DNA of 64,000 bases. It comes from Solobacterium sp. GTDB taxonomy: Bacteria; Bacillota_I; Bacilli_A; Erysipelotrichales; Erysipelotrichaceae. Both the position numbers and the translations under genes were made by a program. Each line of letters starts with the position of its first letter. Within the stretch, counting starts at the first letter, position 1. The notes beneath the pieces were generated by a model. The model did not search any database. It was not told the origin of the DNA and saw nothing but the letters and a program-made list of their open reading frames with translations. Positions 1 to 64,000 of the stretch are shown here, piece by piece. The stretch lies in assembly GCA_017512725.1 (NCBI GenBank), contig JAFWEW010000032.1, forward strand, positions 62,001 through 126,000, written 5' to 3'.

Positions 1-1
1 T

Positions 2-73
2 TCTTCCAACCAGCGGGTGCTGAACATGAAGGAAACCCTGAAACAGAAGAAGGCTGTAAACTATATTGACTGA
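2..73 (+). CDS. 3' end of an unidentified upstream gene (partial)
   Basis: An open frame enters from the left edge and stops with TGA at 71-73; its visible end reads SSNQRVLNMKETLKQKKAV and four more residues. The TGA overlaps the ATG of the next gene by one base (TGATG), the usual sign of translational coupling in this window. The product cannot be recognised from 23 residues. The alternative frame also stops nearby (TGA at 67-69), so the assignment rests on the overlap only. Confidence 0.4.
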   Translation, partial: SSNQRVLNMKETLKQKKAVNYID

Positions 74-1146
74 TGGATACGATCCCGGGTGATTTTGAAA
101 AACTGGTATTTGAAAAAAGCCGTGTGAACGAGGAGAAGCTGCTCGCATACGGTTTTCATCCTGTCAAAAACGGATGGAAGATCTCCATTCCGTTCCATGA
201 CGGAGCGTTTACCGCAGTGATCCGTGTCCGAACAGACGGAACCGTAACCGGCAGGGTGATCGAGACCGAAATGGAGGAAGAATATCTGCCGCTGCGGGTC
301 GCTTCACAGACCAGTGCGTTTGTCAGTACGATCCGGCAGGAATACTTTGATCTACTGATTGAGATCCGGGAAAAGGCATTTGATGAACAGCTGTTTGTCT
401 CCGATCAGGCCAACCGCATTGCAGCACAGATCGAACAGGAGTTCCACGATGTCAGTGACCGGCCGTTTGCCAAAAGCGACCACGCCGTTTTCCGGGTGCC
501 GGGATCCAATAAATGGTACGCACTTGTCATGCGAGTCGAGCGGGCAAAGGTTCAGTCCGATGAATCGGAAGGCATGGTAGATGTCATCAATCTCAAATCC
601 GAAGACCATGAGCACGAAAAACTGATCTGTGAGCAGGGGATCTGGCCGGCCTGGCATATGAACAAGAAAAAATGGATCTCGGTTGTTCTCGACGATACCC
701 TGAAGGATGAGCGGATCATGGCACTGATCCGGGCCAGCCGGAAACAGATTTCCGGCGATGAAGTGGCCAAGACGGCGAATGAATATATCGTTCCGTCCAA
801 TCCAAACTACTACGATATCAAGCGTCACTTTAGGATCGGTCATATTTCCGAATGGAAACAGACGGTCCGCGCAAAACCGGGAGATATTGTTTATATCTAT
901 TCCGGAGCACCGGATTCCTGCATTCTCTTCCGGACGGAAGTTGTGGAAACCGATATCCCGTACCATTACCAGGATGCCAATCTGAAAATGACAAAAGTCA
1001 TGCGGCTCAAAGTTCTGAAGCGGTACCCGCCGGAACTGCTTACCATGAAAGTGCTGCGGACCTTTGGTATCCGCTCCATGCATGGGGCCAGGAAAGTTCC
1101 AGTGGAACTGAAAAAGGTAATCGACAGTCTGTCTGAGATCGACTAA
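73..1146 (+). CDS. MmcQ/YjbR-family protein with C-terminal EVE/PUA-like domain
   Basis: The protein has 357 residues. Residues 1-100 (VNEEKLLAYGFHP...) match the N-terminal domain typical of Firmicute MmcQ/YjbR proteins. Residues about 105-225 are the YjbR fold, with NKWYALVMRV and the conserved GIWPAWHMNKKKWISVVLD segment. Residues about 238-357 (NPNYYDIKRHF...KPGDIVYIYSGAP...) resemble an EVE/PUA-like fold, a class known to bind modified nucleotides. YjbR proteins are called DNA-binding from their fold, but no biochemical role is settled. The start overlaps the upstream stop by one base. A bidirectional terminator follows at once. Domain calls are from recognisable motifs; ligand binding is inference. 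Confidence 0.8.
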   Translation: MDTIPGDFEKLVFEKSRVNEEKLLAYGFHPVKNGWKISIPFHDGAFTAVIRVRTDGTVTGRVIETEMEEEYLPLRVASQTSAFVSTIRQEYFDLLIEIREKAFDEQLFVSDQANRIAAQIEQEFHDVSDRPFAKSDHAVFRVPGSNKWYALVMRVERAKVQSDESEGMVDVINLKSEDHEHEKLICEQGIWPAWHMNKKKWISVVLDDTLKDERIMALIRASRKQISGDEVAKTANEYIVPSNPNYYDIKRHFRIGHISEWKQTVRAKPGDIVYIYSGAPDSCILFRTEVVETDIPYHYQDANLKMTKVMRLKVLKRYPPELLTMKVLRTFGIRSMHGARKVPVELKKVIDSLSEID

Positions 1147-1170
1147 AAAACTGCCGCAAAGGGCAGTTTT
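1147..1170. terminator. Bidirectional intrinsic terminator between convergent genes
   Basis: AAAACTGCC and GGCAGTTTT form a 9-bp stem around GCAAAG directly after the stop of the YjbR gene, and it has A/T tails on both strands. It ends at the stop codon of the convergent DUF1846 gene, so it can serve both. Confidence 0.8.
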
Positions 1171-2656
1171 ACTTTCGATGGTACAGTTTCTTGTGCTGGT
1201 AGACCGGATCAAACGTGACATTGATGCCGAGCTTCCGGTACATGTTGGCATCTTCTGCCGGCAAGATCACGGTGCTGTGTGCTTCGGATCCCTTCAGGGA
1301 AGAGAGCTGCTTCATCGCTTCGGCACAGACTTCACTGGATTTGGCGACAATGCTGAGGGCAATCAGAAGTTCATCGGTATGGAGCCGCGGATTATGGTTG
1401 CCGAGATTCTTTACTTTCAGATCCTGGATCGGCTTGACGAATGCCGGTTCGATCAGATGCTTGTTTTTTGAGATGCCGGCCATCGCCTTGATCGCATTGA
1501 TGATTGCGGCAGAACTTGGACCGAAGAGGCTGGACGTCTTGCCGGTAACGATCTTGCCGTTGGGCAGTTCGATCGCCATGGCAGGAGCACCGGTCGCTTC
1601 TGCTTTTTTCCGGGCAACATTCACGCATTTCCGGTCTTCCGGAGTTACATCGGCCTTGTTCATCAGGACCTTGATCTTTTCAACGCTTTCCGGATTGATT
1701 TCCTCATGCCATGCGTCAACCAGTGTCTTGTAATACCGGCGGATGATCTCCTGCTTGGATGCCTCCTTGGCCGCTTCATCATTGACAATGCAGTAGCCGA
1801 CCATATTGACGCCCATATCGGTCGGAGACTTGTAGGGACTCTCGTTCTGAATTGCCTCAAACAGACGGTTCAGTACTGGGAAGATCTCAACATCACGGTT
1901 GTAGTTGATCGCAGTGATGCCATATGCCTCAAGGTGGAACGGGTCGATCATGTTGACGTCGTTGAGATCTGCGGTAGCTGCTTCATAGGCGAGGTTGACC
2001 GGATGGTTCAGCGGCAGGTTCCAGACCGGGAAGGTTTCAAACTTGGCGTAGCCGGATTTGATTCCCTTGCGGCTGTCGTTATAGAGCTGTGAGATACAGG
2101 TTGCCATCTTGCCGGAACCGGGTCCCGGAGCGGTGACGACGACCAGCTGACGGCTGGTCTTGACATGTTCATTCTTGCCGAGGCCTTCCGGAGATACGAT
2201 GAAGTCCACATCCGTCGGATAGCCGGGAATCGGGTAGTGGAGATAGGATTTGATGCCGTCTGCCTTCAGCTGCCGTCGGAACGCATCCGCAGCCGGCTGG
2301 TGGGCATACTGTGTGATGACGACCGAACCGACATAGAGATCCAGTGCCTTGAGGGCGTCCACGATGCGGAGCAGTTCCTGATCATAGGAAATGCCGGTAT
2401 CGCCGCGGAGCTTGGAATGTTCGATATTATTTGCGTTGATGCAGATAATGATCTCGACCTTGTCCTTCAGTTCCGTCAGGAGCCGGATTTTGTTGTTCGG
2501 CTCATACCCCGGCAATACGCGTGCTGCATGATAGTCTTCAAACATTTTGCCGCCGAATTCCAGATAGAGCTTACCGTCGAACATCTGGATCCGCTCGAGG
2601 ATCTTGTCTCTCTGCATCTGCAGGTATTTCTTGGAGTCAAATGCGATTTCTGTCAT
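1169..2656 (-). CDS. DUF1846 family protein
   Basis: This is a 495-residue protein of the widely distributed DUF1846 family, matching the family's usual length of about 495. The start was set at [20 protein letters not shown] because GAGGCGG lies 5 bases upstream of this ATG; the open frame continues 75 codons further but those residues look non-coding. The region [17 protein letters not shown] carries a P-loop-like GPGSGK. Conserved family-like segments include [29 protein letters not shown]. The biochemical function of the family is unknown to me; nucleotide binding is suggested only by the glycine-rich loop. It is cytosolic and transcribed alone, divergently from the pseudokinase gene. Confidence 0.85.
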
Positions 2657-2738
2657 AATCCGCCTCTTTCGTATGAAATTTGTGACTAAAACAAAACATA
2701 CTTTATCAGATAACAATAAGAAAAGGGAATAGCAATTT

Positions 2739-2769
2739 TTGAACCAAATCAGGGACGGGGTCGTATAAT
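2739..2769 (+). promoter_or_regulatory. Promoter of the LytS-like gene
   Basis: TATAAT at 2764-2769 is a consensus -10 box, with TTGAAC at 2739-2744 as the likely -35 box at a long 19-bp spacing. It leaves a leader of about 18 bases with GAGAGG before the ATG at 2793. Confidence 0.5.
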
Positions 2770-2792
2770 ATGAAAATACGAGAGGTTTTTGC

Positions 2793-4202
2793 ATGGAAGT
2801 ATGGCTTTCCCATCCAATTGAAGTATCAATGGATCTTTGGACACTGATCATCAGCCTTCTGATCTGTTTCTTTATGATCATGCAGCGGCTGATTTTTGTA
2901 CGTCAGAATATTCTGTATTTTTTCTGGTTCATGATGGATGCGGTATTCATGGTCCTGCAGCTGGAATCGTACCGTTCGGAAGCATTAATGAAAATCATGC
3001 CTGCGGTTTCCCTGATCTTTGTGATTGCCACGATCATTCTCCTGCTGGTGCTTGCCTGTTCCAGGCGCGGCGGCATCAAAAAGGCATTTAACCTGAGCGT
3101 GCGGGAATGGGCCTATATCGGCGTCAACATGTTCGGCATCTTTTTCTTCTCGCTGACCCTTCTTACGCTGATGGATCTGTTTGCGGCCGGAGAGGCCAGC
3201 GGAAAAGCACTGCTGCGCACGATGTTCGGCTTTCTGCCGGCACTTCTGAATATCATTGCCGACCTGACGTATTTCAGTGATTATCACGAGCGCCTGCGCC
3301 GTTCCTCTCCGCATATGACCTATGTGTTTATGATTGCAGTGTTCATTGCAATGTATCTGATCATCTTGCTGAAAGGGACATCCTACGCCGGCGGACTGCT
3401 GACGATCGGCATGTGTCTTTCTCTGCTCTTCAGCATCCTTTCGCTCTCCCGCAGCACTGCAGCACCGGTCCCTGAACCGGAAGCGGCACCTCAGGAGAAT
3501 GAGAAGATCGAGAAGATCCTTCCGAAGGAAGACCCGAAAGAGCTGAACAAGCTGGATGAGATTCTGGATCTTAAAGAAGAGAAAAAGCCTGAACCTGCTG
3601 CTTCCGTCAGCGCGAAGGCAACGGGGAATACAACGCTGCTCAACCTTGATCCGAATCTGATGAACAGCACGCTGAATGCCGTCTACTATCTGATCGACAG
3701 TGATCCGGCAAAGGCGAAGACTGCTGTCGATGATCTTTCCGGATTCATGAACGGAAAGCTGAATATGGCGAATACCGATCATGTGATCCCGTTTGAGAAG
3801 GAAATGGAACTGGTACGGAAGTATCTTTCGATCCAGGAGATGCGGTATGACGATGTTCTCCATGTGAACTACGATCTCAAGGAAAACGGCTTCTTTGTGC
3901 CGCCGCTTTCCGTGAGTACGCTGGTCCAGCATGCGGCAGAAAGCATTATTGAACGGGACCTTGAACAGGGTGAACTTTCGATTGTATCCGACAAGGATGA
4001 TCTCTGCTGCAAAGTCTTAGTCTCCTATTCCGTCAAACCGGATGAACATATCGAAAAGACGGCGCTCTATAAAGTAAATCCCCAGCTTGCCGAGGTGAAG
4101 GAAAACCTTGAGACCTACTGCCGGGGAGCGATGGAAATTCTGAGTGAACCGGACCGGGTGATCCTGGCAATGTATGTTCCGATGAAAGTCCAGGAAGACT
4201 GA
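2793..4202 (+). CDS. Membrane protein with degenerate LytS-type histidine kinase domain
   Basis: The 469-residue protein has about six or seven hydrophobic segments in residues 1-210, an acidic/proline linker (about 215-275), then a region clearly related to the LytS/YpdA His_kinase domain: [20 protein letters not shown] followed by [21 protein letters not shown] and [13 protein letters not shown]. In active relatives the first block reads NPHFLFN and the last PPLLLQPLVENA; here the phospho-acceptor His is Asn and the N-box Asn is His, and no glycine-rich ATP lid is visible. It is therefore predicted to be a pseudokinase, perhaps a sensor or scaffold. No response regulator lies beside it. The start has GAGAGG 7 bases upstream. 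Its stop abuts the convergent MocR gene with no gap. Confidence 0.75.
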
Positions 4203-5261
4203 TCAGCGGCTGCGTCTTCTGCGTCTGCGGATGCGGTTGATCTGCCGCTCATAATCCCCGCTGTGAATCAGTTCATACAGGATCAGCTGGGAAAACGTAG
4301 AAACCGTGCAGGAGTAAAATCCTGCTTTTTCTTCGAACGCTTCCAGCCGGTCTTTCGGCAGGATCATATAGCCGATCCGTACGGAAGGCGCAATCGTTTT
4401 GGAGAAGGTGCTGAGATAGATGACATAGTGATCCGGCGCCATGCCAAACAGGGTGTCTGCCGGTTTGCCGGAGAGAGTAAACTCACTGTCATAGTCATCT
4501 TCGATCAGCACGGCATTGCGCTGTTCCGCCCAGCGAAGATATTCTCTTCGCTTGGAAGCGTCGGCGGTGATGCCGGTCGGCCAGCTGTGGAACGGCGTGA
4601 TGTGCAGGACATCCGCATGGGACTGTTCCAGTTCGCCGGAGCGGATGCCGTTGCTGCCGAGTTTTAATTTTTCAACCTGGACACCGTTAGCCTCATACAT
4701 CTTCAGGATCGTTTCATAGGAGGGATCCTCAACGCCATAGACTTTGTCTCTTCCAAGCATCGTCACGATCAGCCCGTAGAGGTATTCCGCTCCGCTTCCG
4801 ATCAGTATCTGTTCGGGCTGTACATGAATGCCACGACTGGCAGACAGGTGGGAAGCGATTGCTCCCTGCAGCAGCGGGAGCCCATGCGGAGGGCTTTTGA
4901 TCAGGATCTCTTCCTGATATTCGGAAAGCACCCGGCGGATCGTGCGGGCAAGAACACTGAACGGGAAGCTGTCTTTTGGAACATCATCCGGCAGGATGAA
5001 CTCCGAATCCAGTTCTTCCTGTACATTCAGCACGGTATCGGAACGGTAGGTGACAAACAGACCTGCCCGTTCCTTCGGTTCGATATAGCCTTCTTCATTG
5101 AGCAGTTCGAGCGCATGCTCGATTGTAACAAGCGACAGATTAAACTGACTGCTCAGTGACCGTTTGCTGGGCAGTTTGGTTCCATATGGGTAAACACCTT
5201 CGGTAATCGCATTGCGAAGGGTCTGATAGATATCAATATATGCTGGTTTTTTCTTTTTCAT
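4203..5261 (-). CDS. MocR/PdxR-like GntR-aminotransferase regulator, C-terminally truncated
   Basis: The 352-residue protein begins with a GntR winged helix (IYQTLRNAITEGVYPYGTKLPSKRSLSSQFNLS, about 10-45) and continues into a fold-type I aminotransferase domain (about 105 onward). That domain includes the PLP-lysine motif STFSKTIAPSVRIGY. Such regulators usually have 450-480 residues; this one stops at INRIRRRRRRSR, just where the small C-terminal subdomain with the substrate-carboxylate arginine should begin. The stop lies exactly against the convergent gene. An in-frame TAA 7-9 bases before the ATG fixes the start, and only a distant AGGAG (16 bases) precedes it. The divergent ECF S component and PfkB kinase suggest control of vitamin B6 uptake (inference). 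Confidence 0.85.
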   Translation of the reverse strand: MKKKKPAYIDIYQTLRNAITEGVYPYGTKLPSKRSLSSQFNLSLVTIEHALELLNEEGYIEPKERAGLFVTYRSDTVLNVQEELDSEFILPDDVPKDSFPFSVLARTIRRVLSEYQEEILIKSPPHGLPLLQGAIASHLSASRGIHVQPEQILIGSGAEYLYGLIVTMLGRDKVYGVEDPSYETILKMYEANGVQVEKLKLGSNGIRSGELEQSHADVLHITPFHSWPTGITADASKRREYLRWAEQRNAVLIEDDYDSEFTLSGKPADTLFGMAPDHYVIYLSTFSKTIAPSVRIGYMILPKDRLEAFEEKAGFYSCTVSTFSQLILYELIHSGDYERQINRIRRRRRRSR

Positions 5262-5293
5262 CTGGTCTTATAAAATTCTCCTGATCTGGTCTT
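5260..5293. promoter_or_regulatory. Tandem direct repeat, candidate MocR operator
   Basis: ATCTGGTCTT occurs at 5260-5269 and again at 5284-5293, 24 bases start to start, in the 84-base gap between the divergent MocR and ECF genes. The first copy overlaps the regulator's start codon. MocR-family proteins commonly bind spaced direct repeats, so these are likely operators. Confidence 0.6.
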
Positions 5294-5345
5294 TTACATA
5301 ATACCACCTTGTGCGTATCATGGTTGGAAAAGAGGGGGATTCATT

Positions 5346-5876
5346 ATGAGTGAAACAACGAAGAAGAGCGATACGGACCGTACCAAGATCCTGACACTGA
5401 CGGCGCTGTTTACGGGGATGAACATTGCGCTGAGCTCCTTTGGGCTCCCGGTACCGGGCGGACATCTGTACCTGAATGATATTGTGATCACGGCAGCGGC
5501 ACTGCTGCTGGACCCGCTGGACGCATTTATCGTCGGCGGCATCGGTGCCTTTCTGGGAGACCTGCTGTTCTATCCGACTCCGATGTTCGTATCGCTGGTG
5601 ACCCATGGCATCCAGGCTGCGGTCGTTTCCTATCTGGCGAAGAAGGGGAATCCGGAAAACCCGCCGCGTACGATGTCGGTTGCCGCGGGAGTCGGTGCTC
5701 TGATCAATATCGTCGGCTACACGATCGGAAGAGCTTTTATCTACGCGACGCCGCAGGCCGCAATGCTCAAGCTGCCGTTCCAGATCCTGCAGGCCGTTGT
5801 AGGAGCAGTTCTTGGCGTTCTTCTGGTAGACCGTCTTGGACTCAAAAGCCAGTTTGAACGTCTGCTTCACAAATGA
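5346..5876 (+). CDS. ECF transporter S component (candidate vitamin B6 substrate-binding subunit)
   Basis: This 176-residue integral membrane protein has a charged N-terminus and about six hydrophobic segments with S-component features: LTALFTGMNIALSSFGLPVPGGHLYLNDIVITAAALLLDPLDAFIVGGIGAFLGDLLF. S components bind a vitamin and dock on a shared EcfA-EcfT module, which is not in this window. Substrate cannot be read from sequence. The divergent MocR/PdxR-like regulator and downstream PfkB kinase make pyridoxine or a related B6 vitamer the best guess. AGAGGGGG lies 8 bases before the ATG. The next gene has its own promoter, which begins at this gene's stop. Confidence 0.8.
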   Translation: MSETTKKSDTDRTKILTLTALFTGMNIALSSFGLPVPGGHLYLNDIVITAAALLLDPLDAFIVGGIGAFLGDLLFYPTPMFVSLVTHGIQAAVVSYLAKKGNPENPPRTMSVAAGVGALINIVGYTIGRAFIYATPQAAMLKLPFQILQAVVGAVLGVLLVDRLGLKSQFERLLHK

Positions 5877-5878
5877 GT

Positions 5879-5906
5879 TTGACAGCCATCCAATCTGTTC
5901 TACAAT
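5879..5906 (+). promoter_or_regulatory. Strong promoter giving a predicted leaderless pfkB transcript
   Basis: TTGACA (5879-5884), a 16-bp spacer and TACAAT (5901-5906) are followed by exactly six bases and the ATG at 5913, so transcription should begin at the start codon. There is no Shine-Dalgarno sequence between the stop of the ECF gene and this ATG. Confidence 0.75.
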
Positions 5907-5912
5907 GTCTTC

Positions 5913-6806
5913 ATGAAAAAAGCGTTGATGATCGGTTCAACCGTCGCAGATATTATGATCTATGTGGACCATCTTCCTTCCGTGGAAGAAGATGTTGAAC
6001 CTACGGGACAGACGATGTCGATTGGCGGCTGCTGCTTTAACGTTTCAAATATGCTGTCGTTTTTCAAAGTGCCGTATACCTTGTTTTCCCCGGTGGGAAG
6101 CGGAATCTACGGCACTTTTATTCTGGAAGAACTGAAGAAGCGGGGGATTGAACCGTTTCTTACCCGCAGTGACGCAAACGGATGCTGCTACTGCATTGTT
6201 GACAAGAACGGGAACCGTTCGTTTCTTGCCCTGCATGGCGCAGAATATCTCTTTGAAAAAGAGTGGTTCGAGGCACTGGACAGTTCAGAATACTCGGATG
6301 TCTATGTCTGCGGACTGGAGATCGAAGATAAGACAGGGGATGTGATCGTCGATTTTATCAAGCGGAATCCGCAGCTGAATGTTTACTTTGCGCCGAGTGC
6401 ACGGCTCCTTCACATCCCGGAAAACCTGATGGAAGAACTGCTGGACTGTTCTCCGATTCTGCATCTCAACCGGGAGGAAGCCTGCATGTATCTTCGCTCC
6501 AGAGGAGAGCTGCAGGAAGCGGAACCGGAAGTGCCGCAGCTCTGCCGCCAGCTGTATGAACGGACAAAGAATATCGTCTTTGTGACAGACGGCGCAAACG
6601 GTGCCTATGCCTTTGACGGGGAACAGGAATACGGGGTTCCTGCTTTTCCGGCAACGGCCCGGGACGGGACCGGAGCAGGCGACAGTCACATCGGGACCCT
6701 GATGGCATTACGGATGCTGGGTTACCCGCTTCAGACCGCAATGCGGATCGCGGCATTTGCGTCGGCTAGAGTCGTCTCACAGAGCGGCGGCATCCTGAAT
6801 GATTAA
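5913..6806 (+). CDS. PfkB/ribokinase-family kinase
   Basis: The 297-residue cytosolic kinase has the usual PfkB length. The N-terminal pattern KKALMIGSTVADIMIYVDHLPSVEED and GGCCFNVSNMLSFF (residues about 38-51) corresponds to the first PfkB signature. DGTGAGDSHIGTLMALRMLGY (about 252-272) is the second, containing the catalytic Asp and anion-hole glycines. The family phosphorylates sugars, nucleosides or pyridoxal; its position next to a MocR-like regulator and ECF S component suggests a B6 vitamer or nucleoside substrate, which is inference. No SD precedes the ATG, and a promoter -10 box ends seven bases before it, so translation from a leaderless mRNA is predicted. Confidence 0.8.
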   Translation: MKKALMIGSTVADIMIYVDHLPSVEEDVEPTGQTMSIGGCCFNVSNMLSFFKVPYTLFSPVGSGIYGTFILEELKKRGIEPFLTRSDANGCCYCIVDKNGNRSFLALHGAEYLFEKEWFEALDSSEYSDVYVCGLEIEDKTGDVIVDFIKRNPQLNVYFAPSARLLHIPENLMEELLDCSPILHLNREEACMYLRSRGELQEAEPEVPQLCRQLYERTKNIVFVTDGANGAYAFDGEQEYGVPAFPATARDGTGAGDSHIGTLMALRMLGYPLQTAMRIAAFASARVVSQSGGILND

Positions 6807-6833
6807 TAAAGTACAAAAACAACGGACATTTTT

Positions 6834-6862
6834 TTCACGGATCCTCTGAAATGAGGTATGAT
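6834..6862 (+). promoter_or_regulatory. Promoter of the C39-like peptidase gene
   Basis: TTCACG (6834-6839), a 17-bp spacer and TATGAT (6857-6862) precede a short leader that carries AAAGGGGTGG ahead of the ATG at 6894. Confidence 0.55.
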
Positions 6863-6893
6863 AGAGTACAGAAAACAAAAGGGGTGGAACAAT

Positions 6894-7655
6894 ATGAATA
6901 TGCGTAAGGTTATCGTTGCGGTTGCTGCTGCAGTACTGGTATTCAGCGGATCGCTGAGACAGGTAAAGGCAGATGGTTACTGGCAGGAAGGCTATTGGGA
7001 TGATGCCAGTCAGACATGGGTTGATGGTCAGTGGATCGAAACCGGAACTTCCACCGGCGGATGGACCGGTCAGCCCTATCAGGAATTTGCCAACGGCGGC
7101 ACGATCAATTATGACGCCAACGGGAACTGGACCTCTACCGTGGTCGGAAATGTTCCGCTCTTTTCCCAGCATAACGGTGCCTGGGCAGGGGTTACGATCG
7201 GTGAAGGAGGCAACTTCGGTTCTACCGGCTGTGTACCGACTGCGATGGCCATTATCATGAACCATTTTGGGATGGGCGGCTCTCCACTGGATTACGGCTA
7301 TATGATGAATGCCTGCGGGAACTATAACTCCTGGATGGGGCATGGCGCAGACAGTGCAGCGCTTACCAATACCGGTGCTGCATATGGTCTTGCTGTGAAT
7401 GCGTTCAGTGATTATGATTCCATGTACTATGCACTGCAGAGAGGCAAGCTCGTCGCCGCCTGCATCGGAGGCAATGCGGCTTATACCCACTGCGTCGTTC
7501 TGTATGGACTGGATGCCTGGGGCAATACCAATGTCGCTGATCCTTCCGGAAGATACTACCGCACCAACATCGCCAGCATCATCGGCAATATCTCGTATAA
7601 CCCGATGGACTGGACGGCCGGCGGACCGTTTGTCGCATTTGGCTACGAGTGGTAA
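6894..7655 (+). CDS. Secreted C39-like cysteine peptidase
   Basis: The 253-residue protein has a Sec signal peptide (MNMRKVIVAVAAAVLVFSGS, likely cleaved near VKA-DG). A Trp/Gly/Thr-rich linker follows (about 25-85), and then a Peptidase_C39_2-type papain-like domain. Catalytic candidates are the Cys in GSTGCVPTAMAIIMNHFG, the His in YTHCVVLYGLD and the Asp in VADPSG. The Trp-rich N-terminal part (YWQEGYWDDASQTWVDGQW) might aid attachment to the cell wall, but I do not recognise a named repeat. AAAGGGGTGG precedes the ATG, and a consensus-like promoter and a strong terminator frame the gene as a single-gene unit. The substrate is unknown. Confidence 0.8.
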   Translation: MNMRKVIVAVAAAVLVFSGSLRQVKADGYWQEGYWDDASQTWVDGQWIETGTSTGGWTGQPYQEFANGGTINYDANGNWTSTVVGNVPLFSQHNGAWAGVTIGEGGNFGSTGCVPTAMAIIMNHFGMGGSPLDYGYMMNACGNYNSWMGHGADSAALTNTGAAYGLAVNAFSDYDSMYYALQRGKLVAACIGGNAAYTHCVVLYGLDAWGNTNVADPSGRYYRTNIASIIGNISYNPMDWTAGGPFVAFGYEW

Positions 7656-7667
7656 TGAAGGATTCCG

Positions 7668-7694
7668 AACCTGCTGAAACATGCAGGTTTTTTT
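7668..7694 (+). terminator. Intrinsic terminator after the C39-like peptidase
   Basis: AACCTGC and GCAGGTT form a stem around an 8-base loop, followed by a run of T residues. Confidence 0.85.
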
Positions 7695-7730
7695 GTTTTT
7701 GTTTAGAAGTATTGCGATAAAATGATGGAT

Positions 7731-10367
7731 ATGAATATTTGTAAGAAGAACGGTCTGTTTTGGATTCTGCTGGTAATGCCGGTTGTTTTCTTTCTGCTTG
7801 TTTCGAATCTGCTTACGATCCATGCGGATACGGAAAAGCCGGAAGACATCCGGTATCTGAAAGCAGTTTATCCGTCGGTTACGACCGGACAGCTGGCGGC
7901 CGTGAACGTTCCTTATTCGGATTCCTGGTTCCTGCGCTCCTCAATGGAATACAACCACCTGCTTGCACAGGCTTCCATGGGACTTGCGGTATCATCGTTC
8001 CGTTATTACAGTACCGATGATACTCCGCAGGATACCAATGTCAGAGACTTTATGACGCAGGCCGGGTTCCGGGATATTCGTTCCTATGATTATGACCGTC
8101 CTTCCGGCCGCTATACGATTGCCTGTTCCATCGGCCACAAGGAAATCATTTCGGAAGACGGAAACAGTTATGAACTGGTTTCCGTGGGGATTGCCGGCCA
8201 GGGTTACCGTGACGAATGGCTTTCCAATTTTTCCATTGGTGATGAGACGGTCCATACCGGGTTCGCTGATGCCGCAGATGATATCTATGACCGGTTCTTC
8301 GGTTATATCGCCGCAAACAATCTGGATGAGAAAAACATCCGGGTCTGGGTCTCCGGCTTTTCCCGTTCCGCAGCGGTAGCCAATATCTTTTCCGCTCAAC
8401 TGATCGATACCGAGTGGTTTGATCCGGCGGATATCTTTGCATATACGTTTGCGACTCCGGCAACGACCAAAGACCCGAAGAAAGGGGAATACCCAAGCAT
8501 TTTCAATATTGTCGGCCGGATGGATCCGGTGCCGATGGTGCCGTTCCATGTCTGGGGCTATGACCGGTACGGTACAACGTATTCGACGCCCTGTCAGGAA
8601 ACCGACAGTGACTGGAGCCAGAAAAAGGAAAAAGCCAATGTTGTCTTCCGGCAGCTGACCGGCATCGAGTTCTGGAATAATCCGGGAATGGATTCAACGC
8701 TTCACCAGTGCATGGAATACCTGATGCAGATCGTGCCGTCTTCGACGATCTATTATCTGTACCTGCAGGACAAGGTAATCGATCTCTGGAAGGATAAATC
8801 GCCGATCAATATCCTCCGCAAGCTGTTTGATCTTTCCGAAGATCCCAATCTCATCAATGATTCCAACCGTGACATGGCAAATGAACTGCTGGATTTTATC
8901 TGTTTCAACGGCCTGTTTGCGGTCAGCGGCGACAGTGAGTTCAGCGACTGGGAAGCACAGGCAACCGCCGGTGCCAATATCATGCATGAACATACGCCGG
9001 ATGTTTATATGGCATGGCTGATGTCGGATGATGACCCGGAAAAAATCTACAGCAACAATCCGGACTATTCGATCGTCAGTGTGAACGGGCAGGGAGACGT
9101 TACCGTTTTTGATGACTCGGGAGCCTCGTTTACGGTGTTTGAGCAGTATGACAGGCCTGCTGAGGAGACGGATCTGAAATTGTATTATGATCGGTCCGGT
9201 TATCAGAAGACGATCACCATTCCGAATGACCGTTCTTATTCGATCCGCATTCATGCCACGGAAGATCAGACCTTTACCGTTGTACGAAATGTCAGTGCGG
9301 CAGAAAACTTTACCGTGATGAAGAGCGATGCGTGCCGGATCGAACTGAAACAGGATGAAGAAACAGTTCTGAAACTGGAGGCTGACGGGACCCTGAGCGG
9401 TGAGAAGAAGGAAACGGCGGAGAATGCGAAGGAGATTGAAGCCGCCGCCAGTCCGGATGAACTCGAAGGCGATGACATGGTGACTGTTCAGGATTTCAAT
9501 GTGTTCCATGTGAGCTGGAAGGTAATGGTTCTGGGACTGATTACGTTTAACGTCGTGACCGTTGGTTTTGTCATCTTCCTGATGATGGCGCTGTATAAAA
9601 AACTTCGGCTTACCCTTAAAATCCGCAGGAAGGAAGCTCCTCAGAATGCTAAAATCCATGCCTTCATTCTGCTGGGACTGATTACGGTTTATGAACTGTA
9701 TCTGCTGATGGAACTGTTCTGTGCAATTTACCCGAACGATGCGGCGATGCACCTGCAGTTCAAGGTGCCGATCATGGCTATTCTGGTAATGATCGCCTAT
9801 TACTCCTATCTCAGAGTTCCGACGGAGCTGCACATGCGTACGTTCATGGCCCTGACGTTCCTGACGGCAGGCGATGTCATGATCAACGTGAATGAATATG
9901 CAGGCATTGCGCTGGAATGGACTGGTCTTTTGATCCTGATTTATGCATTCTGGAAGTTCAACCGGCCGTCGACTGCCCAGTTTGTCGGATTCTTAATGGC
10001 TTCTGCGATCGGTCTTCTGATGATCAGCGGAATCAAAGGAGATTACGGCGTGCTTCGCTACATTGCGATGGGCTACTATGTCACGCTCGTGTTCCTGCTG
10101 TTTGTTTCGCTGAAAACGCCGAGTCTCTTTATGAAAGGCTCGGTATGCCTGCTGATTACCGGCATTATGATGATTTTCCTTGGCGTATTCCTGTCGGATG
10201 TACTGACCGATCTCGTACTGCATCTGATTATGATCGGTATCTTCTATACCGGACTGGTACTGATGGAGAAGGGAATGCTGAAAGTGATCGATCTGCCGTA
10301 TCAGGCACTGAAACCGGAACCTGCGGAAGAAACTGCGAGAGAGCCTGCGGGAGAACCTGCTACCTGA
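7731..10367 (+). CDS. Lipase-like ectodomain fused to a multi-pass membrane domain
   Basis: The 878-residue protein opens with a signal anchor (LFWILLVMPVVFFLLVSNLL). It continues with an extracellular alpha/beta-hydrolase-like region (about 50-360) whose nucleophile elbow is WVSGFSRSAAVANIFSAQLI, so GxSxS rather than GxSxG. Next come a beta-rich region (about 440-550) and an acidic linker. From about residue 595 there are eight or nine transmembrane helices. The segment KVPIMAILVMIAYYSYL...FLTAGDVMINVNEYAGIALEWTGLLILIYAF recalls the YhhN/TMEM86 lysoplasmalogenase fold, but this is tentative. Start choice: ATGs lie at 7722, 7725 and 7731; a TAAAAT box ends seven bases before 7731 and no SD exists, so 7731 is preferred as a leaderless start. 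Confidence 0.7.
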   Translation: MNICKKNGLFWILLVMPVVFFLLVSNLLTIHADTEKPEDIRYLKAVYPSVTTGQLAAVNVPYSDSWFLRSSMEYNHLLAQASMGLAVSSFRYYSTDDTPQDTNVRDFMTQAGFRDIRSYDYDRPSGRYTIACSIGHKEIISEDGNSYELVSVGIAGQGYRDEWLSNFSIGDETVHTGFADAADDIYDRFFGYIAANNLDEKNIRVWVSGFSRSAAVANIFSAQLIDTEWFDPADIFAYTFATPATTKDPKKGEYPSIFNIVGRMDPVPMVPFHVWGYDRYGTTYSTPCQETDSDWSQKKEKANVVFRQLTGIEFWNNPGMDSTLHQCMEYLMQIVPSSTIYYLYLQDKVIDLWKDKSPINILRKLFDLSEDPNLINDSNRDMANELLDFICFNGLFAVSGDSEFSDWEAQATAGANIMHEHTPDVYMAWLMSDDDPEKIYSNNPDYSIVSVNGQGDVTVFDDSGASFTVFEQYDRPAEETDLKLYYDRSGYQKTITIPNDRSYSIRIHATEDQTFTVVRNVSAAENFTVMKSDACRIELKQDEETVLKLEADGTLSGEKKETAENAKEIEAAASPDELEGDDMVTVQDFNVFHVSWKVMVLGLITFNVVTVGFVIFLMMALYKKLRLTLKIRRKEAPQNAKIHAFILLGLITVYELYLLMELFCAIYPNDAAMHLQFKVPIMAILVMIAYYSYLRVPTELHMRTFMALTFLTAGDVMINVNEYAGIALEWTGLLILIYAFWKFNRPSTAQFVGFLMASAIGLLMISGIKGDYGVLRYIAMGYYVTLVFLLFVSLKTPSLFMKGSVCLLITGIMMIFLGVFLSDVLTDLVLHLIMIGIFYTGLVLMEKGMLKVIDLPYQALKPEPAEETAREPAGEPAT

Positions 10368-10376
10368 AAGTTCACA

Positions 10377-10405
10377 TTGCAGTTTCGATTGCCATGGGAT
10401 AAAAT
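10377..10405 (+). promoter_or_regulatory. Promoter of the leuS T-box leader
   Basis: TTGCAG (10377-10382), a 17-bp spacer and TAAAAT (10400-10405) lie just after the stop of the preceding gene and direct transcription of the T-box RNA. Confidence 0.65.
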
Positions 10406-10409
10406 GACC

Positions 10410-10610
10410 CTGTTGTGATGACAAAGAAGCAGTAGCCGGCAATCATCTTCCAAAGAGAGCAGCGGTATGGTGAGACGCGCAGGGTGCCCCGGTGAACTCA
10501 TCTTTTGAACAGCCGCTTTTCCGGCGTTAACGGATCTCAATAAGCGCATGACTTGTCATGAACTAAGGTGGTACCGCGTGATGAACGTCCTTAGACCAAA
10601 GGACGTTTTT
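10410..10610 (+). ncRNA. T-box leader (leucine), controlling leuS
   Basis: The leader of about 200 nucleotides contains the T-box core AAGGTGGTACCGCG at 10565-10578, which pairs with the uncharged tRNA acceptor end. A terminator follows: stem AACGTCCTT/AAGGACGTT at 10584-10592 and 10599-10607, then T residues. In stem I, the GTGAACTCATC segment near 10493-10503 offers CTC, a leucine codon, as the specifier, which agrees with leuS downstream. Uncharged tRNA-Leu should stabilise the antiterminator and allow leuS expression. The specifier position was judged by eye. Confidence 0.93.
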
Positions 10611-10635
10611 AATTTATTAAGGAGTGGGGATGATT

Positions 10636-13038
10636 ATGGCTTACAATCACAGAAAAACAGAAGAGAAATGGCGTACGTACTGGGAGACAAACAAGACATT
10701 CAAGACCAATGTCTGGGATTTCTCCAAGCCCAAGTACTACGTGCTGGACATGTTTCCGTATCCGAGCGGAGCCGGTCTGCATGTCGGCCATCCGGAGGGT
10801 TATACCGCAACGGATATCGTATCCAGAAAGAAGCGGATGGAAGGCTATAACGTGCTCCATCCGATGGGATTTGATTCCTTCGGTCTTCCGGCAGAACAGT
10901 ATGCGATCAATACCGGGAACCATCCGGATCAGTTTACGAAGAACAACATCGAGATCTTCACAAAGCAGCTGAAGAATATCGGTTTTTCCTATGACTGGGA
11001 CCGGGTCGTTTCAACCTGCGATCCGTCGTTCTACAAATGGACCCAGTTCATCTTCAAGCTTCTGTTTGAAGACGGACTGGCTAAGTGCGTCGATATGCCG
11101 GTCAACTGGTGCGAAGAACTCGGTACGGTACTGGCCAATGACGAAGTGATCGACGGAAAGAGCGAACGTGGCGGTTATCCGGTCGTCCGCAAGAATATGA
11201 AACAGTGGGTCATTGACATCGTTGCCTATGCGGAACGGCTGCTGGAAGGCCTGGAAGAAATCGACTGGCCGGAAAGCACAAAGGAAATGCAGCGGAACTG
11301 GATTGGCAAATCCATCGGTGCCCATGTCATCTTCAAGATAGACGGACATGAGGAATCCTTTACGGTATTTACGACCCGCAGCGATACGCTGTTCGGTGCT
11401 ACTTATTGCGTGCTTGCGCCGGAACACAAGCTGGTCGAACAGATCACGACCCCGGAACAGAAAGCCGCAGTGGAAGAATATGTACGGATCTGCTCCACAA
11501 AGTCGGATCTTGAGCGTACAGAGCTGAACAAGGAAAAGACCGGTGTCTTTACCGGTGCATATGCGATCAACCCCGTCAACGGCAAAAAGATTCCGATCTG
11601 GATCAGTGACTACGTACTGGCAACTTATGGTACCGGTGCAATCATGGCAGTTCCTGCACATGATACCCGTGACTATGAATTCGCGAAGAAGTTTGGTCTC
11701 GAGATCATTCCGGTTCTCGAAGGCGGAAATGTGGAAGAAGAAGCCTGGACCGAAGACGGCATTCATATCAACAGCGGTTTCCTCGACGGCATGAACAAGG
11801 AAGATGCGATCGCTGCCATGACCGCATGGCTGGAAGAGAAGGGCCTTGGTGAGAAGAAGGTCAATTACCGGATCCGGGAATGGATCTTTGCCCGTCAGCG
11901 CTACTGGGGCGAACCGATCCCGATCATTCATTTTGAAAATGACGAGCTGGTCGCACTGCGGCTGGAAGACCTGCCGCTGATCCTGCCGGAGCTGGATGAC
12001 TACAAGCCGTCTGCCAGCGGTGCTTCTCCGCTTGAAAAGGCAACGGACTGGGTCAATGTCGAATATGACGGCCGCAAGGGCAAACGGGAGACCAGCACGA
12101 TGCCGGGAAGCGCCGGCAGTTCCTGGTACTTCCTGCGCTATATCGATCCGGACAATGACAATATGATTGCAGATCCGAAACTGCTTGAACACTGGCTGCC
12201 GGTCGATCTGTATGTCGGCGGCCCGGAACATGCGGTCGGACATCTCCTGTACAGCCGTATGTGGAACAATTTCCTGTATGACAAGGGCTATGTGCCGGTG
12301 AAGGAACCGTTCCACAAGCTTGTTCACCAGGGCATGATCCTGGGTGCCAACGGCATCAAGATGGGCAAGCGTTACCCGGAATACATCGTTGACCCGAATG
12401 TGATCGTGGACCGCTATGGTGCGGATACCCTGCGTCTTTATGAAATGTTCATGGGACCGCTGGAAGCTTCCAAGCCATGGAGCGAGCAGGGTGTCGAAGG
12501 TGCCCGCAGATGGATCGAGCGGGTATGGCGCCTGTGCATGGAGACGCCCGAAAAGATTACGGAAGAGGCGACACCGGAACTGGATTATGTATATAACTGC
12601 ACGATCAAGAAGGTCACAGAGGATATTGACACCCTGAACTTCAATACCGCCATCAGTCAGATGATGATCTTTATCAATGACTGCTATAAAGCGGACCGCG
12701 TGAACCGGGATATGATCATCAACTTCATCAAGGTGCTCAGCCCGTTTACCCCGCATGTCTGTGAGGAAATCTACCATCACTATACCGGCGAGGAGACACT
12801 GGCTTATACCGCATGGCCAGCCTATGATCCGGAAAAACTGGAGATGAATGCCGTAACGATTGTGGTACAGGTCAATGGCAAAGTGCGCACTAAGTTTGAT
12901 ATCCGCAAGGATGAAGACAAGGCAGTCGTTGAAGAGACCGCACTTGCTCAGGAAGCGCTGAAGCCGTTCCTGGAAGGCAAGACCGTACGCAAGGTCATCG
13001 TCGTACCCAACAAGATCGTAAACATCGTTGCCAACTGA
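10636..13038 (+). CDS. leuS: Leucyl-tRNA synthetase
   Basis: The 800-residue class I synthetase charges tRNA-Leu. The HIGH-like motif is [18 protein letters not shown] (about 38-55). The CP1 editing domain includes [13 protein letters not shown] (about 245-257) and [19 protein letters not shown] (about 330-348). The KMSKS region reads [16 protein letters not shown], so the signature is KMGKR, a known variation in some bacterial leucine enzymes. The anticodon-binding domain and the C-terminal LeuS domain ([14 protein letters not shown]) are complete. GTG 10624, ATG 10630 and ATG 10636 share the frame; 10636 is preferred because [12 protein letters not shown] fits the family start, with AAGGAG upstream. 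Expression is governed by the T-box leader. Confidence 0.97.
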
Positions 13039-13043
13039 TTTTG

Positions 13044-13066
13044 ATGCCCCGGAAACGGGGCATTTT
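13044..13066 (+). terminator. leuS terminator
   Basis: ATGCCCC and GGGGCAT form a stem around GGAAAC, followed by TTTT. Confidence 0.8.
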
Positions 13067-13102
13067 CAGTGCGATTTTCAGATGCAGGGAGACGGTACTT
13101 TT

Positions 13103-13111
13103 TGATATAAT
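13103..13111 (+). promoter_or_regulatory. Extended -10 promoter of scpA
   Basis: TGATATAAT is a perfect extended -10 element. The predicted transcription start (about 13118) lies only a few bases before the ATG at 13123, so the scpA mRNA should have almost no leader. Confidence 0.6.
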
Positions 13112-13122
13112 CTGATGTGGCT

Positions 13123-13863
13123 ATGAATGAGTTTAAAGTGACGATCGAGCAGTTTGAAGGTCCTCTGGATCTGATGCTGCACCTGATCAAGGAAAAGGAA
13201 CTGGATCTGTTTGATCTGGATGTCAATGTTCTGACAGATCAGTATATTTCCTACCTGAATGCAATGAGTGAAATGCATCTGGAAGTCGCCAGTGAATACC
13301 TGGTGGAACTCGCAGAGCTGATCGAATACAAATCCAAGAAGCTGCTTCCCCGTGACAATTCCGAACTGGAAGATGACTACGAGGAAGATCCGAAGGACCG
13401 TCTTGTCCGCAGGCTGCTGGAGTATCAGCAGTTCAAAGAGATTTCTCAGACCCTCAATATGATGTATGAGGAGCGTCAGGAGATGCTAACCAAACCGATG
13501 TCCGGTGTTGTGGATGAGTGGATCAAGAGTGAACCGGAAGATCAGCACTATGACGGCAATCCGTATGATCTGATGCGGGCCATGCGCAAGGTACTGATGC
13601 GGATCCAGCTTCAGAAGCCGATCGAAACAAAATATACGCATCGTGAGATCTCAATGGAAGACCGGGAACTAGAAGTCCGGGCAAAACTGGATCATCTTCC
13701 GGAAACGTTCCGGTTTGAAAAACTGCTGGAAGACTGTCATGACATGCCGATGTTTATTGCGACATTCCTGGCAGTGCTCGATCTGGCAAGGCTCCATACC
13801 CTTGTATTTACGGTAGACGAAAACGATGTCATCTGGTTTTCCAGAGGGACGGGAATGGCATGA
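13123..13863 (+). CDS. scpA: Segregation and condensation protein A
   Basis: The 246-residue kleisin subunit bridges SMC heads and, with ScpB, organises chromosome segregation. The N-terminus FKVTIEQFEGPLDLMLHLIKEKELDLFDLDV is the ScpA hallmark. The C-terminus ends in the short winged-helix segment (MPMFIATFLAVLDLARLHTLVFTVDENDVIWF). A GTG at 13117 is an alternative start, but it sits at or upstream of the transcription start expected from the extended -10 box, so ATG 13123 is chosen. No SD is present. The stop overlaps scpB by ATGA, indicating coupled translation. Confidence 0.93.
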   Translation: MNEFKVTIEQFEGPLDLMLHLIKEKELDLFDLDVNVLTDQYISYLNAMSEMHLEVASEYLVELAELIEYKSKKLLPRDNSELEDDYEEDPKDRLVRRLLEYQQFKEISQTLNMMYEERQEMLTKPMSGVVDEWIKSEPEDQHYDGNPYDLMRAMRKVLMRIQLQKPIETKYTHREISMEDRELEVRAKLDHLPETFRFEKLLEDCHDMPMFIATFLAVLDLARLHTLVFTVDENDVIWFSRGTGMA

Positions 13864-14780
13864 ACGACAACGAATATATGACAGAAATGACGGAAACCCC
13901 GGAAGAAACAACCCCGGAAGAAACTTCTTCTGCACCTGCTGAGCAGGAATCTAAGGAGACTGTTCATGAAGATGCAGGTGAAGCGGTTCTTTCCGTTGGG
14001 TTTTCTGCGGGAGAAGAACCTGCAGAACCGGCATTGGAAGGGATCCATGACGAAGAACCTACGGGCGAAGAGCCGGAAGAATCCAGCGTACCGGTTCTGG
14101 AGATCCTTGCGGATGAGAATGAACCGGAAGAACCGGCCGAATCGGAAGAGAAGGAACTGGGCGAAGAGATGGTGGAACAGCTTTCTCTGCTTGACGGTCA
14201 GCTGCCGTATCTCGAAGCCGCAAACGCACCGTCTGCCCACCGGGCAAAAGCGGTTCTTGAAGGACTGCTGTTTGTCGTAGGCGACGAAGGCATTACCGCA
14301 GAACAGGCTGCGACGGCACTGGATATCACACCGGAGCTTGCGGCGGAATACTTTGACGATCTGATGAAAGAGTATACCGATGATTCCCGCGGGATTGAGA
14401 TTGCCAGCTTTGGCGGCGTGTACCGCTTTCTCTCGAAGGCATTTGTGCATGAATATGCCAAGCGCCTGTTTCAGATTTCCAAGCAGGCTACGCTCTCGCA
14501 GGCTGCCCTGGAAACCCTGGCGATCATCGCCTACAAGCAGCCGATCACCCGTGTTGAGATCGAGGAGATCCGCGGGGTCGGAGTGGATATGATGCTGCGG
14601 AAGCTACTGGCCCGTGATCTGATCCGGGAAAGCGGACGTTCGGAAGCTGCCGGAAGACCGATTTTATATGAAGTGACCGAGGAGTTCATGAATTCCTTCA
14701 AGCTGCTCAGCCTGAAAGAACTTCCGGAACTGCCTCAGTTTAATACCGAAGAAGAAAGTGAAGAGCTGTTCGGCCAATGA
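13860..14780 (+). CDS. scpB: Segregation and condensation protein B with acidic N-terminal extension
   Basis: The 306-residue protein is unusually long, since ScpB normally has about 180-200 residues. The core from about residue 118 (HRAKAVLEGLLFVVGDEGITAEQAATAL) to 290 has the two winged helices and the conserved AALETLAIIAYKQPITRVEIEEIRGV. Residues 1-115 are very rich in Glu, Pro and Ala and look disordered. ScpB binds the ScpA linker as a dimer. The gene overlaps scpA by ATGA and the following lipoprotein gene by ATGA. The acidic tail is not needed to recognise the family, and its role is unknown. Confidence 0.92.
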   Translation: MNDNEYMTEMTETPEETTPEETSSAPAEQESKETVHEDAGEAVLSVGFSAGEEPAEPALEGIHDEEPTGEEPEESSVPVLEILADENEPEEPAESEEKELGEEMVEQLSLLDGQLPYLEAANAPSAHRAKAVLEGLLFVVGDEGITAEQAATALDITPELAAEYFDDLMKEYTDDSRGIEIASFGGVYRFLSKAFVHEYAKRLFQISKQATLSQAALETLAIIAYKQPITRVEIEEIRGVGVDMMLRKLLARDLIRESGRSEAAGRPILYEVTEEFMNSFKLLSLKELPELPQFNTEEESEELFGQ

Positions 14781-15553
14781 AACGTGCGATTCTGACGGCT
14801 CTTGCGGCAGTCCTGCTGCTTGGCTGCAAGAGCGATGCGAAAACGAATACTGTCCCGGAAGAAGGATTTCCGGAACCGGAACCATACGCATGCCGTGTCT
14901 ATGATTACTACGATTATCAGAATCCGGTACCGGTCAGTGAGGAAATCGAGAAATCCTATTTTGATGATGTCCTGTTTGCCGGGGATTCCCGGATGGGCTG
15001 CATGTATCTCTGGGGAGAAATCACCAATGCCAAGGTCGAGTATGTAACTTCGCTCAATCTTTGGCTGATCGATTCGATGCCACTGGACAATCACGCAGAC
15101 GGCATGACGATGTATGATGCGCTGGCCACAACGGATAAGAACAACATCTATCTGCTGTTTGGCATCAACGAGATCCGCAGCAGCGAACAGTACTTTGACA
15201 GCTGGGCGTTTGAACAGTATCAGAGCATTCTGACCATGCTGCGGGAAAACAATCCGGATTCTAATATTTATATTATGTCCACGTATCACCCCCGCAGTAT
15301 CTCCGGCCTTCCGGAACCGGCGCTGACGGAACATCTTGGCTATGTCAACAGCCGTCTTGCGAAGCTTGCGGCGGATAACTATATGTATTTCCTGAATCTC
15401 GATGACGGGATGACAGATGAAGAGGGTCTTATTCGGGATGAGTATGTCGGCGACGGTCTCCATTTCGGGCCGACCGGCACACATGCGCTCGAAGACTATA
15501 TCAAGACACATGTTGTCAGGAGGAATTGGTATGTTAAAGAAATTTGTGAGTAG
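14777..15553 (+). CDS. SGNH/GDSL-type lipoprotein
   Basis: The 258-residue protein has a lipoprotein signal (MKRAILTALAAVLLLGC, lipobox LLLGC). Its SGNH fold contains FAGDSRMGCMYLWGE (block I nucleophile Ser), LLFGINEI (block III with Asn) and VGDGLHFGPTG (block V Asp-x-x-His). Such enzymes are esterases or O-acetyl transferases/hydrolases that act on cell-surface polymers; no specific substrate can be assigned. It overlaps scpB by ATGA, and the DUF4358 lipoprotein gene starts inside its 3' end. SGNH and DUF4358 genes often accompany each other near surface O-acetylation loci, but no MBOAT acyltransferase is present here. Confidence 0.78.
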   Translation: MKRAILTALAAVLLLGCKSDAKTNTVPEEGFPEPEPYACRVYDYYDYQNPVPVSEEIEKSYFDDVLFAGDSRMGCMYLWGEITNAKVEYVTSLNLWLIDSMPLDNHADGMTMYDALATTDKNNIYLLFGINEIRSSEQYFDSWAFEQYQSILTMLRENNPDSNIYIMSTYHPRSISGLPEPALTEHLGYVNSRLAKLAADNYMYFLNLDDGMTDEEGLIRDEYVGDGLHFGPTGTHALEDYIKTHVVRRNWYVKEICE

Positions 15554-15986
15554 TATTCTGTGTGTTTTCTTGCTTGCCGGCTGCGGCGCAACTTCCGCAG
15601 GCAGCGCTGTTTCTGCAGAAAAAGAAGCAGAACAGATTGTCAGTGAGCTCGGTCTCTCCGATAAGATCACGGAAATGGACGAGCGTGTCGTCAAGGGACT
15701 GTTCTTCTTTGAGGAAGGCCTTGTAGAAGATGCCAAGCTTTATATGGACAGCACCAATCAGAACCCGGATCTCGTCGGCGTATTTAAGACAAGCGATCCG
15801 GATGCTGTTAAGAAAAAGGTTGATGATTATCTTGTCACTTTAAAAGAAACCACCCAGATGTATAATCCGGATGCGGTTTTCAAGATTGACAATGCAATTG
15901 TAAAAGAGGGTGCTGACCAGGTCGTCGTCATTGTCGCCGATGACATTGAGAAGGCAAACAAGGTCGTTGAATCGATCGTTAAATAA
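15531..15986 (+). CDS. DUF4358 lipoprotein
   Basis: The 151-residue lipoprotein carries a signal with lipobox LLAGC (MLKKFVSSILCVFLLAGCGA). The mature region resembles DUF4358: IVSELGLSDKITEMDERVVKGLFFFEEGLVEDAKLYMDSTN, and a C-terminal DQVVVIVADDIEKANKVVESIVK. The ATG was chosen because AGGAGG lies 7 bases upstream and the lipoprotein signal begins there; it overlaps the SGNH gene by 23 bases. The function of the family is not known to me. The stop abuts the convergent Crp-like gene without any gap. Confidence 0.75.
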   Translation: MLKKFVSSILCVFLLAGCGATSAGSAVSAEKEAEQIVSELGLSDKITEMDERVVKGLFFFEEGLVEDAKLYMDSTNQNPDLVGVFKTSDPDAVKKKVDDYLVTLKETTQMYNPDAVFKIDNAIVKEGADQVVVIVADDIEKANKVVESIVK

Positions 15987-16646
15987 TTACTTCTTCAGAA
16001 GAATGAAGTGATTTTTGCGGGTGATCAGATATCCCTGCCGGGCCAGCTCCGAGAGCTCTGCGCTCATTGCGGAGCGTTCAACGGAAAGATAATCCGCAAG
16101 CTGCTGGCGGCTGTAGGGGATATCAAACTCATTGCTGTGATGATGAAGGGCTTCTTTCGAAAGGAACGAGAGGAGCTTTTCTTTTGTCGTAGTCCGGTCC
16201 ATGTCGGAAAGGCGGGTATACAGCTGCAGATTCTTCCGGGCCATCTCCCGCATGAAACTCTGGATCAAGACGGTATTATAGGTATGGTTTTCATCCAGGG
16301 TGAGGATCTCACGGATGTTGAACCACAAAACCGCAGCGGATGTCGCTGCCGTTACGGAATGAATGGTCACCGATCCGCTGACCGCAAAATTCTCCATCAG
16401 CAGTTCGCCGTGTTTCAGCTGATCGATCTGATGCGTGCGTTCCCAGAAGTCCGATTCATACAGATTCAGAGTGCCTTCCAGAATCAGACCGACCCGTTTG
16501 ATCCTGCGGCCGGCCGTCAGTACCACCTGATCTTTGGAATAGAATTTCAGCTGGGAATCGAGATGTTCCAGAAGGTCTTCCAGCTCTTCTTCCGGCACTC
16601 TCCGGAACAGTTTGGACTTCTGTATCGTCTTAATATAATCACTCAT
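15987..16646 (-). CDS. Crp/Fnr-family transcriptional regulator
   Basis: The 219-residue protein has an N-terminal cyclic-nucleotide-binding-like beta-roll (residues 10-125; LFRRVPEEELEDLLEHLDSQLKFYSKDQVVLTAGRRIKRVGLILEGTLNLYES). A dimer helix and a C-terminal helix-turn-helix follow (SRQQLADYLSVERSAMSAELSELARQGYLI). There are no cysteines for an Fnr-type iron-sulfur cluster, and the cAMP-binding motif is not conserved, so the ligand is unknown. AAGGTG lies 6 bases before the ATG. A 16-bp palindrome just upstream probably mediates autoregulation. Confidence 0.85.
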   Translation of the reverse strand: MSDYIKTIQKSKLFRRVPEEELEDLLEHLDSQLKFYSKDQVVLTAGRRIKRVGLILEGTLNLYESDFWERTHQIDQLKHGELLMENFAVSGSVTIHSVTAATSAAVLWFNIREILTLDENHTYNTVLIQSFMREMARKNLQLYTRLSDMDRTTTKEKLLSFLSKEALHHHSNEFDIPYSRQQLADYLSVERSAMSAELSELARQGYLITRKNHFILLKK

Positions 16647-16663
16647 TGTTACACCTTGTTGTT

Positions 16664-16679
16664 TGTTGGAAAACCAACA
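16664..16679. promoter_or_regulatory. Palindrome, candidate Crp-like operator
   Basis: TGTTGG-AAAA-CCAACA is a perfect 6-4-6 inverted repeat beginning 17 bases upstream of the start of the Crp-like gene. Its size and symmetry suit a dimeric helix-turn-helix regulator, so autoregulation is likely. Confidence 0.55.
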
Positions 16680-16854
16680 CTGACTTCAATTTTGTTTATC
16701 GTACCATTGTTTCCGCTGACTTCGCAATCCTGCATTGGTTGCCCAAACGGACACAGAAATCTGAAAACCCGCATGGTGAAACGACGGGACGCAGCTTCTT
16801 TTCTAACATTTCGGACAATGCTAAAATAGGGGATCGTTAGGAGAACAGACAAAC

Positions 16855-18150
16855 ATGATTGATCGGTATTCAAAACAGGAAATGCGGGATCTGTGGAGTG
16901 AAGAGGCAAAATTCAAGGCTTGGCTCGAAGTCGAAATTCTGATCGACGAGGCCTGGTCAAAGCTTGGCGAGATCCCGGAAGAAGATGTAAAGCGCATCCG
17001 GGAAAACGCATCGTTTGATGTGGACCGGATCCTTGAAATCGAGGAAACGACACATCACGATGTGGTCGCATTTACCCGCTGCGTCAGTGAAAGTCTTGGA
17101 GATGAGAAGAAATGGATCCACTACGGCGTCACCAGTACGGATGTTGTCGATACTGCCTACGGATACCGGTACAAACTGGCAAATGACATTCTGCATCAGG
17201 ATATTGTCACCTTCATGGAGATCCTGAAGGAGAATGCCCTCAAATACAAGGATACCGTCATGATGGGAAGAACCCATGGCGTTCATGCGGAGATCACGAC
17301 GTTTGGAATGAAGTTTGCGCTCTGGTATGAAGAGATGAAACGGAACCTGGGACGCTTTGAGCAGGCCAGAAAAGATGTGGAATGCGGCAAGATTTCCGGT
17401 GCAGTCGGAACCTTCGCAAATATCCCGCCGTTTGTGCAGGACTATGTCTGTGAACATCTCGGCATTGAAAGTGCTGCGATTTCCACTCAGATCCTGCAGC
17501 GGGACCGGCATGCCCATTATTTTGCGACCCTGGCGCTGATCGGTTCCACCCTGGAACAGATGGCTACCGAGATTCGTCACCTGCAGCGTACAGAGGTACG
17601 GGAAGCGGAAGAAAAGTTCCGCAAGGGACAGAAGGGCTCCAGTGCCATGCCCCATAAGCGCAATCCGATCGGTTCTGAAAACATCTGCGGCTGTGCCCGG
17701 GTGCTGCGCGGCTATATGATCACGGCTTATGAAGATATCCCTCTCTGGCACGAACGGGATATCTCCCATTCCAGCGCGGAACGGATCATCGCTCCGGATG
17801 CGACGGCGCTGCTGGATTACATGCTTGCCAGATTCGGAAATATTCTGAAGAACCTGACGGTATTCCCCGAAAACATGAAGGCCAATATCTGGAAGACCAA
17901 CGGCGTCATCTTCAGTCAGCGGTTCATGCTGAAACTGGTTGAAAAGGGCTGGAGCCGCGAACAGGCCTATGATACGGTCCAGCCGCAGGCAATCAAGGCC
18001 TGGGAAAACAATCTGGATTTCCGGACGCTGATGGAATCCCTTCCGGAGGTGACTGCAGTTCTTTCCAAAGAAGAGATCGATGACTGCTTTGATACGTCCT
18101 ATCATACGCACCGCATCGATGAGATCTATCACCGGGTCGGTCTGTTATAA
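16855..18150 (+). CDS. purB: Adenylosuccinate lyase
   Basis: The 431-residue enzyme converts SAICAR to AICAR and adenylosuccinate to AMP. Visible motifs are TTHHDVVAF (about 64-72), [16 protein letters not shown] (about 136-151, with the catalytic His) and the fumarase/aspartase signature [19 protein letters not shown] (about 261-279, with the catalytic Ser loop). Length matches the family. AGGAGA stands 9 bases before the ATG, and a TAAAAT box at 16822-16827 lies upstream. purA lies about 5 kb further along on the other strand, so both steps from IMP to AMP are encoded in the window, though in separate units. Confidence 0.96.
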
Positions 18151-18162
18151 AAGAATTCACGT

Positions 18163-18199
18163 ATGGGCGGTGGCTGAATGGCTGCCGCCCATTTATAAT
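18163..18199 (+). terminator. Long hairpin after purB, overlapping a -10 box
   Basis: ATGGGCGGTGGC (18163-18174) pairs fully, with two wobbles, with GCTGCCGCCCAT (18181-18192). The following TTTATAAT gives a short T run and also a perfect TATAAT box (18194-18199) that could start transcription of the 5'-nucleotidase gene. Confidence 0.6.
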
Positions 18200-18232
18200 G
18201 GGCTTAGACAAGAAGAAATGGAGACAATTGCT

Positions 18233-19696
18233 ATGAGTGAAACGAAACATCTGACATTGCTTCATTCCAATGATATGCATGGCGACTTTCTGGAAGAGGA
18301 GTGCGACGGCGTACGTACCGGCGGACTGGCCCGTCTTTCGGGGTATGTGAATCAGGTACGGGAAACAGATGAATCGGTCATATATGTGATCGCAGGGGAT
18401 ATGTTCCGGGGTTCGATCATTGACAGTGAATACCTTGGTCTTTCGACGATCGAACTGGTGAATCTTCTGAATCCGGATGTCACCTGTATCGGCAACCATG
18501 AGGTGGATTACGGCATTGCACATCTTCTGTTCCTGGAAAAATGCGCCCGCTTTCCGATCATCAATGCGAACCTGTTTGTAACACTGAATAATACCCGGCT
18601 GTTTACCCCGTTTCTCAACGTAACGGTCAACGGCATGAAGGTGCTGTTTATCGGGATCCTGACGGAAGAGGTCATAGCATCCACAAAGAGTGAAAAGGTT
18701 ATCGGAACCTTTATCAACGTCGATGAAGCAGCCCGGGAAGTAGCGGTTATCTGTGACAACTACCGGACCAAGGATACGGATATCACCGTGCTTCTGACTC
18801 ATATCGGCATTGAAGAGGACCGGAAACTGGCAGAACTTCTGCCGAAGGAACTGGGCGTTGACTTTATTGTCGGCGGCCACAGCCATACCTGGATGGAAGA
18901 ACCGGAGATCGTCAACGGCATTCCGATCGTTCAGGCCTATACCGGTACCGATCTGATCGGCCGGTTCGATATTGAATATGATCCGGAAGAGAAGAAGATC
19001 GAGAACTGGAAGTGGCAGAACGTAAAGATCAATGAACATACGGCGGAGATCGATCCGATCATGGAAGAGCTGATCGGCCGGTACAAGAATGAGACCGATA
19101 TCAAATACCGCCGTGTTGTGACCCGATTAAAGCGGAAGCTGACCCATCCCAGCCGGATCGAAGAGACCGAGATGGGGAACCTGTATGCGGATATGCTGCA
19201 GGATGAAAGCAGCTTTGACTTAATGATCATCGGAACCGGATCCATCCGGAAACCGGAACTCGGACCGATCGTCGAATATCAGGACATGCTGGAAAACACA
19301 CCGTTTGATGATGCCCTGTGGATGCTCAGTGCGACCGGCCCCCAGATGAAACAGATGATTACGTATATCTTCCGCGACGATGCCTGGGCTGGCCATACGG
19401 AGTTCTATCAGTATTCCAAAGGCATGAAGATCCGCTACCGGAAATCGACGCATGAATTTGAAGAGATGACATTCCATGGAAAACCAATCGAGGAGTATGA
19501 TCAGATCACCTTTGCCGTACAGAACTATCACTTCGTCAACTTCACGGAATTCTTCGGGGTCGATTTTGAGGAAATCAAGAAGAATTTCAAGCCAAGGATG
19601 GTAGCGACTTCCGTGAACAATATCATTGAGGAATATCTGTCCTCCCATCCGGGTCTCGACGGCAGGATCGAGGGAAGGATCGAGATCCTTGACTGA
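18233..19696 (+). CDS. Cytosolic metallophosphatase / 5'-nucleotidase (YunD-like)
   Basis: The 487-residue protein pairs a calcineurin-like phosphoesterase domain with a 5_nucleotid_C domain. Metal-binding motifs are HSNDMHGDF (about 10-18), AGDMFRGS (about 54-61), GNHEVDYG (about 88-95), LLTHIGIEEDRKLAELL and GGHSHTWMEEP (about 216-226). The C-terminal domain includes the substrate-binding GNLYADMLQ region. It lacks a signal peptide, unlike the surface 5'-nucleotidases, so it resembles cytosolic YunD. The start is the ATG before SETKHLTLLH, with GGAG 9 bases upstream. It probably hydrolyses nucleoside monophosphates and would complement the nucleoside-processing genes in the window. Confidence 0.88.
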   Translation: MSETKHLTLLHSNDMHGDFLEEECDGVRTGGLARLSGYVNQVRETDESVIYVIAGDMFRGSIIDSEYLGLSTIELVNLLNPDVTCIGNHEVDYGIAHLLFLEKCARFPIINANLFVTLNNTRLFTPFLNVTVNGMKVLFIGILTEEVIASTKSEKVIGTFINVDEAAREVAVICDNYRTKDTDITVLLTHIGIEEDRKLAELLPKELGVDFIVGGHSHTWMEEPEIVNGIPIVQAYTGTDLIGRFDIEYDPEEKKIENWKWQNVKINEHTAEIDPIMEELIGRYKNETDIKYRRVVTRLKRKLTHPSRIEETEMGNLYADMLQDESSFDLMIIGTGSIRKPELGPIVEYQDMLENTPFDDALWMLSATGPQMKQMITYIFRDDAWAGHTEFYQYSKGMKIRYRKSTHEFEEMTFHGKPIEEYDQITFAVQNYHFVNFTEFFGVDFEEIKKNFKPRMVATSVNNIIEEYLSSHPGLDGRIEGRIEILD

Positions 19697-19770
19697 TTGT
19701 TATTTGAACCGAATGAATGCTTTGATCCCGGGCGGACCCGGGATTTATGATTTTTAAGAAAGGAACCGGA

Positions 19771-20646
19771 ATGCATTTCGTTGACGCAAAGGGAATCCTG
19801 CATGGCAGCACCGGATTTCCAAGTATGAATATTTACCGCGGTTGTACCCATGGATGTATTTACTGCGACAGCCGCAGTACCTGTTACCAGTTCCATCATC
19901 CGTTTGAGGATATTGAGGTCAAGCAGAATGCCCCGCAGCTGCTGGAACAGACACTTCGTGCCAGACGAAACAAATGCGTGATCAAAACCGGTTCGATGTC
20001 CGATCCGTACATGCCATGTGAAGAAGCCCTGCGGATGACCAGGAGCTGCCTGCAGATCATCCTGAAGTATGGATTCGGGGTATCCGTTCAGACCAAATCC
20101 GACCGCATCCTGCAGGATATCGAGCTTCTGGAAGAAATCAGCAATACTTCAAAATGCGTCGTCGAGATTACCCTGACAACCTATGAAGATGCCTTGTGCA
20201 GGATCGTGGAGCCGAATGTCTCGGATACCTCACATCGGATCAAAGTGCTGCAGGAGATGAAAAAACGCAGGATTCCGACGATCGTCTGGCTGACACCGAT
20301 CCTGCCATTTATCAATGATACGGAAGAAAACATCCGGGGCATTCTGAATGCCTGCGCGGATGCCGGCGTTAAAGGAATCATCTGTTTTGACATGGGACTT
20401 ACATTACGGGAAGGGAACCGGGAGTATTATTACGCAGCACTGGACCGTCATTTTCCCGAATTAAAGGAACGCTATATCCGTACGTACGGAAATTCCTATC
20501 TGGTACCCAGTCCGGATTCGGAAAAACTGATGCGGATCTTTCATGAGACCTGTGAAAAAAACGGCATCCTGCACCGGCCGGAAGACTGTTTTGGCTTCAT
20601 GCAGGAAATGCCGAAGAAGTTTGAGCAGTTCACACTGTTTGAATAA
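19771..20646 (+). CDS. SPL-like radical SAM protein
   Basis: The 291-residue protein carries the radical SAM cluster motif CX3CX2C as RGCTHGCIYCDSRS (about 26-39). Other SPL-family segments are KTGSMSDPYMPCEEALRMTRSCLQIIL and VEITLTTYEDALCRIVEP. The family is named after spore photoproduct lyase, but most members are not proven DNA-repair enzymes, and no sporulation gene is nearby. The start is ATG 19771 (MHFVDAKGILHGS), with AAAGGA 6 bases upstream; an in-frame ATG at 19747 lacks an SD. It abuts cutC tail to tail with no spacer. Confidence 0.82.
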   Translation: MHFVDAKGILHGSTGFPSMNIYRGCTHGCIYCDSRSTCYQFHHPFEDIEVKQNAPQLLEQTLRARRNKCVIKTGSMSDPYMPCEEALRMTRSCLQIILKYGFGVSVQTKSDRILQDIELLEEISNTSKCVVEITLTTYEDALCRIVEPNVSDTSHRIKVLQEMKKRRIPTIVWLTPILPFINDTEENIRGILNACADAGVKGIICFDMGLTLREGNREYYYAALDRHFPELKERYIRTYGNSYLVPSPDSEKLMRIFHETCEKNGILHRPEDCFGFMQEMPKKFEQFTLFE

Positions 20647-21432
20647 TCAAAGATCAAATGGCTTTTCGTATTGTTCCTGCTTCAGCAGTTCATCATCTTC
20701 TCTGGTAAGCAGGGAAGGTTTTTTTCGGATGGAAGCACCGAGCACATCCATGACCGCCTGAATCCTGCGGGCATCCACTGCGGCATATTCGCCGTCATCC
20801 TGCCGCATCGACTTGGCCGTCATATGAAAACACCGGCACCCGCTGACCGACAGCAGCTGTACAACATTCTCTGAACCGATCCCGCAACCGGGCAGGATCT
20901 CGATTTCTCTGCCGTAACGTTCCTGAAGGGTTTTCAGCACCGGTGCCCCAAGCGGAGCGGTTTCTGCACATCCGCTGGTCAGCAGCCGGTCGATCCCGCA
21001 GGCAATCAGATCCTGAATGGAAGAATCCGGATCGTTTACCAGATCAAAAGCCCGGTGGAAAACGGCTGTTCTGCCATAGGAATGAATGAGTGCAACGAAT
21101 TCTTCTGTCCGTTTCCGGTCAACCGTATGATCCGGATTCAGAAAGCCAAAGACGATCCCGTCCGCTCCGTTTTCCAGCAGGATCCTAGCATCCTGTTTCA
21201 TCAGTTCAACTTCCTGTTCGGTATAGACAAAGCCGGCAGGGCGGGGCCGTACCATACACATGATTGGAACCGTACTTTTAGCCTTTGCCTGTTTCAAAGA
21301 AGCAATGGAAGGCGTCAGTCCGCCGAGTTCCAGTGCACTGTTCAGTTCGATCCGGTCAATCGGGAATCTGGAGGCAGTAATGACATCTTCGATTCCGCCG
21401 GCGCAGATTTCAACGGTAAACGCATGAAACAT
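20647..21432 (-). CDS. cutC: CutC family protein
   Basis: The 261-residue TIM-barrel protein begins VEICAGGIEDVITASRFPIDRIELNSALELGGLTPS and carries CMVRPRPAGFVYTEQEVELM, VFGFLNPDHTVD, HRAFD and LTSGCAETAPLG, all CutC hallmarks. The family is called copper homeostasis from E. coli genetics, but a direct role in copper handling is disputed. Length is near the family norm of about 245-260. AAAGGA lies 10 bases before the ATG. It is transcribed alone, opposite to the radical SAM gene. Confidence 0.9.
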   Translation of the reverse strand: MFHAFTVEICAGGIEDVITASRFPIDRIELNSALELGGLTPSIASLKQAKAKSTVPIMCMVRPRPAGFVYTEQEVELMKQDARILLENGADGIVFGFLNPDHTVDRKRTEEFVALIHSYGRTAVFHRAFDLVNDPDSSIQDLIACGIDRLLTSGCAETAPLGAPVLKTLQERYGREIEILPGCGIGSENVVQLLSVSGCRCFHMTAKSMRQDDGEYAAVDARRIQAVMDVLGASIRKKPSLLTREDDELLKQEQYEKPFDL

Positions 21433-21496
21433 ACAGGCTTTTCCTTTCTGATTCAGTTCTCTTATATGATACCTTAAGTAAAAGGAGTTTCCGATT

Positions 21497-21964
21497 ATGA
21501 GTATCCGGCGTGCAGAAAACAGAGATATCGGCAGACTGATTGATCTGCTTCATCAGGTACTGGAAGTACATGCCTCGGGCAGAGGCGATCTCTTTCAGAG
21601 CGGTAATACGAAGTACAGTGAGACGGAGCTTTCATCCATGATAACGGATGAAAACACTCCGATCTTTGTACTGGAAGATGAAACAGGAACGGTTCAGGGC
21701 TATGCGATGTGTCAGATCGAGGATTTGAACAATTCCAATATGGTAAAGCACCGGAATTTTTATATCGATGACATCTGCGTCGATGAAGCCTGCCGCAGAA
21801 AGCACTATGGCAACCGGCTGTATGCGTTTGCTAAGGAGTATGCAAGATCAATTGGTGCCTATCATATTACGCTCAGTGTCTGGAACTGCAATCCCGGTGC
21901 AGAGGCATTTTATGAATCACTGGGCATGAAGCCGATGAAGACCGTCATGGAGGAGATCTTATAA
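21497..21964 (+). CDS. GNAT-family N-acetyltransferase
   Basis: The 155-residue GNAT protein has motif A as IDDICVDEACRRKHYGNRLYAFAKEYARSIG (about 93-123), with the acetyl-CoA loop altered to RRKHYG, and a C-terminal WNCNPGAEAFYESLGMKPMKTVMEEIL. The substrate is unknown. AGGAG precedes the ATG by 7 bases. Its TAA overlaps the ATG of the nucleoside phosphorylase gene by one base (TAATG), so the two are coupled and may serve related functions. Confidence 0.85.
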   Translation: MSIRRAENRDIGRLIDLLHQVLEVHASGRGDLFQSGNTKYSETELSSMITDENTPIFVLEDETGTVQGYAMCQIEDLNNSNMVKHRNFYIDDICVDEACRRKHYGNRLYAFAKEYARSIGAYHITLSVWNCNPGAEAFYESLGMKPMKTVMEEIL

Positions 21965-22734
21965 TGCTGGATCGTTCGTTTGTCAGTGACAGCCCGGAAA
22001 TCATCACGCCCGAAATGAGTCTCCCAAAGTCCGCAAAAGAACTTGCGGCTCAGTTTCCGATGAAGATCTTTATTCTGATCTTTTCAAAGCTGCTCTATCA
22101 GGAACTGCTGGAACGGAAATGGACGGAGGTGCTTCATCCACTGCTGCAGATCGGCGCTGCCTCCTATAAAAACCCCATCTGCAGGGTAACCGATACGGAA
22201 ATCGGTCTGGCATTATGCGGCGTCGGTGCTCCGACTGCGACAGCCGTAGTGGAAGAGCTCCGCGTATTGTTTCCGGTTGAGAACATTATCGTGTTTGGCT
22301 CCTGCGGTGTTCTGCAGGAAATAAAGGAAGGGTGTTTTATTGTACCGGAAGAAGCCTTTCGCGATGAAGGGACGAGTTTTCACTACGCTCCATCATCCGA
22401 TTGGATCAAACTTTCCAATGCCAAGACAATTCAGAACCTGCTGGATGAAATGGATGTGGAATGGATCGGCGGAAAGACCTGGACAACGGATGCGTTTTAC
22501 CGGGAAACCGAAGAAGAAGCTGACCGGCACCGGAACGAAGGCTGTATCTGTGTGGACATGGAGGCCAGTGCGCTTCAGGCGGTATGTGATTTTCGCGGAC
22601 TGCAGATGTATCTGTTCCTCTACAGTGCGGATTCCCTTCAGGGCGGATGGCAGCGGCGGATCCTCGGTTCGCTGGAAACAGACAGCCGGATCCTGTCCTT
22701 CCAGCTGGCGCGAAAGATCGCGGAAAGAATATAA
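21964..22734 (+). CDS. Nucleoside phosphorylase (PNP_UDP_1 family)
   Basis: The 256-residue protein has the family's phosphate- and ribose-binding features: GVGAPTATAVVEELRVLF (about 89-106), IIVFGSCGVLQEIKEGCFIVPEEAFRDEGTSFHY (about 109-142) and CVDMEASALQAVCDF (about 197-211, with the ribose-binding Glu in the DMEAS motif). It is predicted to split purine or pyrimidine ribosides with phosphate; base preference cannot be read. About 35 residues at the N-terminus precede the usual fold. It is coupled to the GNAT gene by a one-base overlap. Confidence 0.85.
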   Translation: MLDRSFVSDSPEIITPEMSLPKSAKELAAQFPMKIFILIFSKLLYQELLERKWTEVLHPLLQIGAASYKNPICRVTDTEIGLALCGVGAPTATAVVEELRVLFPVENIIVFGSCGVLQEIKEGCFIVPEEAFRDEGTSFHYAPSSDWIKLSNAKTIQNLLDEMDVEWIGGKTWTTDAFYRETEEEADRHRNEGCICVDMEASALQAVCDFRGLQMYLFLYSADSLQGGWQRRILGSLETDSRILSFQLARKIAERI

Positions 22735-22770
22735 AAACATCGGCTGCCGTAATCACGACAGCCGAATTTG
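22733..22770. terminator. Bidirectional terminator between the phosphorylase gene and purA
   Basis: TCGGCTGCCG (22740-22749) and CGACAGCCGA (22756-22765) form a stem with one mismatch. Five A residues on the left give a T run for the minus strand, serving purA. Confidence 0.75.
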
Positions 22771-24054
22771 TTAAATCAGTTCGTTGAGGATGATGTTGCA
22801 GCTGCGTTCGGGACCGACCGATACAAGACAGATCCTTACGCCGCAGTATTCTTCGATGAACCGGACATAATTCTGACACTCGATCGGAAGATCTTCGAAC
22901 CGTCGGACCTCCGAGATATCTTCTTTCCAGCCCGGGAATTCCTTATACACTGGTTTTGCTTTTTCATAATCGGAAATGGAAGCAGGCACCGTATCGAACA
23001 CCTTGCCGTCTATCTCATAGCCGATGCATACCGGAAGGGTATCATAGCCGCTGAGGATATCGATCTTGGTAACCGCAAGATCCGTCATGCCGTTGATCGT
23101 TACCGCCTGCTTTACGACCGGAAGATCCAGCCAGCCGGTCCGGCGGGGACGTCCGGTTGTTGCGCCATATTCATTGCCGGTCTTTCGCAGCTGCTCACCG
23201 GTTTCATCATGAAGCTCGGTAATAAACGGTCCTTCACCGACTCTTGTGCTGTATGCCTTGGCAATACCGATAATGCGGTCCAGCTTCTTCGGACTGACAC
23301 CGGCACCGGTACAGACGCCGGCCGCAGTCGGAGAAGAAGAGGTGACATACGGATAGGTACCGTAGTTGATATCCAGCATATTGGCCTGTGCACCTTCAAA
23401 CAGAACGTTCTTACCGTCATCCAGTGCCTTATTGACCTTGTCTACCGCATCGATGATCATCGGCAGCAGGCGGGGACGGATCGCTTCAAACTGAGCGACC
23501 ATCTCATCATAGTCAAACGGCTTTCCGTTGTAGAGCTTTACGATCTGCCGGTTTTTCTTTTCGAGTATCGTTTTCAGCCGCTCCCGGAACACCTGCGGAT
23601 CTTTGAGGTCACAGACACGCAGACCGATCCGGTTGTATTTGTCGGCATAGCAGGGGCCGATACCGTTTTTGGTCGTACCGATCTTTCCGGCACCGGCATC
23701 GATCTCTTCCAGCTCATCAATATATTTGTGATACGGCATCAAGAGGTGTGCCCGGTCACTGATGCGCACATTGCTGCAGTCAAACCCCATATCCGCCAGC
23801 TTATCCATTTCTTCAAACAGTACAAACGGATTGACCACAACGCCCGGGCCGATCACGCACAGTGCGTCTTTGTTGAGAATGCCGCTGGGAAGCAGATGGA
23901 GGATCACGGTCTTTCCGTTAACAACGACCGTGTGCCCGGCGTTGTTGCCGCCCTGAAAGCGGACCACCATATCCATATGGGTGCCGAGAAGGTCAACAAT
24001 CTTTCCTTTTCCTTCATCTCCCCACTGACTGCCTACTACCACATAACCTGCCAT
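22771..24054 (-). CDS. purA: Adenylosuccinate synthetase
   Basis: The 427-residue GTP-dependent enzyme joins IMP and aspartate, the first step from IMP to AMP. The N-terminus VVVGSQWGDEGKGKIVDLLG contains the P-loop and the catalytic Asp. GNNAGHTVVV, GIGPCYADKYNRIGLRVCDL, the GAQANMLDINYGTYPYVTSS block and GATTGRPRRTGWLDL are all family signatures. The start was placed at MAGYVVVG because AGGAGA lies 9 bases upstream; nine further in-frame residues before it look untranslated. An extended -10 TGATATGAT on the minus strand (24085-24093) would give a leader of about 24 bases. Confidence 0.97.
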   Translation of the reverse strand: MAGYVVVGSQWGDEGKGKIVDLLGTHMDMVVRFQGGNNAGHTVVVNGKTVILHLLPSGILNKDALCVIGPGVVVNPFVLFEEMDKLADMGFDCSNVRISDRAHLLMPYHKYIDELEEIDAGAGKIGTTKNGIGPCYADKYNRIGLRVCDLKDPQVFRERLKTILEKKNRQIVKLYNGKPFDYDEMVAQFEAIRPRLLPMIIDAVDKVNKALDDGKNVLFEGAQANMLDINYGTYPYVTSSSPTAAGVCTGAGVSPKKLDRIIGIAKAYSTRVGEGPFITELHDETGEQLRKTGNEYGATTGRPRRTGWLDLPVVKQAVTINGMTDLAVTKIDILSGYDTLPVCIGYEIDGKVFDTVPASISDYEKAKPVYKEFPGWKEDISEVRRFEDLPIECQNYVRFIEEYCGVRICLVSVGPERSCNIILNELI

Positions 24055-24084
24055 AATTGCTATTTCTCCTGAATTCCGCATGTA

Positions 24085-24093
24085 ATCATATCA
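24085..24093 (-). promoter_or_regulatory. Extended -10 promoter of purA
   Basis: On the minus strand TGATATGAT is an extended -10 element, about 31 bases before the purA ATG, which has AGGAGA ahead of it. Confidence 0.5.
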
Positions 24094-24182
24094 CAAAGGA
24101 TTGTCCGGGGAGCGTCACACTGTAAAAGGACAGGTTCTTTTGTTAAAATGTGCGTGTTTGAGAAACAGGAGGTATCTGAATC

Positions 24183-25025
24183 ATGAGTGAAGTAAATTCA
24201 GGCAATTGTGATCATAACTGTGAAGGGTGCAGTGCCAACTGCGGGGAACGTACCAGTCCGCAGGATTTAAAGATTTCCCTGCATCCGCGCAGTTCGGTAA
24301 AACATGTGATCGGTGTTGTATCCGGTAAGGGCGGTGTCGGAAAATCCTTTGTGACAAGTCTTCTGGCATCGGAACTGCAGCGCAGAGGGCACCGTACAGC
24401 GGTGCTGGACGGTGATATCACCGGTCCGTCCATGGCAAAGGTATTTGGAATCAAAGAGAAGATGTATGGAGACGGCGAACTGGCATTCCCGGCTAAGACC
24501 AAGTCCGGTATCCAGGTCGTCAGTGCAAATATGATGCTCGACAGCGATGACCAGCCGGTCATCTGGAGAGGCCCGATCGTCGGCGGGGTGATCCGTCAGT
24601 TCTATCAGGAAGTATTCTGGGAAGACGTCGATTTCATGATCGTCGATATGCCTCCGGGAACCAGTGATGTACCACTGACCGTTTTCCAGTCCCTTCCGGT
24701 AGAGGGAATCATTGTTGTGACCTCTCCGCAGGAACTCGTCGGTATGGTCGTTGAAAAAGCCATCAACATGGCAAACATGATGAATATTCCGCTGCTTGGC
24801 ATCATTGAAAACATGAGCTATGTCGAATGCGGCAAGTGCGGGGAGCACATTGCCATCTTTGGCGAGTCCCATCTCGATGAGATCGCATCCAAATACAGTC
24901 TTCCGATCCTCGGAAAGATCCCGATGCGCGAAGGCTATGCGGCTGCAGGGGATCAGGGAACCATTGAAGATCTGGAAGTGCCGGAGATTAAAGCAGCTGC
25001 CGATGCGGCTGAAAAACTTGCATAA
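24183..25025 (+). CDS. Mrp/NBP35-type iron-sulfur carrier ATPase
   Basis: The 280-residue P-loop ATPase of the ApbC/Mrp family carries or delivers Fe-S clusters. The N-terminus has four cysteines in CDHNCEGCSANCG (residues 9-21), as in Nbp35-like members. The deviant Walker A is GVVSGKGGVGKSFVTSLLA (about 43-61), the Mrp signature is VDMPPGTSDVPL, and a CxxC in ECGKCGEH (about 219-226) should bind the bridging cluster. AGGAGG precedes the ATG, and TGTTAAAAT (24141-24149) is a likely extended -10. A two-component system follows 54 bases later. Confidence 0.92.
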   Translation: MSEVNSGNCDHNCEGCSANCGERTSPQDLKISLHPRSSVKHVIGVVSGKGGVGKSFVTSLLASELQRRGHRTAVLDGDITGPSMAKVFGIKEKMYGDGELAFPAKTKSGIQVVSANMMLDSDDQPVIWRGPIVGGVIRQFYQEVFWEDVDFMIVDMPPGTSDVPLTVFQSLPVEGIIVVTSPQELVGMVVEKAINMANMMNIPLLGIIENMSYVECGKCGEHIAIFGESHLDEIASKYSLPILGKIPMREGYAAAGDQGTIEDLEVPEIKAAADAAEKLA

Positions 25026-25079
25026 TTCACCGGAAGTTCACAAAGACGGATTATACTGCAGCAGAAGGAGAGAACGGAT

Positions 25080-25763
25080 ATGACCAAAATACTGATCGTT
25101 GATGATGAAGCAAAGATCCGCGAGATGATCTGCAAATACGCTGCCTATGAAGGGTTTGAGACCGATCAGGCAGTCGATGGCCTGGATGCGGTGGATCATT
25201 GCATGAACCATACCTATGATCTGGTGGTGATGGATATCATGATGCCGAATCTGGACGGGTTCTCCGCAGTCAAGGAAATCAAAAAGACACTGCCGGATCT
25301 GCCATTCATCATGTTGTCGGCACTCGGGGAAGAGTATGACAAGGTCCATGGTTTTGATCTTGGAGTAGATGATTATGTGGTTAAGCCGTTTTCTTCCAAG
25401 GAACTGATGATGCGCATCCATGCGATCCTGAAACGGACCCGTCCGGCAGCTTCTTCCGGTGAAATCTACCGGCTGAAGGATATGGAAATCGATTACGGTG
25501 CAAGAACGGTAACGATCCGCGGTCAGCGCGTCAATCTGTCGCCGAAGGAATATGATCTGCTTATCTATCTGGTGCGCAATGCCGGTATCGCCCTGACCCG
25601 TGAACAGATTCTCCATACCGTATGGGGTTATGACTTTTACGGGGATGATCGGACACTGGATACACATATCAAACTGCTGCGGAAAAATCTGGGGGATTAC
25701 AGCAGCTATATTGTTACCCTGAGAGGAGTCGGTTACCGTTTTGAAAAAGAAGAGCAGTCTTAA
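25080..25763 (+). CDS. OmpR/PhoB-family response regulator
   Basis: The 227-residue regulator has a receiver domain (1-120) with the acidic pair in ILIVDDEAKIREM, the phospho-acceptor Asp in LVVMDIMMPNLDG, Ser in MLSALGEE and Lys in VVKPFSSKEL. A winged-helix DNA-binding domain follows (about 130-225; LSPKEYDLLIYLVRNAGIALTREQIL... and DTHIKLLRKNL...VTLRGVGYRFE). AAGGAG lies 8 bases before the ATG. The kinase gene starts inside its last 23 bases. Target genes are unknown; the downstream rubrerythrin gene is in the same direction. Confidence 0.95.
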   Translation: MTKILIVDDEAKIREMICKYAAYEGFETDQAVDGLDAVDHCMNHTYDLVVMDIMMPNLDGFSAVKEIKKTLPDLPFIMLSALGEEYDKVHGFDLGVDDYVVKPFSSKELMMRIHAILKRTRPAASSGEIYRLKDMEIDYGARTVTIRGQRVNLSPKEYDLLIYLVRNAGIALTREQILHTVWGYDFYGDDRTLDTHIKLLRKNLGDYSSYIVTLRGVGYRFEKEEQS

Positions 25764-27189
25764 ATGGAAAATTGCCAGATATCTGCTTTCCTTTGCGGTC
25801 GGGCTGATTCTTCTGCTTACGATCTTTCAGACCATTCTTCTGGAACCGATGTATGAACGCTACAAGCGGGATACGGTACGGAAGGCCGGGAATGAAGTTG
25901 TAGAAGCTCTGACATCCGGGAACCAGGAAGATCTGACCAATACGATCTGGACCGTCAGCACTGCGAATGATACCTGTGTCAGGATCATTGATACTTCCGG
26001 TGTTGACCAGGTTACCGGCAACATGGGGTGCGTCCTTTACCGGATGAATACCCGTGAAATCCTCGAGCAGTATACTCTGGCAAGAGACAACGGAAATGAA
26101 TACTTTTCCTCATCTGAGGGGATCGGGATCCCCGGCGGACCGGGCGTGGAAGGAAGACGCGGCGATGGGGAGATGAAGAATATCACGCTCACCCGCATCG
26201 TGGATACGGATGACGGTACGGCAATCGTGATGGTATATGCCGGTCTGTCTCCGGTGAACGCTACGATCGCAACCCTGCGGCTGCAGATCGTATACATTGC
26301 CGTGATCGTATTCCTGTCCATGATTCTTCTGACCTGGATCATGAACCGGCGCATTGCGACCCCTCTGGTTAAGATTAATGAAGCGGCCAAGGAGCTTCCA
26401 AAAGGCGTCTATCAGACAGATCCCAAGACCAACCAGTACCGGGAGGCACAGGAACTCAATGAGACGCTGTCTGAGGCGGCAGAAGATATTCAGAAAGCGG
26501 ATCGGGCAAAGCGGGACCTGATTGCGAATGTGTCCCATGACCTGCGGACTCCGCTGACCATGATCAAGGGCTATGGTGAGATGATGCGGGACCTGCCGGG
26601 TGAAAAGACCGATGAAAACCTGGAAGTAATTATTAAGGAAAGCGAACGTCTGAAGTATCTGGTGGATGACCTTCTCGATCTTTCCAAACTGGAAGAAGAC
26701 ATGATCGAACTGCACCGCACGGACTTTTTGATGAATGATCTGGTCACGAGAAATGTCAATAAATACCGCAGCTACCATAAGCAGGATGCGTTTGAAATCC
26801 GATCGGAATGTGAAGAAGGCCTTCTGGTAAATGCGGATGAAAGCCGGATCGAACAGGTGTTCAACAACTTCATGAGCAATGCCGTCAACTATTCCGGCAG
26901 CTCCAAAGTGATCGAAGTACGGTGTTTCCGAAAGGACGGCATGGTTCGGACGGAAGTACAGGACTTTGGAGAAGGAATCGAATCTGATAAAATTGATGAC
27001 ATCTGGGACCGGTATTACAAGATTGACCGGACACATGTACGTCAGTATGATTCCAGTGGACTTGGCCTGAATATCTGCAGGAAGATCCTTGATCTTCATC
27101 AGGCACCGTATGGTGTTGTCAACAAACTGAACGAAGGAAGTACATTCTGGTTCGAACTGCCTGCGATTGAACCGGGATCGAAGGAATAA
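25741..27189 (+). CDS. Sensor histidine kinase
   Basis: The 482-residue kinase has an N-terminal transmembrane helix (about 13-33) and an extracellular region of about 150 residues with a Gly/Pro-rich stretch (GIGIPGGPGVEGRRGDGE). A second helix (about 180-200), a HAMP linker and the H-box ANVSHDLRTPLTMIKGYGEMM (about 263-283) follow. The ATPase domain has NFMSNAVNYS, DFGEGIESDKIDDIWDRYYKID and SSGLGLNICRKI. The start is TTG at 25741, which begins the charged MKKKSSLKWK preceding the first helix and overlaps the regulator gene by 23 bases. The ligand is unknown. Confidence 0.93.
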   Translation: MKKKSSLKWKIARYLLSFAVGLILLLTIFQTILLEPMYERYKRDTVRKAGNEVVEALTSGNQEDLTNTIWTVSTANDTCVRIIDTSGVDQVTGNMGCVLYRMNTREILEQYTLARDNGNEYFSSSEGIGIPGGPGVEGRRGDGEMKNITLTRIVDTDDGTAIVMVYAGLSPVNATIATLRLQIVYIAVIVFLSMILLTWIMNRRIATPLVKINEAAKELPKGVYQTDPKTNQYREAQELNETLSEAAEDIQKADRAKRDLIANVSHDLRTPLTMIKGYGEMMRDLPGEKTDENLEVIIKESERLKYLVDDLLDLSKLEEDMIELHRTDFLMNDLVTRNVNKYRSYHKQDAFEIRSECEEGLLVNADESRIEQVFNNFMSNAVNYSGSSKVIEVRCFRKDGMVRTEVQDFGEGIESDKIDDIWDRYYKIDRTHVRQYDSSGLGLNICRKILDLHQAPYGVVNKLNEGSTFWFELPAIEPGSKE

Positions 27190-27210
27190 AAAAGAAGGAG
27201 AAAAAAACAC

Positions 27211-27753
27211 ATGAAAGAACTCAAAGGAACCAAGACGGAACAGAACCTCGCGTATGCATTCGCTGGTGAAAGCCAGGCCCGCAACAAGTATGATTACTGG
27301 GCAAGCCGCGCGAAGAAAGACGGATACGAGCAGATCGCTGCTACATTTGCAGAGACTGCACTCAACGAAAAAGAACATGCCAAAATGTGGTTCAAATATC
27401 TGCAGGGCGGTTCGATTCAGGATACGGTTTGCAATCTGAAGCAGGCAGCGGAAGGCGAGCATGAGGAATGGACCGAAATGTACCGGTCCTTTGCGGAGAT
27501 CGCGGATGAAGAAGGCTTTACAGAGATTGCAGAACAGTTCCGTGGTGTTGCAAAGGTTGAAAAGGAACACGAAGATCGTTACAACAAGCTGCTGGCTAAT
27601 ATCGAAAACGGTGAAGTATTTGTCCGTCAGGATGCCGTAACATGGCAGTGCCGTAACTGCGGTGCAGTCGTTGTTGCCAAGGAAGCACCGGAGAAGTGCC
27701 CGGTATGTGCTCATCCGCAGGCTTACTTCGAACTGAAGAGAGAGAACTACTAA
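27211..27753 (+). CDS. rbr: Rubrerythrin
   Basis: The 180-residue protein has an N-terminal ferritin-like diiron domain ([64 protein letters not shown]) that supplies Glu/His ligands. A C-terminal rubredoxin domain has [27 protein letters not shown] (CxxC twice). Rubrerythrins reduce hydrogen peroxide in anaerobes. AAGGAG precedes the ATG by 10 bases, 21 bases after the histidine kinase stop, so it may be in the same transcript. Its presence supports an anaerobic lifestyle. Confidence 0.95.
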
Positions 27754-27760
27754 TTCCGCA

Positions 27761-28012
27761 ATGGAAACATTTGTTTACAAACCCAAAGGGGTCTGTTCCA
27801 CCGAAATGCGGTTTCAGCTGGATGGCGATGTGATTTCTGGTCTTGAAGTCATCAACGGCTGTAACGGGAACCTGAAGGGAATCTCTGCTCTCGTAAAGGG
27901 CAGAACCATTGATGAAGTCATTGGCTGTCTTGACGGGATCAAATGCGGATTCAAGCAGACTTCCTGTCCGGATCAGATGGCCCAGGCTCTGAAGGCTTAT
28001 AAAGCACAGTAA
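27761..28012 (+). CDS. Small TSCPD-domain protein
   Basis: The 83-residue protein ends in GIKCGFKQTSCPDQMAQALKAY, giving the TSCPD signature, and has GLEVINGCNGNLKGISALVKGRTIDEVIGCLDGI ahead of it. It matches the short stand-alone TSCPD family (TIGR03905-like). This domain also occurs at the C-terminus of some vitamin-B12-dependent ribonucleotide reductases, where it may help reduce the enzyme. The four cysteines may bind metal or act in thiol chemistry (inference). It follows rubrerythrin by 7 bases and lacks its own SD, so it is probably translated by coupling. A strong terminator follows. Confidence 0.85.
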   Translation: METFVYKPKGVCSTEMRFQLDGDVISGLEVINGCNGNLKGISALVKGRTIDEVIGCLDGIKCGFKQTSCPDQMAQALKAYKAQ

Positions 28013-28021
28013 TAATTCAAG

Positions 28022-28057
28022 AATCTTCTGCGTGAAACGACGCGGAAGATTTTTTTG
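28022..28057 (+). terminator. Terminator after the TSCPD gene
   Basis: AATCTTCTGCGT and ACGCGGAAGATT form a 12-base stem (one mismatch) around GAAACG, followed by TTTTT. Confidence 0.9.
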
Positions 28058-28125
28058 TCAGGCGGTATTTCTTTCATTCTCTGTGCTTTTCGGTACAATA
28101 ATGGAGTCAGGAAAAGAGAAAACGT

Positions 28126-28632
28126 ATGATTTGGATTCTGATTATTCTACTGATCGTTGCAGATCAGGCAACAAAGGCAATGATCTCGGCCAGTCCCGAG
28201 CAGTTTGGAAATCTTGAGGTGATCCATGATTTTTTCTATATCACCTATGTAAAGAATACCGGAGCAGCCTGGAGTATGCTTGCAGGACAGCGTGTGTTTC
28301 TGTCGCTGCTGGCGGCTGCAGCCATTCTGGTCATGATTTTCTATCTGAACAAGATGCTTCGGGACAACAATAAGCTTTCCGCGTTTGCGCTGGCTCTTAT
28401 GATTGCCGGTGCGGCAGGGAACCTGATTGACCGGCTGATGCTTGGGTATGTTCGTGATTTTCTGAATTTCTATATCTTCGGGTATGATTTTCCGGTATTC
28501 AATGTGGCGGATATCTGTCTTACGGTTGGGGTATTTTTACTGATCATTTCTACGATCTTTGAAAAAGATCCTGACGCAGATGCGGTTGAACCGGATGTGA
28601 TTCAGCCGAAGAAGGACCGCACAGGAGTCTGA
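28126..28632 (+). CDS. lspA: Lipoprotein signal peptidase (signal peptidase II)
   Basis: The 168-residue membrane aspartyl protease cleaves prolipoproteins. It has four hydrophobic segments, with the catalytic Asp residues in GAAGNLIDRLMLGYVRDFLNF and FPVFNVADICLTVGV. The N-terminal helix starts at residue 1 (MIWILIILLIVADQATK), so the cytosolic tail is minimal, and a charged C-terminal tail follows helix 4. AGAGAA stands before the ATG, and TACAAT near 28094 is a possible -10. It precedes rluD by 2 bases, the classic lspA-rluD arrangement. Substrates in this window include several lipoproteins. Confidence 0.95.
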   Translation: MIWILIILLIVADQATKAMISASPEQFGNLEVIHDFFYITYVKNTGAAWSMLAGQRVFLSLLAAAAILVMIFYLNKMLRDNNKLSAFALALMIAGAAGNLIDRLMLGYVRDFLNFYIFGYDFPVFNVADICLTVGVFLLIISTIFEKDPDADAVEPDVIQPKKDRTGV

Positions 28633-28634
28633 AG

Positions 28635-29549
28635 ATGGAGACGATCGTACTGATTGCGGAAGAAAACGGTGTCCGGATCGACAAGTATCTTTCGGAAAAG
28701 ACGGAATTGTCCAGGAGCCGGATCCAGACCCTTTGTGAAGAAGGACGCATTCTTGCGGATGGGAAACCGGCGAAGTCATCTCTGAAGCTTTCGGAAGGGA
28801 TGGAAATTACCGCGGAAATTCCAGAAGATGAACCGCTGAATGTGGAACCGGAAAACATTCCGCTAGACATTCTGTATGAAGATGCGGATATCATCGTGAT
28901 CAACAAACCGAGGGGAATGGTCGTTCATCCGGCGGCAGGCGTGCACAGCGGAACGCTGGTCAATGCGCTGCTTTACCACTGCAACGATCTTTCCGGCATC
29001 AACGGCGTACTGCGGCCGGGGATCGTTCACCGGATCGACAAGGATACGACCGGGTGCATCGTTGCCTGCAAAAATGACAATGCGCACCGGATGATCGCTG
29101 CCCAGCTGGAAAACAAGACCTGTCACCGGGAGTATCTGGCCCTTTGTGACGGAGTGATCGATCACGAAGAAGGGCTGATCGATGCGCCAATCGGAAGGGA
29201 CCCGAAAGACCGCAAGAAGATGACAGTCATCGATAAAAACAGCAAGCCTGCCCGGACGCATTTTGCGGTCCGGCAGCGGTTCAAAAACCATACGCTTACC
29301 GAATGCAGGCTGGAGACCGGACGCACGCATCAGATCCGTGTGCACATGAGTTATATTCATCACCCTGTGACCGGAGATACGGTTTATGGCGGTGCATGCA
29401 GGTATATGGATACACAGGGACAGGTGCTTCATGCCTATCGGCTGACGCTGGTTCATCCTGTTACCAATGAAGAAATGACGTTTGAAGCGCCTTTGCCGCA
29501 GTATTTTGAACAGCTGCTGGCAATTCTCGAAACGGAAGAACACGAATGA
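28635..29549 (+). CDS. Large-subunit rRNA pseudouridine synthase, RluD type
   Basis: The 304-residue protein has an S4 RNA-binding domain (about 8-70; GVRIDKYLSEKTELSRSRIQTLCEEGRILADGKPAKSSLKL) followed by the RluA-family catalytic domain. The catalytic Asp lies in the HRIDKDTTGCIVACKN motif (about 132-147), and INKPRGMVVHPAAGVHSGTLVNALLYH is conserved. RluD-like enzymes convert uridines in helix 69 of 23S rRNA; the exact sites here are unknown. AGGAG lies 8 bases ahead of the ATG. It overlaps the rhomboid gene by ATGA. Confidence 0.93.
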   Translation: METIVLIAEENGVRIDKYLSEKTELSRSRIQTLCEEGRILADGKPAKSSLKLSEGMEITAEIPEDEPLNVEPENIPLDILYEDADIIVINKPRGMVVHPAAGVHSGTLVNALLYHCNDLSGINGVLRPGIVHRIDKDTTGCIVACKNDNAHRMIAAQLENKTCHREYLALCDGVIDHEEGLIDAPIGRDPKDRKKMTVIDKNSKPARTHFAVRQRFKNHTLTECRLETGRTHQIRVHMSYIHHPVTGDTVYGGACRYMDTQGQVLHAYRLTLVHPVTNEEMTFEAPLPQYFEQLLAILETEEHE

Positions 29550-30352
29550 AGGCAAAGCCGAAAATTACCGCGACATTTATCATTACAGTGATCTGTGCCG
29601 TTATTACACTTCTGATTGCATTTCTGCCGTTTGGAGAGACCGAAACCGAACGGGCAATCTTTTTTGGTGCCTACTATAAGGCGTTTGTCATCGCCGGGGA
29701 ATGGTTTCGGCTTCTGACGTGCGGCTTTGTGCATGTCTCAGTGCTGCATCTCCTCATGAACATGTTTTCACTTTCCATACTCGGAAAAGCCATGGAAACA
29801 TCGCTTGGCGTGCGGAATTATCTGATTCTTCTGCTGAGTTCCATCATCGGCGGATCGGTATTTCTGTTCTGTACCTCCGGCAATACAGTCGGAGTCGGTC
29901 TTTCCGGAGGATTGTACGGACTGCTGGCGGCGTATATCCTGCTGGTTGCCAGAGCAGGGGCATTGAAGATCCCTCAGGTACGGAACGGAGTTCTTCAGAC
30001 CGTACTGATCAACCTGTTCATTAACTTTATGCCGGGAGTTGCCTGGAGGGCGCATTTTGGCGGTGCAATTACCGGGCTGATCCTGATTCAGATTCTCAAA
30101 CCGGATGTCAATGACAAAAAACAGCGCCTGCATGCCTCTGCTGCCTTAGTGCTGTTACTGATTGGGGCTGCCGGATTCTGCATGCGAAGCAGTACGGTTG
30201 ATCCTTCTGAAATGTACCTTCTGACTGATCTCAGAGTTCTGAAAATGGAAGATTCGATCGGACTTCATGAACATGCAGGACATATGGCTTCCAATCTGGA
30301 CAAGCTGTATGATGTAACATATCTGGAAGACATGCTGGAGGTAAAGCAATAA
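29546..30352 (+). CDS. Rhomboid-family intramembrane serine protease
   Basis: The 268-residue membrane protein has about seven transmembrane segments. The rhomboid core contains WFRLLTCGFVHVSVLHLLMNMFSL (the conserved H...LLxNM element), the catalytic Ser in VGLSGGLYGLLAAY and the catalytic His in WRAHFGGAITGLIL. Rhomboids cleave transmembrane substrates; the target is unknown. An extracytoplasmic tail of about 60 residues follows the last helix. It is embedded in a coupled run lspA-rluD-rhomboid-dCMP deaminase, joined by overlaps of one to four bases. Confidence 0.9.
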   Translation: MKAKPKITATFIITVICAVITLLIAFLPFGETETERAIFFGAYYKAFVIAGEWFRLLTCGFVHVSVLHLLMNMFSLSILGKAMETSLGVRNYLILLLSSIIGGSVFLFCTSGNTVGVGLSGGLYGLLAAYILLVARAGALKIPQVRNGVLQTVLINLFINFMPGVAWRAHFGGAITGLILIQILKPDVNDKKQRLHASAALVLLLIGAAGFCMRSSTVDPSEMYLLTDLRVLKMEDSIGLHEHAGHMASNLDKLYDVTYLEDMLEVKQ

Positions 30353-30846
30353 TGGGAAAACGTCTTGATACACTCTCGTGGGATGAATACTTTATGGGCC
30401 TGGCCCATCTATCCGCACTCCGATCCAAAGATCCGAATACGCAGGTGGGTGCTGCGATCGTAGATGAAAATCATCGCGTTGTTTCCGTCGGCTATAACGG
30501 ATTCCCGAAAGGATGTTCCGATGATGTATTTCCGTGGGAACGGGAAGGGGAAGCGCTTCATACGAAGTATTTTTATGTGGTTCATGCAGAACTGAATGCG
30601 ATCCTGAACAGCCCCCGATCCGTTGCGGGCTGTACGATCTATGTTTCACTGTTTCCGTGCAATGAATGCGCCAAGGCGATTATTCAGTCCGGAATCAAGC
30701 GGATTGTCTATGAATCCGACAAATATGCGGAGACCGATGGTACAAAAGCTTCGAAAGCAATGCTGGAAGCAGCCGGTATCGAGCTTGTCCGAATCGAAAA
30801 TACAATCAAACTGAATGTTGAAAAAGTGCCGAATACAACGGTGTGA
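30352..30846 (+). CDS. dCMP deaminase (ComEB-like)
   Basis: The 164-residue zinc deaminase has VVHAELNAIL (zinc His and catalytic Glu) and SLFPCNECAKAIIQSG (two zinc Cys). The N-terminal SWDEYFMGLAHLSALRSKDPNTQVGAAIVD is typical of dCMP deaminases. It should convert dCMP to dUMP for thymidylate synthesis. Its ATG overlaps the rhomboid TAA by one base. A strong terminator follows. Confidence 0.92.
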   Translation: MGKRLDTLSWDEYFMGLAHLSALRSKDPNTQVGAAIVDENHRVVSVGYNGFPKGCSDDVFPWEREGEALHTKYFYVVHAELNAILNSPRSVAGCTIYVSLFPCNECAKAIIQSGIKRIVYESDKYAETDGTKASKAMLEAAGIELVRIENTIKLNVEKVPNTTV

Positions 30847-30853
30847 AAAAAAG

Positions 30854-30880
30854 TCCTGATCAGAATCAGGATTTTTTTTT
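30854..30880 (+). terminator. Terminator after the dCMP deaminase gene
   Basis: TCCTGAT and ATCAGGA form a stem around CAGA, followed by nine T residues. Confidence 0.88.
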
Positions 30881-30935
30881 GAAGGGATTTCCTTCCCGCC
30901 GCAAAAACAGCAGAGAACGTCAGTACTGTCAATTT

Positions 30936-31952
30936 TCAGAGTAATGCCTCAAGCTGTTTCCGTATCGGTTCTTTTACCGATTCCTCACAGAAAGCCGCAT
31001 TGATCGAATTCAAATTCATACGGATCAGATCTTTTTCTGTGAATCCCATTTCAGTAATGCAGTGTTCATATTCGGAATCCAGCGTAACGCCCGCAAGATA
31101 CTGATTATCCGTATTGATCGTAACCTTCAGACCCATTTCCATCATGTTTTTGGCCGGATGTTTTTCATAGGTCGGTTCGGTCTGACACTGGATGTTGGAG
31201 GTCGGGCAGATTTCAAATGCCACATCAGTTTCGGCAATGCGTCTGACCAGATGCGGGTCAAAGTAAACATGATGACCGTGTCCGATTCTTTTTGCACCAA
31301 AGGTAAACACAGCGGTTTCTACCGTTTCCGGTCCGGGGGAATCTCCGGCGTGACAGGTAGCCGGTATCTGCTGTTTTCGGATTTCTTCGAAAAGACCGGC
31401 AAAATTCTCCAGCGGAACAATACCTTCCGCTCCGGCAAGATCAATCCCGACCAGTCCCTGACCGAGATACTTTTTTGCCGCTTTGATGGTCTCGAGATTC
31501 GCATCCCAGTTGATCTGTTCACTTCCGTAAGACATCATGCAGGCCAGGATCCCAAGCCTGATGGGATACTGTTCCATACAGCGCTTTGCCCCGGCAATGA
31601 CCGCTTCAATCGAGGTTTCCATCGTCAGTTCTCCGGAGATATGCTGCTGCGGGGCAAACCGGATCTCGGCATAGGCAACGCCTTCACGGCAGAGATCTTC
31701 ACCGAGTTCAAACGTCATCCGCTCCAGCGCTTCCCATGTCTGCATGACCCGGCAGGGCAGATCAAACATTTTCAGATATTCATTCACGCTTCCGCAGTTG
31801 GCACGGTGCCGGGTCAGCTCACGGTATTCTTCTACGGTTGGCACTTCGGTTTCAATGCCGTATTTCTTTGCCAGTTCATACATGGTTTCCGGACGGAAAC
31901 TTCCATCCAGATGGTTGTGAAGATCGATCTTCGGAAAATCAAAGCGTGTCAT
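30936..31952 (-). CDS. add: Adenosine deaminase, HAGD variant
   Basis: The 338-residue amidohydrolase begins at MTRFDFPK, with AAGAAGGAAC upstream, and overlaps the preceding deaminase gene by 14 bases. Zinc and catalytic motifs are KIDLHNHLDGSF, CHAGDSPGPETV, KRIGHGHHVYFDP, ICPTSNIQC and TINTDNQYLAG. In classic adenosine deaminases the third motif reads HAGE, with Glu as proton donor; here it is Asp. TDN in place of TDD is common in Gram-positive members. The enzyme probably deaminates adenosine or a related purine nucleoside to the inosine form. It is the second gene of a two-gene unit. Confidence 0.85.
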   Translation of the reverse strand: MTRFDFPKIDLHNHLDGSFRPETMYELAKKYGIETEVPTVEEYRELTRHRANCGSVNEYLKMFDLPCRVMQTWEALERMTFELGEDLCREGVAYAEIRFAPQQHISGELTMETSIEAVIAGAKRCMEQYPIRLGILACMMSYGSEQINWDANLETIKAAKKYLGQGLVGIDLAGAEGIVPLENFAGLFEEIRKQQIPATCHAGDSPGPETVETAVFTFGAKRIGHGHHVYFDPHLVRRIAETDVAFEICPTSNIQCQTEPTYEKHPAKNMMEMGLKVTINTDNQYLAGVTLDSEYEHCITEMGFTEKDLIRMNLNSINAAFCEESVKEPIRKQLEALL

Positions 31953-32982
31953 ATTCAGTTCCTTCTTTCTGCTGATAATTTTCAAGATATTGATTCAGCC
32001 GGCCGGTGAGCCACTGCCGGGTTTCTTCCTCACAGAAGGCTGCCCGGATCGCATTCCTGGTACACTGCAGCAGGGTTTCATCCGATACCCCGAGCATTTT
32101 CAGCTGTGCATGCTCATTCATGAGATTGGTACGGGCAAACATCATATTGTCGGAGTTCAGTGTGACATTGGCTCCTTTTTCCAGCAGCGTCAGAACGGCG
32201 TGTTCGGCATAGTTCATGGTCCGCTTGACGTTGGAGGTTACACAGACTTCCAGCGGGATCTGTGTTTCCAGAACCCGGGAAAGATATTCTTCCTTCTGCA
32301 AACAGTTGACGCCATGGCCGATCCGCCATGCGCCCATATCCAGTGCATCCATCACATGTTCGCCAATGCCCATTTCTCCGGCATGCATCGTATAGGGAAT
32401 GCCAAGGTCCCGGGCTTCTTGGAACAGGGGGGCATAGGCCCGGAAATCACCGTTATTCTCAAATCCGGCAAGGTCGATCCCGACGGCCCCTTTGCCAAGC
32501 ATCTGCTTTGTGACATGGATCGTCTCCAGATTTTCTTCCCAGTTGGAATAAGCATCTTCTCCTTTATGCATCATGCAGTTGATGATGCCGATCCGGATTC
32601 CCGGACAGTCGTTCATTGCCTGTTGTGCACCGGCAATGACAGCCTGCAGGGCTTCCAGCTGGGTAAGGCCGTTTTTTTGATGCTGCTGGGAGGCAAAGCG
32701 GATCTCCGCATACCAGATACCCTGATCGTGAAGCCTTCGGACAAGATCGTAGGTTGCTTCGGATAAGTCTTCCTGACACTGCAGGATATTGCAGGTCAGA
32801 TCAAACTTGGTAATACTGACGTTATGCGGTTTGGCATTATTCGCAAACAGCAGATTGTAGTAATCCACAAAGGACGTTCCGGCCGGAATGACACCCCGCA
32901 TCAATGATTTTTCATATGCCCATTTCAGATTGAAAGAGCCATCCAGATGAAGATGAAGTTCAATTCTTGCGCTGTTCAGCAT
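31939..32982 (-). CDS. add: Adenosine deaminase, HAGE form
   Basis: The 347-residue amidohydrolase shows ARIELHLHLDGSFNLKWAYEKS, YAEIRFASQQH, TMHAGEMGIGEHV (canonical catalytic Glu), WRIGHGVNCL, VCVTSNVKRT and LNSDNMMFARTN. It is clearly related to the neighbouring deaminase but diverged, so the pair looks like an old tandem duplication. AGGAGA lies 5 bases before the ATG. The unit is transcribed away from the two nucleoside hydrolase genes. Confidence 0.88.
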   Translation of the reverse strand: MLNSARIELHLHLDGSFNLKWAYEKSLMRGVIPAGTSFVDYYNLLFANNAKPHNVSITKFDLTCNILQCQEDLSEATYDLVRRLHDQGIWYAEIRFASQQHQKNGLTQLEALQAVIAGAQQAMNDCPGIRIGIINCMMHKGEDAYSNWEENLETIHVTKQMLGKGAVGIDLAGFENNGDFRAYAPLFQEARDLGIPYTMHAGEMGIGEHVMDALDMGAWRIGHGVNCLQKEEYLSRVLETQIPLEVCVTSNVKRTMNYAEHAVLTLLEKGANVTLNSDNMMFARTNLMNEHAQLKMLGVSDETLLQCTRNAIRAAFCEEETRQWLTGRLNQYLENYQQKEGTEYDTL

Positions 32983-33119
32983 AGGTTCTCCTGATTTCTG
33001 TTGGCTTCATTCTATCAAAAAGAGCCGTAGGGATGGAAAACCTTCAGAACAACCGACATATCCTTTGGAACATTCATGTAGAATAATGGTAATACGGATT
33101 TAGAATGGAGGGGTTATCA

Positions 33120-34076
33120 ATGAAAAGGCCATTCATCATTGACTGTGATACCGGTACGGATGATACGATTGCCATTCTTGCGGCACTTGGCTGTGAGGAA
33201 ATGGAAATCGTCGGAATTACTTCGGTTAATGGAAATGTAGCGGAACAACATACATCGCAGAATAATCTGGATCTGATGGAATATCTGGGGCGGGATATCC
33301 CGGTTGCCCACGGTGCCTGGCTGCCGCTCAGCGGACGCCGGGATTCCAATACCGATCCAAAGATCCACGGCAAAACGGGTCTTGGAAATACCGAGCTTCC
33401 GCATGCGGTAAAACTGCAGTTTGATCCAAGGATCGCTGCGACGTTTATCTATGAGGAAGCGAAAAAGCGGAACGGGGAACTGGAACTGCTGGTGACCGGG
33501 CCAATGACCAATATTGCGGCAGCGCTGGCAGAACATGATGATCTGAAAGACTATATCAAACATATTTATTTCATGGGCGGCTCTACCATCGGCGGCAACG
33601 TGAATTCGACAGCCGAGTTTAATATCTGGGCAGATCCGGAAGCCCTTCATGCAGAACTGATGAGCGGTATTCCGACAACCATGGTCGGACTGAACGTTTC
33701 AAATCTTGCCGTTATGGCGGAAACCGAGGAACATCTGATACGGTCTTATGGATCCCGTGAAGGAAATCTTGCGGCAGATCTTCTTCTTTATATGATGGGG
33801 CGCACCAAGTTCGGTGATTACGCTGCCCGCATGCATGATCCTCTGGCACTTGCGGCGGCAATCTTTCCGGAATGCATGGAGTATGAGAACTATTACGGGG
33901 ATGCGGAATGCACCGGCACCTATACCCGCGGACATACCGCGATCGATATCTTCCGTAAGTCTCCCAATGAGCATAATGTGACGGTTGCGACGAAAATCAA
34001 CATCCCGCTGTTTTCGGAATGGCTTTGTGAGCGGATCCGGATCGCGGGTGAGAAGGGTGAGGAACTGCGAAAATGA
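33120..34076 (+). CDS. Inosine/uridine-preferring nucleoside hydrolase, copy 1
   Basis: The 318-residue enzyme hydrolyses ribonucleosides to base and ribose. The calcium-binding N-terminal motif is IIDCDTGTDDTIAILAAL. Other family elements are VNGNVAEQHTSQNNL, LLVTGPMTNIAAAL, YFMGGSTIGGNV and AEFNIWADPEA. The start is the ATG before KRPFIIDC, with GGAGGGG 7 bases upstream; an earlier in-frame ATG at 33105 contains that SD and is rejected. TGGTAATAC at 33087-33095 is a plausible extended -10. It overlaps the second hydrolase gene by ATGA. Confidence 0.92.
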   Translation: MKRPFIIDCDTGTDDTIAILAALGCEEMEIVGITSVNGNVAEQHTSQNNLDLMEYLGRDIPVAHGAWLPLSGRRDSNTDPKIHGKTGLGNTELPHAVKLQFDPRIAATFIYEEAKKRNGELELLVTGPMTNIAAALAEHDDLKDYIKHIYFMGGSTIGGNVNSTAEFNIWADPEALHAELMSGIPTTMVGLNVSNLAVMAETEEHLIRSYGSREGNLAADLLLYMMGRTKFGDYAARMHDPLALAAAIFPECMEYENYYGDAECTGTYTRGHTAIDIFRKSPNEHNVTVATKINIPLFSEWLCERIRIAGEKGEELRK

Positions 34077-35014
34077 GAAAGTTTGTATTTGACTGTGATA
34101 CCGGCACGGATGATGCGATTGCCATCGCAGCGGCACTCGGCAGTGACGATATTGAGATTCTCGGCATTACTTCGGTCAACGGAAATGTCCGGGAAGAGTT
34201 TGTTTCCGAGAATAACCGGAACCTCTGTGAGTATCTTGGCGTAAATGTGCCGGTATGTCATGGGGCGGTCTGGCCGCTTTCCTGCGGGTTCCGCAATGAG
34301 AGTGACATGACGCACGGAAAGACCGGACTTGGTTCGATCGTTCTTCCGGAAGCGAAGAATCTGAAGTTTGATGAGCGGATCGCATCCCGGTTCCTGTATG
34401 AAAAAGCAATGGAATGCGGCGGAGAACTGGAACTGTTTGTGACCGGCCCGATGACCAATATTGCGCTGACGATCATCCAGTACCCGGATTTCAGTGAACA
34501 GATCCGCCATCTCTGGTTCATGGGCGGTTCTGTCTGGGGCGGAAATGTTACTACGACTGCGGAATTCAATATCTGGGCAGATCCGGAAGCGGCACATGTC
34601 GTGTTTTCCAGCGGTATTCCGATGACCATGGTCGGTCTGGATGTCACGCTGAAGGCAATCATGGAAAAAGAAGATGTGGAAGAACTGCGGAAGGAAGATA
34701 CGCCGGCCCGCCGATTAACAGCCGATCTGCTGGATTTCATGTTTGACCGTTACCGCAGAGGCGGAGAAAACGTCATCATGCATGATGCGCTGGCAGTTGC
34801 GGCGGCATTATACCCGGAATGCATGGAATATCAGGATTACTGGATGGACGTTGAAACCCGCGGCGAATATACCCGGGGACATACCTATGCGGATTTCCGC
34901 GGCCGAAGCGGGAAACAGCCGAATGTGAAGGCGGCACTGACGGTCAATGTCGAAATGTTCCGCAAATGGCTTGTCCGCAGTGTTGAGAATTGTGACAGGA
35001 AATATAACGGATGA
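34073..35014 (+). CDS. Inosine/uridine-preferring nucleoside hydrolase, copy 2
   Basis: The 313-residue paralogue of the preceding gene has the same motifs: VFDCDTGTDDAIAIAAAL, SVNGNVREEFVSENNRNL, LFVTGPMTNIALTI, WFMGGSVWGGNVTTTAEFNIWADPEA and VIMHDALAVAAAL. The two copies are collinear over their full lengths and appear roughly half identical by eye. They may differ in base preference. ATGA overlaps join it to the upstream hydrolase and the downstream MATE gene. Confidence 0.92.
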   Translation: MRKFVFDCDTGTDDAIAIAAALGSDDIEILGITSVNGNVREEFVSENNRNLCEYLGVNVPVCHGAVWPLSCGFRNESDMTHGKTGLGSIVLPEAKNLKFDERIASRFLYEKAMECGGELELFVTGPMTNIALTIIQYPDFSEQIRHLWFMGGSVWGGNVTTTAEFNIWADPEAAHVVFSSGIPMTMVGLDVTLKAIMEKEDVEELRKEDTPARRLTADLLDFMFDRYRRGGENVIMHDALAVAAALYPECMEYQDYWMDVETRGEYTRGHTYADFRGRSGKQPNVKAALTVNVEMFRKWLVRSVENCDRKYNG

Positions 35015-36354
35015 TTCAGGACCGCAGTTTCTATCAACATATTTTCCGGCTGATGCTGCCGATTGTTCTGCAGCAGCTGCTTCGCATCTCCGTCGATACC
35101 GTCAACTCGATCTTCCTGGGACGTATTGATCAGCTTCAGATGTCGGCAGTTGCCCAGGCCAATCAGATCTTCTTTGTTTTCTATACGATCGTATCCGGCC
35201 TGGCTGTTGGCTGCTGTGTACTGGTCTCGCAGTACTGGGGAAAACGGGATCGGGAAAGCATCTCCGTCATTATTTCGCATGCGCTGCGGAACGCATTCCT
35301 GATCGGACTGATCGCCACGATACTGATCGCACTGTTCCCGCAGATCTTCATGCGGATCTATTCTTCGGATGTGGAGATCATCCGGATCGGAGCCGGCTAT
35401 CTGCGGAAAGTAGTTGCCATGTACATTGTGTGCGGGCTTTCGGTCACGCTGTTTGGGGCAAGCAGGGGTGTAGAACAGGTGAAGATCATCCTGTTTACCA
35501 ATATTCTTTCCTATTCTATTAATATTCTGCTGGATAATATTCTGATCTATGGAAAACTCGGGATGCCGCAGATGGGGGTTACCGGTGTAGCGATCGGTAC
35601 GGTTGTGGCGAGATTTGTCGAATTTGCGGTATGTGCGTCGTTTTTCCTGAAGGATCCGGACATTCCGTTTGTGATCACGGATCTGAAAAAGAGTGATCCC
35701 GAACTGCATCATGCGCTGATCAAGATCAGTACGCCGATCGTAGCGCATGAAATCGTCTGGTCACTGGGTACTTCCAGCGGTGCCATGATTACCGGTCAGC
35801 TCGGCAAATCGGCAGTTGCCGGATATAACGTGACAACGGTGCTCTATGATCTCTGTGCAAGTGTCGGCAACGGATTTCTCAGCGCATGTTCAGTTGTCCT
35901 TGGCATGACACTGGGCAGGGGGGATACCGAACAGGCAAAGCAGGAATCGGATACGATGCTCATCATGGGGCTTGGAATCGGAATCGGTCTTGGCCTGCTG
36001 ACCTATCTGGTAAGGAAGCCGTTCCTGAGCATGTATGCACTGGACAGCGATGCGGTATCCTATGCAGAACAGTTCATGACGATTATTTCCTTTATCTGGC
36101 CGTTCTCTCTGATTGAAATGGTCGGCATGATTGCAATCCTGCGGGCAGGGGGAGACGGGAAAACCGGTTTCTATACCGATATCGTTGTCATGTGGCTGAT
36201 CTGCATTCCGCTGGCTGCGTTCTGCGCATTCCGCCTTCATACCGAACCCTGGGTAGTGGTGGCAATCATCAAATCCATCATCGCTCTTGAGGCAATTGTC
36301 GGTCTCATCCGGGTCAAGCAGTATCACTGGCTGAATAACCTGACGAGAGCGTAA
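35011..36354 (+). CDS. MATE-family efflux transporter
   Basis: The 447-residue membrane protein has twelve hydrophobic segments in two homologous halves. It starts MIQDRSFYQHIFRLMLPIVLQQLLRISVDTVNSIFLGRI, the usual MATE N-terminus, and has VLVSQYWGKRD and GMTLGRGDTEQAKQ as corresponding loop motifs. Substrates of MATE proteins vary widely. Its tight coupling to two nucleoside hydrolase genes (ATGA) suggests it might export a base or other product of nucleoside cleavage, which is inference only. Confidence 0.9.
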   Translation: MIQDRSFYQHIFRLMLPIVLQQLLRISVDTVNSIFLGRIDQLQMSAVAQANQIFFVFYTIVSGLAVGCCVLVSQYWGKRDRESISVIISHALRNAFLIGLIATILIALFPQIFMRIYSSDVEIIRIGAGYLRKVVAMYIVCGLSVTLFGASRGVEQVKIILFTNILSYSINILLDNILIYGKLGMPQMGVTGVAIGTVVARFVEFAVCASFFLKDPDIPFVITDLKKSDPELHHALIKISTPIVAHEIVWSLGTSSGAMITGQLGKSAVAGYNVTTVLYDLCASVGNGFLSACSVVLGMTLGRGDTEQAKQESDTMLIMGLGIGIGLGLLTYLVRKPFLSMYALDSDAVSYAEQFMTIISFIWPFSLIEMVGMIAILRAGGDGKTGFYTDIVVMWLICIPLAAFCAFRLHTEPWVVVAIIKSIIALEAIVGLIRVKQYHWLNNLTRA

Positions 36355-36361
36355 AGTATTC

Positions 36362-36398
36362 AAAACCGCTGTTTCCTTCCGGATACCGCAGTTTTTTC
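36362..36398 (+). terminator. Imperfect terminator after the MATE gene
   Basis: AAACCGCTGTTTCC and GGATACCGCAGTTT can pair with three mismatches, followed by a run of six T residues. Confidence 0.5.
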
Positions 36399-36417
36399 GT
36401 TAATCCGGCAAAAATTA

Positions 36418-36451
36418 TGTGAAAATTTTGTGAAAATTTCTTTGTGAAAAT
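36418..36451 (+). repeat. Three direct TGTGAAAAT repeats upstream of the BMP promoter
   Basis: Identical nonamers TGTGAAAAT lie at 36418-36426, 36429-36437 and 36443-36451, upstream of the -35 box at 36465. Their position, about 50-80 bases before the predicted transcription start, suits activator binding. Confidence 0.6.
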
Positions 36452-36464
36452 ACCCCGGAATCAA

Positions 36465-36493
36465 TTGAATTCTGGTTTATGAACGGTTATGAT
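36465..36493 (+). promoter_or_regulatory. Promoter of the BMP lipoprotein gene
   Basis: TTGAAT (36465-36470), a 17-bp spacer and TATGAT (36488-36493) precede the AGGAGAG ribosome site and the ATG at 36516. Confidence 0.7.
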
Positions 36494-36515
36494 TTGACCA
36501 TAAGGAGAGAAAGAA

Positions 36516-37646
36516 ATGAAAAAGTTAAGCAAATTTATTCTCGCAATGCTTCTGGGTGTTTCTCTGGCAGCATGCGGCGGCTCCAAACCTGCAGAAGAGC
36601 CGGCAACTACTGATGATGGCAAAGAAACCACAGAGCCCACCACAGAAGCTGCAAGTGATCTGAAGATCGCGTACATCGTAGGTCATCTGGGCGACAAGTC
36701 CTTTGCGGACAGCGGCCAGCGCGGTATTGAAACACTTACCGGCGAAGGGTATGACTGCAAGACGATTGAAGTTGGTGATGATGCTTCCAAGTACAAGGAT
36801 CAGATTAACGATGCAATCGATGCTGGTTACAACCTGATTCTCGCTTCTTCCACCTATTTCGATGTCTGCCATGAACTTTCCGAAGAATATCCGGAAGTCA
36901 AATTCATCATCTTCGATGACAGCAAGTCTCCGGAAGAACTGAACGACAACGAAGCAGTTATCTTCTATGCTCAGAACGAAGGTTCCTACCTTGTTGGATA
37001 CATGGCAGCTGCTATGTCCAAGAACGGTACGGTTGCTGTTAACTATGGTATGGCTAACCCGGTTATCTTCGACTTCGTTACAGGTTATGTAAACGGCGTC
37101 CTGGATTACAATGCTGAAAACGGCACAGACGTTAAGGTTGTTTCCGCTGCTGTCGGCAGCTGGAGCGATCCTGCAACCATGAAGACAATCTGCCTTGACC
37201 AGTTCCGCAACAACAACGCTGATGTATTCTATCAGGTTGCCGGCGGTTCCGGTGATGGTCTCTTCGAGGCTTGCGTTGAAAACGGCTCTTGGGCTATCGG
37301 TGTTGACTCCGACCAGTATCAGGCTTACAAGGATTCCGAGAACCCTGAAAAGGCTGATGTCATCCTCACATCCATGCTGAAGGAAGTTGGAAACTCCTTC
37401 GTTTCCTTCATCCACTCCATCGATAAGGGTGAAGATGTCTGGAAGAAGACAACAACACTTGGTCTTGCTCAGGATTCCGTTGGATATGTAAACAACGATT
37501 ACTTCAAGGCTAACGTTCCGACTGAAGTACAGGATGCGATGGCTCAGGCTGCTGCGGATATCAAGGCTGGTAAGAAGGATGTTAAGTCTTACTTCGATTT
37601 CGCAGACGACAACGAGTTCAACGATTACCTGGCTCAGGCTCAGTAA
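36516..37646 (+). CDS. BMP-family nucleoside-binding lipoprotein
   Basis: The 376-residue lipoprotein has lipobox LAAC (signal MKKLSKFILAMLLGVSLAAC), a Glu/Thr linker (about 22-46) and a Bmp/Med domain. That domain carries KIAYIVGHLGDKSFADSGQRGIETL, IFYAQNEGSYLVGYMAAAMS, GSWSDPATMKTICLDQF and AIGVDSDQYQAY. It is the substrate-binding protein for the ABC importer encoded next, predicted to bind purine nucleosides. Codon use shifts towards GCT, GGT and AAC compared with neighbouring genes, as expected of a highly expressed protein. AGGAGAG precedes the ATG. An attenuator-like hairpin separates it from the ATPase gene. Confidence 0.92.
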   Translation: MKKLSKFILAMLLGVSLAACGGSKPAEEPATTDDGKETTEPTTEAASDLKIAYIVGHLGDKSFADSGQRGIETLTGEGYDCKTIEVGDDASKYKDQINDAIDAGYNLILASSTYFDVCHELSEEYPEVKFIIFDDSKSPEELNDNEAVIFYAQNEGSYLVGYMAAAMSKNGTVAVNYGMANPVIFDFVTGYVNGVLDYNAENGTDVKVVSAAVGSWSDPATMKTICLDQFRNNNADVFYQVAGGSGDGLFEACVENGSWAIGVDSDQYQAYKDSENPEKADVILTSMLKEVGNSFVSFIHSIDKGEDVWKKTTTLGLAQDSVGYVNNDYFKANVPTEVQDAMAQAAADIKAGKKDVKSYFDFADDNEFNDYLAQAQ

Positions 37647-37675
37647 TAGCTGAACCAATCAGATTTACTGCAAGA

Positions 37676-37705
37676 GAAGCTGGTATTTGCCGCCAGCTTC
37701 TTTTC
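37676..37705 (+). terminator. Terminator or attenuator after the BMP gene
   Basis: GAAGCTGG (37676-37683) and CCAGCTTC (37693-37700) form a stable stem followed by TTTTCTTG. It would keep the binding protein transcript more abundant than the ABC genes. Confidence 0.8.
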
Positions 37706-37762
37706 TTGTTTTCCGCTCTGGAAAAATTCGTGATTTCTTGTTCCTGCCTATCGGAAATGAAG

Positions 37763-37768
37763 TAAAAT
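37763..37768 (+). promoter_or_regulatory. Probable -10 box for the nucleoside ABC leader
   Basis: TAAAAT is the best -10 in the gap. Candidate -35 boxes are TTGTTC at 37738-37743 (19-bp spacer) or TTCCTG at 37741-37746 (16-bp spacer), neither ideal. Confidence 0.45.
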
Positions 37769-37774
37769 AGATTC

Positions 37775-37930
37775 AGAATTTAGTGGTTTTAAAAACCAGT
37801 TTTTCATCCGTAAAACAACCGTCTGACGAACGGGGATCGCCCGCGATTGTTTCTTAATGAATGATCCGGGAAGCGCTTACAGTACAGATACTCAGCGTAC
37901 GTCACCTTGTAGTAAGGGGGGATAACCACA
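37775..37930 (+). promoter_or_regulatory. Structured 5' leader with cre-like site before the nucleoside ABC genes
   Basis: About 155 bases lie between the probable transcription start and the GTG at 37931. Pairings visible by eye are TGGTTT/AAACCA near 37784-37798, AAACAA/TTGTTT enclosing smaller hairpins (about 37813-37852), and CCTT/AAGG placing part of the SD (37914-37920) in a hairpin. GTGGTT at 37783-37788 could alternatively pair with AACCAC at 37924-37929, next to the start codon. GGGAAGCGCTTACA at 37868-37881 matches the CcpA cre consensus at 12 of 14 positions. I do not recognise a known riboswitch class. Confidence 0.45.
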
Positions 37931-39481
37931 GTGGCAGAAGAAGTACTGCGAATGCAAGGGATCACCAAAATTTATCCGAACGGCTTCATGGCCAACAAGG
38001 ATATTACTTTTGGAATCGGTGCCAACGAAATTCACGCCCTTGTCGGTGAAAACGGTGCCGGAAAAACAACCCTGATGAAGATTCTTTTTGGTATGGAGGA
38101 TTGCCAGGAAGGAAAGATCTTCATCAATGGGAATGAAGTAAAAATTGCAAATCCTCTGGACGCAATCGCAAAAGGTGTCGGCATGGTTCACCAGCACTTT
38201 ATGTTATTGCCGTCTCTGACTGTAGCGGAAAATGTCGTTTTAGGCGTTGAACCAATGAAGAACGGTCTCTTTGATTTTAATACGGCGGTCAAAAACACCC
38301 AGGAGATCGCGGACAAGTACAATTTCAAAGTGGATGCGACCGCAAAGGTAAGCACGCTGTCTGTCGGACAGATGCAGAAGGTTGAGATTCTGAAGGCTCT
38401 GATCAAAGGCGCCAAGATCCTCATTCTCGATGAGCCTACGGCGGTTCTTACTCCGCAGGAGACAGAGGAACTGTTTGAACAGCTGTTCAATCTCCGTGAT
38501 TCCGGCGTATCGGTTATCTTTATTTCCCATAAGCTGGAAGAAGTTATGCGGATCTGCTCGAAGGTTACCGTACTGCGCCGCGGCGAATGCATGGGTACCT
38601 ATGATACTGCGGATCTGGATGAATCCAAGATTTCCAGACTCATGGTCGGCCGTGATGTCATTCTCAAGATTGAAAAAGAAGATCCGAAACCGGCAGAACC
38701 GATTCTTGAAATCAAGAATCTACGCCGTTTCAACTCCTTTGGTAAGGCAGTCATTGACGGCATCACATTTACGGTTCGTTCCGGTGAAGTGGTCGGTATT
38801 GCCGGTGTTGAAGGAAACGGGCAGACCGAACTTTCTGAAGTTCTTGCCGGACTCGCACCGTTTGCGGAAGGCGATGTCGTGCTCAACGGCAAATCGATCC
38901 GCGGCATGTCCGTACGTCAGATCCGGGATGCCGGCATGGCATACATCGCAGAAGACCGTATGGTGGAAGGCTGCTCGGGTGAGATGTCCATTGAAATGAA
39001 TATCATGGCGGACCGTTTTACCAAGAGTGATTATAAGAACGGACTGTTTATCAATTCCAAGAAGATGCGGGAAGAAACCGAACGGCTCATTGATGAGTTT
39101 GAGATCCTCTGTGACAATGCGGATCAGCCGGTACGCATGCTTTCCGGCGGAAACATCCAGAAAGTCGTTGTTGCCCGTGAGTTTACGTCCGGTGCGAACT
39201 TTATTCTGGCAAACCAGCCGACCCGAGGCATTGACGTCGGTACGGCAGAAATGATCCGTAAGACCATTGTCCGCAAATCCCGTGAAGAGGGGACCTGTAC
39301 GGTTCTGATCTCCGCAGACCTCAATGAGGTACTGGAATGTTCGGACCGTCTGCTGGTCATGCGCAAAGGCAAAGTGGTTGCCGCATTCCCGAAAGCGAAT
39401 GAAGTTTCAGAAGGCGAGCTCGGTGAGTACATGCTCGGACTTAAGACAATGACTCCCGAACAGATGGAGGGTTTGTTATGA
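37931..39481 (+). CDS. Nucleoside ABC transporter, ATP-binding protein
   Basis: The 516-residue double ABC ATPase of the sugar/nucleoside (RbsA/YufO) type has two nucleotide-binding domains. The first has Walker A GENGAGKTTLMK, signature LSVGQMQKVEIL and Walker B ILILDEPTAVL. The second has the degenerate Walker A GVEGNGQTELSE, signature LSGGNIQKVVVAREF and NQPTRGIDVG. It energises uptake of nucleosides bound by the upstream BMP lipoprotein. The start is GTG with AAGGGGGG upstream, and it overlaps the first permease gene by ATGA. Confidence 0.93.
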   Translation: MAEEVLRMQGITKIYPNGFMANKDITFGIGANEIHALVGENGAGKTTLMKILFGMEDCQEGKIFINGNEVKIANPLDAIAKGVGMVHQHFMLLPSLTVAENVVLGVEPMKNGLFDFNTAVKNTQEIADKYNFKVDATAKVSTLSVGQMQKVEILKALIKGAKILILDEPTAVLTPQETEELFEQLFNLRDSGVSVIFISHKLEEVMRICSKVTVLRRGECMGTYDTADLDESKISRLMVGRDVILKIEKEDPKPAEPILEIKNLRRFNSFGKAVIDGITFTVRSGEVVGIAGVEGNGQTELSEVLAGLAPFAEGDVVLNGKSIRGMSVRQIRDAGMAYIAEDRMVEGCSGEMSIEMNIMADRFTKSDYKNGLFINSKKMREETERLIDEFEILCDNADQPVRMLSGGNIQKVVVAREFTSGANFILANQPTRGIDVGTAEMIRKTIVRKSREEGTCTVLISADLNEVLECSDRLLVMRKGKVVAAFPKANEVSEGELGEYMLGLKTMTPEQMEGLL

Positions 39482-40641
39482 GTGAAGTAAAACAGACAAC
39501 TGAGGCTGTAAAAGAAAAGCCTCAAATGGATCCCCGCCGCTCCGGAGTAATGCAGAGAACCCAGCGTATTGAAGCGATGATGGAAGTCGTCCGTATCATT
39601 GCCGGTATGGCGATCGCATATCTCGTCGCGCTGCTGATTCTCATTGCCATCTCCGATGATCCTCTGTTTATCGTCAAACAGTTTATTCTGGGACCGTTCT
39701 CTTCTCCCAGACGTATCGGTTCCATCATCAACCTTGCCGTACCGTTCATGCTGTGCGGTCTGTCGATGTGCTTCATGTATGCCGTCAACAAGTTCAACCT
39801 GATCGGTGAAAGTATCTTCATGCTTGCCGGCTGTATCGTTACCTGGCTTGGCCTTGCAATCGGCAATTCTCTGCCGATGGCCGTTATGGTTCCGCTGATG
39901 CTGATCGTCGGCGCAATCGTCGGTGCGATTCTGTCCTTTATCCCGGCAATCATGGACCGGAAGCTGAACGCCAACGTCGTTGTCGTTTCCCTCATGCTCA
40001 ATGCCGTGATTGCCCAGCTGGCGATTTATATCCTGCGTTACTTCATGCGGGATCCCGGCATCTCCTTTATCGGATCCTATGAAACTCCGGATTCCATGCA
40101 GCTTCCGACGTTATTTGGAAAAATGAAAGTTGGCTCCGGCATTATCATCGCAGTGATCCTCGTTATTGTGATTTCCATCCTGTTCTATAAGACAGCGTTT
40201 GGATGGAAGATGCGTCTGGTTGGTTCCAACCCGCGCTTCGCAACGGCAGTCGGTCTCTCCACGCTCGGCATTTCCTTCGCAGCACAGCTGGCAGGCGGCG
40301 CGCTTGCCGGTGTTGCAGGCGCAACCGAGATCATGAACAGCTACAAGCGGTTCCAGTGGACCGCTTCCACCGGACACGGATTCGACGGTCTCCTTGTTGC
40401 CGTATTGGCAAAGCGTAACCCGATTCTGGTTCCGATCGGTGCACTGTTCCTCGCGTATGTCCGGATCGGTGCAGACGTTGTAAATACATCCGGTGATATC
40501 CCGAACGAGTTCATTTCGGTTATCCAGGGTATTATCATTCTTCTCGTTGCGGCGGAATCCTTCCTGTCCGGCTTCAAGAACAAACTCATTTTCCGGTCTG
40601 TACAGGCTGAAAAAGCAGCTGCACAGAAGGATACCAAATAG
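39478..40641 (+). CDS. Nucleoside ABC transporter permease 1 (YufP-like)
   Basis: The 387-residue BPD_transp_2 permease has a charged cytosolic N-terminal tail of about 40 residues and about nine to ten transmembrane helices. The coupling segment is FGWKMRLVGSNPRFATAVGLSTLGISFAAQLAGGALAGVAGATEIM, with the EAA-like GSNPxxA pattern of this permease class. It forms a heterodimer with the next permease. The ATGA overlap with the ATPase gene shows tight coupling; the second permease gene follows after 11 bases. Confidence 0.92.
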   Translation: MSEVKQTTEAVKEKPQMDPRRSGVMQRTQRIEAMMEVVRIIAGMAIAYLVALLILIAISDDPLFIVKQFILGPFSSPRRIGSIINLAVPFMLCGLSMCFMYAVNKFNLIGESIFMLAGCIVTWLGLAIGNSLPMAVMVPLMLIVGAIVGAILSFIPAIMDRKLNANVVVVSLMLNAVIAQLAIYILRYFMRDPGISFIGSYETPDSMQLPTLFGKMKVGSGIIIAVILVIVISILFYKTAFGWKMRLVGSNPRFATAVGLSTLGISFAAQLAGGALAGVAGATEIMNSYKRFQWTASTGHGFDGLLVAVLAKRNPILVPIGALFLAYVRIGADVVNTSGDIPNEFISVIQGIIILLVAAESFLSGFKNKLIFRSVQAEKAAAQKDTK

Positions 40642-40652
40642 GAGGTTACTTT

Positions 40653-41576
40653 ATGTCAATTGATATTGTTGCGTTTATAGCGGATGCGATCAAGATGGCA
40701 ACACCTCTTGTATTTGCGGCTCTGGCAGCTCTGATGACACGTCATGCCGGCATGTTCAACATGGGTGTTGAAGGTATGATTCTCTGCTCCGCACTCGGCG
40801 CTGTTGCCGGTGCTCATTATCTTGGAAGTGTCTGGGCAGGTCTGCTCTGCGGAATCCTGACCGGCGTTCTTACCGGATTCATCATCGCGTTTGCCCATCT
40901 GACCGGCAAAACCGATCTGTATCTGACCTGTATTGCGTTCAACCTGGCGGCCACCGGCGGTACCGTGTTTGTCATGTACCTGCTCACTGGTGAGAAGTCC
41001 ACGACTTCCGGTGCGTTCCGTTCCTATCAGATTCCAAACATCAATATTCCGATTATCAAGGATATCCCGATTCTCGGAAGAATCATTTCCGGGCAGAGTC
41101 TCCTGACCTATGTCGCAGTATTCTGTGTCTGGTTCGTCTGGTTCCTGCTCAAGCGTACCCGCGTCGGTCTGCGGATCCGTTCGGTCGGTGAAAATCCGAA
41201 AGCGGCAGAATCCGTAGGAATCAGCGTTACCCAGATCGGCTATATTGCGTTCCTGTTCTGCGGTCTCTTTGCCGGCCTTTCCGGAACCTTCCTCTCCATG
41301 AGCTGGGTTACCTTCTTCATGAAGAACATGGTTAACGGCCGAGGCTATATCGGTCTCTCTGCTCAGAACATGGCAAACGGAAGCCCGGTTGGTTCCGCAC
41401 TTGTTTCACTCCTGTTTGGTGCGACGACTTCGATTGCTACGACCATGAAGTCCCAGTCGAATTTCCCGACGGAATTCCTGGAAATGGTTCCGTATCTCGC
41501 GACCATTCTTGCGATCATCTTTACAAGCATTTACAAGATCAACAAGAAGCGCAGACTCGAACAGGGCATCAAATAA
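40653..41576 (+). CDS. Nucleoside ABC transporter permease 2 (YufQ-like)
   Basis: The 307-residue BPD_transp_2 permease has about eight transmembrane helices. Family signatures include VFAALAALMTRHAGMFNMGVEGMILCSALGAV and the coupling motif GLRIRSVGENPKAAESVGISVTQIGYIAFLFCGLFAGLSGTFLS. It pairs with the preceding permease. AGGAGG lies before the ATG. A hairpin follows, separating it from the phosphorylase gene. Confidence 0.92.
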   Translation: MSIDIVAFIADAIKMATPLVFAALAALMTRHAGMFNMGVEGMILCSALGAVAGAHYLGSVWAGLLCGILTGVLTGFIIAFAHLTGKTDLYLTCIAFNLAATGGTVFVMYLLTGEKSTTSGAFRSYQIPNINIPIIKDIPILGRIISGQSLLTYVAVFCVWFVWFLLKRTRVGLRIRSVGENPKAAESVGISVTQIGYIAFLFCGLFAGLSGTFLSMSWVTFFMKNMVNGRGYIGLSAQNMANGSPVGSALVSLLFGATTSIATTMKSQSNFPTEFLEMVPYLATILAIIFTSIYKINKKRRLEQGIK

Positions 41577-41590
41577 TCAAGCTTACTGCA

Positions 41591-41626
41591 GGGCGTTCCG
41601 TTCGTATGAATGGAACGCTCTCTTTT
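41591..41626 (+). terminator. Hairpin between permease and phosphorylase genes
   Basis: GGGCGTTCC and GGAACGCTC form a 9-bp stem followed by TCTTTT. It is probably a partial terminator within the operon, since the next gene follows with its own SD but no clear promoter. Confidence 0.6.
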
Positions 41627-41646
41627 ACTGAAAGGAGAAAAATACT

Positions 41647-42375
41647 ATGTTACAGCCACATATCCAGCTGGAAACACTGGACGCAAAAGCAGCGATCCTG
41701 CCAGGGGATCCGGCCCGTCTGGACCGCATCGCAAAGGAACTGAGTGATGTCCGGGAACTGGCCTACAACCGGGAATTCCGGAGTCTGGAAGGTATTTATA
41801 AAGGAATGAAAGTGGTTGCCTGTTCGACCGGCATCGGAGGAAGCTCTGCTTCGATTGCGATCGAGGAACTGCATAATCTCGGAGTCACCTCCATGATCCG
41901 CATCGGCTCCTGCGGAGCCCTGCAGAAAGGGATCGGGCTGGGGGATCTTGTGTTTGCCTGCGGAGCCGTACGCGATGAAGGCACCTCCAAAGCCTATGCG
42001 GATATCCGTTTCCCGGCCGTACCGGATACGGACCTTTTAAACGCCTGTATTGCGTATGCCAGAAACGAGAACTGGAAGTACCATACCGGGATCGTACACA
42101 GCCACGAAAGCTTCTATATCGATACCAATGCGGAAGAGGAAGCCTACTGGTCAAAACTTGGCGTACTGGGTGCAGATATGGAAACTGCCGCATTGTTTAC
42201 CGTCGGCCGCATTCGCGGGATCCGTACCGCTTCCATCCTGAACAATGTCGTTGTTTACGGAAGTGATACGTCCGAGTCGATCGGAAGCTATGCGGATGGT
42301 GCATCTTTGACAGCCGAAGGGGAACGCCGGGAAATCGTAACGGCGCTGGAAGCGCTGAAGGCGGTAACAGCGTAA
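41647..42375 (+). CDS. Nucleoside phosphorylase (uridine phosphorylase-like)
   Basis: The 242-residue enzyme of the PNP_UDP_1 family has AILPGDPARLDRIA (phosphate loop), VVACSTGIGGSSASIAIEELHNLGVTSMIRIGSCGALQ and GADMETAALFTVGRIRGIRTASI (ribose-binding DMET). It cleaves imported nucleosides with phosphate. The start segment PHIQLETLDAKAAILPGDPARLDRIAK resembles uridine phosphorylases, but the purine-rich context leaves specificity open. AAGGAG lies 8 bases before the ATG, and adenine deaminase follows after one base. Confidence 0.9.
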   Translation: MLQPHIQLETLDAKAAILPGDPARLDRIAKELSDVRELAYNREFRSLEGIYKGMKVVACSTGIGGSSASIAIEELHNLGVTSMIRIGSCGALQKGIGLGDLVFACGAVRDEGTSKAYADIRFPAVPDTDLLNACIAYARNENWKYHTGIVHSHESFYIDTNAEEEAYWSKLGVLGADMETAALFTVGRIRGIRTASILNNVVVYGSDTSESIGSYADGASLTAEGERREIVTALEALKAVTA

Positions 42376-42376
42376 T

Positions 42377-44155
42377 ATGTATCGGATCCAGCCCCGCAGC
42401 AGAGCGGAACTTTCCCTGGCCGCTTCCGGTCAGATCACCTGTGATCTGGTTCTTTTGAACACGCGCATCGTCAATGTATTTACCGGTGAGATCCTGCCTG
42501 GAGCGATCTATCTCTATGACGGCTTTATCGCCCATGTTGATTATGAACATCCGTATGAGAAAACCCAGCCGGCAGAAACGGAAGAAGATCTCAATGGCAG
42601 ATATGTAACGCCCGGTCTCATTGATGCTCATATGCATATTGAATCGAGCATGCTGAAGCCGCAGGAATTTGCCCGGACGGTTCTTCCGCTCGGTACGACG
42701 ACGGTCATTACCGATCCGCATGAGATTGGCAATGTCATGGGAGTCCGGGGTGTGGAATATATGATCCGGATGTCGGAAGATCTTCCGATGCGCCAGCTGA
42801 TCAATATTCCTAGCTGTGTTCCCGCAGTGCCGGGAAGAGAGTTTTCCGGTGCGGATTTTCTGGCCTATGAGATCAAAACCCTTGCCAGATATGACCGGAC
42901 CCCGGGACTTGCGGAGATCATGGATTACATGGCTGTGATCAACGGGGAAAAACGGATGGGTGATATCCTGGATGCCGCAGAAGATGCTGGTCTTTATCTG
43001 CAGGGGCACTGCCCGAGAGTATCCGGCAATCTGCTGTCGGCCTATCTTGCCGGCGGACCAATGACGGATCATGAAAGTACGCTGGCCGAGGAGGCAATTG
43101 AAAAATACCGGCAGGGGATGTTTGTGGATATCAAGGAATCCTCGTTCGGCCGGAACGTAAAAACACTCACCGAAGCACTTTCCAAGTTCCGTTTCCATGA
43201 CCGGATGTGCTTCTGCACGGATGATATTGAACCGGGTGATCTCATCCATCAGGGACACCTGAACTATGTGGCAATGCGGGCGATTCAGTCCGGAATGGAT
43301 CCGGTGGATGTAATCCGGTGCTGCACCATTAATGTCGCAAGAGAAGCCGGCATCAACCGGCTTGGTGCCATTGCGCCGGGCTATGCGGCGGATCTGAATG
43401 TGTATGATCTTCTGGAAGAATTAAAGCCATACTGTGTTTACTATGCAGGAGACAAAGTTGCTGAGCAGGGAAGACTGACAGTCGAAATCGGGAGATTCCA
43501 GGATCCGATCGAACAGGAAAACACGGTGAACCTGCCGGAGCTTTCCGTGGAACGGCTGCGTCTGACCGCGCCAAAGGCAGAGGGAACGGTTTCGGTGAAT
43601 GTCATTGATTTCGGCAATCCGACCAGCGGCATCTCAAAACAGAAAACGTATGAGTTTCCGGTTCAGGACCACACGCTGATCTTCCCGGATGATACGTTTC
43701 AGTATGCGGCGGTGATCAACCGGCATGGCAAAAACCATGTGAGTCTTGCGGTTGTCCGTCATATCGGTTTGAGAAGAGGTGCGATCGCAACAACGGTATC
43801 CCATGATTCCCATAACATGACGGTTGTTTATCAAAAACCGGAAGATGCACTGCTCGCTGTCGAAGCACTGAAAGAATGCCGCGGCGGGATGTGTGCCGTC
43901 TGTGACGGAACCGTACTGTCGCTGCTGCCGCTGCCCATTGCCGGTCTCATCTATGACGGGACATGCGACGAAGCGGCTCAGGCAGCAGAGGAAATGAAAA
44001 AAGCGGACCGGATGCTCGGTCTGACCGAGATCGAAAATCCGCTGCTGCGCTGTGCCTCCATTGCTCTGCCGGTCGTGCCGGAAATCCGGCTCACGGATCT
44101 TGGTATGGTAGAGGTTGCGACAAAGAAGTTTGTACCGGTGTTTCCGGATCACTGA
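42377..44155 (+). CDS. ade: Adenine deaminase
   Basis: The 592-residue amidohydrolase converts adenine to hypoxanthine. The metal-binding GLIDAHMHIESSMLKPQEFA lies near residues 81-100. DPHEIGNVMGVRGVEYM, GHCPRVSG, MCFCTDDIEPGDLI and the C-terminal AdeC domain (HDSHNMTVVY, GGMCAVCDG) are all present. Length matches AdeC enzymes. The gene begins one base after the phosphorylase stop and lacks an SD of its own, so translation is probably coupled. With the importer and phosphorylase it completes a route from adenosine to hypoxanthine. Its end overlaps the convergent rnhC by 7 bases. Confidence 0.95.
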   Translation: MYRIQPRSRAELSLAASGQITCDLVLLNTRIVNVFTGEILPGAIYLYDGFIAHVDYEHPYEKTQPAETEEDLNGRYVTPGLIDAHMHIESSMLKPQEFARTVLPLGTTTVITDPHEIGNVMGVRGVEYMIRMSEDLPMRQLINIPSCVPAVPGREFSGADFLAYEIKTLARYDRTPGLAEIMDYMAVINGEKRMGDILDAAEDAGLYLQGHCPRVSGNLLSAYLAGGPMTDHESTLAEEAIEKYRQGMFVDIKESSFGRNVKTLTEALSKFRFHDRMCFCTDDIEPGDLIHQGHLNYVAMRAIQSGMDPVDVIRCCTINVAREAGINRLGAIAPGYAADLNVYDLLEELKPYCVYYAGDKVAEQGRLTVEIGRFQDPIEQENTVNLPELSVERLRLTAPKAEGTVSVNVIDFGNPTSGISKQKTYEFPVQDHTLIFPDDTFQYAAVINRHGKNHVSLAVVRHIGLRRGAIATTVSHDSHNMTVVYQKPEDALLAVEALKECRGGMCAVCDGTVLSLLPLPIAGLIYDGTCDEAAQAAEEMKKADRMLGLTEIENPLLRCASIALPVVPEIRLTDLGMVEVATKKFVPVFPDH

Positions 44156-44997
44156 ACATTCAGCTTTTCCGTATTTTTGAAATGAAGCTTGGCGACTTCG
44201 CCGAGCTTTTCTTTTCCATAACGTGCAACGAATTCTGCGGCACTCTGATCTGCCGGTGCACCGGAACCCTTGGCAAAGGTCATATGATATTTGGCATTCA
44301 TCTCATCCATGAATTCCAGAAATGCATTCCGTGCAATGACGGAAGCGGCACCGACCGCCGGGTATTTGTTTTCTGCCTTCGTCTCGAAGTGCAGGGAACG
44401 GATGACTTCCGGTTCTTTTCTCAGATAGCTGTAATAGACCGGCTTCTCGGCAAACTGATCCACAACACAGAATGCGGGAAGCTTCGTCTTTTTGGAAAGA
44501 TTGATATAAGCCTGGTTGTGGAGCTTGGCCTTGATCGCATTCATGTTGTTGGTGCTGTGAACGGAATTGTATTTGGCAGGCGTAACGATCAGGATCGTAT
44601 GCGGCAGGAGCTGTTTCAGCTTAGGAGCGATTTTCCGGATCTCAGAATCGGTAAGTGCCTTGGAATCCTTTACCCCGAGTGCCCGGATCTGATCCAGTGT
44701 TGAGGCATCAACGACCGCAGCGGAAACACAGACCGGACCGAAATAATCGCCGGTACCGACTTCATCACTGCCGCTCTGGGGAAGAATGACATCGTCATTT
44801 TTCTGAAATGCGGCCGCATAGATTTCTGCATCTTTGCCCTGAAACACGACTTTTCCGCTGTTGTAGCAGGTAATGACGCAGTTTTCCGGGCGAAGCTGCC
44901 ATTTCGCATAGGCAGGAGCGCTGCCTGCAGTATCACAGAACGTCTCAAACAGACGGTTCTGATCGCTTTCCGATAATTTCAGTGTGATCGTACTCAT
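44149..44997 (-). CDS. rnhC: Ribonuclease HIII
   Basis: The 282-residue enzyme cleaves the RNA strand of RNA-DNA hybrids. The N-terminal TBP-like substrate-binding domain covers about residues 1-85. The catalytic domain opens with SGSDEVGTGDYFGPVCVSAAVV, the RNase HIII signature with the first acidic residues, and includes VKDSKALTDSEI and VVDQFAEKPVYY. On the minus strand a perfect TATAAT (45004-45009) is followed by exactly six bases and the ATG, so a leaderless transcript is predicted; GGAG lies 14 bases before the ATG, too far to be a good SD. It overlaps the 3' end of adenine deaminase. Confidence 0.95.
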   Translation of the reverse strand: MSTITLKLSESDQNRLFETFCDTAGSAPAYAKWQLRPENCVITCYNSGKVVFQGKDAEIYAAAFQKNDDVILPQSGSDEVGTGDYFGPVCVSAAVVDASTLDQIRALGVKDSKALTDSEIRKIAPKLKQLLPHTILIVTPAKYNSVHSTNNMNAIKAKLHNQAYINLSKKTKLPAFCVVDQFAEKPVYYSYLRKEPEVIRSLHFETKAENKYPAVGAASVIARNAFLEFMDEMNAKYHMTFAKGSGAPADQSAAEFVARYGKEKLGEVAKLHFKNTEKLNVQ

Positions 44998-45003
44998 AGC
45001 GAA

Positions 45004-45009
45004 ATTATA
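45004..45009 (-). promoter_or_regulatory. -10 box of rnhC placed for leaderless transcription
   Basis: TATAAT on the minus strand ends 7 bases before the rnhC start codon. Only 35 bases separate this start from that of the divergent GNAT gene, so the -35 region must lie at or inside the neighbouring gene's start. Confidence 0.55.
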
Positions 45010-45032
45010 CTCCAGATGATAGACTCAGACAT

Positions 45033-45521
45033 ATGATGATCGTACGGCACTTAAGAGAAGAAGACCTTGATGAAGCCATGAAGATTTATGCTTCGGCAAG
45101 AGCGTTTATGAAGCGGATCGGTAACGGTACCCAGTGGAAGGATTCCTGGCCACCAAGAGAAATTCTGGAACAGGACATCAAAAACGGAAATGCCTATGCG
45201 GTGGAAGAAGATCAGGCTTTGAAGGGGGTATTTGTTTACTGGTATGGGGATCATGCCGAACCTACCTATGATCAGATCTATGAAGGAAGCTGGATGCAGG
45301 AAGGACCTTACGGAGTGGTTCATAGGATCGCTGCGAAGGAAGGCTCGCATGCCGGCCGGTTCGCACTGCAGTGGGCAAAGGAACAGTGCGGGCATATGCG
45401 CATCGATACGCATGAAAACAATGCGGCAATGATCCATACGCTGGAACAGCTCGGCTTTTCCCGACGAGGGATCATTTATCTCGAAAACGGGGAATCCCGG
45501 ATTGCCTTTGAAGTGTTTTGA
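45033..45521 (+). CDS. GNAT-family N-acetyltransferase
   Basis: The 162-residue GNAT protein shows VVHRIAAKEGSHAGRFALQWAKEQCGHMRIDTHENNAAMIHTLEQLGFSRRGIIYLENGESRIAFEVF, which covers the acetyl-CoA loop region and C-terminal motif B. The N-terminal ARAFMKRIGNGTQWKDSWPPREILEQDIKNG is typical of a small subgroup of Firmicute GNATs. The substrate is unknown. ATG occurs at 45033 and 45036, and no SD is visible. TAGACT at 45020-45025 lies seven bases before 45033. Confidence 0.85.
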   Translation: MMIVRHLREEDLDEAMKIYASARAFMKRIGNGTQWKDSWPPREILEQDIKNGNAYAVEEDQALKGVFVYWYGDHAEPTYDQIYEGSWMQEGPYGVVHRIAAKEGSHAGRFALQWAKEQCGHMRIDTHENNAAMIHTLEQLGFSRRGIIYLENGESRIAFEVF

Positions 45522-45621
45522 AAATACCTGCCTATTTGTTTCATGAGGCGGTATAATGAAATACAGATAAACGCATTTTTCTATGCGTAACAGACAATTT
45601 ACAATTAAGGAGATCTGACGT

Positions 45622-47691
45622 ATGGCTGTAAAAGCGAAAACAGGCAGTACTGCTGTGAAAAAGACTGTGAAACCTGCCGCTCCCAAACCTGCTGCGGAGA
45701 AGAAAAAACCGGCAGCGAAGAAGAGCGCTGTGAAGAAGCCGCAGACGAAAGCTGCTGTAAAGAAGGCGGAAAAGAAGCCTGAAAAGAGCGCTGCTCTCGA
45801 TCCTGTATTTCTGACCGAGTATGACCGGTACCTGTTCGGAAAGGGCAGAGACTATAAGGTCTATCAGAAGATGGGTGCACACCCGGCCGTTCTGGATGGA
45901 AAGAAGGGCTGGCATTTTGCGGTATGGGCGCCGCATGCCAAAGCTGTTTCGATCGTCTGCGACCGCAATGACTGGAACCCCGAAGCCAACTATATGATTC
46001 CGCTGGAAAAGAGCGGCGTATTTGAAGGCTTTATCGAAGGAATGGAAGAGGGCGAAGCATATAAATATGCGATCACCACAAAGAAGGGCGATATCCTCTA
46101 CAAAGCGGATCCGTATGCGTTCCATGCGGAACTCCGTCCGGCCAATGCCAGCAAAACCGCGGACATCTGCGGCTATACCTGGGACGATCAGAAGTGGATG
46201 AAGGAACGTTCGGAAAAGAATACGTTCGAACAGCCGATGGCGATTTATGAAGTGCATCTTGGATCGTGGAAGAAATATGACAAGGATGACAAGGACAGCT
46301 TCATGTCCTATACCGACCTTGCCCATGAGCTGGCAGAATACTGCAACTGGATGGGCTATACCCACGTTGAGCTGATGGGTATTGCAGAATATCCGTTTGA
46401 CGGTTCCTGGGGCTATCAGGTCACAGGATACTACGCACCGACGTCCCGTTACGGTACACCGAAAGAATTCATGTACATGGTCGATTACCTTCATACAAAG
46501 GGCATCGGCGTCATTCTTGACTGGGTGCCGGCACACTTCCCGAAGGATGCCCACGGACTTGCCAACTTTGACGGAGAAGCAACCTATGAATATGCAGATC
46601 CGAGAATGGGCGAACATCCCGACTGGGGCACAAAGTGCTTTGACTATTCCAAGCATGAAGTTCTGAACTTCATGATCGGCAATGCGCTGTACTGGTACGA
46701 TGAGTATCACATTGACGGACTGCGTGTCGATGCCGTTGCGTCCATGCTGTATCTGGACTATGGCCGCAAGGACGGCGAGTGGGTGCCGAACAAATACGGC
46801 GGAAACGGCAACCTCGATGCGATCGAATTCTTCAAGCATCTGAACTCCGTGATCCGCGGCCGCAAAGACGGAGCGATCATAATCGCGGAGGAATCTACCG
46901 CATGGCCGAAGATTACCACCCGTCCGGAAGAGGACGGCCTTGGCTTCACCTATAAGTGGAACATGGGCTGGATGCATGACTTCCTGGATTACATGAAGCT
47001 GGATCCGTATTTCCGCAAGGACAACCATAATAAGATGACATTCGGCATGAGCTATGCCACCAGTGAAAAGTTCATCCTGGTGCTCTCGCATGATGAGGTG
47101 GTTCATCTGAAGTGTTCCATGATCAACAAGATGCCGGGCTATGAAGTTGACAAGTTTGCCAATCTGAAATGCGGCTACTTCTTCATGTTCGGTCATGCCG
47201 GAAAGAAACTGCTGTTTATGGGACAGGATTTTGCCCAGTACCATGAATGGGATGAAAATGTGGAACTGGACTGGTGGCTGTGTGACCAGCCGCTGAACCG
47301 CGGTGTTCTGCTGTTTGTCAAAGATCTGCTGCATATCTACCGCACACATCCGGCAATGTATGAGCTGGATGATTCCTGGGAAGGATTTGAATGGGTCAAT
47401 GCCGATGACCGTGACCGCAGCATCTTCTCCTTCATCCGCAGGGACCGCAGCAAGAAAAAGAGTCTCCTGTTCGTTGTGAACATGACGCCGATGGAGCGTT
47501 CGGATTATATGGTCGGTGTTCCGGCAAAGGGCAGCTACAAGCTTCTGCTGGATGAATACGGCGCAGTTGATCCGAAGGGCGTAAAGCAGGCGGTATACAA
47601 GGCAGAAAAGGGTGAATGTGACAAGAAGGACTACCACATTTCCTATCCGCTGCCGCCGTACGGCATTGCGATGTTTGAATTCAACGGCTGA
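45622..47691 (+). CDS. glgB: Glycogen branching enzyme with Lys/Ala-rich N-terminal tail
   Basis: The 689-residue GH13 enzyme forms alpha-1,6 branches. Residues 1-57 are a repetitive Lys/Ala/Pro tail (for example KKPAAKKSAVKKPQTKAAVKK) like histone H1 tails. Residues about 65-175 form a CBM48-like domain (WHFAVWAPHAKAVSIVCDRNDW). The catalytic barrel has YTHVELMGI, GLRVDAVASMLY (nucleophile Asp), IIIAEEST (acid Glu) and LVLSHDEVVH. AAGGAG lies 8 bases before the ATG, and TATAAT at 45552-45557 is the likely -10. No other glycogen gene is adjacent. A terminator follows. Confidence 0.94.
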   Translation: MAVKAKTGSTAVKKTVKPAAPKPAAEKKKPAAKKSAVKKPQTKAAVKKAEKKPEKSAALDPVFLTEYDRYLFGKGRDYKVYQKMGAHPAVLDGKKGWHFAVWAPHAKAVSIVCDRNDWNPEANYMIPLEKSGVFEGFIEGMEEGEAYKYAITTKKGDILYKADPYAFHAELRPANASKTADICGYTWDDQKWMKERSEKNTFEQPMAIYEVHLGSWKKYDKDDKDSFMSYTDLAHELAEYCNWMGYTHVELMGIAEYPFDGSWGYQVTGYYAPTSRYGTPKEFMYMVDYLHTKGIGVILDWVPAHFPKDAHGLANFDGEATYEYADPRMGEHPDWGTKCFDYSKHEVLNFMIGNALYWYDEYHIDGLRVDAVASMLYLDYGRKDGEWVPNKYGGNGNLDAIEFFKHLNSVIRGRKDGAIIIAEESTAWPKITTRPEEDGLGFTYKWNMGWMHDFLDYMKLDPYFRKDNHNKMTFGMSYATSEKFILVLSHDEVVHLKCSMINKMPGYEVDKFANLKCGYFFMFGHAGKKLLFMGQDFAQYHEWDENVELDWWLCDQPLNRGVLLFVKDLLHIYRTHPAMYELDDSWEGFEWVNADDRDRSIFSFIRRDRSKKKSLLFVVNMTPMERSDYMVGVPAKGSYKLLLDEYGAVDPKGVKQAVYKAEKGECDKKDYHISYPLPPYGIAMFEFNG

Positions 47692-47713
47692 TTCAATCAC
47701 AAATTAGGTTAAC

Positions 47714-47750
47714 AAAGGACTGTTCTGTATGTGCGTCAGAGCAGTCTTTT
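47714..47750 (+). terminator. glgB terminator
   Basis: GGACTGTTCTG (47717-47727) pairs throughout with CAGAGCAGTCT (47737-47747), including two wobbles, followed by TTT. Confidence 0.75.
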
Positions 47751-47861
47751 CCTTTGTGGGAATGATTGATCTTCGTATGGATAATCTTCCGCAGCAGCAA
47801 TTTCATTCCTTTTGATTTTCTTCCTGCATGTATGACATGGGATTTTGACAGAAAGAAGAAA

Positions 47862-47890
47862 TTGCCGCTTTTACCCGGTTGCGCTATGAT
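47862..47890 (+). promoter_or_regulatory. Promoter giving a predicted leaderless cvpA-like transcript
   Basis: TTGCCG (47862-47867), a 17-bp spacer and TATGAT (47885-47890) are followed by six bases and the ATG at 47897. No SD is present. Confidence 0.72.
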
Positions 47891-47896
47891 ACTTAC

Positions 47897-48592
47897 ATGA
47901 TTACGATTCCTGAAAACTACCTGATGGGCATTAATATCGGTGTGATTGCACTGTATGTGTTTTTTATATTCCGCGGAGCGAAGAAGGGGTTCCTGCTTCA
48001 GATCCTTTCCACGTTTGGTACGTTCCTTGCGTTTTTTGCGGCGTGGCGTTACTGCGGGTTCGCATCGAAATACTATCATCTCTGGCCGGAACAGCTGAAT
48101 CCGATGAATGCAACGCCGTATCTCAAAGATGCGGTATACGAATATCTGAGTGAGATCGCATGGTTCATTGCGCTGTTTGTCATTATCCTGCTTCTGTGCA
48201 AGATTCTTGAAAAGATGGTACAGGGCATTTCCGATCTGCCGGTCATTAAGGAGATCAGCGGTCTGCTCGGAGGTCTGCTCGGCGGGATGGCAGCGACGGT
48301 CTGGATCATTGTGATTTCGATGATCATGCGCACACCGCTGTTTGTAAACGGAACCGAAGCGGCGGACAACACGATGGTAGGCATTATCAGCTCCACATCG
48401 GCAAGAGTCGTTGAACAGTTTGCCGGTCCGGTAACCTCTTCCGAAACCTTCTCCAAGCTCCTCCATAACGTTCAGGATCTTGACGGCAAGGACAAGGAAT
48501 ATATCGAGAACTGGCTCAGTGATCATGGCTTTGATCCGCTTCCCACACAGGGGCAGGCCGTACCGCAGGCGGGTGAGGGAACAAGCGAATGA
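47897..48592 (+). CDS. CvpA-family membrane protein
   Basis: The 231-residue protein has four transmembrane segments (about 8-25, 28-48, 78-100 and 115-145) and the CvpA arrangement GAKKGFLLQILSTFGTFLAFFAAWRYCGF. E. coli CvpA is needed for colicin V production, while Firmicute homologues usually sit just upstream of mutS2, as here. The C-terminal 75 residues are cytosolic or exported and low in hydrophobicity. The ATG lies six bases after a -10 box and lacks an SD, so leaderless translation is predicted. It overlaps mutS2 by ATGA. Confidence 0.82.
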   Translation: MITIPENYLMGINIGVIALYVFFIFRGAKKGFLLQILSTFGTFLAFFAAWRYCGFASKYYHLWPEQLNPMNATPYLKDAVYEYLSEIAWFIALFVIILLLCKILEKMVQGISDLPVIKEISGLLGGLLGGMAATVWIIVISMIMRTPLFVNGTEAADNTMVGIISSTSARVVEQFAGPVTSSETFSKLLHNVQDLDGKDKEYIENWLSDHGFDPLPTQGQAVPQAGEGTSE

Positions 48593-50904
48593 GTCTGTTT
48601 ACCAGATTTGAACTGGACCGGATTCGGGATGAAATAAAAGAAGAATGTCTGACCCTTCCGGGGCAGCGGATCATGATGGCGGTTGAACCGTCTTTTTCTC
48701 CGATTGAGATTCGAAGAAGAAGGAACCGTCTGGAAGAAGCGATGGATGCGCAGGTCCGTTTCGGTGCTCCGATGCTGGAAGGAACCGGGGATCCGGAAAG
48801 CCTGCTGAACCAGGCTTCCAAGGGCAGAGTGCTGACGGCACAGGAACTGCTTCAGGTTCTCAAGCTGATAAGGACGGTGAGAACCGTTCGGGAATATGAA
48901 AATAATCTGAAGGAAATACCGCATGAAGAACTTCATGATCTTTTTTCGACGCTGATCATTCACGAAGCGCTGGAACGAAAGATCGCAGATATTATCAATG
49001 ACTATGGAGAAGTCAAGGATTCCGCAAGTCCCGCTCTGAAGGATATCCGCAGACAGCTTCGGTCAGCCGATCAGCGTATTGCCGAAGCCGTTGAACAGTT
49101 CCGTTCCTCCCATGCGGAGTCCATGGTGGATTCGATCGTAACCGTGCGCAACGGCCGTACTGTCCTTCTGGTACGTGTCAGCGACAAGAACCGCTTTGGC
49201 GGCATCGTATACGGTGATTCCCAGAGCCATCAGGCCAGCTATATCGAACCGTCATCTCTGATGCGTGCCAATAACCGGAAGCTGGAGCTTCAGAATGAAG
49301 AGGAAGAGGAGATCGCACGGATTCTTGCGGTCATCAGCCAGGAAGTAACTGCGAAAGCGGAAGAGGAACTTTCCAATGTGGAGACACTGGCAATTCTCGA
49401 TGATCTGTTTGCCAAGGCATCCTGGGGCGTTAAGAACCATGCCTGTGCGGCAAATCTGAATGAAGAGAAACGATTCACGATCCGTCAGGCAAGGCACCCG
49501 CTGATATCTGAAAAAGATGCGGTTAAAAATGATTATCATCTGCAGGATCCGTATCACACCCTGCTGATCACCGGTCCCAATACCGGTGGAAAGACCGTAT
49601 CGATGAAAATCTTCGGTCTGTTTACCCTGATGACCTACTGCGGCATGCCGGTTACGGCAGAGGAAGCGGATATCCCGTTCTTTGACCGGGTATTCGCAGA
49701 CATCGGCGATGATCAGTCGGTTGCCAGTTCGCTGTCTTCCTTTTCTGCGCATGTGGAAAAACAGGCGGAGATGCTGAGAGAAGCGACGGAACATTCGCTG
49801 ATCCTGCTCGATGAGATCGGCAGCGGCACAGACCCAAGAGAAGGCGAAAGCCTTGCGATCGCAATTCTCAATGAACTGCGCAAGCGGCAGGCAACGGTAA
49901 TCGCCACAACGCATTACAGCCGTCTGAAAGCCTATGGCCGAAGACATGATGATATTCTGGTCGCAACCGTTGAATTTGATTTTAAGACCCTGCGTCCGAC
50001 CTATCGGTATCTGGAAGGGATCACCGGAGAATCCAATGCGCTTTCGGTTGCGGAACGGTGCGGTCTTCCTTCCGGCGTGATCAGTTATGCCCGCTTTCTG
50101 AAACAGCAGTCCAAAACGGATGAAGAGGGCATGATGGAGCGTCTGGAAAAACAGCTGATGGAAGCTGAACAGAAAAACCGGAAGCTGGAAGAATCCCTCG
50201 CAAAGATCAAGGAATACCAGAAGACTCTGGAAGAAGAACATGCCCGGATCGCTTCCCGCCGGGAAGAACTCCTGGATGAGGCAAGAGGGGAAGCGGAAGA
50301 GATCGTTGAACATGCCCGGGAAGAAGCAGATGCGATCTTAAAAGATCTCCGGAACAGCTCGAAATCCGCAAAATATCATGAACTGCTGAAACAGAAAACA
50401 CAGCTGGATACGATCAATGCCGCTGCTGCAAAAGAAGTGCGGTCTTCCCCGGATGACTTCCGGGAAGGCGATACCGTGGAACTCCGTTCGAGCGGTGCCG
50501 TCGCCCGGATCGTCAGTATCCGCAAAAAGGAGATCGTCATTCTGCTTAACGGACGGGAAGTAAAGGTCAAGCCGGCGCAGATCCGCCCGAGCCTGAAACG
50601 GCTGCCGAAGGAAAAAGCACCGGAACAGCAGGTATCGTCGTTTACCGTACCGGATTCGGTACCGATGGAATGCAACCTGATTGGGTTATATGTGGATGAA
50701 GCACGGGAAGAACTGCTGGATTATATGGATTCTGCGAAGCTTGCCCGTCTGAAAACCTTCCGGATCATCCATGGCGATGGTTCCGGGGCACTGCGCAAGA
50801 TGGTGCAGGAACTGCTGGCAAAAGACAGCTCGGTCGACAGTTACCGGTACGGGATGCCCAATGAAGGCGGTACCGGCGCAACCGTCGTAACAATGAAAGA
50901 CTGA
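48589..50904 (+). CDS. mutS2: MutS2 ATPase/endonuclease
   Basis: The 771-residue protein has core and clamp regions, then the ATPase domain with Walker A LLITGPNTGGKTVSMKIFG (about 324-342), FADIGDDQSVASSLSSFSAHVEKQ, Walker B LILLDEIGSGTDPREG and ATTHYSRLKAY. A long coiled coil follows (about 505-590), then a C-terminal Smr domain (CNLIGLYVDEAREELLDYMDSA...FRIIHGDGSGALRKMV). The Smr LDLRG motif reads NLIGL here and HGxGTG reads HGDGSG. MutS2 acts on branched DNA and on stalled, collided ribosomes. It overlaps the cvpA-like gene by ATGA and uvrC by one base. Confidence 0.95.
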   Translation: MSLFTRFELDRIRDEIKEECLTLPGQRIMMAVEPSFSPIEIRRRRNRLEEAMDAQVRFGAPMLEGTGDPESLLNQASKGRVLTAQELLQVLKLIRTVRTVREYENNLKEIPHEELHDLFSTLIIHEALERKIADIINDYGEVKDSASPALKDIRRQLRSADQRIAEAVEQFRSSHAESMVDSIVTVRNGRTVLLVRVSDKNRFGGIVYGDSQSHQASYIEPSSLMRANNRKLELQNEEEEEIARILAVISQEVTAKAEEELSNVETLAILDDLFAKASWGVKNHACAANLNEEKRFTIRQARHPLISEKDAVKNDYHLQDPYHTLLITGPNTGGKTVSMKIFGLFTLMTYCGMPVTAEEADIPFFDRVFADIGDDQSVASSLSSFSAHVEKQAEMLREATEHSLILLDEIGSGTDPREGESLAIAILNELRKRQATVIATTHYSRLKAYGRRHDDILVATVEFDFKTLRPTYRYLEGITGESNALSVAERCGLPSGVISYARFLKQQSKTDEEGMMERLEKQLMEAEQKNRKLEESLAKIKEYQKTLEEEHARIASRREELLDEARGEAEEIVEHAREEADAILKDLRNSSKSAKYHELLKQKTQLDTINAAAAKEVRSSPDDFREGDTVELRSSGAVARIVSIRKKEIVILLNGREVKVKPAQIRPSLKRLPKEKAPEQQVSSFTVPDSVPMECNLIGLYVDEAREELLDYMDSAKLARLKTFRIIHGDGSGALRKMVQELLAKDSSVDSYRYGMPNEGGTGATVVTMKD

Positions 50905-52676
50905 TGGATAAGGAATACCTGAAAGCGAAACTGGCAAATCTGCCGAATGAACCCGGCAGTTATCAGATGAAAAACGCTGATGATGACATCATCTATGTCG
51001 GAAAGGCGAAGAATCTGCATAACCGGGTGAACCAGTATTTCACCGGAGCCCACGATTACAAGACAACAAAACTGGTGTCGGAAATCGAGGACTTCGATTT
51101 TATCGTGACCCGGAGTGAGACGGAAGCCCTTGTGCTGGAAATCAATCTGATCAAGAAATACCGGCCGAAATACAACATCCAGTTCATGGATGACAGCTCG
51201 TATCCCTACATCAAGCTGACCAATGAAGACTACCCGCGGCTTCTGATCGCACGGGATATGAAGAAGGACCGCAAGGCTAGATACTTCGGGCCGTTCCCGG
51301 ATGTTTCTGCCGCAAGAACCACCCAGAAACTGCTGCAGTCCCTGTATCCGTTCCGGCGGTGTGCGCATCTGCCGGACAAAGTATGCCTGTATTACCATAT
51401 GGGCCAGTGTCTTGGACCGTGCCAGTATGACGTGGATCCAAAAACCTATCGGACCATGGCAGAGGAAGCTGCTTCGTTTCTGAACGGAGATACGGAAGAC
51501 GTGATCCGGGAACTGACAGAGAAAATGCAGGAAGCTTCTTCCAGTCTGGAGTTTGAGAAGGCGATGGAATACCGGAACCTCCTCGACAGCATTCACTCCA
51601 TCACTGCTTCGACCCAGAATATCGAAAAGGTATCCGGAAACAACTTTGATGTGTTCTCCTGGTATGACGACAAGGGCTATATTGCCGTTACCGGCTTCCT
51701 GGTGCGCAGAGGAGTGGTACTGAACAAGGAATTCCGTCTTTCTCCGTTATACGGAGATGCTCAGGAAGAATTCCTGACCTTTGTGATCCGCTATTATGAA
51801 AATCACCCGCAGATGAAACTCTGTGTGCCGGCCGCTTTGGATGATGATGCACTGGAACAGCTTTCTTCCGTACTGAAAACCGAAGTCACAAGACCCATGC
51901 GCGGCTACCGCAGGCGGCTGATCGAAATGTGTACGGATAATGCCCGAAAACAACTGGAACTGAAGTTTGATGTGGTGGAACAGCAGGAAAGCGCAACGAT
52001 CCAGGCCCAGGAAGATCTGAACCGGCTTGCCGGGTGCCCGATGAACCGGATCGAACTGTTCGACAACAGCCATACCGCCGGAACCCTGACGGTAGCGGCA
52101 CTGGTCGTCTATCAGGACGGCATCCCGTCCCGGAAAGACTATCGCCTCTATAAGCTTCATACGGCCAACAGTGATGTGGATTCGATGAAGGAAGTGGTCT
52201 ACCGGCGGTACTTCCGTCTCCTTAAAGACAACGGCCGGATGCCGGATGGGATCCTCGTGGACGGAGGCTGGACACAGATTTCTGCCGCAAAGGAGATCCT
52301 TGACAGCCTTGGCCTTTCCGGGCAGATCCGCATCATGGGCCTGGTCAAGGATGACCGGCATAATACGAATGCACTGATGGATACGAATGGAGATACGTTT
52401 GATATCCCCAAGGACAGCCCGCTCTTCTTTCTTCTGACCAGGATGCAGGATGAAGTGCACCGCTCTGCGATCAGCTATCACCGGAAGCTGCGGCAGAAGG
52501 CACAGACCCGCTCTGTGCTGGATGAGATCGAAGGAATCGGACCGAAACGGAAAAAACAGCTGCTGAAGGCATTCGGAAGCTTTTCGGCTTTGAAAGAAGC
52601 GAGCGAAGAACAGCTGGCGGAAGTGGTGCCGGCCGCTGCCGCAAAGAATGTCTATGAGGCGCTTCATGAAGAATGA
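50904..52676 (+). CDS. uvrC: Excinuclease ABC subunit C
   Basis: The 590-residue nuclease makes both incisions in nucleotide excision repair. It has the GIY-YIG domain (PGSYQMKNADDDIIYVGKAKNLHNRVNQYF), a UVR motif (ELTEKMQEASSSLEFEKAMEYRNLLDSI, about 195-225) and an RNase H-like domain (LFDNSHTAGTLTVAALVVYQDG, VDGGWTQISAAKEIL). Tandem helix-hairpin-helix motifs follow (IEGIGPKRKKQLLKAFGSFSALKEASEEQL). Length fits the family. The ATG overlaps the mutS2 stop by one base, so the two repair genes are coupled. The next gene's promoter lies at its 3' end. Confidence 0.96.
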   Translation: MDKEYLKAKLANLPNEPGSYQMKNADDDIIYVGKAKNLHNRVNQYFTGAHDYKTTKLVSEIEDFDFIVTRSETEALVLEINLIKKYRPKYNIQFMDDSSYPYIKLTNEDYPRLLIARDMKKDRKARYFGPFPDVSAARTTQKLLQSLYPFRRCAHLPDKVCLYYHMGQCLGPCQYDVDPKTYRTMAEEAASFLNGDTEDVIRELTEKMQEASSSLEFEKAMEYRNLLDSIHSITASTQNIEKVSGNNFDVFSWYDDKGYIAVTGFLVRRGVVLNKEFRLSPLYGDAQEEFLTFVIRYYENHPQMKLCVPAALDDDALEQLSSVLKTEVTRPMRGYRRRLIEMCTDNARKQLELKFDVVEQQESATIQAQEDLNRLAGCPMNRIELFDNSHTAGTLTVAALVVYQDGIPSRKDYRLYKLHTANSDVDSMKEVVYRRYFRLLKDNGRMPDGILVDGGWTQISAAKEILDSLGLSGQIRIMGLVKDDRHNTNALMDTNGDTFDIPKDSPLFFLLTRMQDEVHRSAISYHRKLRQKAQTRSVLDEIEGIGPKRKKQLLKAFGSFSALKEASEEQLAEVVPAAAAKNVYEALHEE

Positions 52677-52682
52677 TATAAT
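52674..52682 (+). promoter_or_regulatory. Extended -10 promoter at the uvrC stop
   Basis: TGATATAAT is a perfect extended -10 element that shares its TGA with the uvrC stop codon. Seven bases later lies the ATG at 52690, so the carboxypeptidase mRNA is predicted to start at its start codon. Confidence 0.6.
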
Positions 52683-52689
52683 GCTGAAG

Positions 52690-53724
52690 ATGCTTGATAC
52701 GACCGTACTCGAAGGGAAGGAAAAGAAACAGTGGACGATGGTATTTGTATGTGCCGTTGTACTCTTTTCGGTATGCTGTCTTGAGATACTGAATGTCAAA
52801 TATGACAGCCTTGCAAGATACCCCTATGAAGATGAAAACAGCCGGAAACTGATCCGGCAGTATCTGACGGAAGAAGAGATCGAATATATCATTGAGTACT
52901 CCATTCCGCCGAATATGTTCATTGCCTATATTCAGGAAGACGGCTTTTCGATCTATCATGCCGCGGAATACAAAAAGCTGTCCGAAAGCCAGTGGGACAA
53001 GAGCCCGGCCATGATCGTCAAGATGGTGGAAGAGACCCGCAATCTGATGACAACCGATCAGCTGGCATCGTATCTTGCCCCGGGCAACTACAAATATGAA
53101 GATATCCAGTATTACATCCAGAATGAAATGGATGAGGACTGTTCCCTGATTGCCTATGCGATGAATACAGATGCCTATCCGGACGCCACGCATACGCTCA
53201 GTACAAGAAAACCGTCCCTGCAGTATCTCAGTGAAGAAATTCCGACCAAGGACGGTGCGGTCATTGAAGTCAATGAAGCACTGCAGCAGCCTTTGCTCTC
53301 CTTATGCGGCGGCATTACCTCCACACTCTCCGATGCCCATGCCTGCGGCGGTCTGCAGATCGAGAGGGGATATGTATCCCATACAAAACAGAAACGGGCT
53401 TATGGAGAAGCGGAAGAAACCGATGGGGAAGATGCCGGCTTCTATGTATCGAAGCCCGGTCATGATGAACATCAGCTTGGCCTTGCGGTGGATTTTTCCA
53501 TCGAAGGGCTCTCCGATGAGGAATTTGAAAAAACGATCCAGTACCAGTGGCTGAAGGAAAATGCCTGGAAGTACGGATTCATGGAGACCTGGAACGAAGA
53601 CGATGAGGCGCTGGCGGAACATCAGGCCGAGCCGTATCATTTCCGCTATGTCGGTACGGATCTTGCCAAGACCATCCATGACAGCGGCCTGACCTTCGCA
53701 CGGTACAAAGCACAGACCAAATAA
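52690..53724 (+). CDS. D,D-carboxypeptidase, VanY/M15B family
   Basis: The 344-residue protein has one N-terminal membrane anchor (WTMVFVCAVVLFSVCCLEIL, about 14-33) and an extracellular zinc peptidase domain. The M15B motifs are KPGHDEHQLGLAVDFSIEG (zinc His and Asp, about 255-273) and the catalytic/zinc EPYHFRYVG (usually EPWHxRY), near the C-terminus. It trims the terminal D-Ala of peptidoglycan stem peptides. In-frame ATGs at 52681 and 52690 are possible; 52690 fits the promoter, which is followed by seven bases and lacks an SD. A bidirectional terminator follows. Confidence 0.87.
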   Translation: MLDTTVLEGKEKKQWTMVFVCAVVLFSVCCLEILNVKYDSLARYPYEDENSRKLIRQYLTEEEIEYIIEYSIPPNMFIAYIQEDGFSIYHAAEYKKLSESQWDKSPAMIVKMVEETRNLMTTDQLASYLAPGNYKYEDIQYYIQNEMDEDCSLIAYAMNTDAYPDATHTLSTRKPSLQYLSEEIPTKDGAVIEVNEALQQPLLSLCGGITSTLSDAHACGGLQIERGYVSHTKQKRAYGEAEETDGEDAGFYVSKPGHDEHQLGLAVDFSIEGLSDEEFEKTIQYQWLKENAWKYGFMETWNEDDEALAEHQAEPYHFRYVGTDLAKTIHDSGLTFARYKAQTK

Positions 53725-53749
53725 AAACTTCGGGAGCTCCGAAGTTTTT
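53723..53749. terminator. Bidirectional terminator
   Basis: AAAAACTTCGG and CCGAAGTTTTT form an 11-bp stem around GAGCT between two convergent genes, with A/T flanks on both strands. Confidence 0.88.
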
Positions 53750-54137
53750 ATATTGAGATCTTGGATATTCTGCGGGCAAGTTCCAGATCGTTCTTGTTGA
53801 TCTCCTGCCGCGCCGTTTTGACGGCAGCACTGCTGACCCCCTTAATGCCTTTGGCTTCATCCTCGGAAGTATAGTTCCTGCGGATCGCATTCAGGATGAG
53901 AGCGACGGTGACCGCGGTCTTCAGGGTCTTTCCGGTATTCTTGATCGTATTGCCTGCCGCAATCGACTTGGTGGAAAATGCATCGGCGTTCTTACTGATC
54001 GCATTCAGATCCGGCTCCATCGATTTCACCGCTTTCAGAAGCGCACTCAGCGGCTTGATCAGCGCAAGGATCATGATTATAACCGCCGCAATTGCCGCAT
54101 ACAGAATATAGTAGTTCCAGGGATATAGATTGATCAT
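53748..54137 (-). CDS. Small membrane protein of unknown function
   Basis: The 129-residue protein begins MINLYPWNYYILYAAIAAVIIMILALIKPLSALLKAV, giving one transmembrane helix (about 9-28), followed by a probable helical region (SMEPDLNAISKNADAFSTKSIAAGNTIKNTGKTLKTAVTVALILNAIRRN) and a basic tail. It weakly recalls DUF948-type proteins, but I do not recognise the family with confidence. AAGGAG lies 10 bases before the ATG, and TATAAT on the minus strand (54163-54168 region) is a likely -10. It is transcribed alone. Confidence 0.65.
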   Translation of the reverse strand: MINLYPWNYYILYAAIAAVIIMILALIKPLSALLKAVKSMEPDLNAISKNADAFSTKSIAAGNTIKNTGKTLKTAVTVALILNAIRRNYTSEDEAKGIKGVSSAAVKTARQEINKNDLELARRISKISI

Positions 54138-54202
54138 CAGTCTGGTCTCCTTGTGTTCATTATATATTGTTTTCGCCTCTTTTCCACCGTTTGCTTTGCC
54201 TG

Positions 54203-54208
54203 TATAAT
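54203..54208 (+). promoter_or_regulatory. -10 box placed for leaderless transcription of the phosphodiesterase gene
   Basis: TATAAT is followed by exactly six bases and the ATG at 54215. TTTCCA (54181-54186) is a weak -35 candidate at a 16-bp spacing. No SD is present. Confidence 0.6.
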
Positions 54209-54214
54209 TCGGAT

Positions 54215-54700
54215 ATGGAAAAAGAGCCTCTCATCAAGATCGTTGCGGTCTCGGATAATCACGGAAAGATGGATCCGATTATTCTTCTGCCGTCTCTGTT
54301 TCCGGATGCAGACTATTTTTTCCATTGCGGCGACAGCCGGGAACCGGTACGCCGGTACGGGCCGTATGCGCAGGTCCGCGGCAACAATGATTTCTACGAT
54401 GCACCGGAAGAACTCGTGCTGGAAGTCGGTTCGCACCGCATCTATATGACCCACGGCACACGCCTGGTCTACTTCGGCGAATATCAGTATCTGGCCCAGC
54501 GGGCAAAGAAACACAACTGTGATATTGCGCTGTTCGGACATACCCATCTCTATACGGATCAGACGGTAGAAGGGGTGCGCTGTCTGAACCCCGGAAGTAT
54601 CTGGCACAATCGTGATGGCAGCGATCCTTCCTTCATGATCATTGAACTGGAAGGCAGTGAAATACGCGTCTATCGAAAGAGCGGTCTTGCCTTGAAATAG
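54215..54700 (+). CDS. YfcE/MJ0936-type metallophosphodiesterase
   Basis: The 161-residue calcineurin-like enzyme has all metal motifs: VAVSDNHGKMD (D-x-H), FHCGDSREP (GD), VRGNNDFYD (GNND), MTHGTRLVYFG and ALFGHTHLYTDQ (GHTH), then CLNPGSIWHNRD. It hydrolyses phosphodiesters; the physiological substrate is unknown. The start is the ATG before EKEPLIKIV; an upstream in-frame TTG would add residues with no conservation. A -10 box ends seven bases ahead and there is no SD. Its stop codon lies within the tRNA promoter. Confidence 0.88.
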   Translation: MEKEPLIKIVAVSDNHGKMDPIILLPSLFPDADYFFHCGDSREPVRRYGPYAQVRGNNDFYDAPEELVLEVGSHRIYMTHGTRLVYFGEYQYLAQRAKKHNCDIALFGHTHLYTDQTVEGVRCLNPGSIWHNRDGSDPSFMIIELEGSEIRVYRKSGLALK

Positions 54701-54720
54701 CAGAGTCGATTTGCTATAGT
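54692..54720 (+). promoter_or_regulatory. tRNA-Arg promoter
   Basis: TTGAAA (54692-54697), a 17-bp spacer and TATAGT (54715-54720) lie ten bases before the tRNA. The -35 box overlaps the final codons of the phosphodiesterase gene. Confidence 0.75.
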
Positions 54721-54729
54721 AATTGCGCT

Positions 54730-54806
54730 GTCCTTGTAGCTCAGCTGGATAGAGCTTCCGCCTTCTAAGCGGACGGTCAACGGTTCGAGTCCGTTCGAGG
54801 ACGCCA
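54730..54806 (+). tRNA. tRNA-Arg (anticodon UCU)
   Basis: The 77-base sequence folds as a cloverleaf: acceptor GTCCTTG/CGAGGAC (one wobble), D arm GCTC..GAGC, anticodon stem TCCGC/GCGGA with loop CTTCTAA (anticodon TCT, reading AGA), T arm AACGG-TTCGAGT-CCGTT, then discriminator G and encoded CCA. Confidence 0.97.
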
Positions 54807-54810
54807 TTTC

Positions 54811-54846
54811 TGCCATCGGAGACTCCGGTGGCATTCTTATTTTTTT
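54811..54846 (+). terminator. Terminator after tRNA-Arg, abutting the next start codon
   Basis: TGCCATCGGA and TCCGGTGGCA form a 10-bp stem with a three-base loop, followed by TTCTTATTTTTTT. The T run ends directly at the ATG of the following gene. Confidence 0.85.
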
Positions 54847-55548
54847 ATGAATTATTACGATGAAATCAAAGCTGAAATCGAACAGGCGCTGGATTCCGGG
54901 AACCTGGAAGAAGCCCGTTTTCTTCTGAAACGCGAGTTTTCCATGCCGTATATTCCGGAAGAGGATGAACAGGAACTCCGGAAACTGGAGGGCAGGCTGC
55001 GGTACCTGGAAGCGGAGAAACGGGATCCCGGTGAAACATCCATGGAACATCTCTTGCACCAGCTGAAAGGAAGACCGGCTTCCCAGCTGGCGGCCGTCAA
55101 TGCGCTTGCCGATCGGAACCTGCGCACGATCGTACCGGAGATCCAGGACTGGCTGAGCAAAGATCCGGTACCGGAAGCGGCCGCCATGATGATCGAACTG
55201 CTTGCAGAACAGGAAATTGCCGAGGAGTTTACGATCCAAAAAAACGGGATCGAATATGAATTCCATGGCGATGCCGTTATACCGGTGACCCGCAGCGAGG
55301 GGTTCCGGCTGGCGCTTCAGTGCATGAACCGGTGGCTTGGAAAAGAACCCTCATTACTGGAAATCGCAAAAACCGTTCTGGTATCGAAATGTTATATGGC
55401 GCTGCCGCTGAGTTATGAGGCGGCTGAGGCAAAGGAACTGTCACTGGAATCCTGTCTTGAGGCAGCGGATGCGATGGGGATGGAAGCACTGAAAAAGCAG
55501 CTGAAAGAAGCGGCAGAACAGGATGGAACCGTGCAGAAATTCGCATAA
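54847..55548 (+). CDS. Hypothetical protein, possibly DUF3196-like
   Basis: The 233-residue soluble protein is helical and acidic. Its start, MNYYDEIKAEIEQALDSGNLEEARFLLKREFSMPYIPEEDEQELRKLEGRLRYLEAEKR, resembles DUF3196 proteins of Mollicutes and Erysipelotrichia, which have TPR- or HEAT-like repeats; the similarity is from memory. The middle (HLLHQLKGRPASQLAAVNALADRNLRTIVPEIQDWL...AAAMMIELLAEQ) suggests helical repeats. No SD precedes the ATG, which sits directly after the tRNA terminator, so how it is translated is unclear. No function can be assigned. Confidence 0.7.
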   Translation: MNYYDEIKAEIEQALDSGNLEEARFLLKREFSMPYIPEEDEQELRKLEGRLRYLEAEKRDPGETSMEHLLHQLKGRPASQLAAVNALADRNLRTIVPEIQDWLSKDPVPEAAAMMIELLAEQEIAEEFTIQKNGIEYEFHGDAVIPVTRSEGFRLALQCMNRWLGKEPSLLEIAKTVLVSKCYMALPLSYEAAEAKELSLESCLEAADAMGMEALKKQLKEAAEQDGTVQKFA

Positions 55549-55566
55549 TTACCGGTTTTGAATCGA

Positions 55567-55593
55567 TTAGCACTTGACGGTTGACAGTGCTAA
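55567..55593. promoter_or_regulatory. CIRCE element 1 (HrcA operator)
   Basis: TTAGCACTT-N9-CAGTGCTAA matches the CIRCE inverted repeat TTAGCACTC-N9-GAGTGCTAA with one change in each arm. It overlaps the TTGACA -35 box, so HrcA binding would block RNA polymerase. Confidence 0.9.
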
Positions 55594-55609
55594 ACCGACA
55601 GGATATAAT
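55581..55609 (+). promoter_or_regulatory. Consensus promoter of tig
   Basis: TTGACA (55581-55586), a 17-bp spacer and TATAAT (55604-55609) are a perfect sigma-A promoter, flanked by two CIRCE elements. Confidence 0.9.
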
Positions 55610-55612
55610 GCT

Positions 55613-55639
55613 TTAGCAGGCTTTAATCGAGAGTGCTAA
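55613..55639. promoter_or_regulatory. CIRCE element 2 (HrcA operator)
   Basis: TTAGCAGGC-N9-GAGTGCTAA has a perfect right arm and seven of nine matches in the left arm. It lies at the transcription start and early leader. Confidence 0.8.
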
Positions 55640-55712
55640 AAATCGTTATGGCCGGATTCTTCAAAAACTGATATACTGTTTCAGGTTATTTGTATAGATA
55701 AAGGAGTATATT

Positions 55713-56987
55713 ATGTCAGAATGGACATTAAAAGAGCATTCCATGGGTGAACTGGTCGTTGTTGTTGACGGCAGTGAATGGAAAACCGTATGTGAAAAGG
55801 CATTTAACAAGATTGCCAAACAGGTTGCGATTCCGGGCTTCCGGAAGGGATCGGTCCCGAAGGCAATGCTGAAGAAATATATTACAGGCGAGCAGGTCTG
55901 GTATGACGCAATTGAAAAACATGCCAACAAATGGATGTTTGATGCGATGAAGGAACAGAATCTGGAACCGGTAAGCCGTCCGACCCTGGATGTGCGTTCC
56001 GTAAACGATGATTCCTGTGAGCTTGTATTTGAGTTCTATGTATCTCCGGAAGTAAAACTTGGACAGTACAAGGATCTGCCGTATGAACTCGGTGATACAA
56101 CGGTTACCGAAGAAGAAATCGAGAACGAACTGAACCGCATGCGGGAAACCTATGCGGATATGGAATCCACCGAAGAACCGGCAGTGGATGGCGATACCGT
56201 CAATATCGACTATGAAGGCTTCAAGGACGGTGTTCCGTTTGAAGGCGGCAAGGCAGACGGCTATGATCTCCGTCTTGGCAGCGGTTCCTTCATTCCGGGA
56301 TTTGAAGATCAGCTGATCGGCGCAAAGGCCGGCGAAGAAAAAGAACTGAACCTGAAGTTCCCGGAGGATTACCATTCCGAGGATCTTGCCGGTGCAGAGG
56401 TTGTCTTCAAGGTTAAGGTAAACGAAGTCAAGCATAAGGTGCTTCCGGAACTCGATGATGATTTTGCGAAGGATATCAATGCTCCGGGCGTGGAGACTGT
56501 TGAACAGCTGCGCAAGACTGTCACCGAACGTCTTGAGAACAACAAGAAGACGGCTGCAGAGCGTGAGGCAGATGAAAAGCTGCTTGCGAAGGTTGCAGAG
56601 AATGCAGAGGTTGAAATTCCTCAGCCGATGATTGACGATGAGGCGGAACAGATGGTCCGTCAGTTCGAAACACAGATTCGTCAGTATGGCATGGAGCCGA
56701 AGCAGTACTACAAGATGCTGAATACCGATCCGGCCAAGATTGCTGAAAATTATAAGGAAGAAGCGGAAAAAGCAGTTCGCATGCGTCTGGTACTGGAACA
56801 GATCGCCCGTCAGGAACAGATCGAGGTTACCGACGCAGAGCTCGAACAGGAATTCCATAATCTTGCGGATATGTACCGTCTCGATGCAGAACAGGTACGG
56901 AACGCAATTGATGAAGGAATCGTCAAGAAAGACATTGCCAACCGTAAGGCAGTGGAGTTCGTCAAAGAACACGCCGCAAAAGCCTGA
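55713..56987 (+). CDS. tig: Trigger factor
   Basis: The 424-residue ribosome-bound chaperone has the ribosome-binding N-domain with signature PGFRKGSVPKAMLKKYIT (about 44-61, near the usual GFRxGxxP). The FKBP-like PPIase domain covers about 150-240 (DGDTVNIDYEGFKDGVPFEGGKADGYDLRLGSGSFIPGFEDQLIGAKAGEEKELNLKFPEDY), and the helical C-domain follows. AAGGAG lies 7 bases before the ATG. Two CIRCE elements flank its promoter, so heat-shock control by HrcA is predicted, which is unusual for this gene. lon follows, but clpX, often found between them in Firmicutes, is absent. Confidence 0.96.
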   Translation: MSEWTLKEHSMGELVVVVDGSEWKTVCEKAFNKIAKQVAIPGFRKGSVPKAMLKKYITGEQVWYDAIEKHANKWMFDAMKEQNLEPVSRPTLDVRSVNDDSCELVFEFYVSPEVKLGQYKDLPYELGDTTVTEEEIENELNRMRETYADMESTEEPAVDGDTVNIDYEGFKDGVPFEGGKADGYDLRLGSGSFIPGFEDQLIGAKAGEEKELNLKFPEDYHSEDLAGAEVVFKVKVNEVKHKVLPELDDDFAKDINAPGVETVEQLRKTVTERLENNKKTAAEREADEKLLAKVAENAEVEIPQPMIDDEAEQMVRQFETQIRQYGMEPKQYYKMLNTDPAKIAENYKEEAEKAVRMRLVLEQIARQEQIEVTDAELEQEFHNLADMYRLDAEQVRNAIDEGIVKKDIANRKAVEFVKEHAAKA

Positions 56988-57003
56988 CATAACAAAACAG
57001 AAC

Positions 57004-57031
57004 AATAAGACGCGCCCCTGCGTCTTATTTT
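57004..57031 (+). terminator. Hairpin between tig and lon
   Basis: AATAAGACGC and GCGTCTTATT form a perfect 10-bp stem around GCCCCT, followed by TTTT. It is an effective-looking terminator, so lon may depend on read-through or on a promoter I could not see. Confidence 0.75.
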
Positions 57032-57052
57032 GTAAAGAAATGGAGGTATGCA

Positions 57053-59374
57053 ATGACAGCTCATAACAACGTAACAACAAGAGTACCTGTTATCTGCACC
57101 CGCGGAATCGTCGTATTCCCTGGTCTGGATGTCATGATTGAAGTCGGACGCCAGAAGTCCATCAATGCCGTCAATGAAGCTTCCGCCAACTATGACGGAA
57201 TGGTCTGGGTCGTATGCCAGAACGATATCATGGTCGATAATCCGGCAAAGGAGAATCTCTATGATATGGGTACGCTGTCCAAGATCAAGATCGTACGGCG
57301 CAAGGAAGGCTTCATGCGCGTCACGTTTACCGGCATGAAGCGGGCCAAGCTGATCGACCTGGAAGACAGTGAAGATATGATGATGGCTACCATCATGCCT
57401 ATGGATGATATCCAGGGCAATACGATGGAAGAAGTGGCACTGGTCAAGCGGATCATCGCTAGCTTTGAAAAGATGTCCAATCTTTCCAGTGCGTTTCCGG
57501 CGGATATCATTTCCCAGCTTTCCAAAGGCGTCAGTGCCCTGACTTTAACAGATCAGTTCGCACAGTACTTCCCGCTGGAAACACCGGTCCGTCAGCGTCT
57601 GCTTGAAACGCTGGATGTGAATGAACGCATGGTTCAGATCATCGCCGAGCTTGAAAAGCAGCAGCAGTTCTCCAAACTGGAGTCTTCGATCAATGACAAA
57701 GTCAAGGAACACATCGATGACGGCCAGAAGGAGTACTATCTGCGGGAAAAGCTCAAAGCCATCAAGGAAGAGCTTGGCGACGTATCCAATCTGACCGATG
57801 ATGTTTCGGCGATGCGGGAAATACTGGAAAAGAACCCGTATCCGGAACACGTCAAGGAAAAGGCAAAAGAAGAGATTCAGCGGTATGAACTTCTTCCGCC
57901 GGGAAGCGGAGAAGCCAGTGTGGAACGTACGTATCTTGACTGGCTGCTGAAGGTTCCCTGGTGGCAGCAGACGGAGGATAACTCCGATCTCAAGGCCGTC
58001 CGCGGAATTCTCGATGAAGACCACTATGGCCTGGAAAAAGTCAAACAGCGGATCATGGAATATCTGGCTGTCAAACAGATGACCGGAAACCTGAATTCCC
58101 CGATTCTCTGCCTGGTTGGCCCTCCGGGCGTCGGCAAGACCAGTCTTGCCAAATCCGTTGCGAGATCGCTGGACCGGAAATTCGTCAAGATGTCGCTCGG
58201 CGGTGTACGCGATGAAGCGGAGATCCGCGGTCACCGGCGTACGTATCTTGGCTCTCTGCCGGGACGCGTGATCCAGGGAATGAAGAAAGTCCAGGTCATC
58301 AACCCGGTATTCCTGATCGATGAAATCGACAAGATGGGTGCGGATTATAAGGGTGATCCGAGCAGCGCACTTCTCGAAGTGCTGGATCCTGAACAGAACC
58401 AGTTCTTCTCCGATCATTACCTGGAAGAACCGTATGATCTTTCCAACGTCCTGTTTATTGCCACAGCCAACTATCTGGACAATATTCCGGCACCGCTGCA
58501 GGACCGTCTGGAAATCATTGAACTTCCTTCCTATACGGAAGTGGATAAAGTACAGATCGCGATCGATCATCTGATTCCGAAGCAGCTTAAGGCAAACGGT
58601 CTTCAGGCTGCGCAGTTCAAACTGAAGGAAAAGGAGATCCTGTACCTGATCCGTCACTATACCCGTGAAGCCGGCGTCCGTCAGCTGGAACGTGTAATCG
58701 GCAGTCTCTGCCGCAAGACCGTGCTTGAGATCCTCAATGAGGAAAAGAAGTCCGTCACCGTAAACAAAAAGCTGATCAACGAATGGCTCGGCAAGGAAAT
58801 GTTTGAATATGGCGTCAAGGAAAAGAAGGATCAGGTCGGTGTCGTTACCGGACTGGCTTATACTTCTTTCGGCGGCGATGTGCTTTCCATTGAAGTGAAT
58901 TACTTTGAAGGAAAGGGCAAGCTCTCCCTTACCGGAAAACTGGGTGATGTGATGAAGGAATCGGCGGAGATCGCACTGGACTATGTCAAGGCTCATGCAA
59001 AGGAACTTGGCATTGATCCGGCGTTCTTCGAGAAGCATGATATTCATATTCACATCCCGGAAGGTGCAGTTCCAAAAGACGGTCCTTCTGCAGGCGTAAC
59101 GATGACAACCGCATTAGTCAGTGCACTGAGCGACAAGCCGGTACATGCGGATCTTGCGATGACCGGGGAAGTAACGCTGCGCGGCAACGTTCTGCCGATC
59201 GGCGGGCTCCGGGAGAAATCCCTTGCGGCCAACCGTGCCGGTATTACCAAGATCCTGATGCCAAAGGCAAATCTGAGGGATCTCGATGATGTGCCGCAGC
59301 CGGTAAAAGACAAGGTTACCTTTGTGCCGGTTGAAACCATGGCACAGGTTCTGAAGGAAGCATTGGTGCGCTGA
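57053..59374 (+). CDS. lon: ATP-dependent protease Lon
   Basis: The 773-residue protease has a LON substrate-binding N-domain (about 8-200; VPVICTRGIVVFPGLDVMIEVGR). The AAA+ module carries Walker A GPPGVGKTSLAKS (about 355-367), Walker B FLIDEIDKMG and GDPSSALLEVLDPEQN. The Ser-Lys protease domain has PEGAVPKDGPSAGVTMTTALVSAL (catalytic Ser) and GGLREKSLAANRAGITKILMP (catalytic Lys). Length is typical. TGGAGG lies 6 bases before the ATG. It follows the CIRCE-controlled tig gene after a terminator-like hairpin. ysxC overlaps by one base. Confidence 0.97.
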   Translation: MTAHNNVTTRVPVICTRGIVVFPGLDVMIEVGRQKSINAVNEASANYDGMVWVVCQNDIMVDNPAKENLYDMGTLSKIKIVRRKEGFMRVTFTGMKRAKLIDLEDSEDMMMATIMPMDDIQGNTMEEVALVKRIIASFEKMSNLSSAFPADIISQLSKGVSALTLTDQFAQYFPLETPVRQRLLETLDVNERMVQIIAELEKQQQFSKLESSINDKVKEHIDDGQKEYYLREKLKAIKEELGDVSNLTDDVSAMREILEKNPYPEHVKEKAKEEIQRYELLPPGSGEASVERTYLDWLLKVPWWQQTEDNSDLKAVRGILDEDHYGLEKVKQRIMEYLAVKQMTGNLNSPILCLVGPPGVGKTSLAKSVARSLDRKFVKMSLGGVRDEAEIRGHRRTYLGSLPGRVIQGMKKVQVINPVFLIDEIDKMGADYKGDPSSALLEVLDPEQNQFFSDHYLEEPYDLSNVLFIATANYLDNIPAPLQDRLEIIELPSYTEVDKVQIAIDHLIPKQLKANGLQAAQFKLKEKEILYLIRHYTREAGVRQLERVIGSLCRKTVLEILNEEKKSVTVNKKLINEWLGKEMFEYGVKEKKDQVGVVTGLAYTSFGGDVLSIEVNYFEGKGKLSLTGKLGDVMKESAEIALDYVKAHAKELGIDPAFFEKHDIHIHIPEGAVPKDGPSAGVTMTTALVSALSDKPVHADLAMTGEVTLRGNVLPIGGLREKSLAANRAGITKILMPKANLRDLDDVPQPVKDKVTFVPVETMAQVLKEALVR

Positions 59375-59958
59375 TGCAGTATCATGACGTAACGCTTCTG
59401 GCCACTGCGGCAGACCGTTCCCAGTGGCCGGAGAGCAGTCTGCCGGAGATCATGTTTGCCGGACGCTCGAATGCGGGCAAAAGCACACTGATCAACACAC
59501 TGGTGAACCGGAAAAAGCTTGCCTATACCGGCAAGACCCCGGGTAAGACAAGACTGCTGAATTTCTTTGAGATCGACGGCAGGTATGTCTTCTGTGATTC
59601 ACCGGGATACGGCTATGCGGTCGGAGGCGATTCTTCCGCCGAGACTTTTCAGAAGCTGATCGATCCATACATGCATGAGCGGGAAACCCTGAAGGGCGTC
59701 GTGCTGGTGCTGGATATCCGCAGGACTCCGAACGAGGATGATCTTCTGATGCGGGACTTTGCACGGGAAAGCGGCCTGAAACTGCTTCCGGTATGCATGA
59801 AGGCAGACAAGCTTTCAAGAGGCGCCGGAATTCAGGCGGCCGCAAAGATCGCAAAGCTGCTGGAAACTTCTTCAGATGAGATCTGTATTGTTTCCGGTAC
59901 GGAAAAGACCGGAATCGAACAGGTATGGAACCAGATTGAAACACTTGCGGCAGAATAA
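59374..59958 (+). CDS. ysxC: Ribosome biogenesis GTPase EngB/YsxC
   Basis: The 194-residue GTPase has G1 FAGRSNAGKSTLINTL (about 27-42), the G2 region GKTPGKTRLLNFF, G3 FCDSPGYGYA and G4 VCMKADK. It is needed for assembly of the 50S subunit. The N-terminal DRSQWPESSLPEIMFAGRSNAGKS matches the family. The ATG overlaps the lon stop by one base (TGATG), a common lon-ysxC linkage in Firmicutes. The next gene follows after 29 bases with its own SD. Confidence 0.95.
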   Translation: MQYHDVTLLATAADRSQWPESSLPEIMFAGRSNAGKSTLINTLVNRKKLAYTGKTPGKTRLLNFFEIDGRYVFCDSPGYGYAVGGDSSAETFQKLIDPYMHERETLKGVVLVLDIRRTPNEDDLLMRDFARESGLKLLPVCMKADKLSRGAGIQAAAKIAKLLETSSDEICIVSGTEKTGIEQVWNQIETLAAE

Positions 59959-59987
59959 ACCCTGCCGCTTTCTTAAGGAGTACACCT

Positions 59988-60563
59988 ATGAAAGACAACA
60001 GCGACAAAGATCTGATCTGGGAAGAGGTCAAAACGGAACATCTGGTTCAGGATGAATGGATCGATTTCCGCCGGCATGCGTACCGGTTCCCGGACGGCAC
60101 GGTATTCGAGCCGTTTTACAGCTATTCCCGCAGAGACTTTGTGGTAATTGCCGCAACCGATACGGAAGGCCGGTATATCTGTGTAAAGCAGTTCCGCCAG
60201 GGGATCCGGGAAGTGACAACGGAGTTCTGTGCCGGAGGCATTGAAACAAAGGACGGATCGGAACAGGACCGGATCGAAACCGCACTGGAAGCTGCCAAGC
60301 GGGAGCTGCTCGAAGAAACCGGATATACCTCGTCGGAATGGCGCTTTCTTCTGATGATCCCATCGCACGCTACGATCACTGACAACTATGCCTATCTCTT
60401 TGAGGCAAAGAACTGTGTCCGCACTTCGGATCAGCATCTGGATGAAACGGAATTTCTGAAAGTTGAAATCCGTTCGGAACCGGAGATCGAAGCCCTGATC
60501 AAAGCAGGAAAATTTCAGCAGGCACTGCATATCCTTGCAATGCTGTGTTCCAAATACCGTTAG
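59988..60563 (+). CDS. Nudix hydrolase, ADP-ribose pyrophosphatase-like
   Basis: The 191-residue protein carries the Nudix box in GGIETKDGSEQDRIETALEAAKRELLEETGYTS (about 87-119), with a longer than usual insertion between the glycine and the REL-EE helix. The N-terminal IWEEVKTEHLVQDEWIDFRRHAYRFPDGTVFEPFYSYSRRDFVVIAA resembles ADP-ribose pyrophosphatases. It probably hydrolyses ADP-ribose or a similar nucleoside diphosphate derivative. AAGGAG lies 9 bases before the ATG. It appears to be the last gene of the lon-ysxC unit, followed by a terminator. Confidence 0.88.
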   Translation: MKDNSDKDLIWEEVKTEHLVQDEWIDFRRHAYRFPDGTVFEPFYSYSRRDFVVIAATDTEGRYICVKQFRQGIREVTTEFCAGGIETKDGSEQDRIETALEAAKRELLEETGYTSSEWRFLLMIPSHATITDNYAYLFEAKNCVRTSDQHLDETEFLKVEIRSEPEIEALIKAGKFQQALHILAMLCSKYR

Positions 60564-60568
60564 GTTCC

Positions 60569-60600
60569 AATGGCGAAGTACGATGTGCATCGCCATTTTT
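60569..60600 (+). terminator. Terminator after the Nudix gene
   Basis: AATGGCGA and TCGCCATT form a stem followed by TTT. Confidence 0.8.
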
Positions 60601-60609
60601 CATAGGGGG

Positions 60610-60618
60610 TGTTATGAT
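60610..60618 (+). promoter_or_regulatory. Extended -10 promoter of the second Crp-like gene
   Basis: TGTTATGAT is an extended -10 element, followed by seven bases and the ATG at 60626, which again predicts a leaderless mRNA. Confidence 0.5.
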
Positions 60619-60625
60619 ATCGGAT

Positions 60626-61336
60626 ATGGAAGAAAAAGATACATTAAGCAGCAGTATTGAACTTCTGAAAGAATATGGCGTAGAGCCGGATAATATCGTG
60701 AATCCCCAGAAAGTAACCTTACAGAAAGGGGATATTCTCTGTGAAGACGGGGAACCGCTGGAATATCTGTACTTTCTGTGGAAAGGAACGGTCAAAACAC
60801 TGATCCCGGCAGGAAACAAGCCCGGTCTGATTCTGGGCCGCTATGTCAACCGGGGCATGTTTGATGAAAGCGCACTGTTCCGAAATGACGGATGTGCAAA
60901 TGCAAGAGCGGTATGCGAAACCGACATTGAAGCGGTTTCCATCCCGTTTGAAGCGAACCGGGAAACACTGCTGGGACAGAACAGTTTTCTGCGGAAGGAA
61001 GCAGAGAATCTTTCGGCGACCCTCGATCAGTCCATGAATTCCTTCTTCTTTCAGAAATATCCGTTTGAATGCCTGCTGTGTTCGTATATCGCGGTAAAGC
61101 GGACGGATGCGGAATGGGTGGCGGATCTGGAAGAGACGGCACAGGATCTCAATGTCAAAAAACAGATCGTCAAGCGCTGCCTGGATCTGCTGGTAAACAA
61201 AGGCATCCTGGCAGTCGGTGAAAAAGGATATCTCGTGGAAGATGTCCTGCGGTTCGAGACTTATAACAAGGGGTTGTATAAACCAAGAAGAAAGCGGATC
61301 AAGGCAAATGCAGGAAAAGGTAAAACAGCTGGTTGA
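60626..61336 (+). CDS. Crp/Fnr-family transcriptional regulator
   Basis: The 236-residue protein has a cyclic-nucleotide-binding-like beta-roll (about 20-125; VTLQKGDILCEDGEPLEYLYFLWKGTVKTLI...RGMFDESALFRNDGCANARAVCETDIEAVSI). A helix-turn-helix region follows (WVADLEETAQDLNVKKQIVKRCLDLLVNKGIL), with a basic C-terminal tail (KPRRKRIKANAGKGKTAG). The ligand is unknown. ATGs at 60614 and 60626 share the frame; a GGGGG stretch lies 3-4 bases before the first, while an extended -10 box overlaps that ATG and supports the second. The MazG-like gene starts inside its 3' end. Confidence 0.82.
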   Translation: MEEKDTLSSSIELLKEYGVEPDNIVNPQKVTLQKGDILCEDGEPLEYLYFLWKGTVKTLIPAGNKPGLILGRYVNRGMFDESALFRNDGCANARAVCETDIEAVSIPFEANRETLLGQNSFLRKEAENLSATLDQSMNSFFFQKYPFECLLCSYIAVKRTDAEWVADLEETAQDLNVKKQIVKRCLDLLVNKGILAVGEKGYLVEDVLRFETYNKGLYKPRRKRIKANAGKGKTAG

Positions 61337-61604
61337 GCGCTACGGGCTAACCGCAGACAAAGAAAGCCGGTATATCGATCTGATCGCACAGGCAGGGGAT
61401 CTTGGAAAAGCACTGCTTGGATCGAGTGATTACGGCTTACGGGAACTGACCGTCAGCGAGGATATTAAGGAGGAGGCAGGGAACCTCCTGTTTTCACTGC
61501 TTGCACTCTTAAATGATTTTGACATTGATGAAAATGAAGTGCTGGATCAGGTGATCGCCCGCTATGAAGAGCGGATGAAGGAAGTACTCGGAGAAGAAGA
61601 CTAA
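61308..61604 (+). CDS. MazG-like nucleotide pyrophosphohydrolase domain protein
   Basis: The 98-residue protein VKQLVERYGLTADKESRYIDLIAQAGDLGKALLGSSDYGLRELTVSEDIKEEAGNLLFSLLALLNDFDIDENEVLDQVIARYEERM has the MazG-like four-helix pattern. Acidic metal-binding positions are visible in EDIKEEAGNLLFSLLALLNDF (EExxD-like, with Asp replaced in part). Relatives hydrolyse non-canonical nucleoside triphosphates. The ATG lies 29 bases inside the Crp-like gene, in another frame, so expression is coupled. Confidence 0.75.
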   Translation: MQEKVKQLVERYGLTADKESRYIDLIAQAGDLGKALLGSSDYGLRELTVSEDIKEEAGNLLFSLLALLNDFDIDENEVLDQVIARYEERMKEVLGEED

Positions 61605-61607
61605 AAA

Positions 61608-61632
61608 AAAGAAGGCTACGCGGCCTTCTCAT
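61608..61632. terminator. Terminator shared by the MazG-like gene and the small convergent gene
   Basis: GAAGGC and GCCTTC form a short stem around TACGCG, preceded by eight A residues that give a strong T run on the minus strand. The minus-strand stop codon (61616-61618) lies inside the hairpin. Confidence 0.7.
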
Positions 61633-61792
61633 TTACGTTTCCAATCTTCATGAGGTTCATGATCTTGATGCTTCCATTGCGTTCGCTTGATAAAAGTTTC
61701 TGGTAATCAATGGTCGTCATATATTCACGGACCACGGAAGAATCGGTCTCGTAGTCGACCATAAAAATGGTCTTACTGTCGATACTTCTCAT
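61616..61792 (-). CDS. 58-residue orphan protein
   Basis: The protein starts MRSIDSKTIFMVDYETDSSV and ends KIMNLMKIGNVNEKAA. It is not hydrophobic, lacks cysteines and matches no family I know. Support for a real gene is good: AAAGGA lies 7 bases before the ATG. A consensus-like promoter (TTGAAA-N17-TAAAAT) lies upstream, and a terminator overlaps the stop. The promoter is covered by a palindrome, suggesting tight repression. A role as a small regulator is possible but unproven. Confidence 0.7.
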   Translation of the reverse strand: MRSIDSKTIFMVDYETDSSVVREYMTTIDYQKLLSSERNGSIKIMNLMKIGNVNEKAA

Positions 61793-61829
61793 ATATTGTC
61801 CTTTCGTTGTTGCTCTATGCGACACTAAT

Positions 61830-61858
61830 ATTTTATGACAGTTTCTCCGTTGTTTCAA
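61830..61858 (-). promoter_or_regulatory. Promoter of the 58-residue gene
   Basis: On the minus strand TTGAAA (61853-61858), a 17-bp spacer and TAAAAT (61830-61835) form a good sigma-A promoter. The -35 box lies within the palindrome at 61847-61861. Confidence 0.7.
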
Positions 61859-61917
61859 CGGAAATTTTTTTTCATTTTCCGCACCCTTTTCCGAAGCTTT
61901 CTTCCGATGAAACAACG
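61847..61917. promoter_or_regulatory. Two related palindromes, candidate operators
   Basis: CCGTTG-TTT-CAACGG at 61847-61861 is a perfect 6-3-6 palindrome. CCGATGAAACAACG at 61904-61917 is nearly the same sequence read on the other strand. The first covers the -35 box of the minus-strand promoter, and the second lies 43 bases away, towards the divergent lipoprotein gene. This 252-base gap (61793-62044) holds no other feature I can name. Confidence 0.5.
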
Positions 61918-62044
61918 AAAAATCATAACGAAAAGAAATGTCGTTGTGTTCAGATGAAATCATCGGAGGGTCGTCGGAGATCTTAGAACTTGTGTGAAAA
62001 AGAAGAGGAATCTTGTTATTATTTTGAATAGAGGGTAGGAAAAA

Positions 62045-62971
62045 ATGAAAACAAAATTGGCATGGAAACTGATATTGGCAGTGATTACTGCAGCAGCCAT
62101 AACCGGATGTGCGGGAAACGGCAATACAACCAGTACGGTTCCAGAAGAGACACCGGAAAGTGAACCTGCAGAAAACGCAGTCAGCTATCCAACAGCTGTG
62201 AATCAGATGCATTTTGAGGCACCGGAGTCTTTTGAGAATATTGTACGTTTCAGCGAGTTTAAGGTTGACGGTACTGTAATTGAAAAGGATGTAATGTTTA
62301 AATCCGACGATAAAGATGTCATCGGCTATTCCTATGGTTCCGATATGGATATCAGCGAAGTATTGGGACTGGATGGAATTGAACAGGAAGAGATTGCAGG
62401 CAAAACCGTTTACTTTTATGAAGCAAGCGGCTACAGCCTCGGCTTTGTGACGGAGGGGAATGAAGTATATTCTGTTGATTCGGAAGTTTCGATGGAAAAC
62501 GTGAAAAAGGCGTTTGAAACAATCCGCTTTACCGATGAGAAGGATACCTGGGAAGACGATACCGATCTGGGCAAGATAAAGTACTCATTCGATGATTCCC
62601 TCAATCTGCTTGATACATCGATCAAAGTGACTGAAGATACGGAGGGAAATCTGATTAAAAAAGCAGTCAATTATACGTTTGGATCCGACAGTGAGAACCT
62701 GACCTGTATTTTTCAGTTTATGAGATTTAAAGATGCAAAAGTCGAAGATGTACTGAATCCGGAAAGGACATATACGGACACAGAGATCAACGGCATCAAA
62801 TATTCTTCCTATGGCAGTGAAGGCAATCCGCCGTTTGTTTACTATACCCAGCAGGGTGATGATGTTTACATGATTCAGAATGTCGGCATCAGCAACGGCT
62901 GGTCTACACGCCGCAGCGATGAGTCTTATCAGCTGCTGGAAACACTTCTGAACTCGGTCGTATTTGAGTAA
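62045..62971 (+). CDS. Lipoprotein with duplicated domain, unknown function
   Basis: The 308-residue lipoprotein has signal MKTKLAWKLILAVITAAAITGC (lipobox ITGC) and a Thr/Glu/Pro linker to about residue 45. Two similar regions of about 115 residues follow (about 55-165 and 180-308). Each begins with a Phe/Tyr-containing strand (MHFEAPESFENI; IKYSFDDSLNLL), has a central KTVYFYEASGY- or NGIKYSSYGSE-type turn, and ends in a helix-strand (VKKAFETIRF; LLETLLNSVVF). It resembles secreted DUF4367-like folds only vaguely, so no function is assigned. AGGGTAGGA precedes the ATG. It is divergent from the 58-residue gene. Confidence 0.72.
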   Translation: MKTKLAWKLILAVITAAAITGCAGNGNTTSTVPEETPESEPAENAVSYPTAVNQMHFEAPESFENIVRFSEFKVDGTVIEKDVMFKSDDKDVIGYSYGSDMDISEVLGLDGIEQEEIAGKTVYFYEASGYSLGFVTEGNEVYSVDSEVSMENVKKAFETIRFTDEKDTWEDDTDLGKIKYSFDDSLNLLDTSIKVTEDTEGNLIKKAVNYTFGSDSENLTCIFQFMRFKDAKVEDVLNPERTYTDTEINGIKYSSYGSEGNPPFVYYTQQGDDVYMIQNVGISNGWSTRRSDESYQLLETLLNSVVFE

Positions 62972-62995
62972 CTGACAGAAAAACGAAGAATATAA

Positions 62996-63056
62996 AAAAC
63001 CGTAATGGCCGAACAATACTCCATCGCAGGATATTCGGATGCACATACGGTTTTTA
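62996..63056. terminator. Long bidirectional terminator
   Basis: AAAAACCGTA at the left pairs with TACGGTTTTT at the right, with an inner CCGAA/TTCGG stem, between the lipoprotein gene and the convergent glycosidase gene. It ends inside the glycosidase stop codon. Confidence 0.75.
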
Positions 63057-64000
63057 ATTTTCATAAGCCTGTGTCAGTCGTTCCAGTTCCTTCCAGGTAA
63101 CCCGGATGGCATGGCCATGGCTTGGCTTTTCCAGCGGGATCATCAGATCCGCATCATTTACTTCCGTAAACGTACCGGATTCAATATCCGTTGTTTTCAG
63201 CACCTTATAGGCGCTTCTGGTATAATCGTCCAGCACAACATACCAGTACTCGTTTTCCAGTGATTTCAGAATCATCGGACCTTCGACCTGATGGCGTTTC
63301 CAGATCGGTTCAGAGAACTGATCGATCGCATACCAGGCAGCACCGGTACCTCTGAGTACCTGCGAATAGTCTTCCATCGGTTCCCGCTCATCTTTCAGTA
63401 TGGCAGTCCATCCGTTTTCGCTGTGAACGACTGTGATATCAATGACCGGATAACCCGGATCCAGCAGTTTGACCGGATAGGATGCCGTCACTAGGTCCCG
63501 GCTGGTGGAACAGAAGATCCCTCCATCGGATGGAGAGGACCAGAGAATCACATAACAGCTTAGATACGGATCAAAGAACGCTTCCGGAGCCCACGCCTGA
63601 CTTCCGCTCATGGATCCGTCTCTCGAAACATTGAGCAGAAGGGCCCGTTCATTTTCAAAGGTGATCAGGTCCCGGGAATCATACACATAGATCGAGTCAT
63701 TGTCGTATCCCTGCGTTGCCAGAAGGGCGAACTCTCCGCCGGGCTTGCGTACCAGAGAAGGATCCCGGAGACGTTTGGTGCCGGTGGAAGGCTTCAGGAT
63801 GCCGCGGTCTTCATTGATCTTGAACCAGTATTCCCCGTTAAACGTATAGGCAAGCTTCAGCTGTTCCTTATTCGTTCCTTCACTTGTAAAGTAGGAGATG
63901 ACATAGGCTACCGCCGGATCGCCCAGCGTCAGGGAATCAAATGTAACCGTATCTTCTCCATAGGATGCAGACAGTCCGATCGGTTCATATTCCAGTGCTC
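63054..64000 (-). CDS. GH43-like glycoside hydrolase (5' end outside the window)
   Basis: About 315 C-terminal residues are present; the frame is open to the right edge. The sequence fits a five-bladed beta-propeller of the GH43/arabinanase type: TKRLRDPSLVRKPGGEFALLATQGYDNDSIYVYDSRDLITFENERALLLNVS, then AWAPEAFFDPYLSCYVILWSSPSDGGIFCSTSRDLVTASYPVKLLDPGYPVIDITVV and GPMILKSLENEYWYVVLDDY. APEAFFD corresponds to the catalytic-base or propeller-blade motif region. About 100 residues before RDPSLV (LSASYGEDTVTFDSLTLGDPAVAYVISY) form a preceding beta-domain. It probably acts on plant or host arabino-/xylo-oligosaccharides. The exact activity and export signal cannot be judged. Confidence 0.75.
   Translation of the reverse strand, partial: ALEYEPIGLSASYGEDTVTFDSLTLGDPAVAYVISYFTSEGTNKEQLKLAYTFNGEYWFKINEDRGILKPSTGTKRLRDPSLVRKPGGEFALLATQGYDNDSIYVYDSRDLITFENERALLLNVSRDGSMSGSQAWAPEAFFDPYLSCYVILWSSPSDGGIFCSTSRDLVTASYPVKLLDPGYPVIDITVVHSENGWTAILKDEREPMEDYSQVLRGTGAAWYAIDQFSEPIWKRHQVEGPMILKSLENEYWYVVLDDYTRSAYKVLKTTDIESGTFTEVNDADLMIPLEKPSHGHAIRVTWKELERLTQAYEN

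Follow-up and report, generated by a model that had tools for sequence, protein, structure and literature searches.

What is the role of the spacer that separates, in a nucleoside transporter cluster of a Solobacterium species, the gene of the binding lipoprotein from that of the ABC ATPase? In the window (the whole 64-kb stretch of DNA analysed, all features of which are given here on the + strand), this spacer holds a leader that lies between a BMP/PnrA-type nucleoside-binding lipoprotein gene (36516-37646; Pfam PF02608, 138 bits) and an ABC ATPase gene with a GTG start at 37931 (37931-39481). A terminator-like hairpin with a 13-pair stem and a T-rich tail follows the BMP gene (37672-37704), the number of terminator-like sites in the region being near that of shuffles. 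The ATPase gene is followed by two permease genes (39478-40641 and 40653-41576), a nucleoside phosphorylase gene (41647-42375) and an adenine deaminase gene (42377-44155). Two nucleoside hydrolases (PF01156) adjoin the transporter genes, and two adenosine-deaminase-like genes, named by reading of their translations, are found nearby (30936-32982 and 33105-35014). An Rfam scan detected no purine riboswitch in this purine-salvage cluster, and the leader DNA has a single match in its own genome, i.e. no second copy.

An earlier note on this DNA, whose quoted sequence letters are all present at the positions given, had described an untranslated leader of about 155 bases behind a promoter-like TAAAAT. 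The -10-like box TGAAGTAAAATA (37758-37769, with TAAAAT at 37763-37768) has no recognisable -35, and a promoter scan reported nothing at this TAAAAT of the window leader because no -35 scores. Taken alone, the whole leader has an ordinary folding energy, at chance level (-39.7 vs -39.6 +/- 3.9 in shuffles; z -0.04), and a terminator search on its + strand returned none. A leader peptide was rejected: the window leader has a frame running from ATG 37857 to TAA 37925, but in the closely related L037 the frame, judged by eye, is a different one. The Rfam covariance-model scan of the leader gave no family at the gathering threshold, the sub-threshold matches being irrelevant, in agreement with the earlier remark that no purine, preQ1, PRPP or other familiar riboswitch matches it.

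It is on comparison with relatives that the -10 box, a cre-like box and a hairpin core exceed chance. Searches yielded 44 loci from a genome collection and, among 70 genomes of the genus, 20 with a strong match; 40 locus entries were compared, five of which (L018-L022) duplicate others, while five entries without a BMP gene, L037 included, were not counted in the spacer comparison. The leader is found in seven related Solobacterium-like species, which excludes a lack of conservation and supports the untranslated leader described earlier, with a predicted transcript start. The spacer between the BMP and ATPase genes measures 262-319 nt in the six leader species that have both genes; in the seventh, G010, the locus is divided between two contigs (L037 and L016). 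The TGAAGTARAATA -10 box is kept in all seven leaders, again with no recognisable -35, and GAAGTANAAT is present in 7/7 leaders vs 0/24 other spacers. Indeed, the other orthologs with both flanking genes (24/24) have neither the -10 box nor the cre-like box, and their spacer is 75-220 nt. Of the 14 orthologous loci with roughly 50% identity (L023-L036), five were inspected by eye and show no such leader upstream; the other nine are covered only by a search with R1, a model built from the leaders. Nor did the R1 search reveal a second locus for the element in the 70 genomes of the genus, in which just one gene is preceded by it.

An ATPase tree with 25 rows has a branch (support 94/98) that separates the seven rows with a leader from all others, a distribution that fits a single gain of the leader. 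As the leader seems to have arisen once, in Erysipelotrichaceae of rumen and gut, sister species can be compared to trace how it was acquired. Since the seven leader sequences include two near-identical pairs, they amount to about five independent ones. Outside the leader species, a hairpin with a T-rich tail follows the BMP gene at L045 (2440-2475) and in the spacers of L041 and L042, with no leader there; it probably serves as an attenuator by which the proportion of binding protein to ATPase is set.

The cre-like site announced in the earlier note was found as well: GGGAAGCGCTTACA (37868-37881) matches the cre consensus TGTAAGCGCTTACA at 12 of 14 positions, and the box is kept in 6/7 leaders, though the pattern with one mismatch allowed is at chance level in the window alone (3 vs 2.5 expected). 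The box of L037 reads GGGAAACGCTTACA, and the L039 leader is devoid of it. Over the 70 genomes of the genus, the strict consensus occurs 275 times (138+137) vs 82 times (47+35) for the reversed pattern, a 3.4-fold excess. Elsewhere in the genome of the window, several cre-like sites precede genes, such as glgC-like and purine-permease-like ones (names by sequence reading). At L082 1501 (contig C11 of the same genome), the cre-like TGTAAGCGCTAACA is flanked by a purine-permease-like gene and a divergently oriented one. HPr kinase is above its cut-off in 7/7 leader genomes, and a CcpA-like protein of 216-259 bits is present in 62/70 genomes of the genus, every match being under the curated family cut-off of 442 bits. 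G001, whose leader has lost the box, is among the eight genomes without this CcpA-like protein; a joint loss of CcpA and cre in G001 is not supported genome-wide, as four other strict cre-like sites remain there. Among genomes at least 90% complete, only G001 and G012 have no CcpA-like match of the 216-259-bit class. We thus consider this leader, which is uncatalogued, to contain a likely catabolite operator.

When the seven leaders were aligned for covariation, a check proposed in the earlier note, a core of three hairpins emerged with an architecture reminiscent of omegaRNA (P1, 6 nt, P2, 2 nt, P3; 37812-37904), which ends 26 nt 5' of the GTG and the helices of which were first proposed by RNAalifold on the seven leaders alone. 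The P1 hairpin (37819-37833) pairs CCGT with ACGG and shows both-side changes in 2/4 pairs with 100% of cells paired. It is joined through the 6-nt linker GGATCG (37834-37839), which reads GGATCG, AGATTG, AGATGG or AGACTT among leaders, to the P2 helix (37840-37870), where CCCG (37840-37843) pairs with CGGG (37867-37870), with both-side changes in 2/4 pairs and 92.9% of cells paired. In the P3 helix (37873-37898), GCGCT (37873-37877) pairs with AGCGT (37894-37898), with both-side changes in 3/4 counted pairs and 100% of cells paired. Altogether, 97.6% of the 84 cells of alignment A6 pair and 7/12 pairs carry compensating both-side changes, a figure that 0/500 shuffles reach, in an alignment joined by hand around the helices and hence biased towards the core structure. 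Slid versions of the helices are at most 64.3% paired in the same alignment. An earlier MAFFT-based count that included the hairpin over the Shine-Dalgarno (SD) sequence gave 87.1% paired and 4/15 pairs with both-side changes.

A geometry scan (P1 span of 13-17 nt, exactly 6 nt, P2, exactly 2 nt, P3), the linker lengths of which were fixed after looking at the leaders, has its optimum at the same place, with different bases, in 6/6 distinct leaders, including the much diverged L039. The geometry is equalled by 15, 24, 17, 5, 17 and 133 of 400 dinucleotide shuffles for the window leader, L037, L048, L070, L039 and L040, respectively, that of L040 being no better than shuffles. With about five independent sequences and an alignment fitted to the structure, the core looks real. 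The pairing-rich leader of the earlier note therefore stands for its covarying helices in relatives, but the conserved P1, P2 and P3 differ from the helices named there, such as a local 5' hairpin TGGTTT/AAACCA (37784-37798), which is present in the window and unconserved in other species.

Could these helices be mere by-products of palindromes in DNA, with proteins binding to the -10, to the cre-like box and to a further dyad (CCGN-N7-NCGG)? The enrichment of cre in the genus, the inverted repeat formed by P1 and the overlap of the cre-like box with P2 and P3 agree with such a reading, this overlap placing operator and helix constraints on the same bases. However, a change of G to A in the box of L037 leaves it both cre and paired, and L039, which has no cre, is still paired and keeps P1, P2 and P3 with new bases; these two leaders suggest that the helices are maintained independently of the operator. 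Moreover, P2 covaries across a loop of widely differing lengths while the spacers keep their lengths of 6 nt and 2 nt. We therefore consider an explanation by DNA sites only to be unlikely.

As to the output of the leader, the earlier note had proposed a start-codon switch in which GTGGTT (37783-37788) pairs locally with AACCA (37794-37798) or distantly with AACCAC (37924-37929) beside the GTG at 37931. This mechanism was rejected, as other species have neither arm in their leaders, except for AACCAC in the near-identical L037. Masking of the SD by CCTT/AAGG is not generally supported. The segment 37901-37921, with GTCA, CCTT and the SD AAGGGGGG, does contain a short hairpin over the SD (CCTT 37905-37908 with AAGG 37914-37917), and CCTT facing the SD is conserved in 5/7 leaders; masking itself is no clearer than in shuffles in 4/5 leaders. 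In this comparison, run without the near-copies L037 and L038, the mean SD accessibility of the window leader, L048, L070, L039 and L040 ranks 116, 46, 16, 176 and 74, respectively, among 200 shuffled leaders, and only L070 (rank 16 of 200) is clearly below them.

These data also bear on a metabolite riboswitch of an undescribed class (nucleoside, nucleobase or a related compound), which would use the three-hairpin core as aptamer and the CCTT/AAGG hairpin as output. A covarying core just 5' of genes for purine uptake and salvage, together with the CCTT kept opposite the SD, would suit it. Against it stand the SD accessibility just described, the lack of a terminator on the + strand of the leader, linker bases more variable than those of typical aptamer cores (L039), and the restriction of the element to a single gene across 70 genomes; we find this proposal quite improbable.

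The architecture of the core raises the question of its origin. In the 70 genomes, R1 recovers only the seven leaders at E <=5e-10; its best non-leader match has an E-value of 0.004 per genome, about 0.3 overall, the E-values of these models being rough. Four of its sub-threshold matches, the best non-leader one included, directly follow tnpB stop codons. The core could thus descend from the omegaRNA of an IS200/IS605-type TnpB element that would have inserted before the ATPase gene and then lost tnpB. Because this family surfaced as a sub-threshold match in the 70-genome scan, later agreement with omegaRNAs is partly circular. The leader-derived pattern AACCG-N9-CGGGGATNGCC occurs at 13 places in 315 genomes, vs one for the reversed control: three leaders, six places right after a TnpB frame, two in coding sequence and two frameless TnpB-type right ends. 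Two omegaRNA-like stretches in G183 (L142 1501 and L144 1501) have TnpB-type right ends and lack a TnpB frame directly 5', and are possibly solo elements.

The same geometry scan was applied to seven omegaRNAs, four of which (L158, L145, L171 and L142) fold throughout, the other three partly or not. The fully folding ones have a P1 of 15-nt span, GGATAG or AGATAG, P2, AA(N), P3 and a GTTCA end, and the geometry of omegaRNAs of this order (P1-6nt-P2-2/3nt-P3) is found in 6/6 distinct leaders, where GGATNG and GTCA correspond to GGATAG and GTTCA. Model R3 was built from 13 omegaRNAs that had been traced by way of the TnpB protein, but it shares 3/13 members with model R2, with which all of them were located, and 3/6 members of R2 were picked by the leader pattern, so that membership of both is partly leader-derived. 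In 36.5 kb, R3 places four leaders on top (18.4, 17.3, 15.2 and 13.2 bits, L070 being the best at 18.4), the next place having 10.0 bits, and in a control set of 84 kb it gives at most 12.4 bits. In the 64-kb window, however, the leader comes only third (15.2 bits) after two unrelated places at 15.3, R3 has no match in the leaders L048, L039 and L040, and R2 with default filters has none in the window.

Furthermore, the GATAGCC of omegaRNA is never kept in the leaders, which have GATCGCC, GATTGCC, GATGGCC, GATCGCT or GACTTCC instead, and P1 is shorter (4-5 bp with a larger loop vs 6 bp with a 3-nt loop). There is no tnpB gene or element end beside the leader. A TnpB-like protein is present in 5/7 leader genomes and was not found in G032 or G068, so that the search gave no TnpB partner common to all leader genomes. 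Descent from omegaRNA, as read from these alignments and models, is thus a serious but unproven lead, which we hold to be a possibility of the minority kind, and the point most worth testing. The scaffold might have been kept as a cis-acting leader, or might still bind a putative TnpB-like protein in trans. The specific claim that an omegaRNA was domesticated as a 5' leader acting in cis on a metabolic operon, nuclease-free and overlapping a catabolite operator, is more doubtful. Neither a published omegaRNA-like 5' leader nor a report on this leader was found in the parts of the open-access literature searched.

Since it concerns origin, descent from omegaRNA is compatible with the explanation that we prefer, namely a lineage-specific internal transcription unit in which a promoter under CcpA-type catabolite control precedes a structured leader with a cis-acting RNA core (probability of roughly 0.58). 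The promoter and the leader of about 155 nt would have arisen in the ancestor of the seven Solobacterium-like species, 3' of the terminator-like hairpin of the BMP gene. The internal promoter at TGAAGTAAAATA would let the ATPase, the permeases, the nucleoside phosphorylase and the adenine deaminase be expressed apart from the binding protein, in a unit of their own that starts putatively near 37775. The cre-like operator, about 95 bp downstream of this presumed start, would most likely be bound by the CcpA-like LacI protein of the genus with HPr(Ser-P), and the bound repressor may form a roadblock to elongation when the carbon supply is good. We propose that the RNA core, instead of switching the start codon, works in cis within the leader to control translation or the stability of the mRNA. 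Even without a link to omegaRNA, the conserved parts of this leader (internal promoter, cre-like box and three hairpins) are now separated from the start-codon switch, which is unconserved; the covarying leader RNA is absent from Rfam.

CcpA catabolite-responsive elements of the roadblock type occur inside transcribed leaders of Firmicutes operons. The leader resembles these by a 14-bp pseudopalindrome 3' of the presumed start in 6/7 leaders and by the presence of HPr kinase, but differs in that the predicted box sits within RNA helices and that the CcpA-like protein scores below the cut-off. Joint control of nucleoside uptake by a leader RNA and CcpA has a precedent in nupR of Bacillus thuringiensis, which according to PMC9430930 is under a purine riboswitch and CcpA; that Rfam riboswitch precedes a regulator gene, whereas none was found in the present leader. 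With the omegaRNA of IS200/IS605-type TnpB elements, as defined in PMC10278001, the leader shares a P1 of 15-nt span, the 6-nt GGATNG linker, P2, AA, P3 and a GTCA-like end; it differs by having no tnpB, no GATAGCC, a shorter P1, its own promoter and a position 5' of a metabolic operon. TldR, as described in PMC13418256, is an exapted nuclease-dead TnpB that, jointly with its guide RNA, acts on DNA targets in trans. Common to both cases is the idea that gene control can recruit a TnpB-derived RNA, but here the search of the leader genomes gave no TnpB partner conserved in all of them. If the resemblance to omegaRNA is real, guide scaffolds of TnpB, besides TnpB proteins, could be exapted for gene control.
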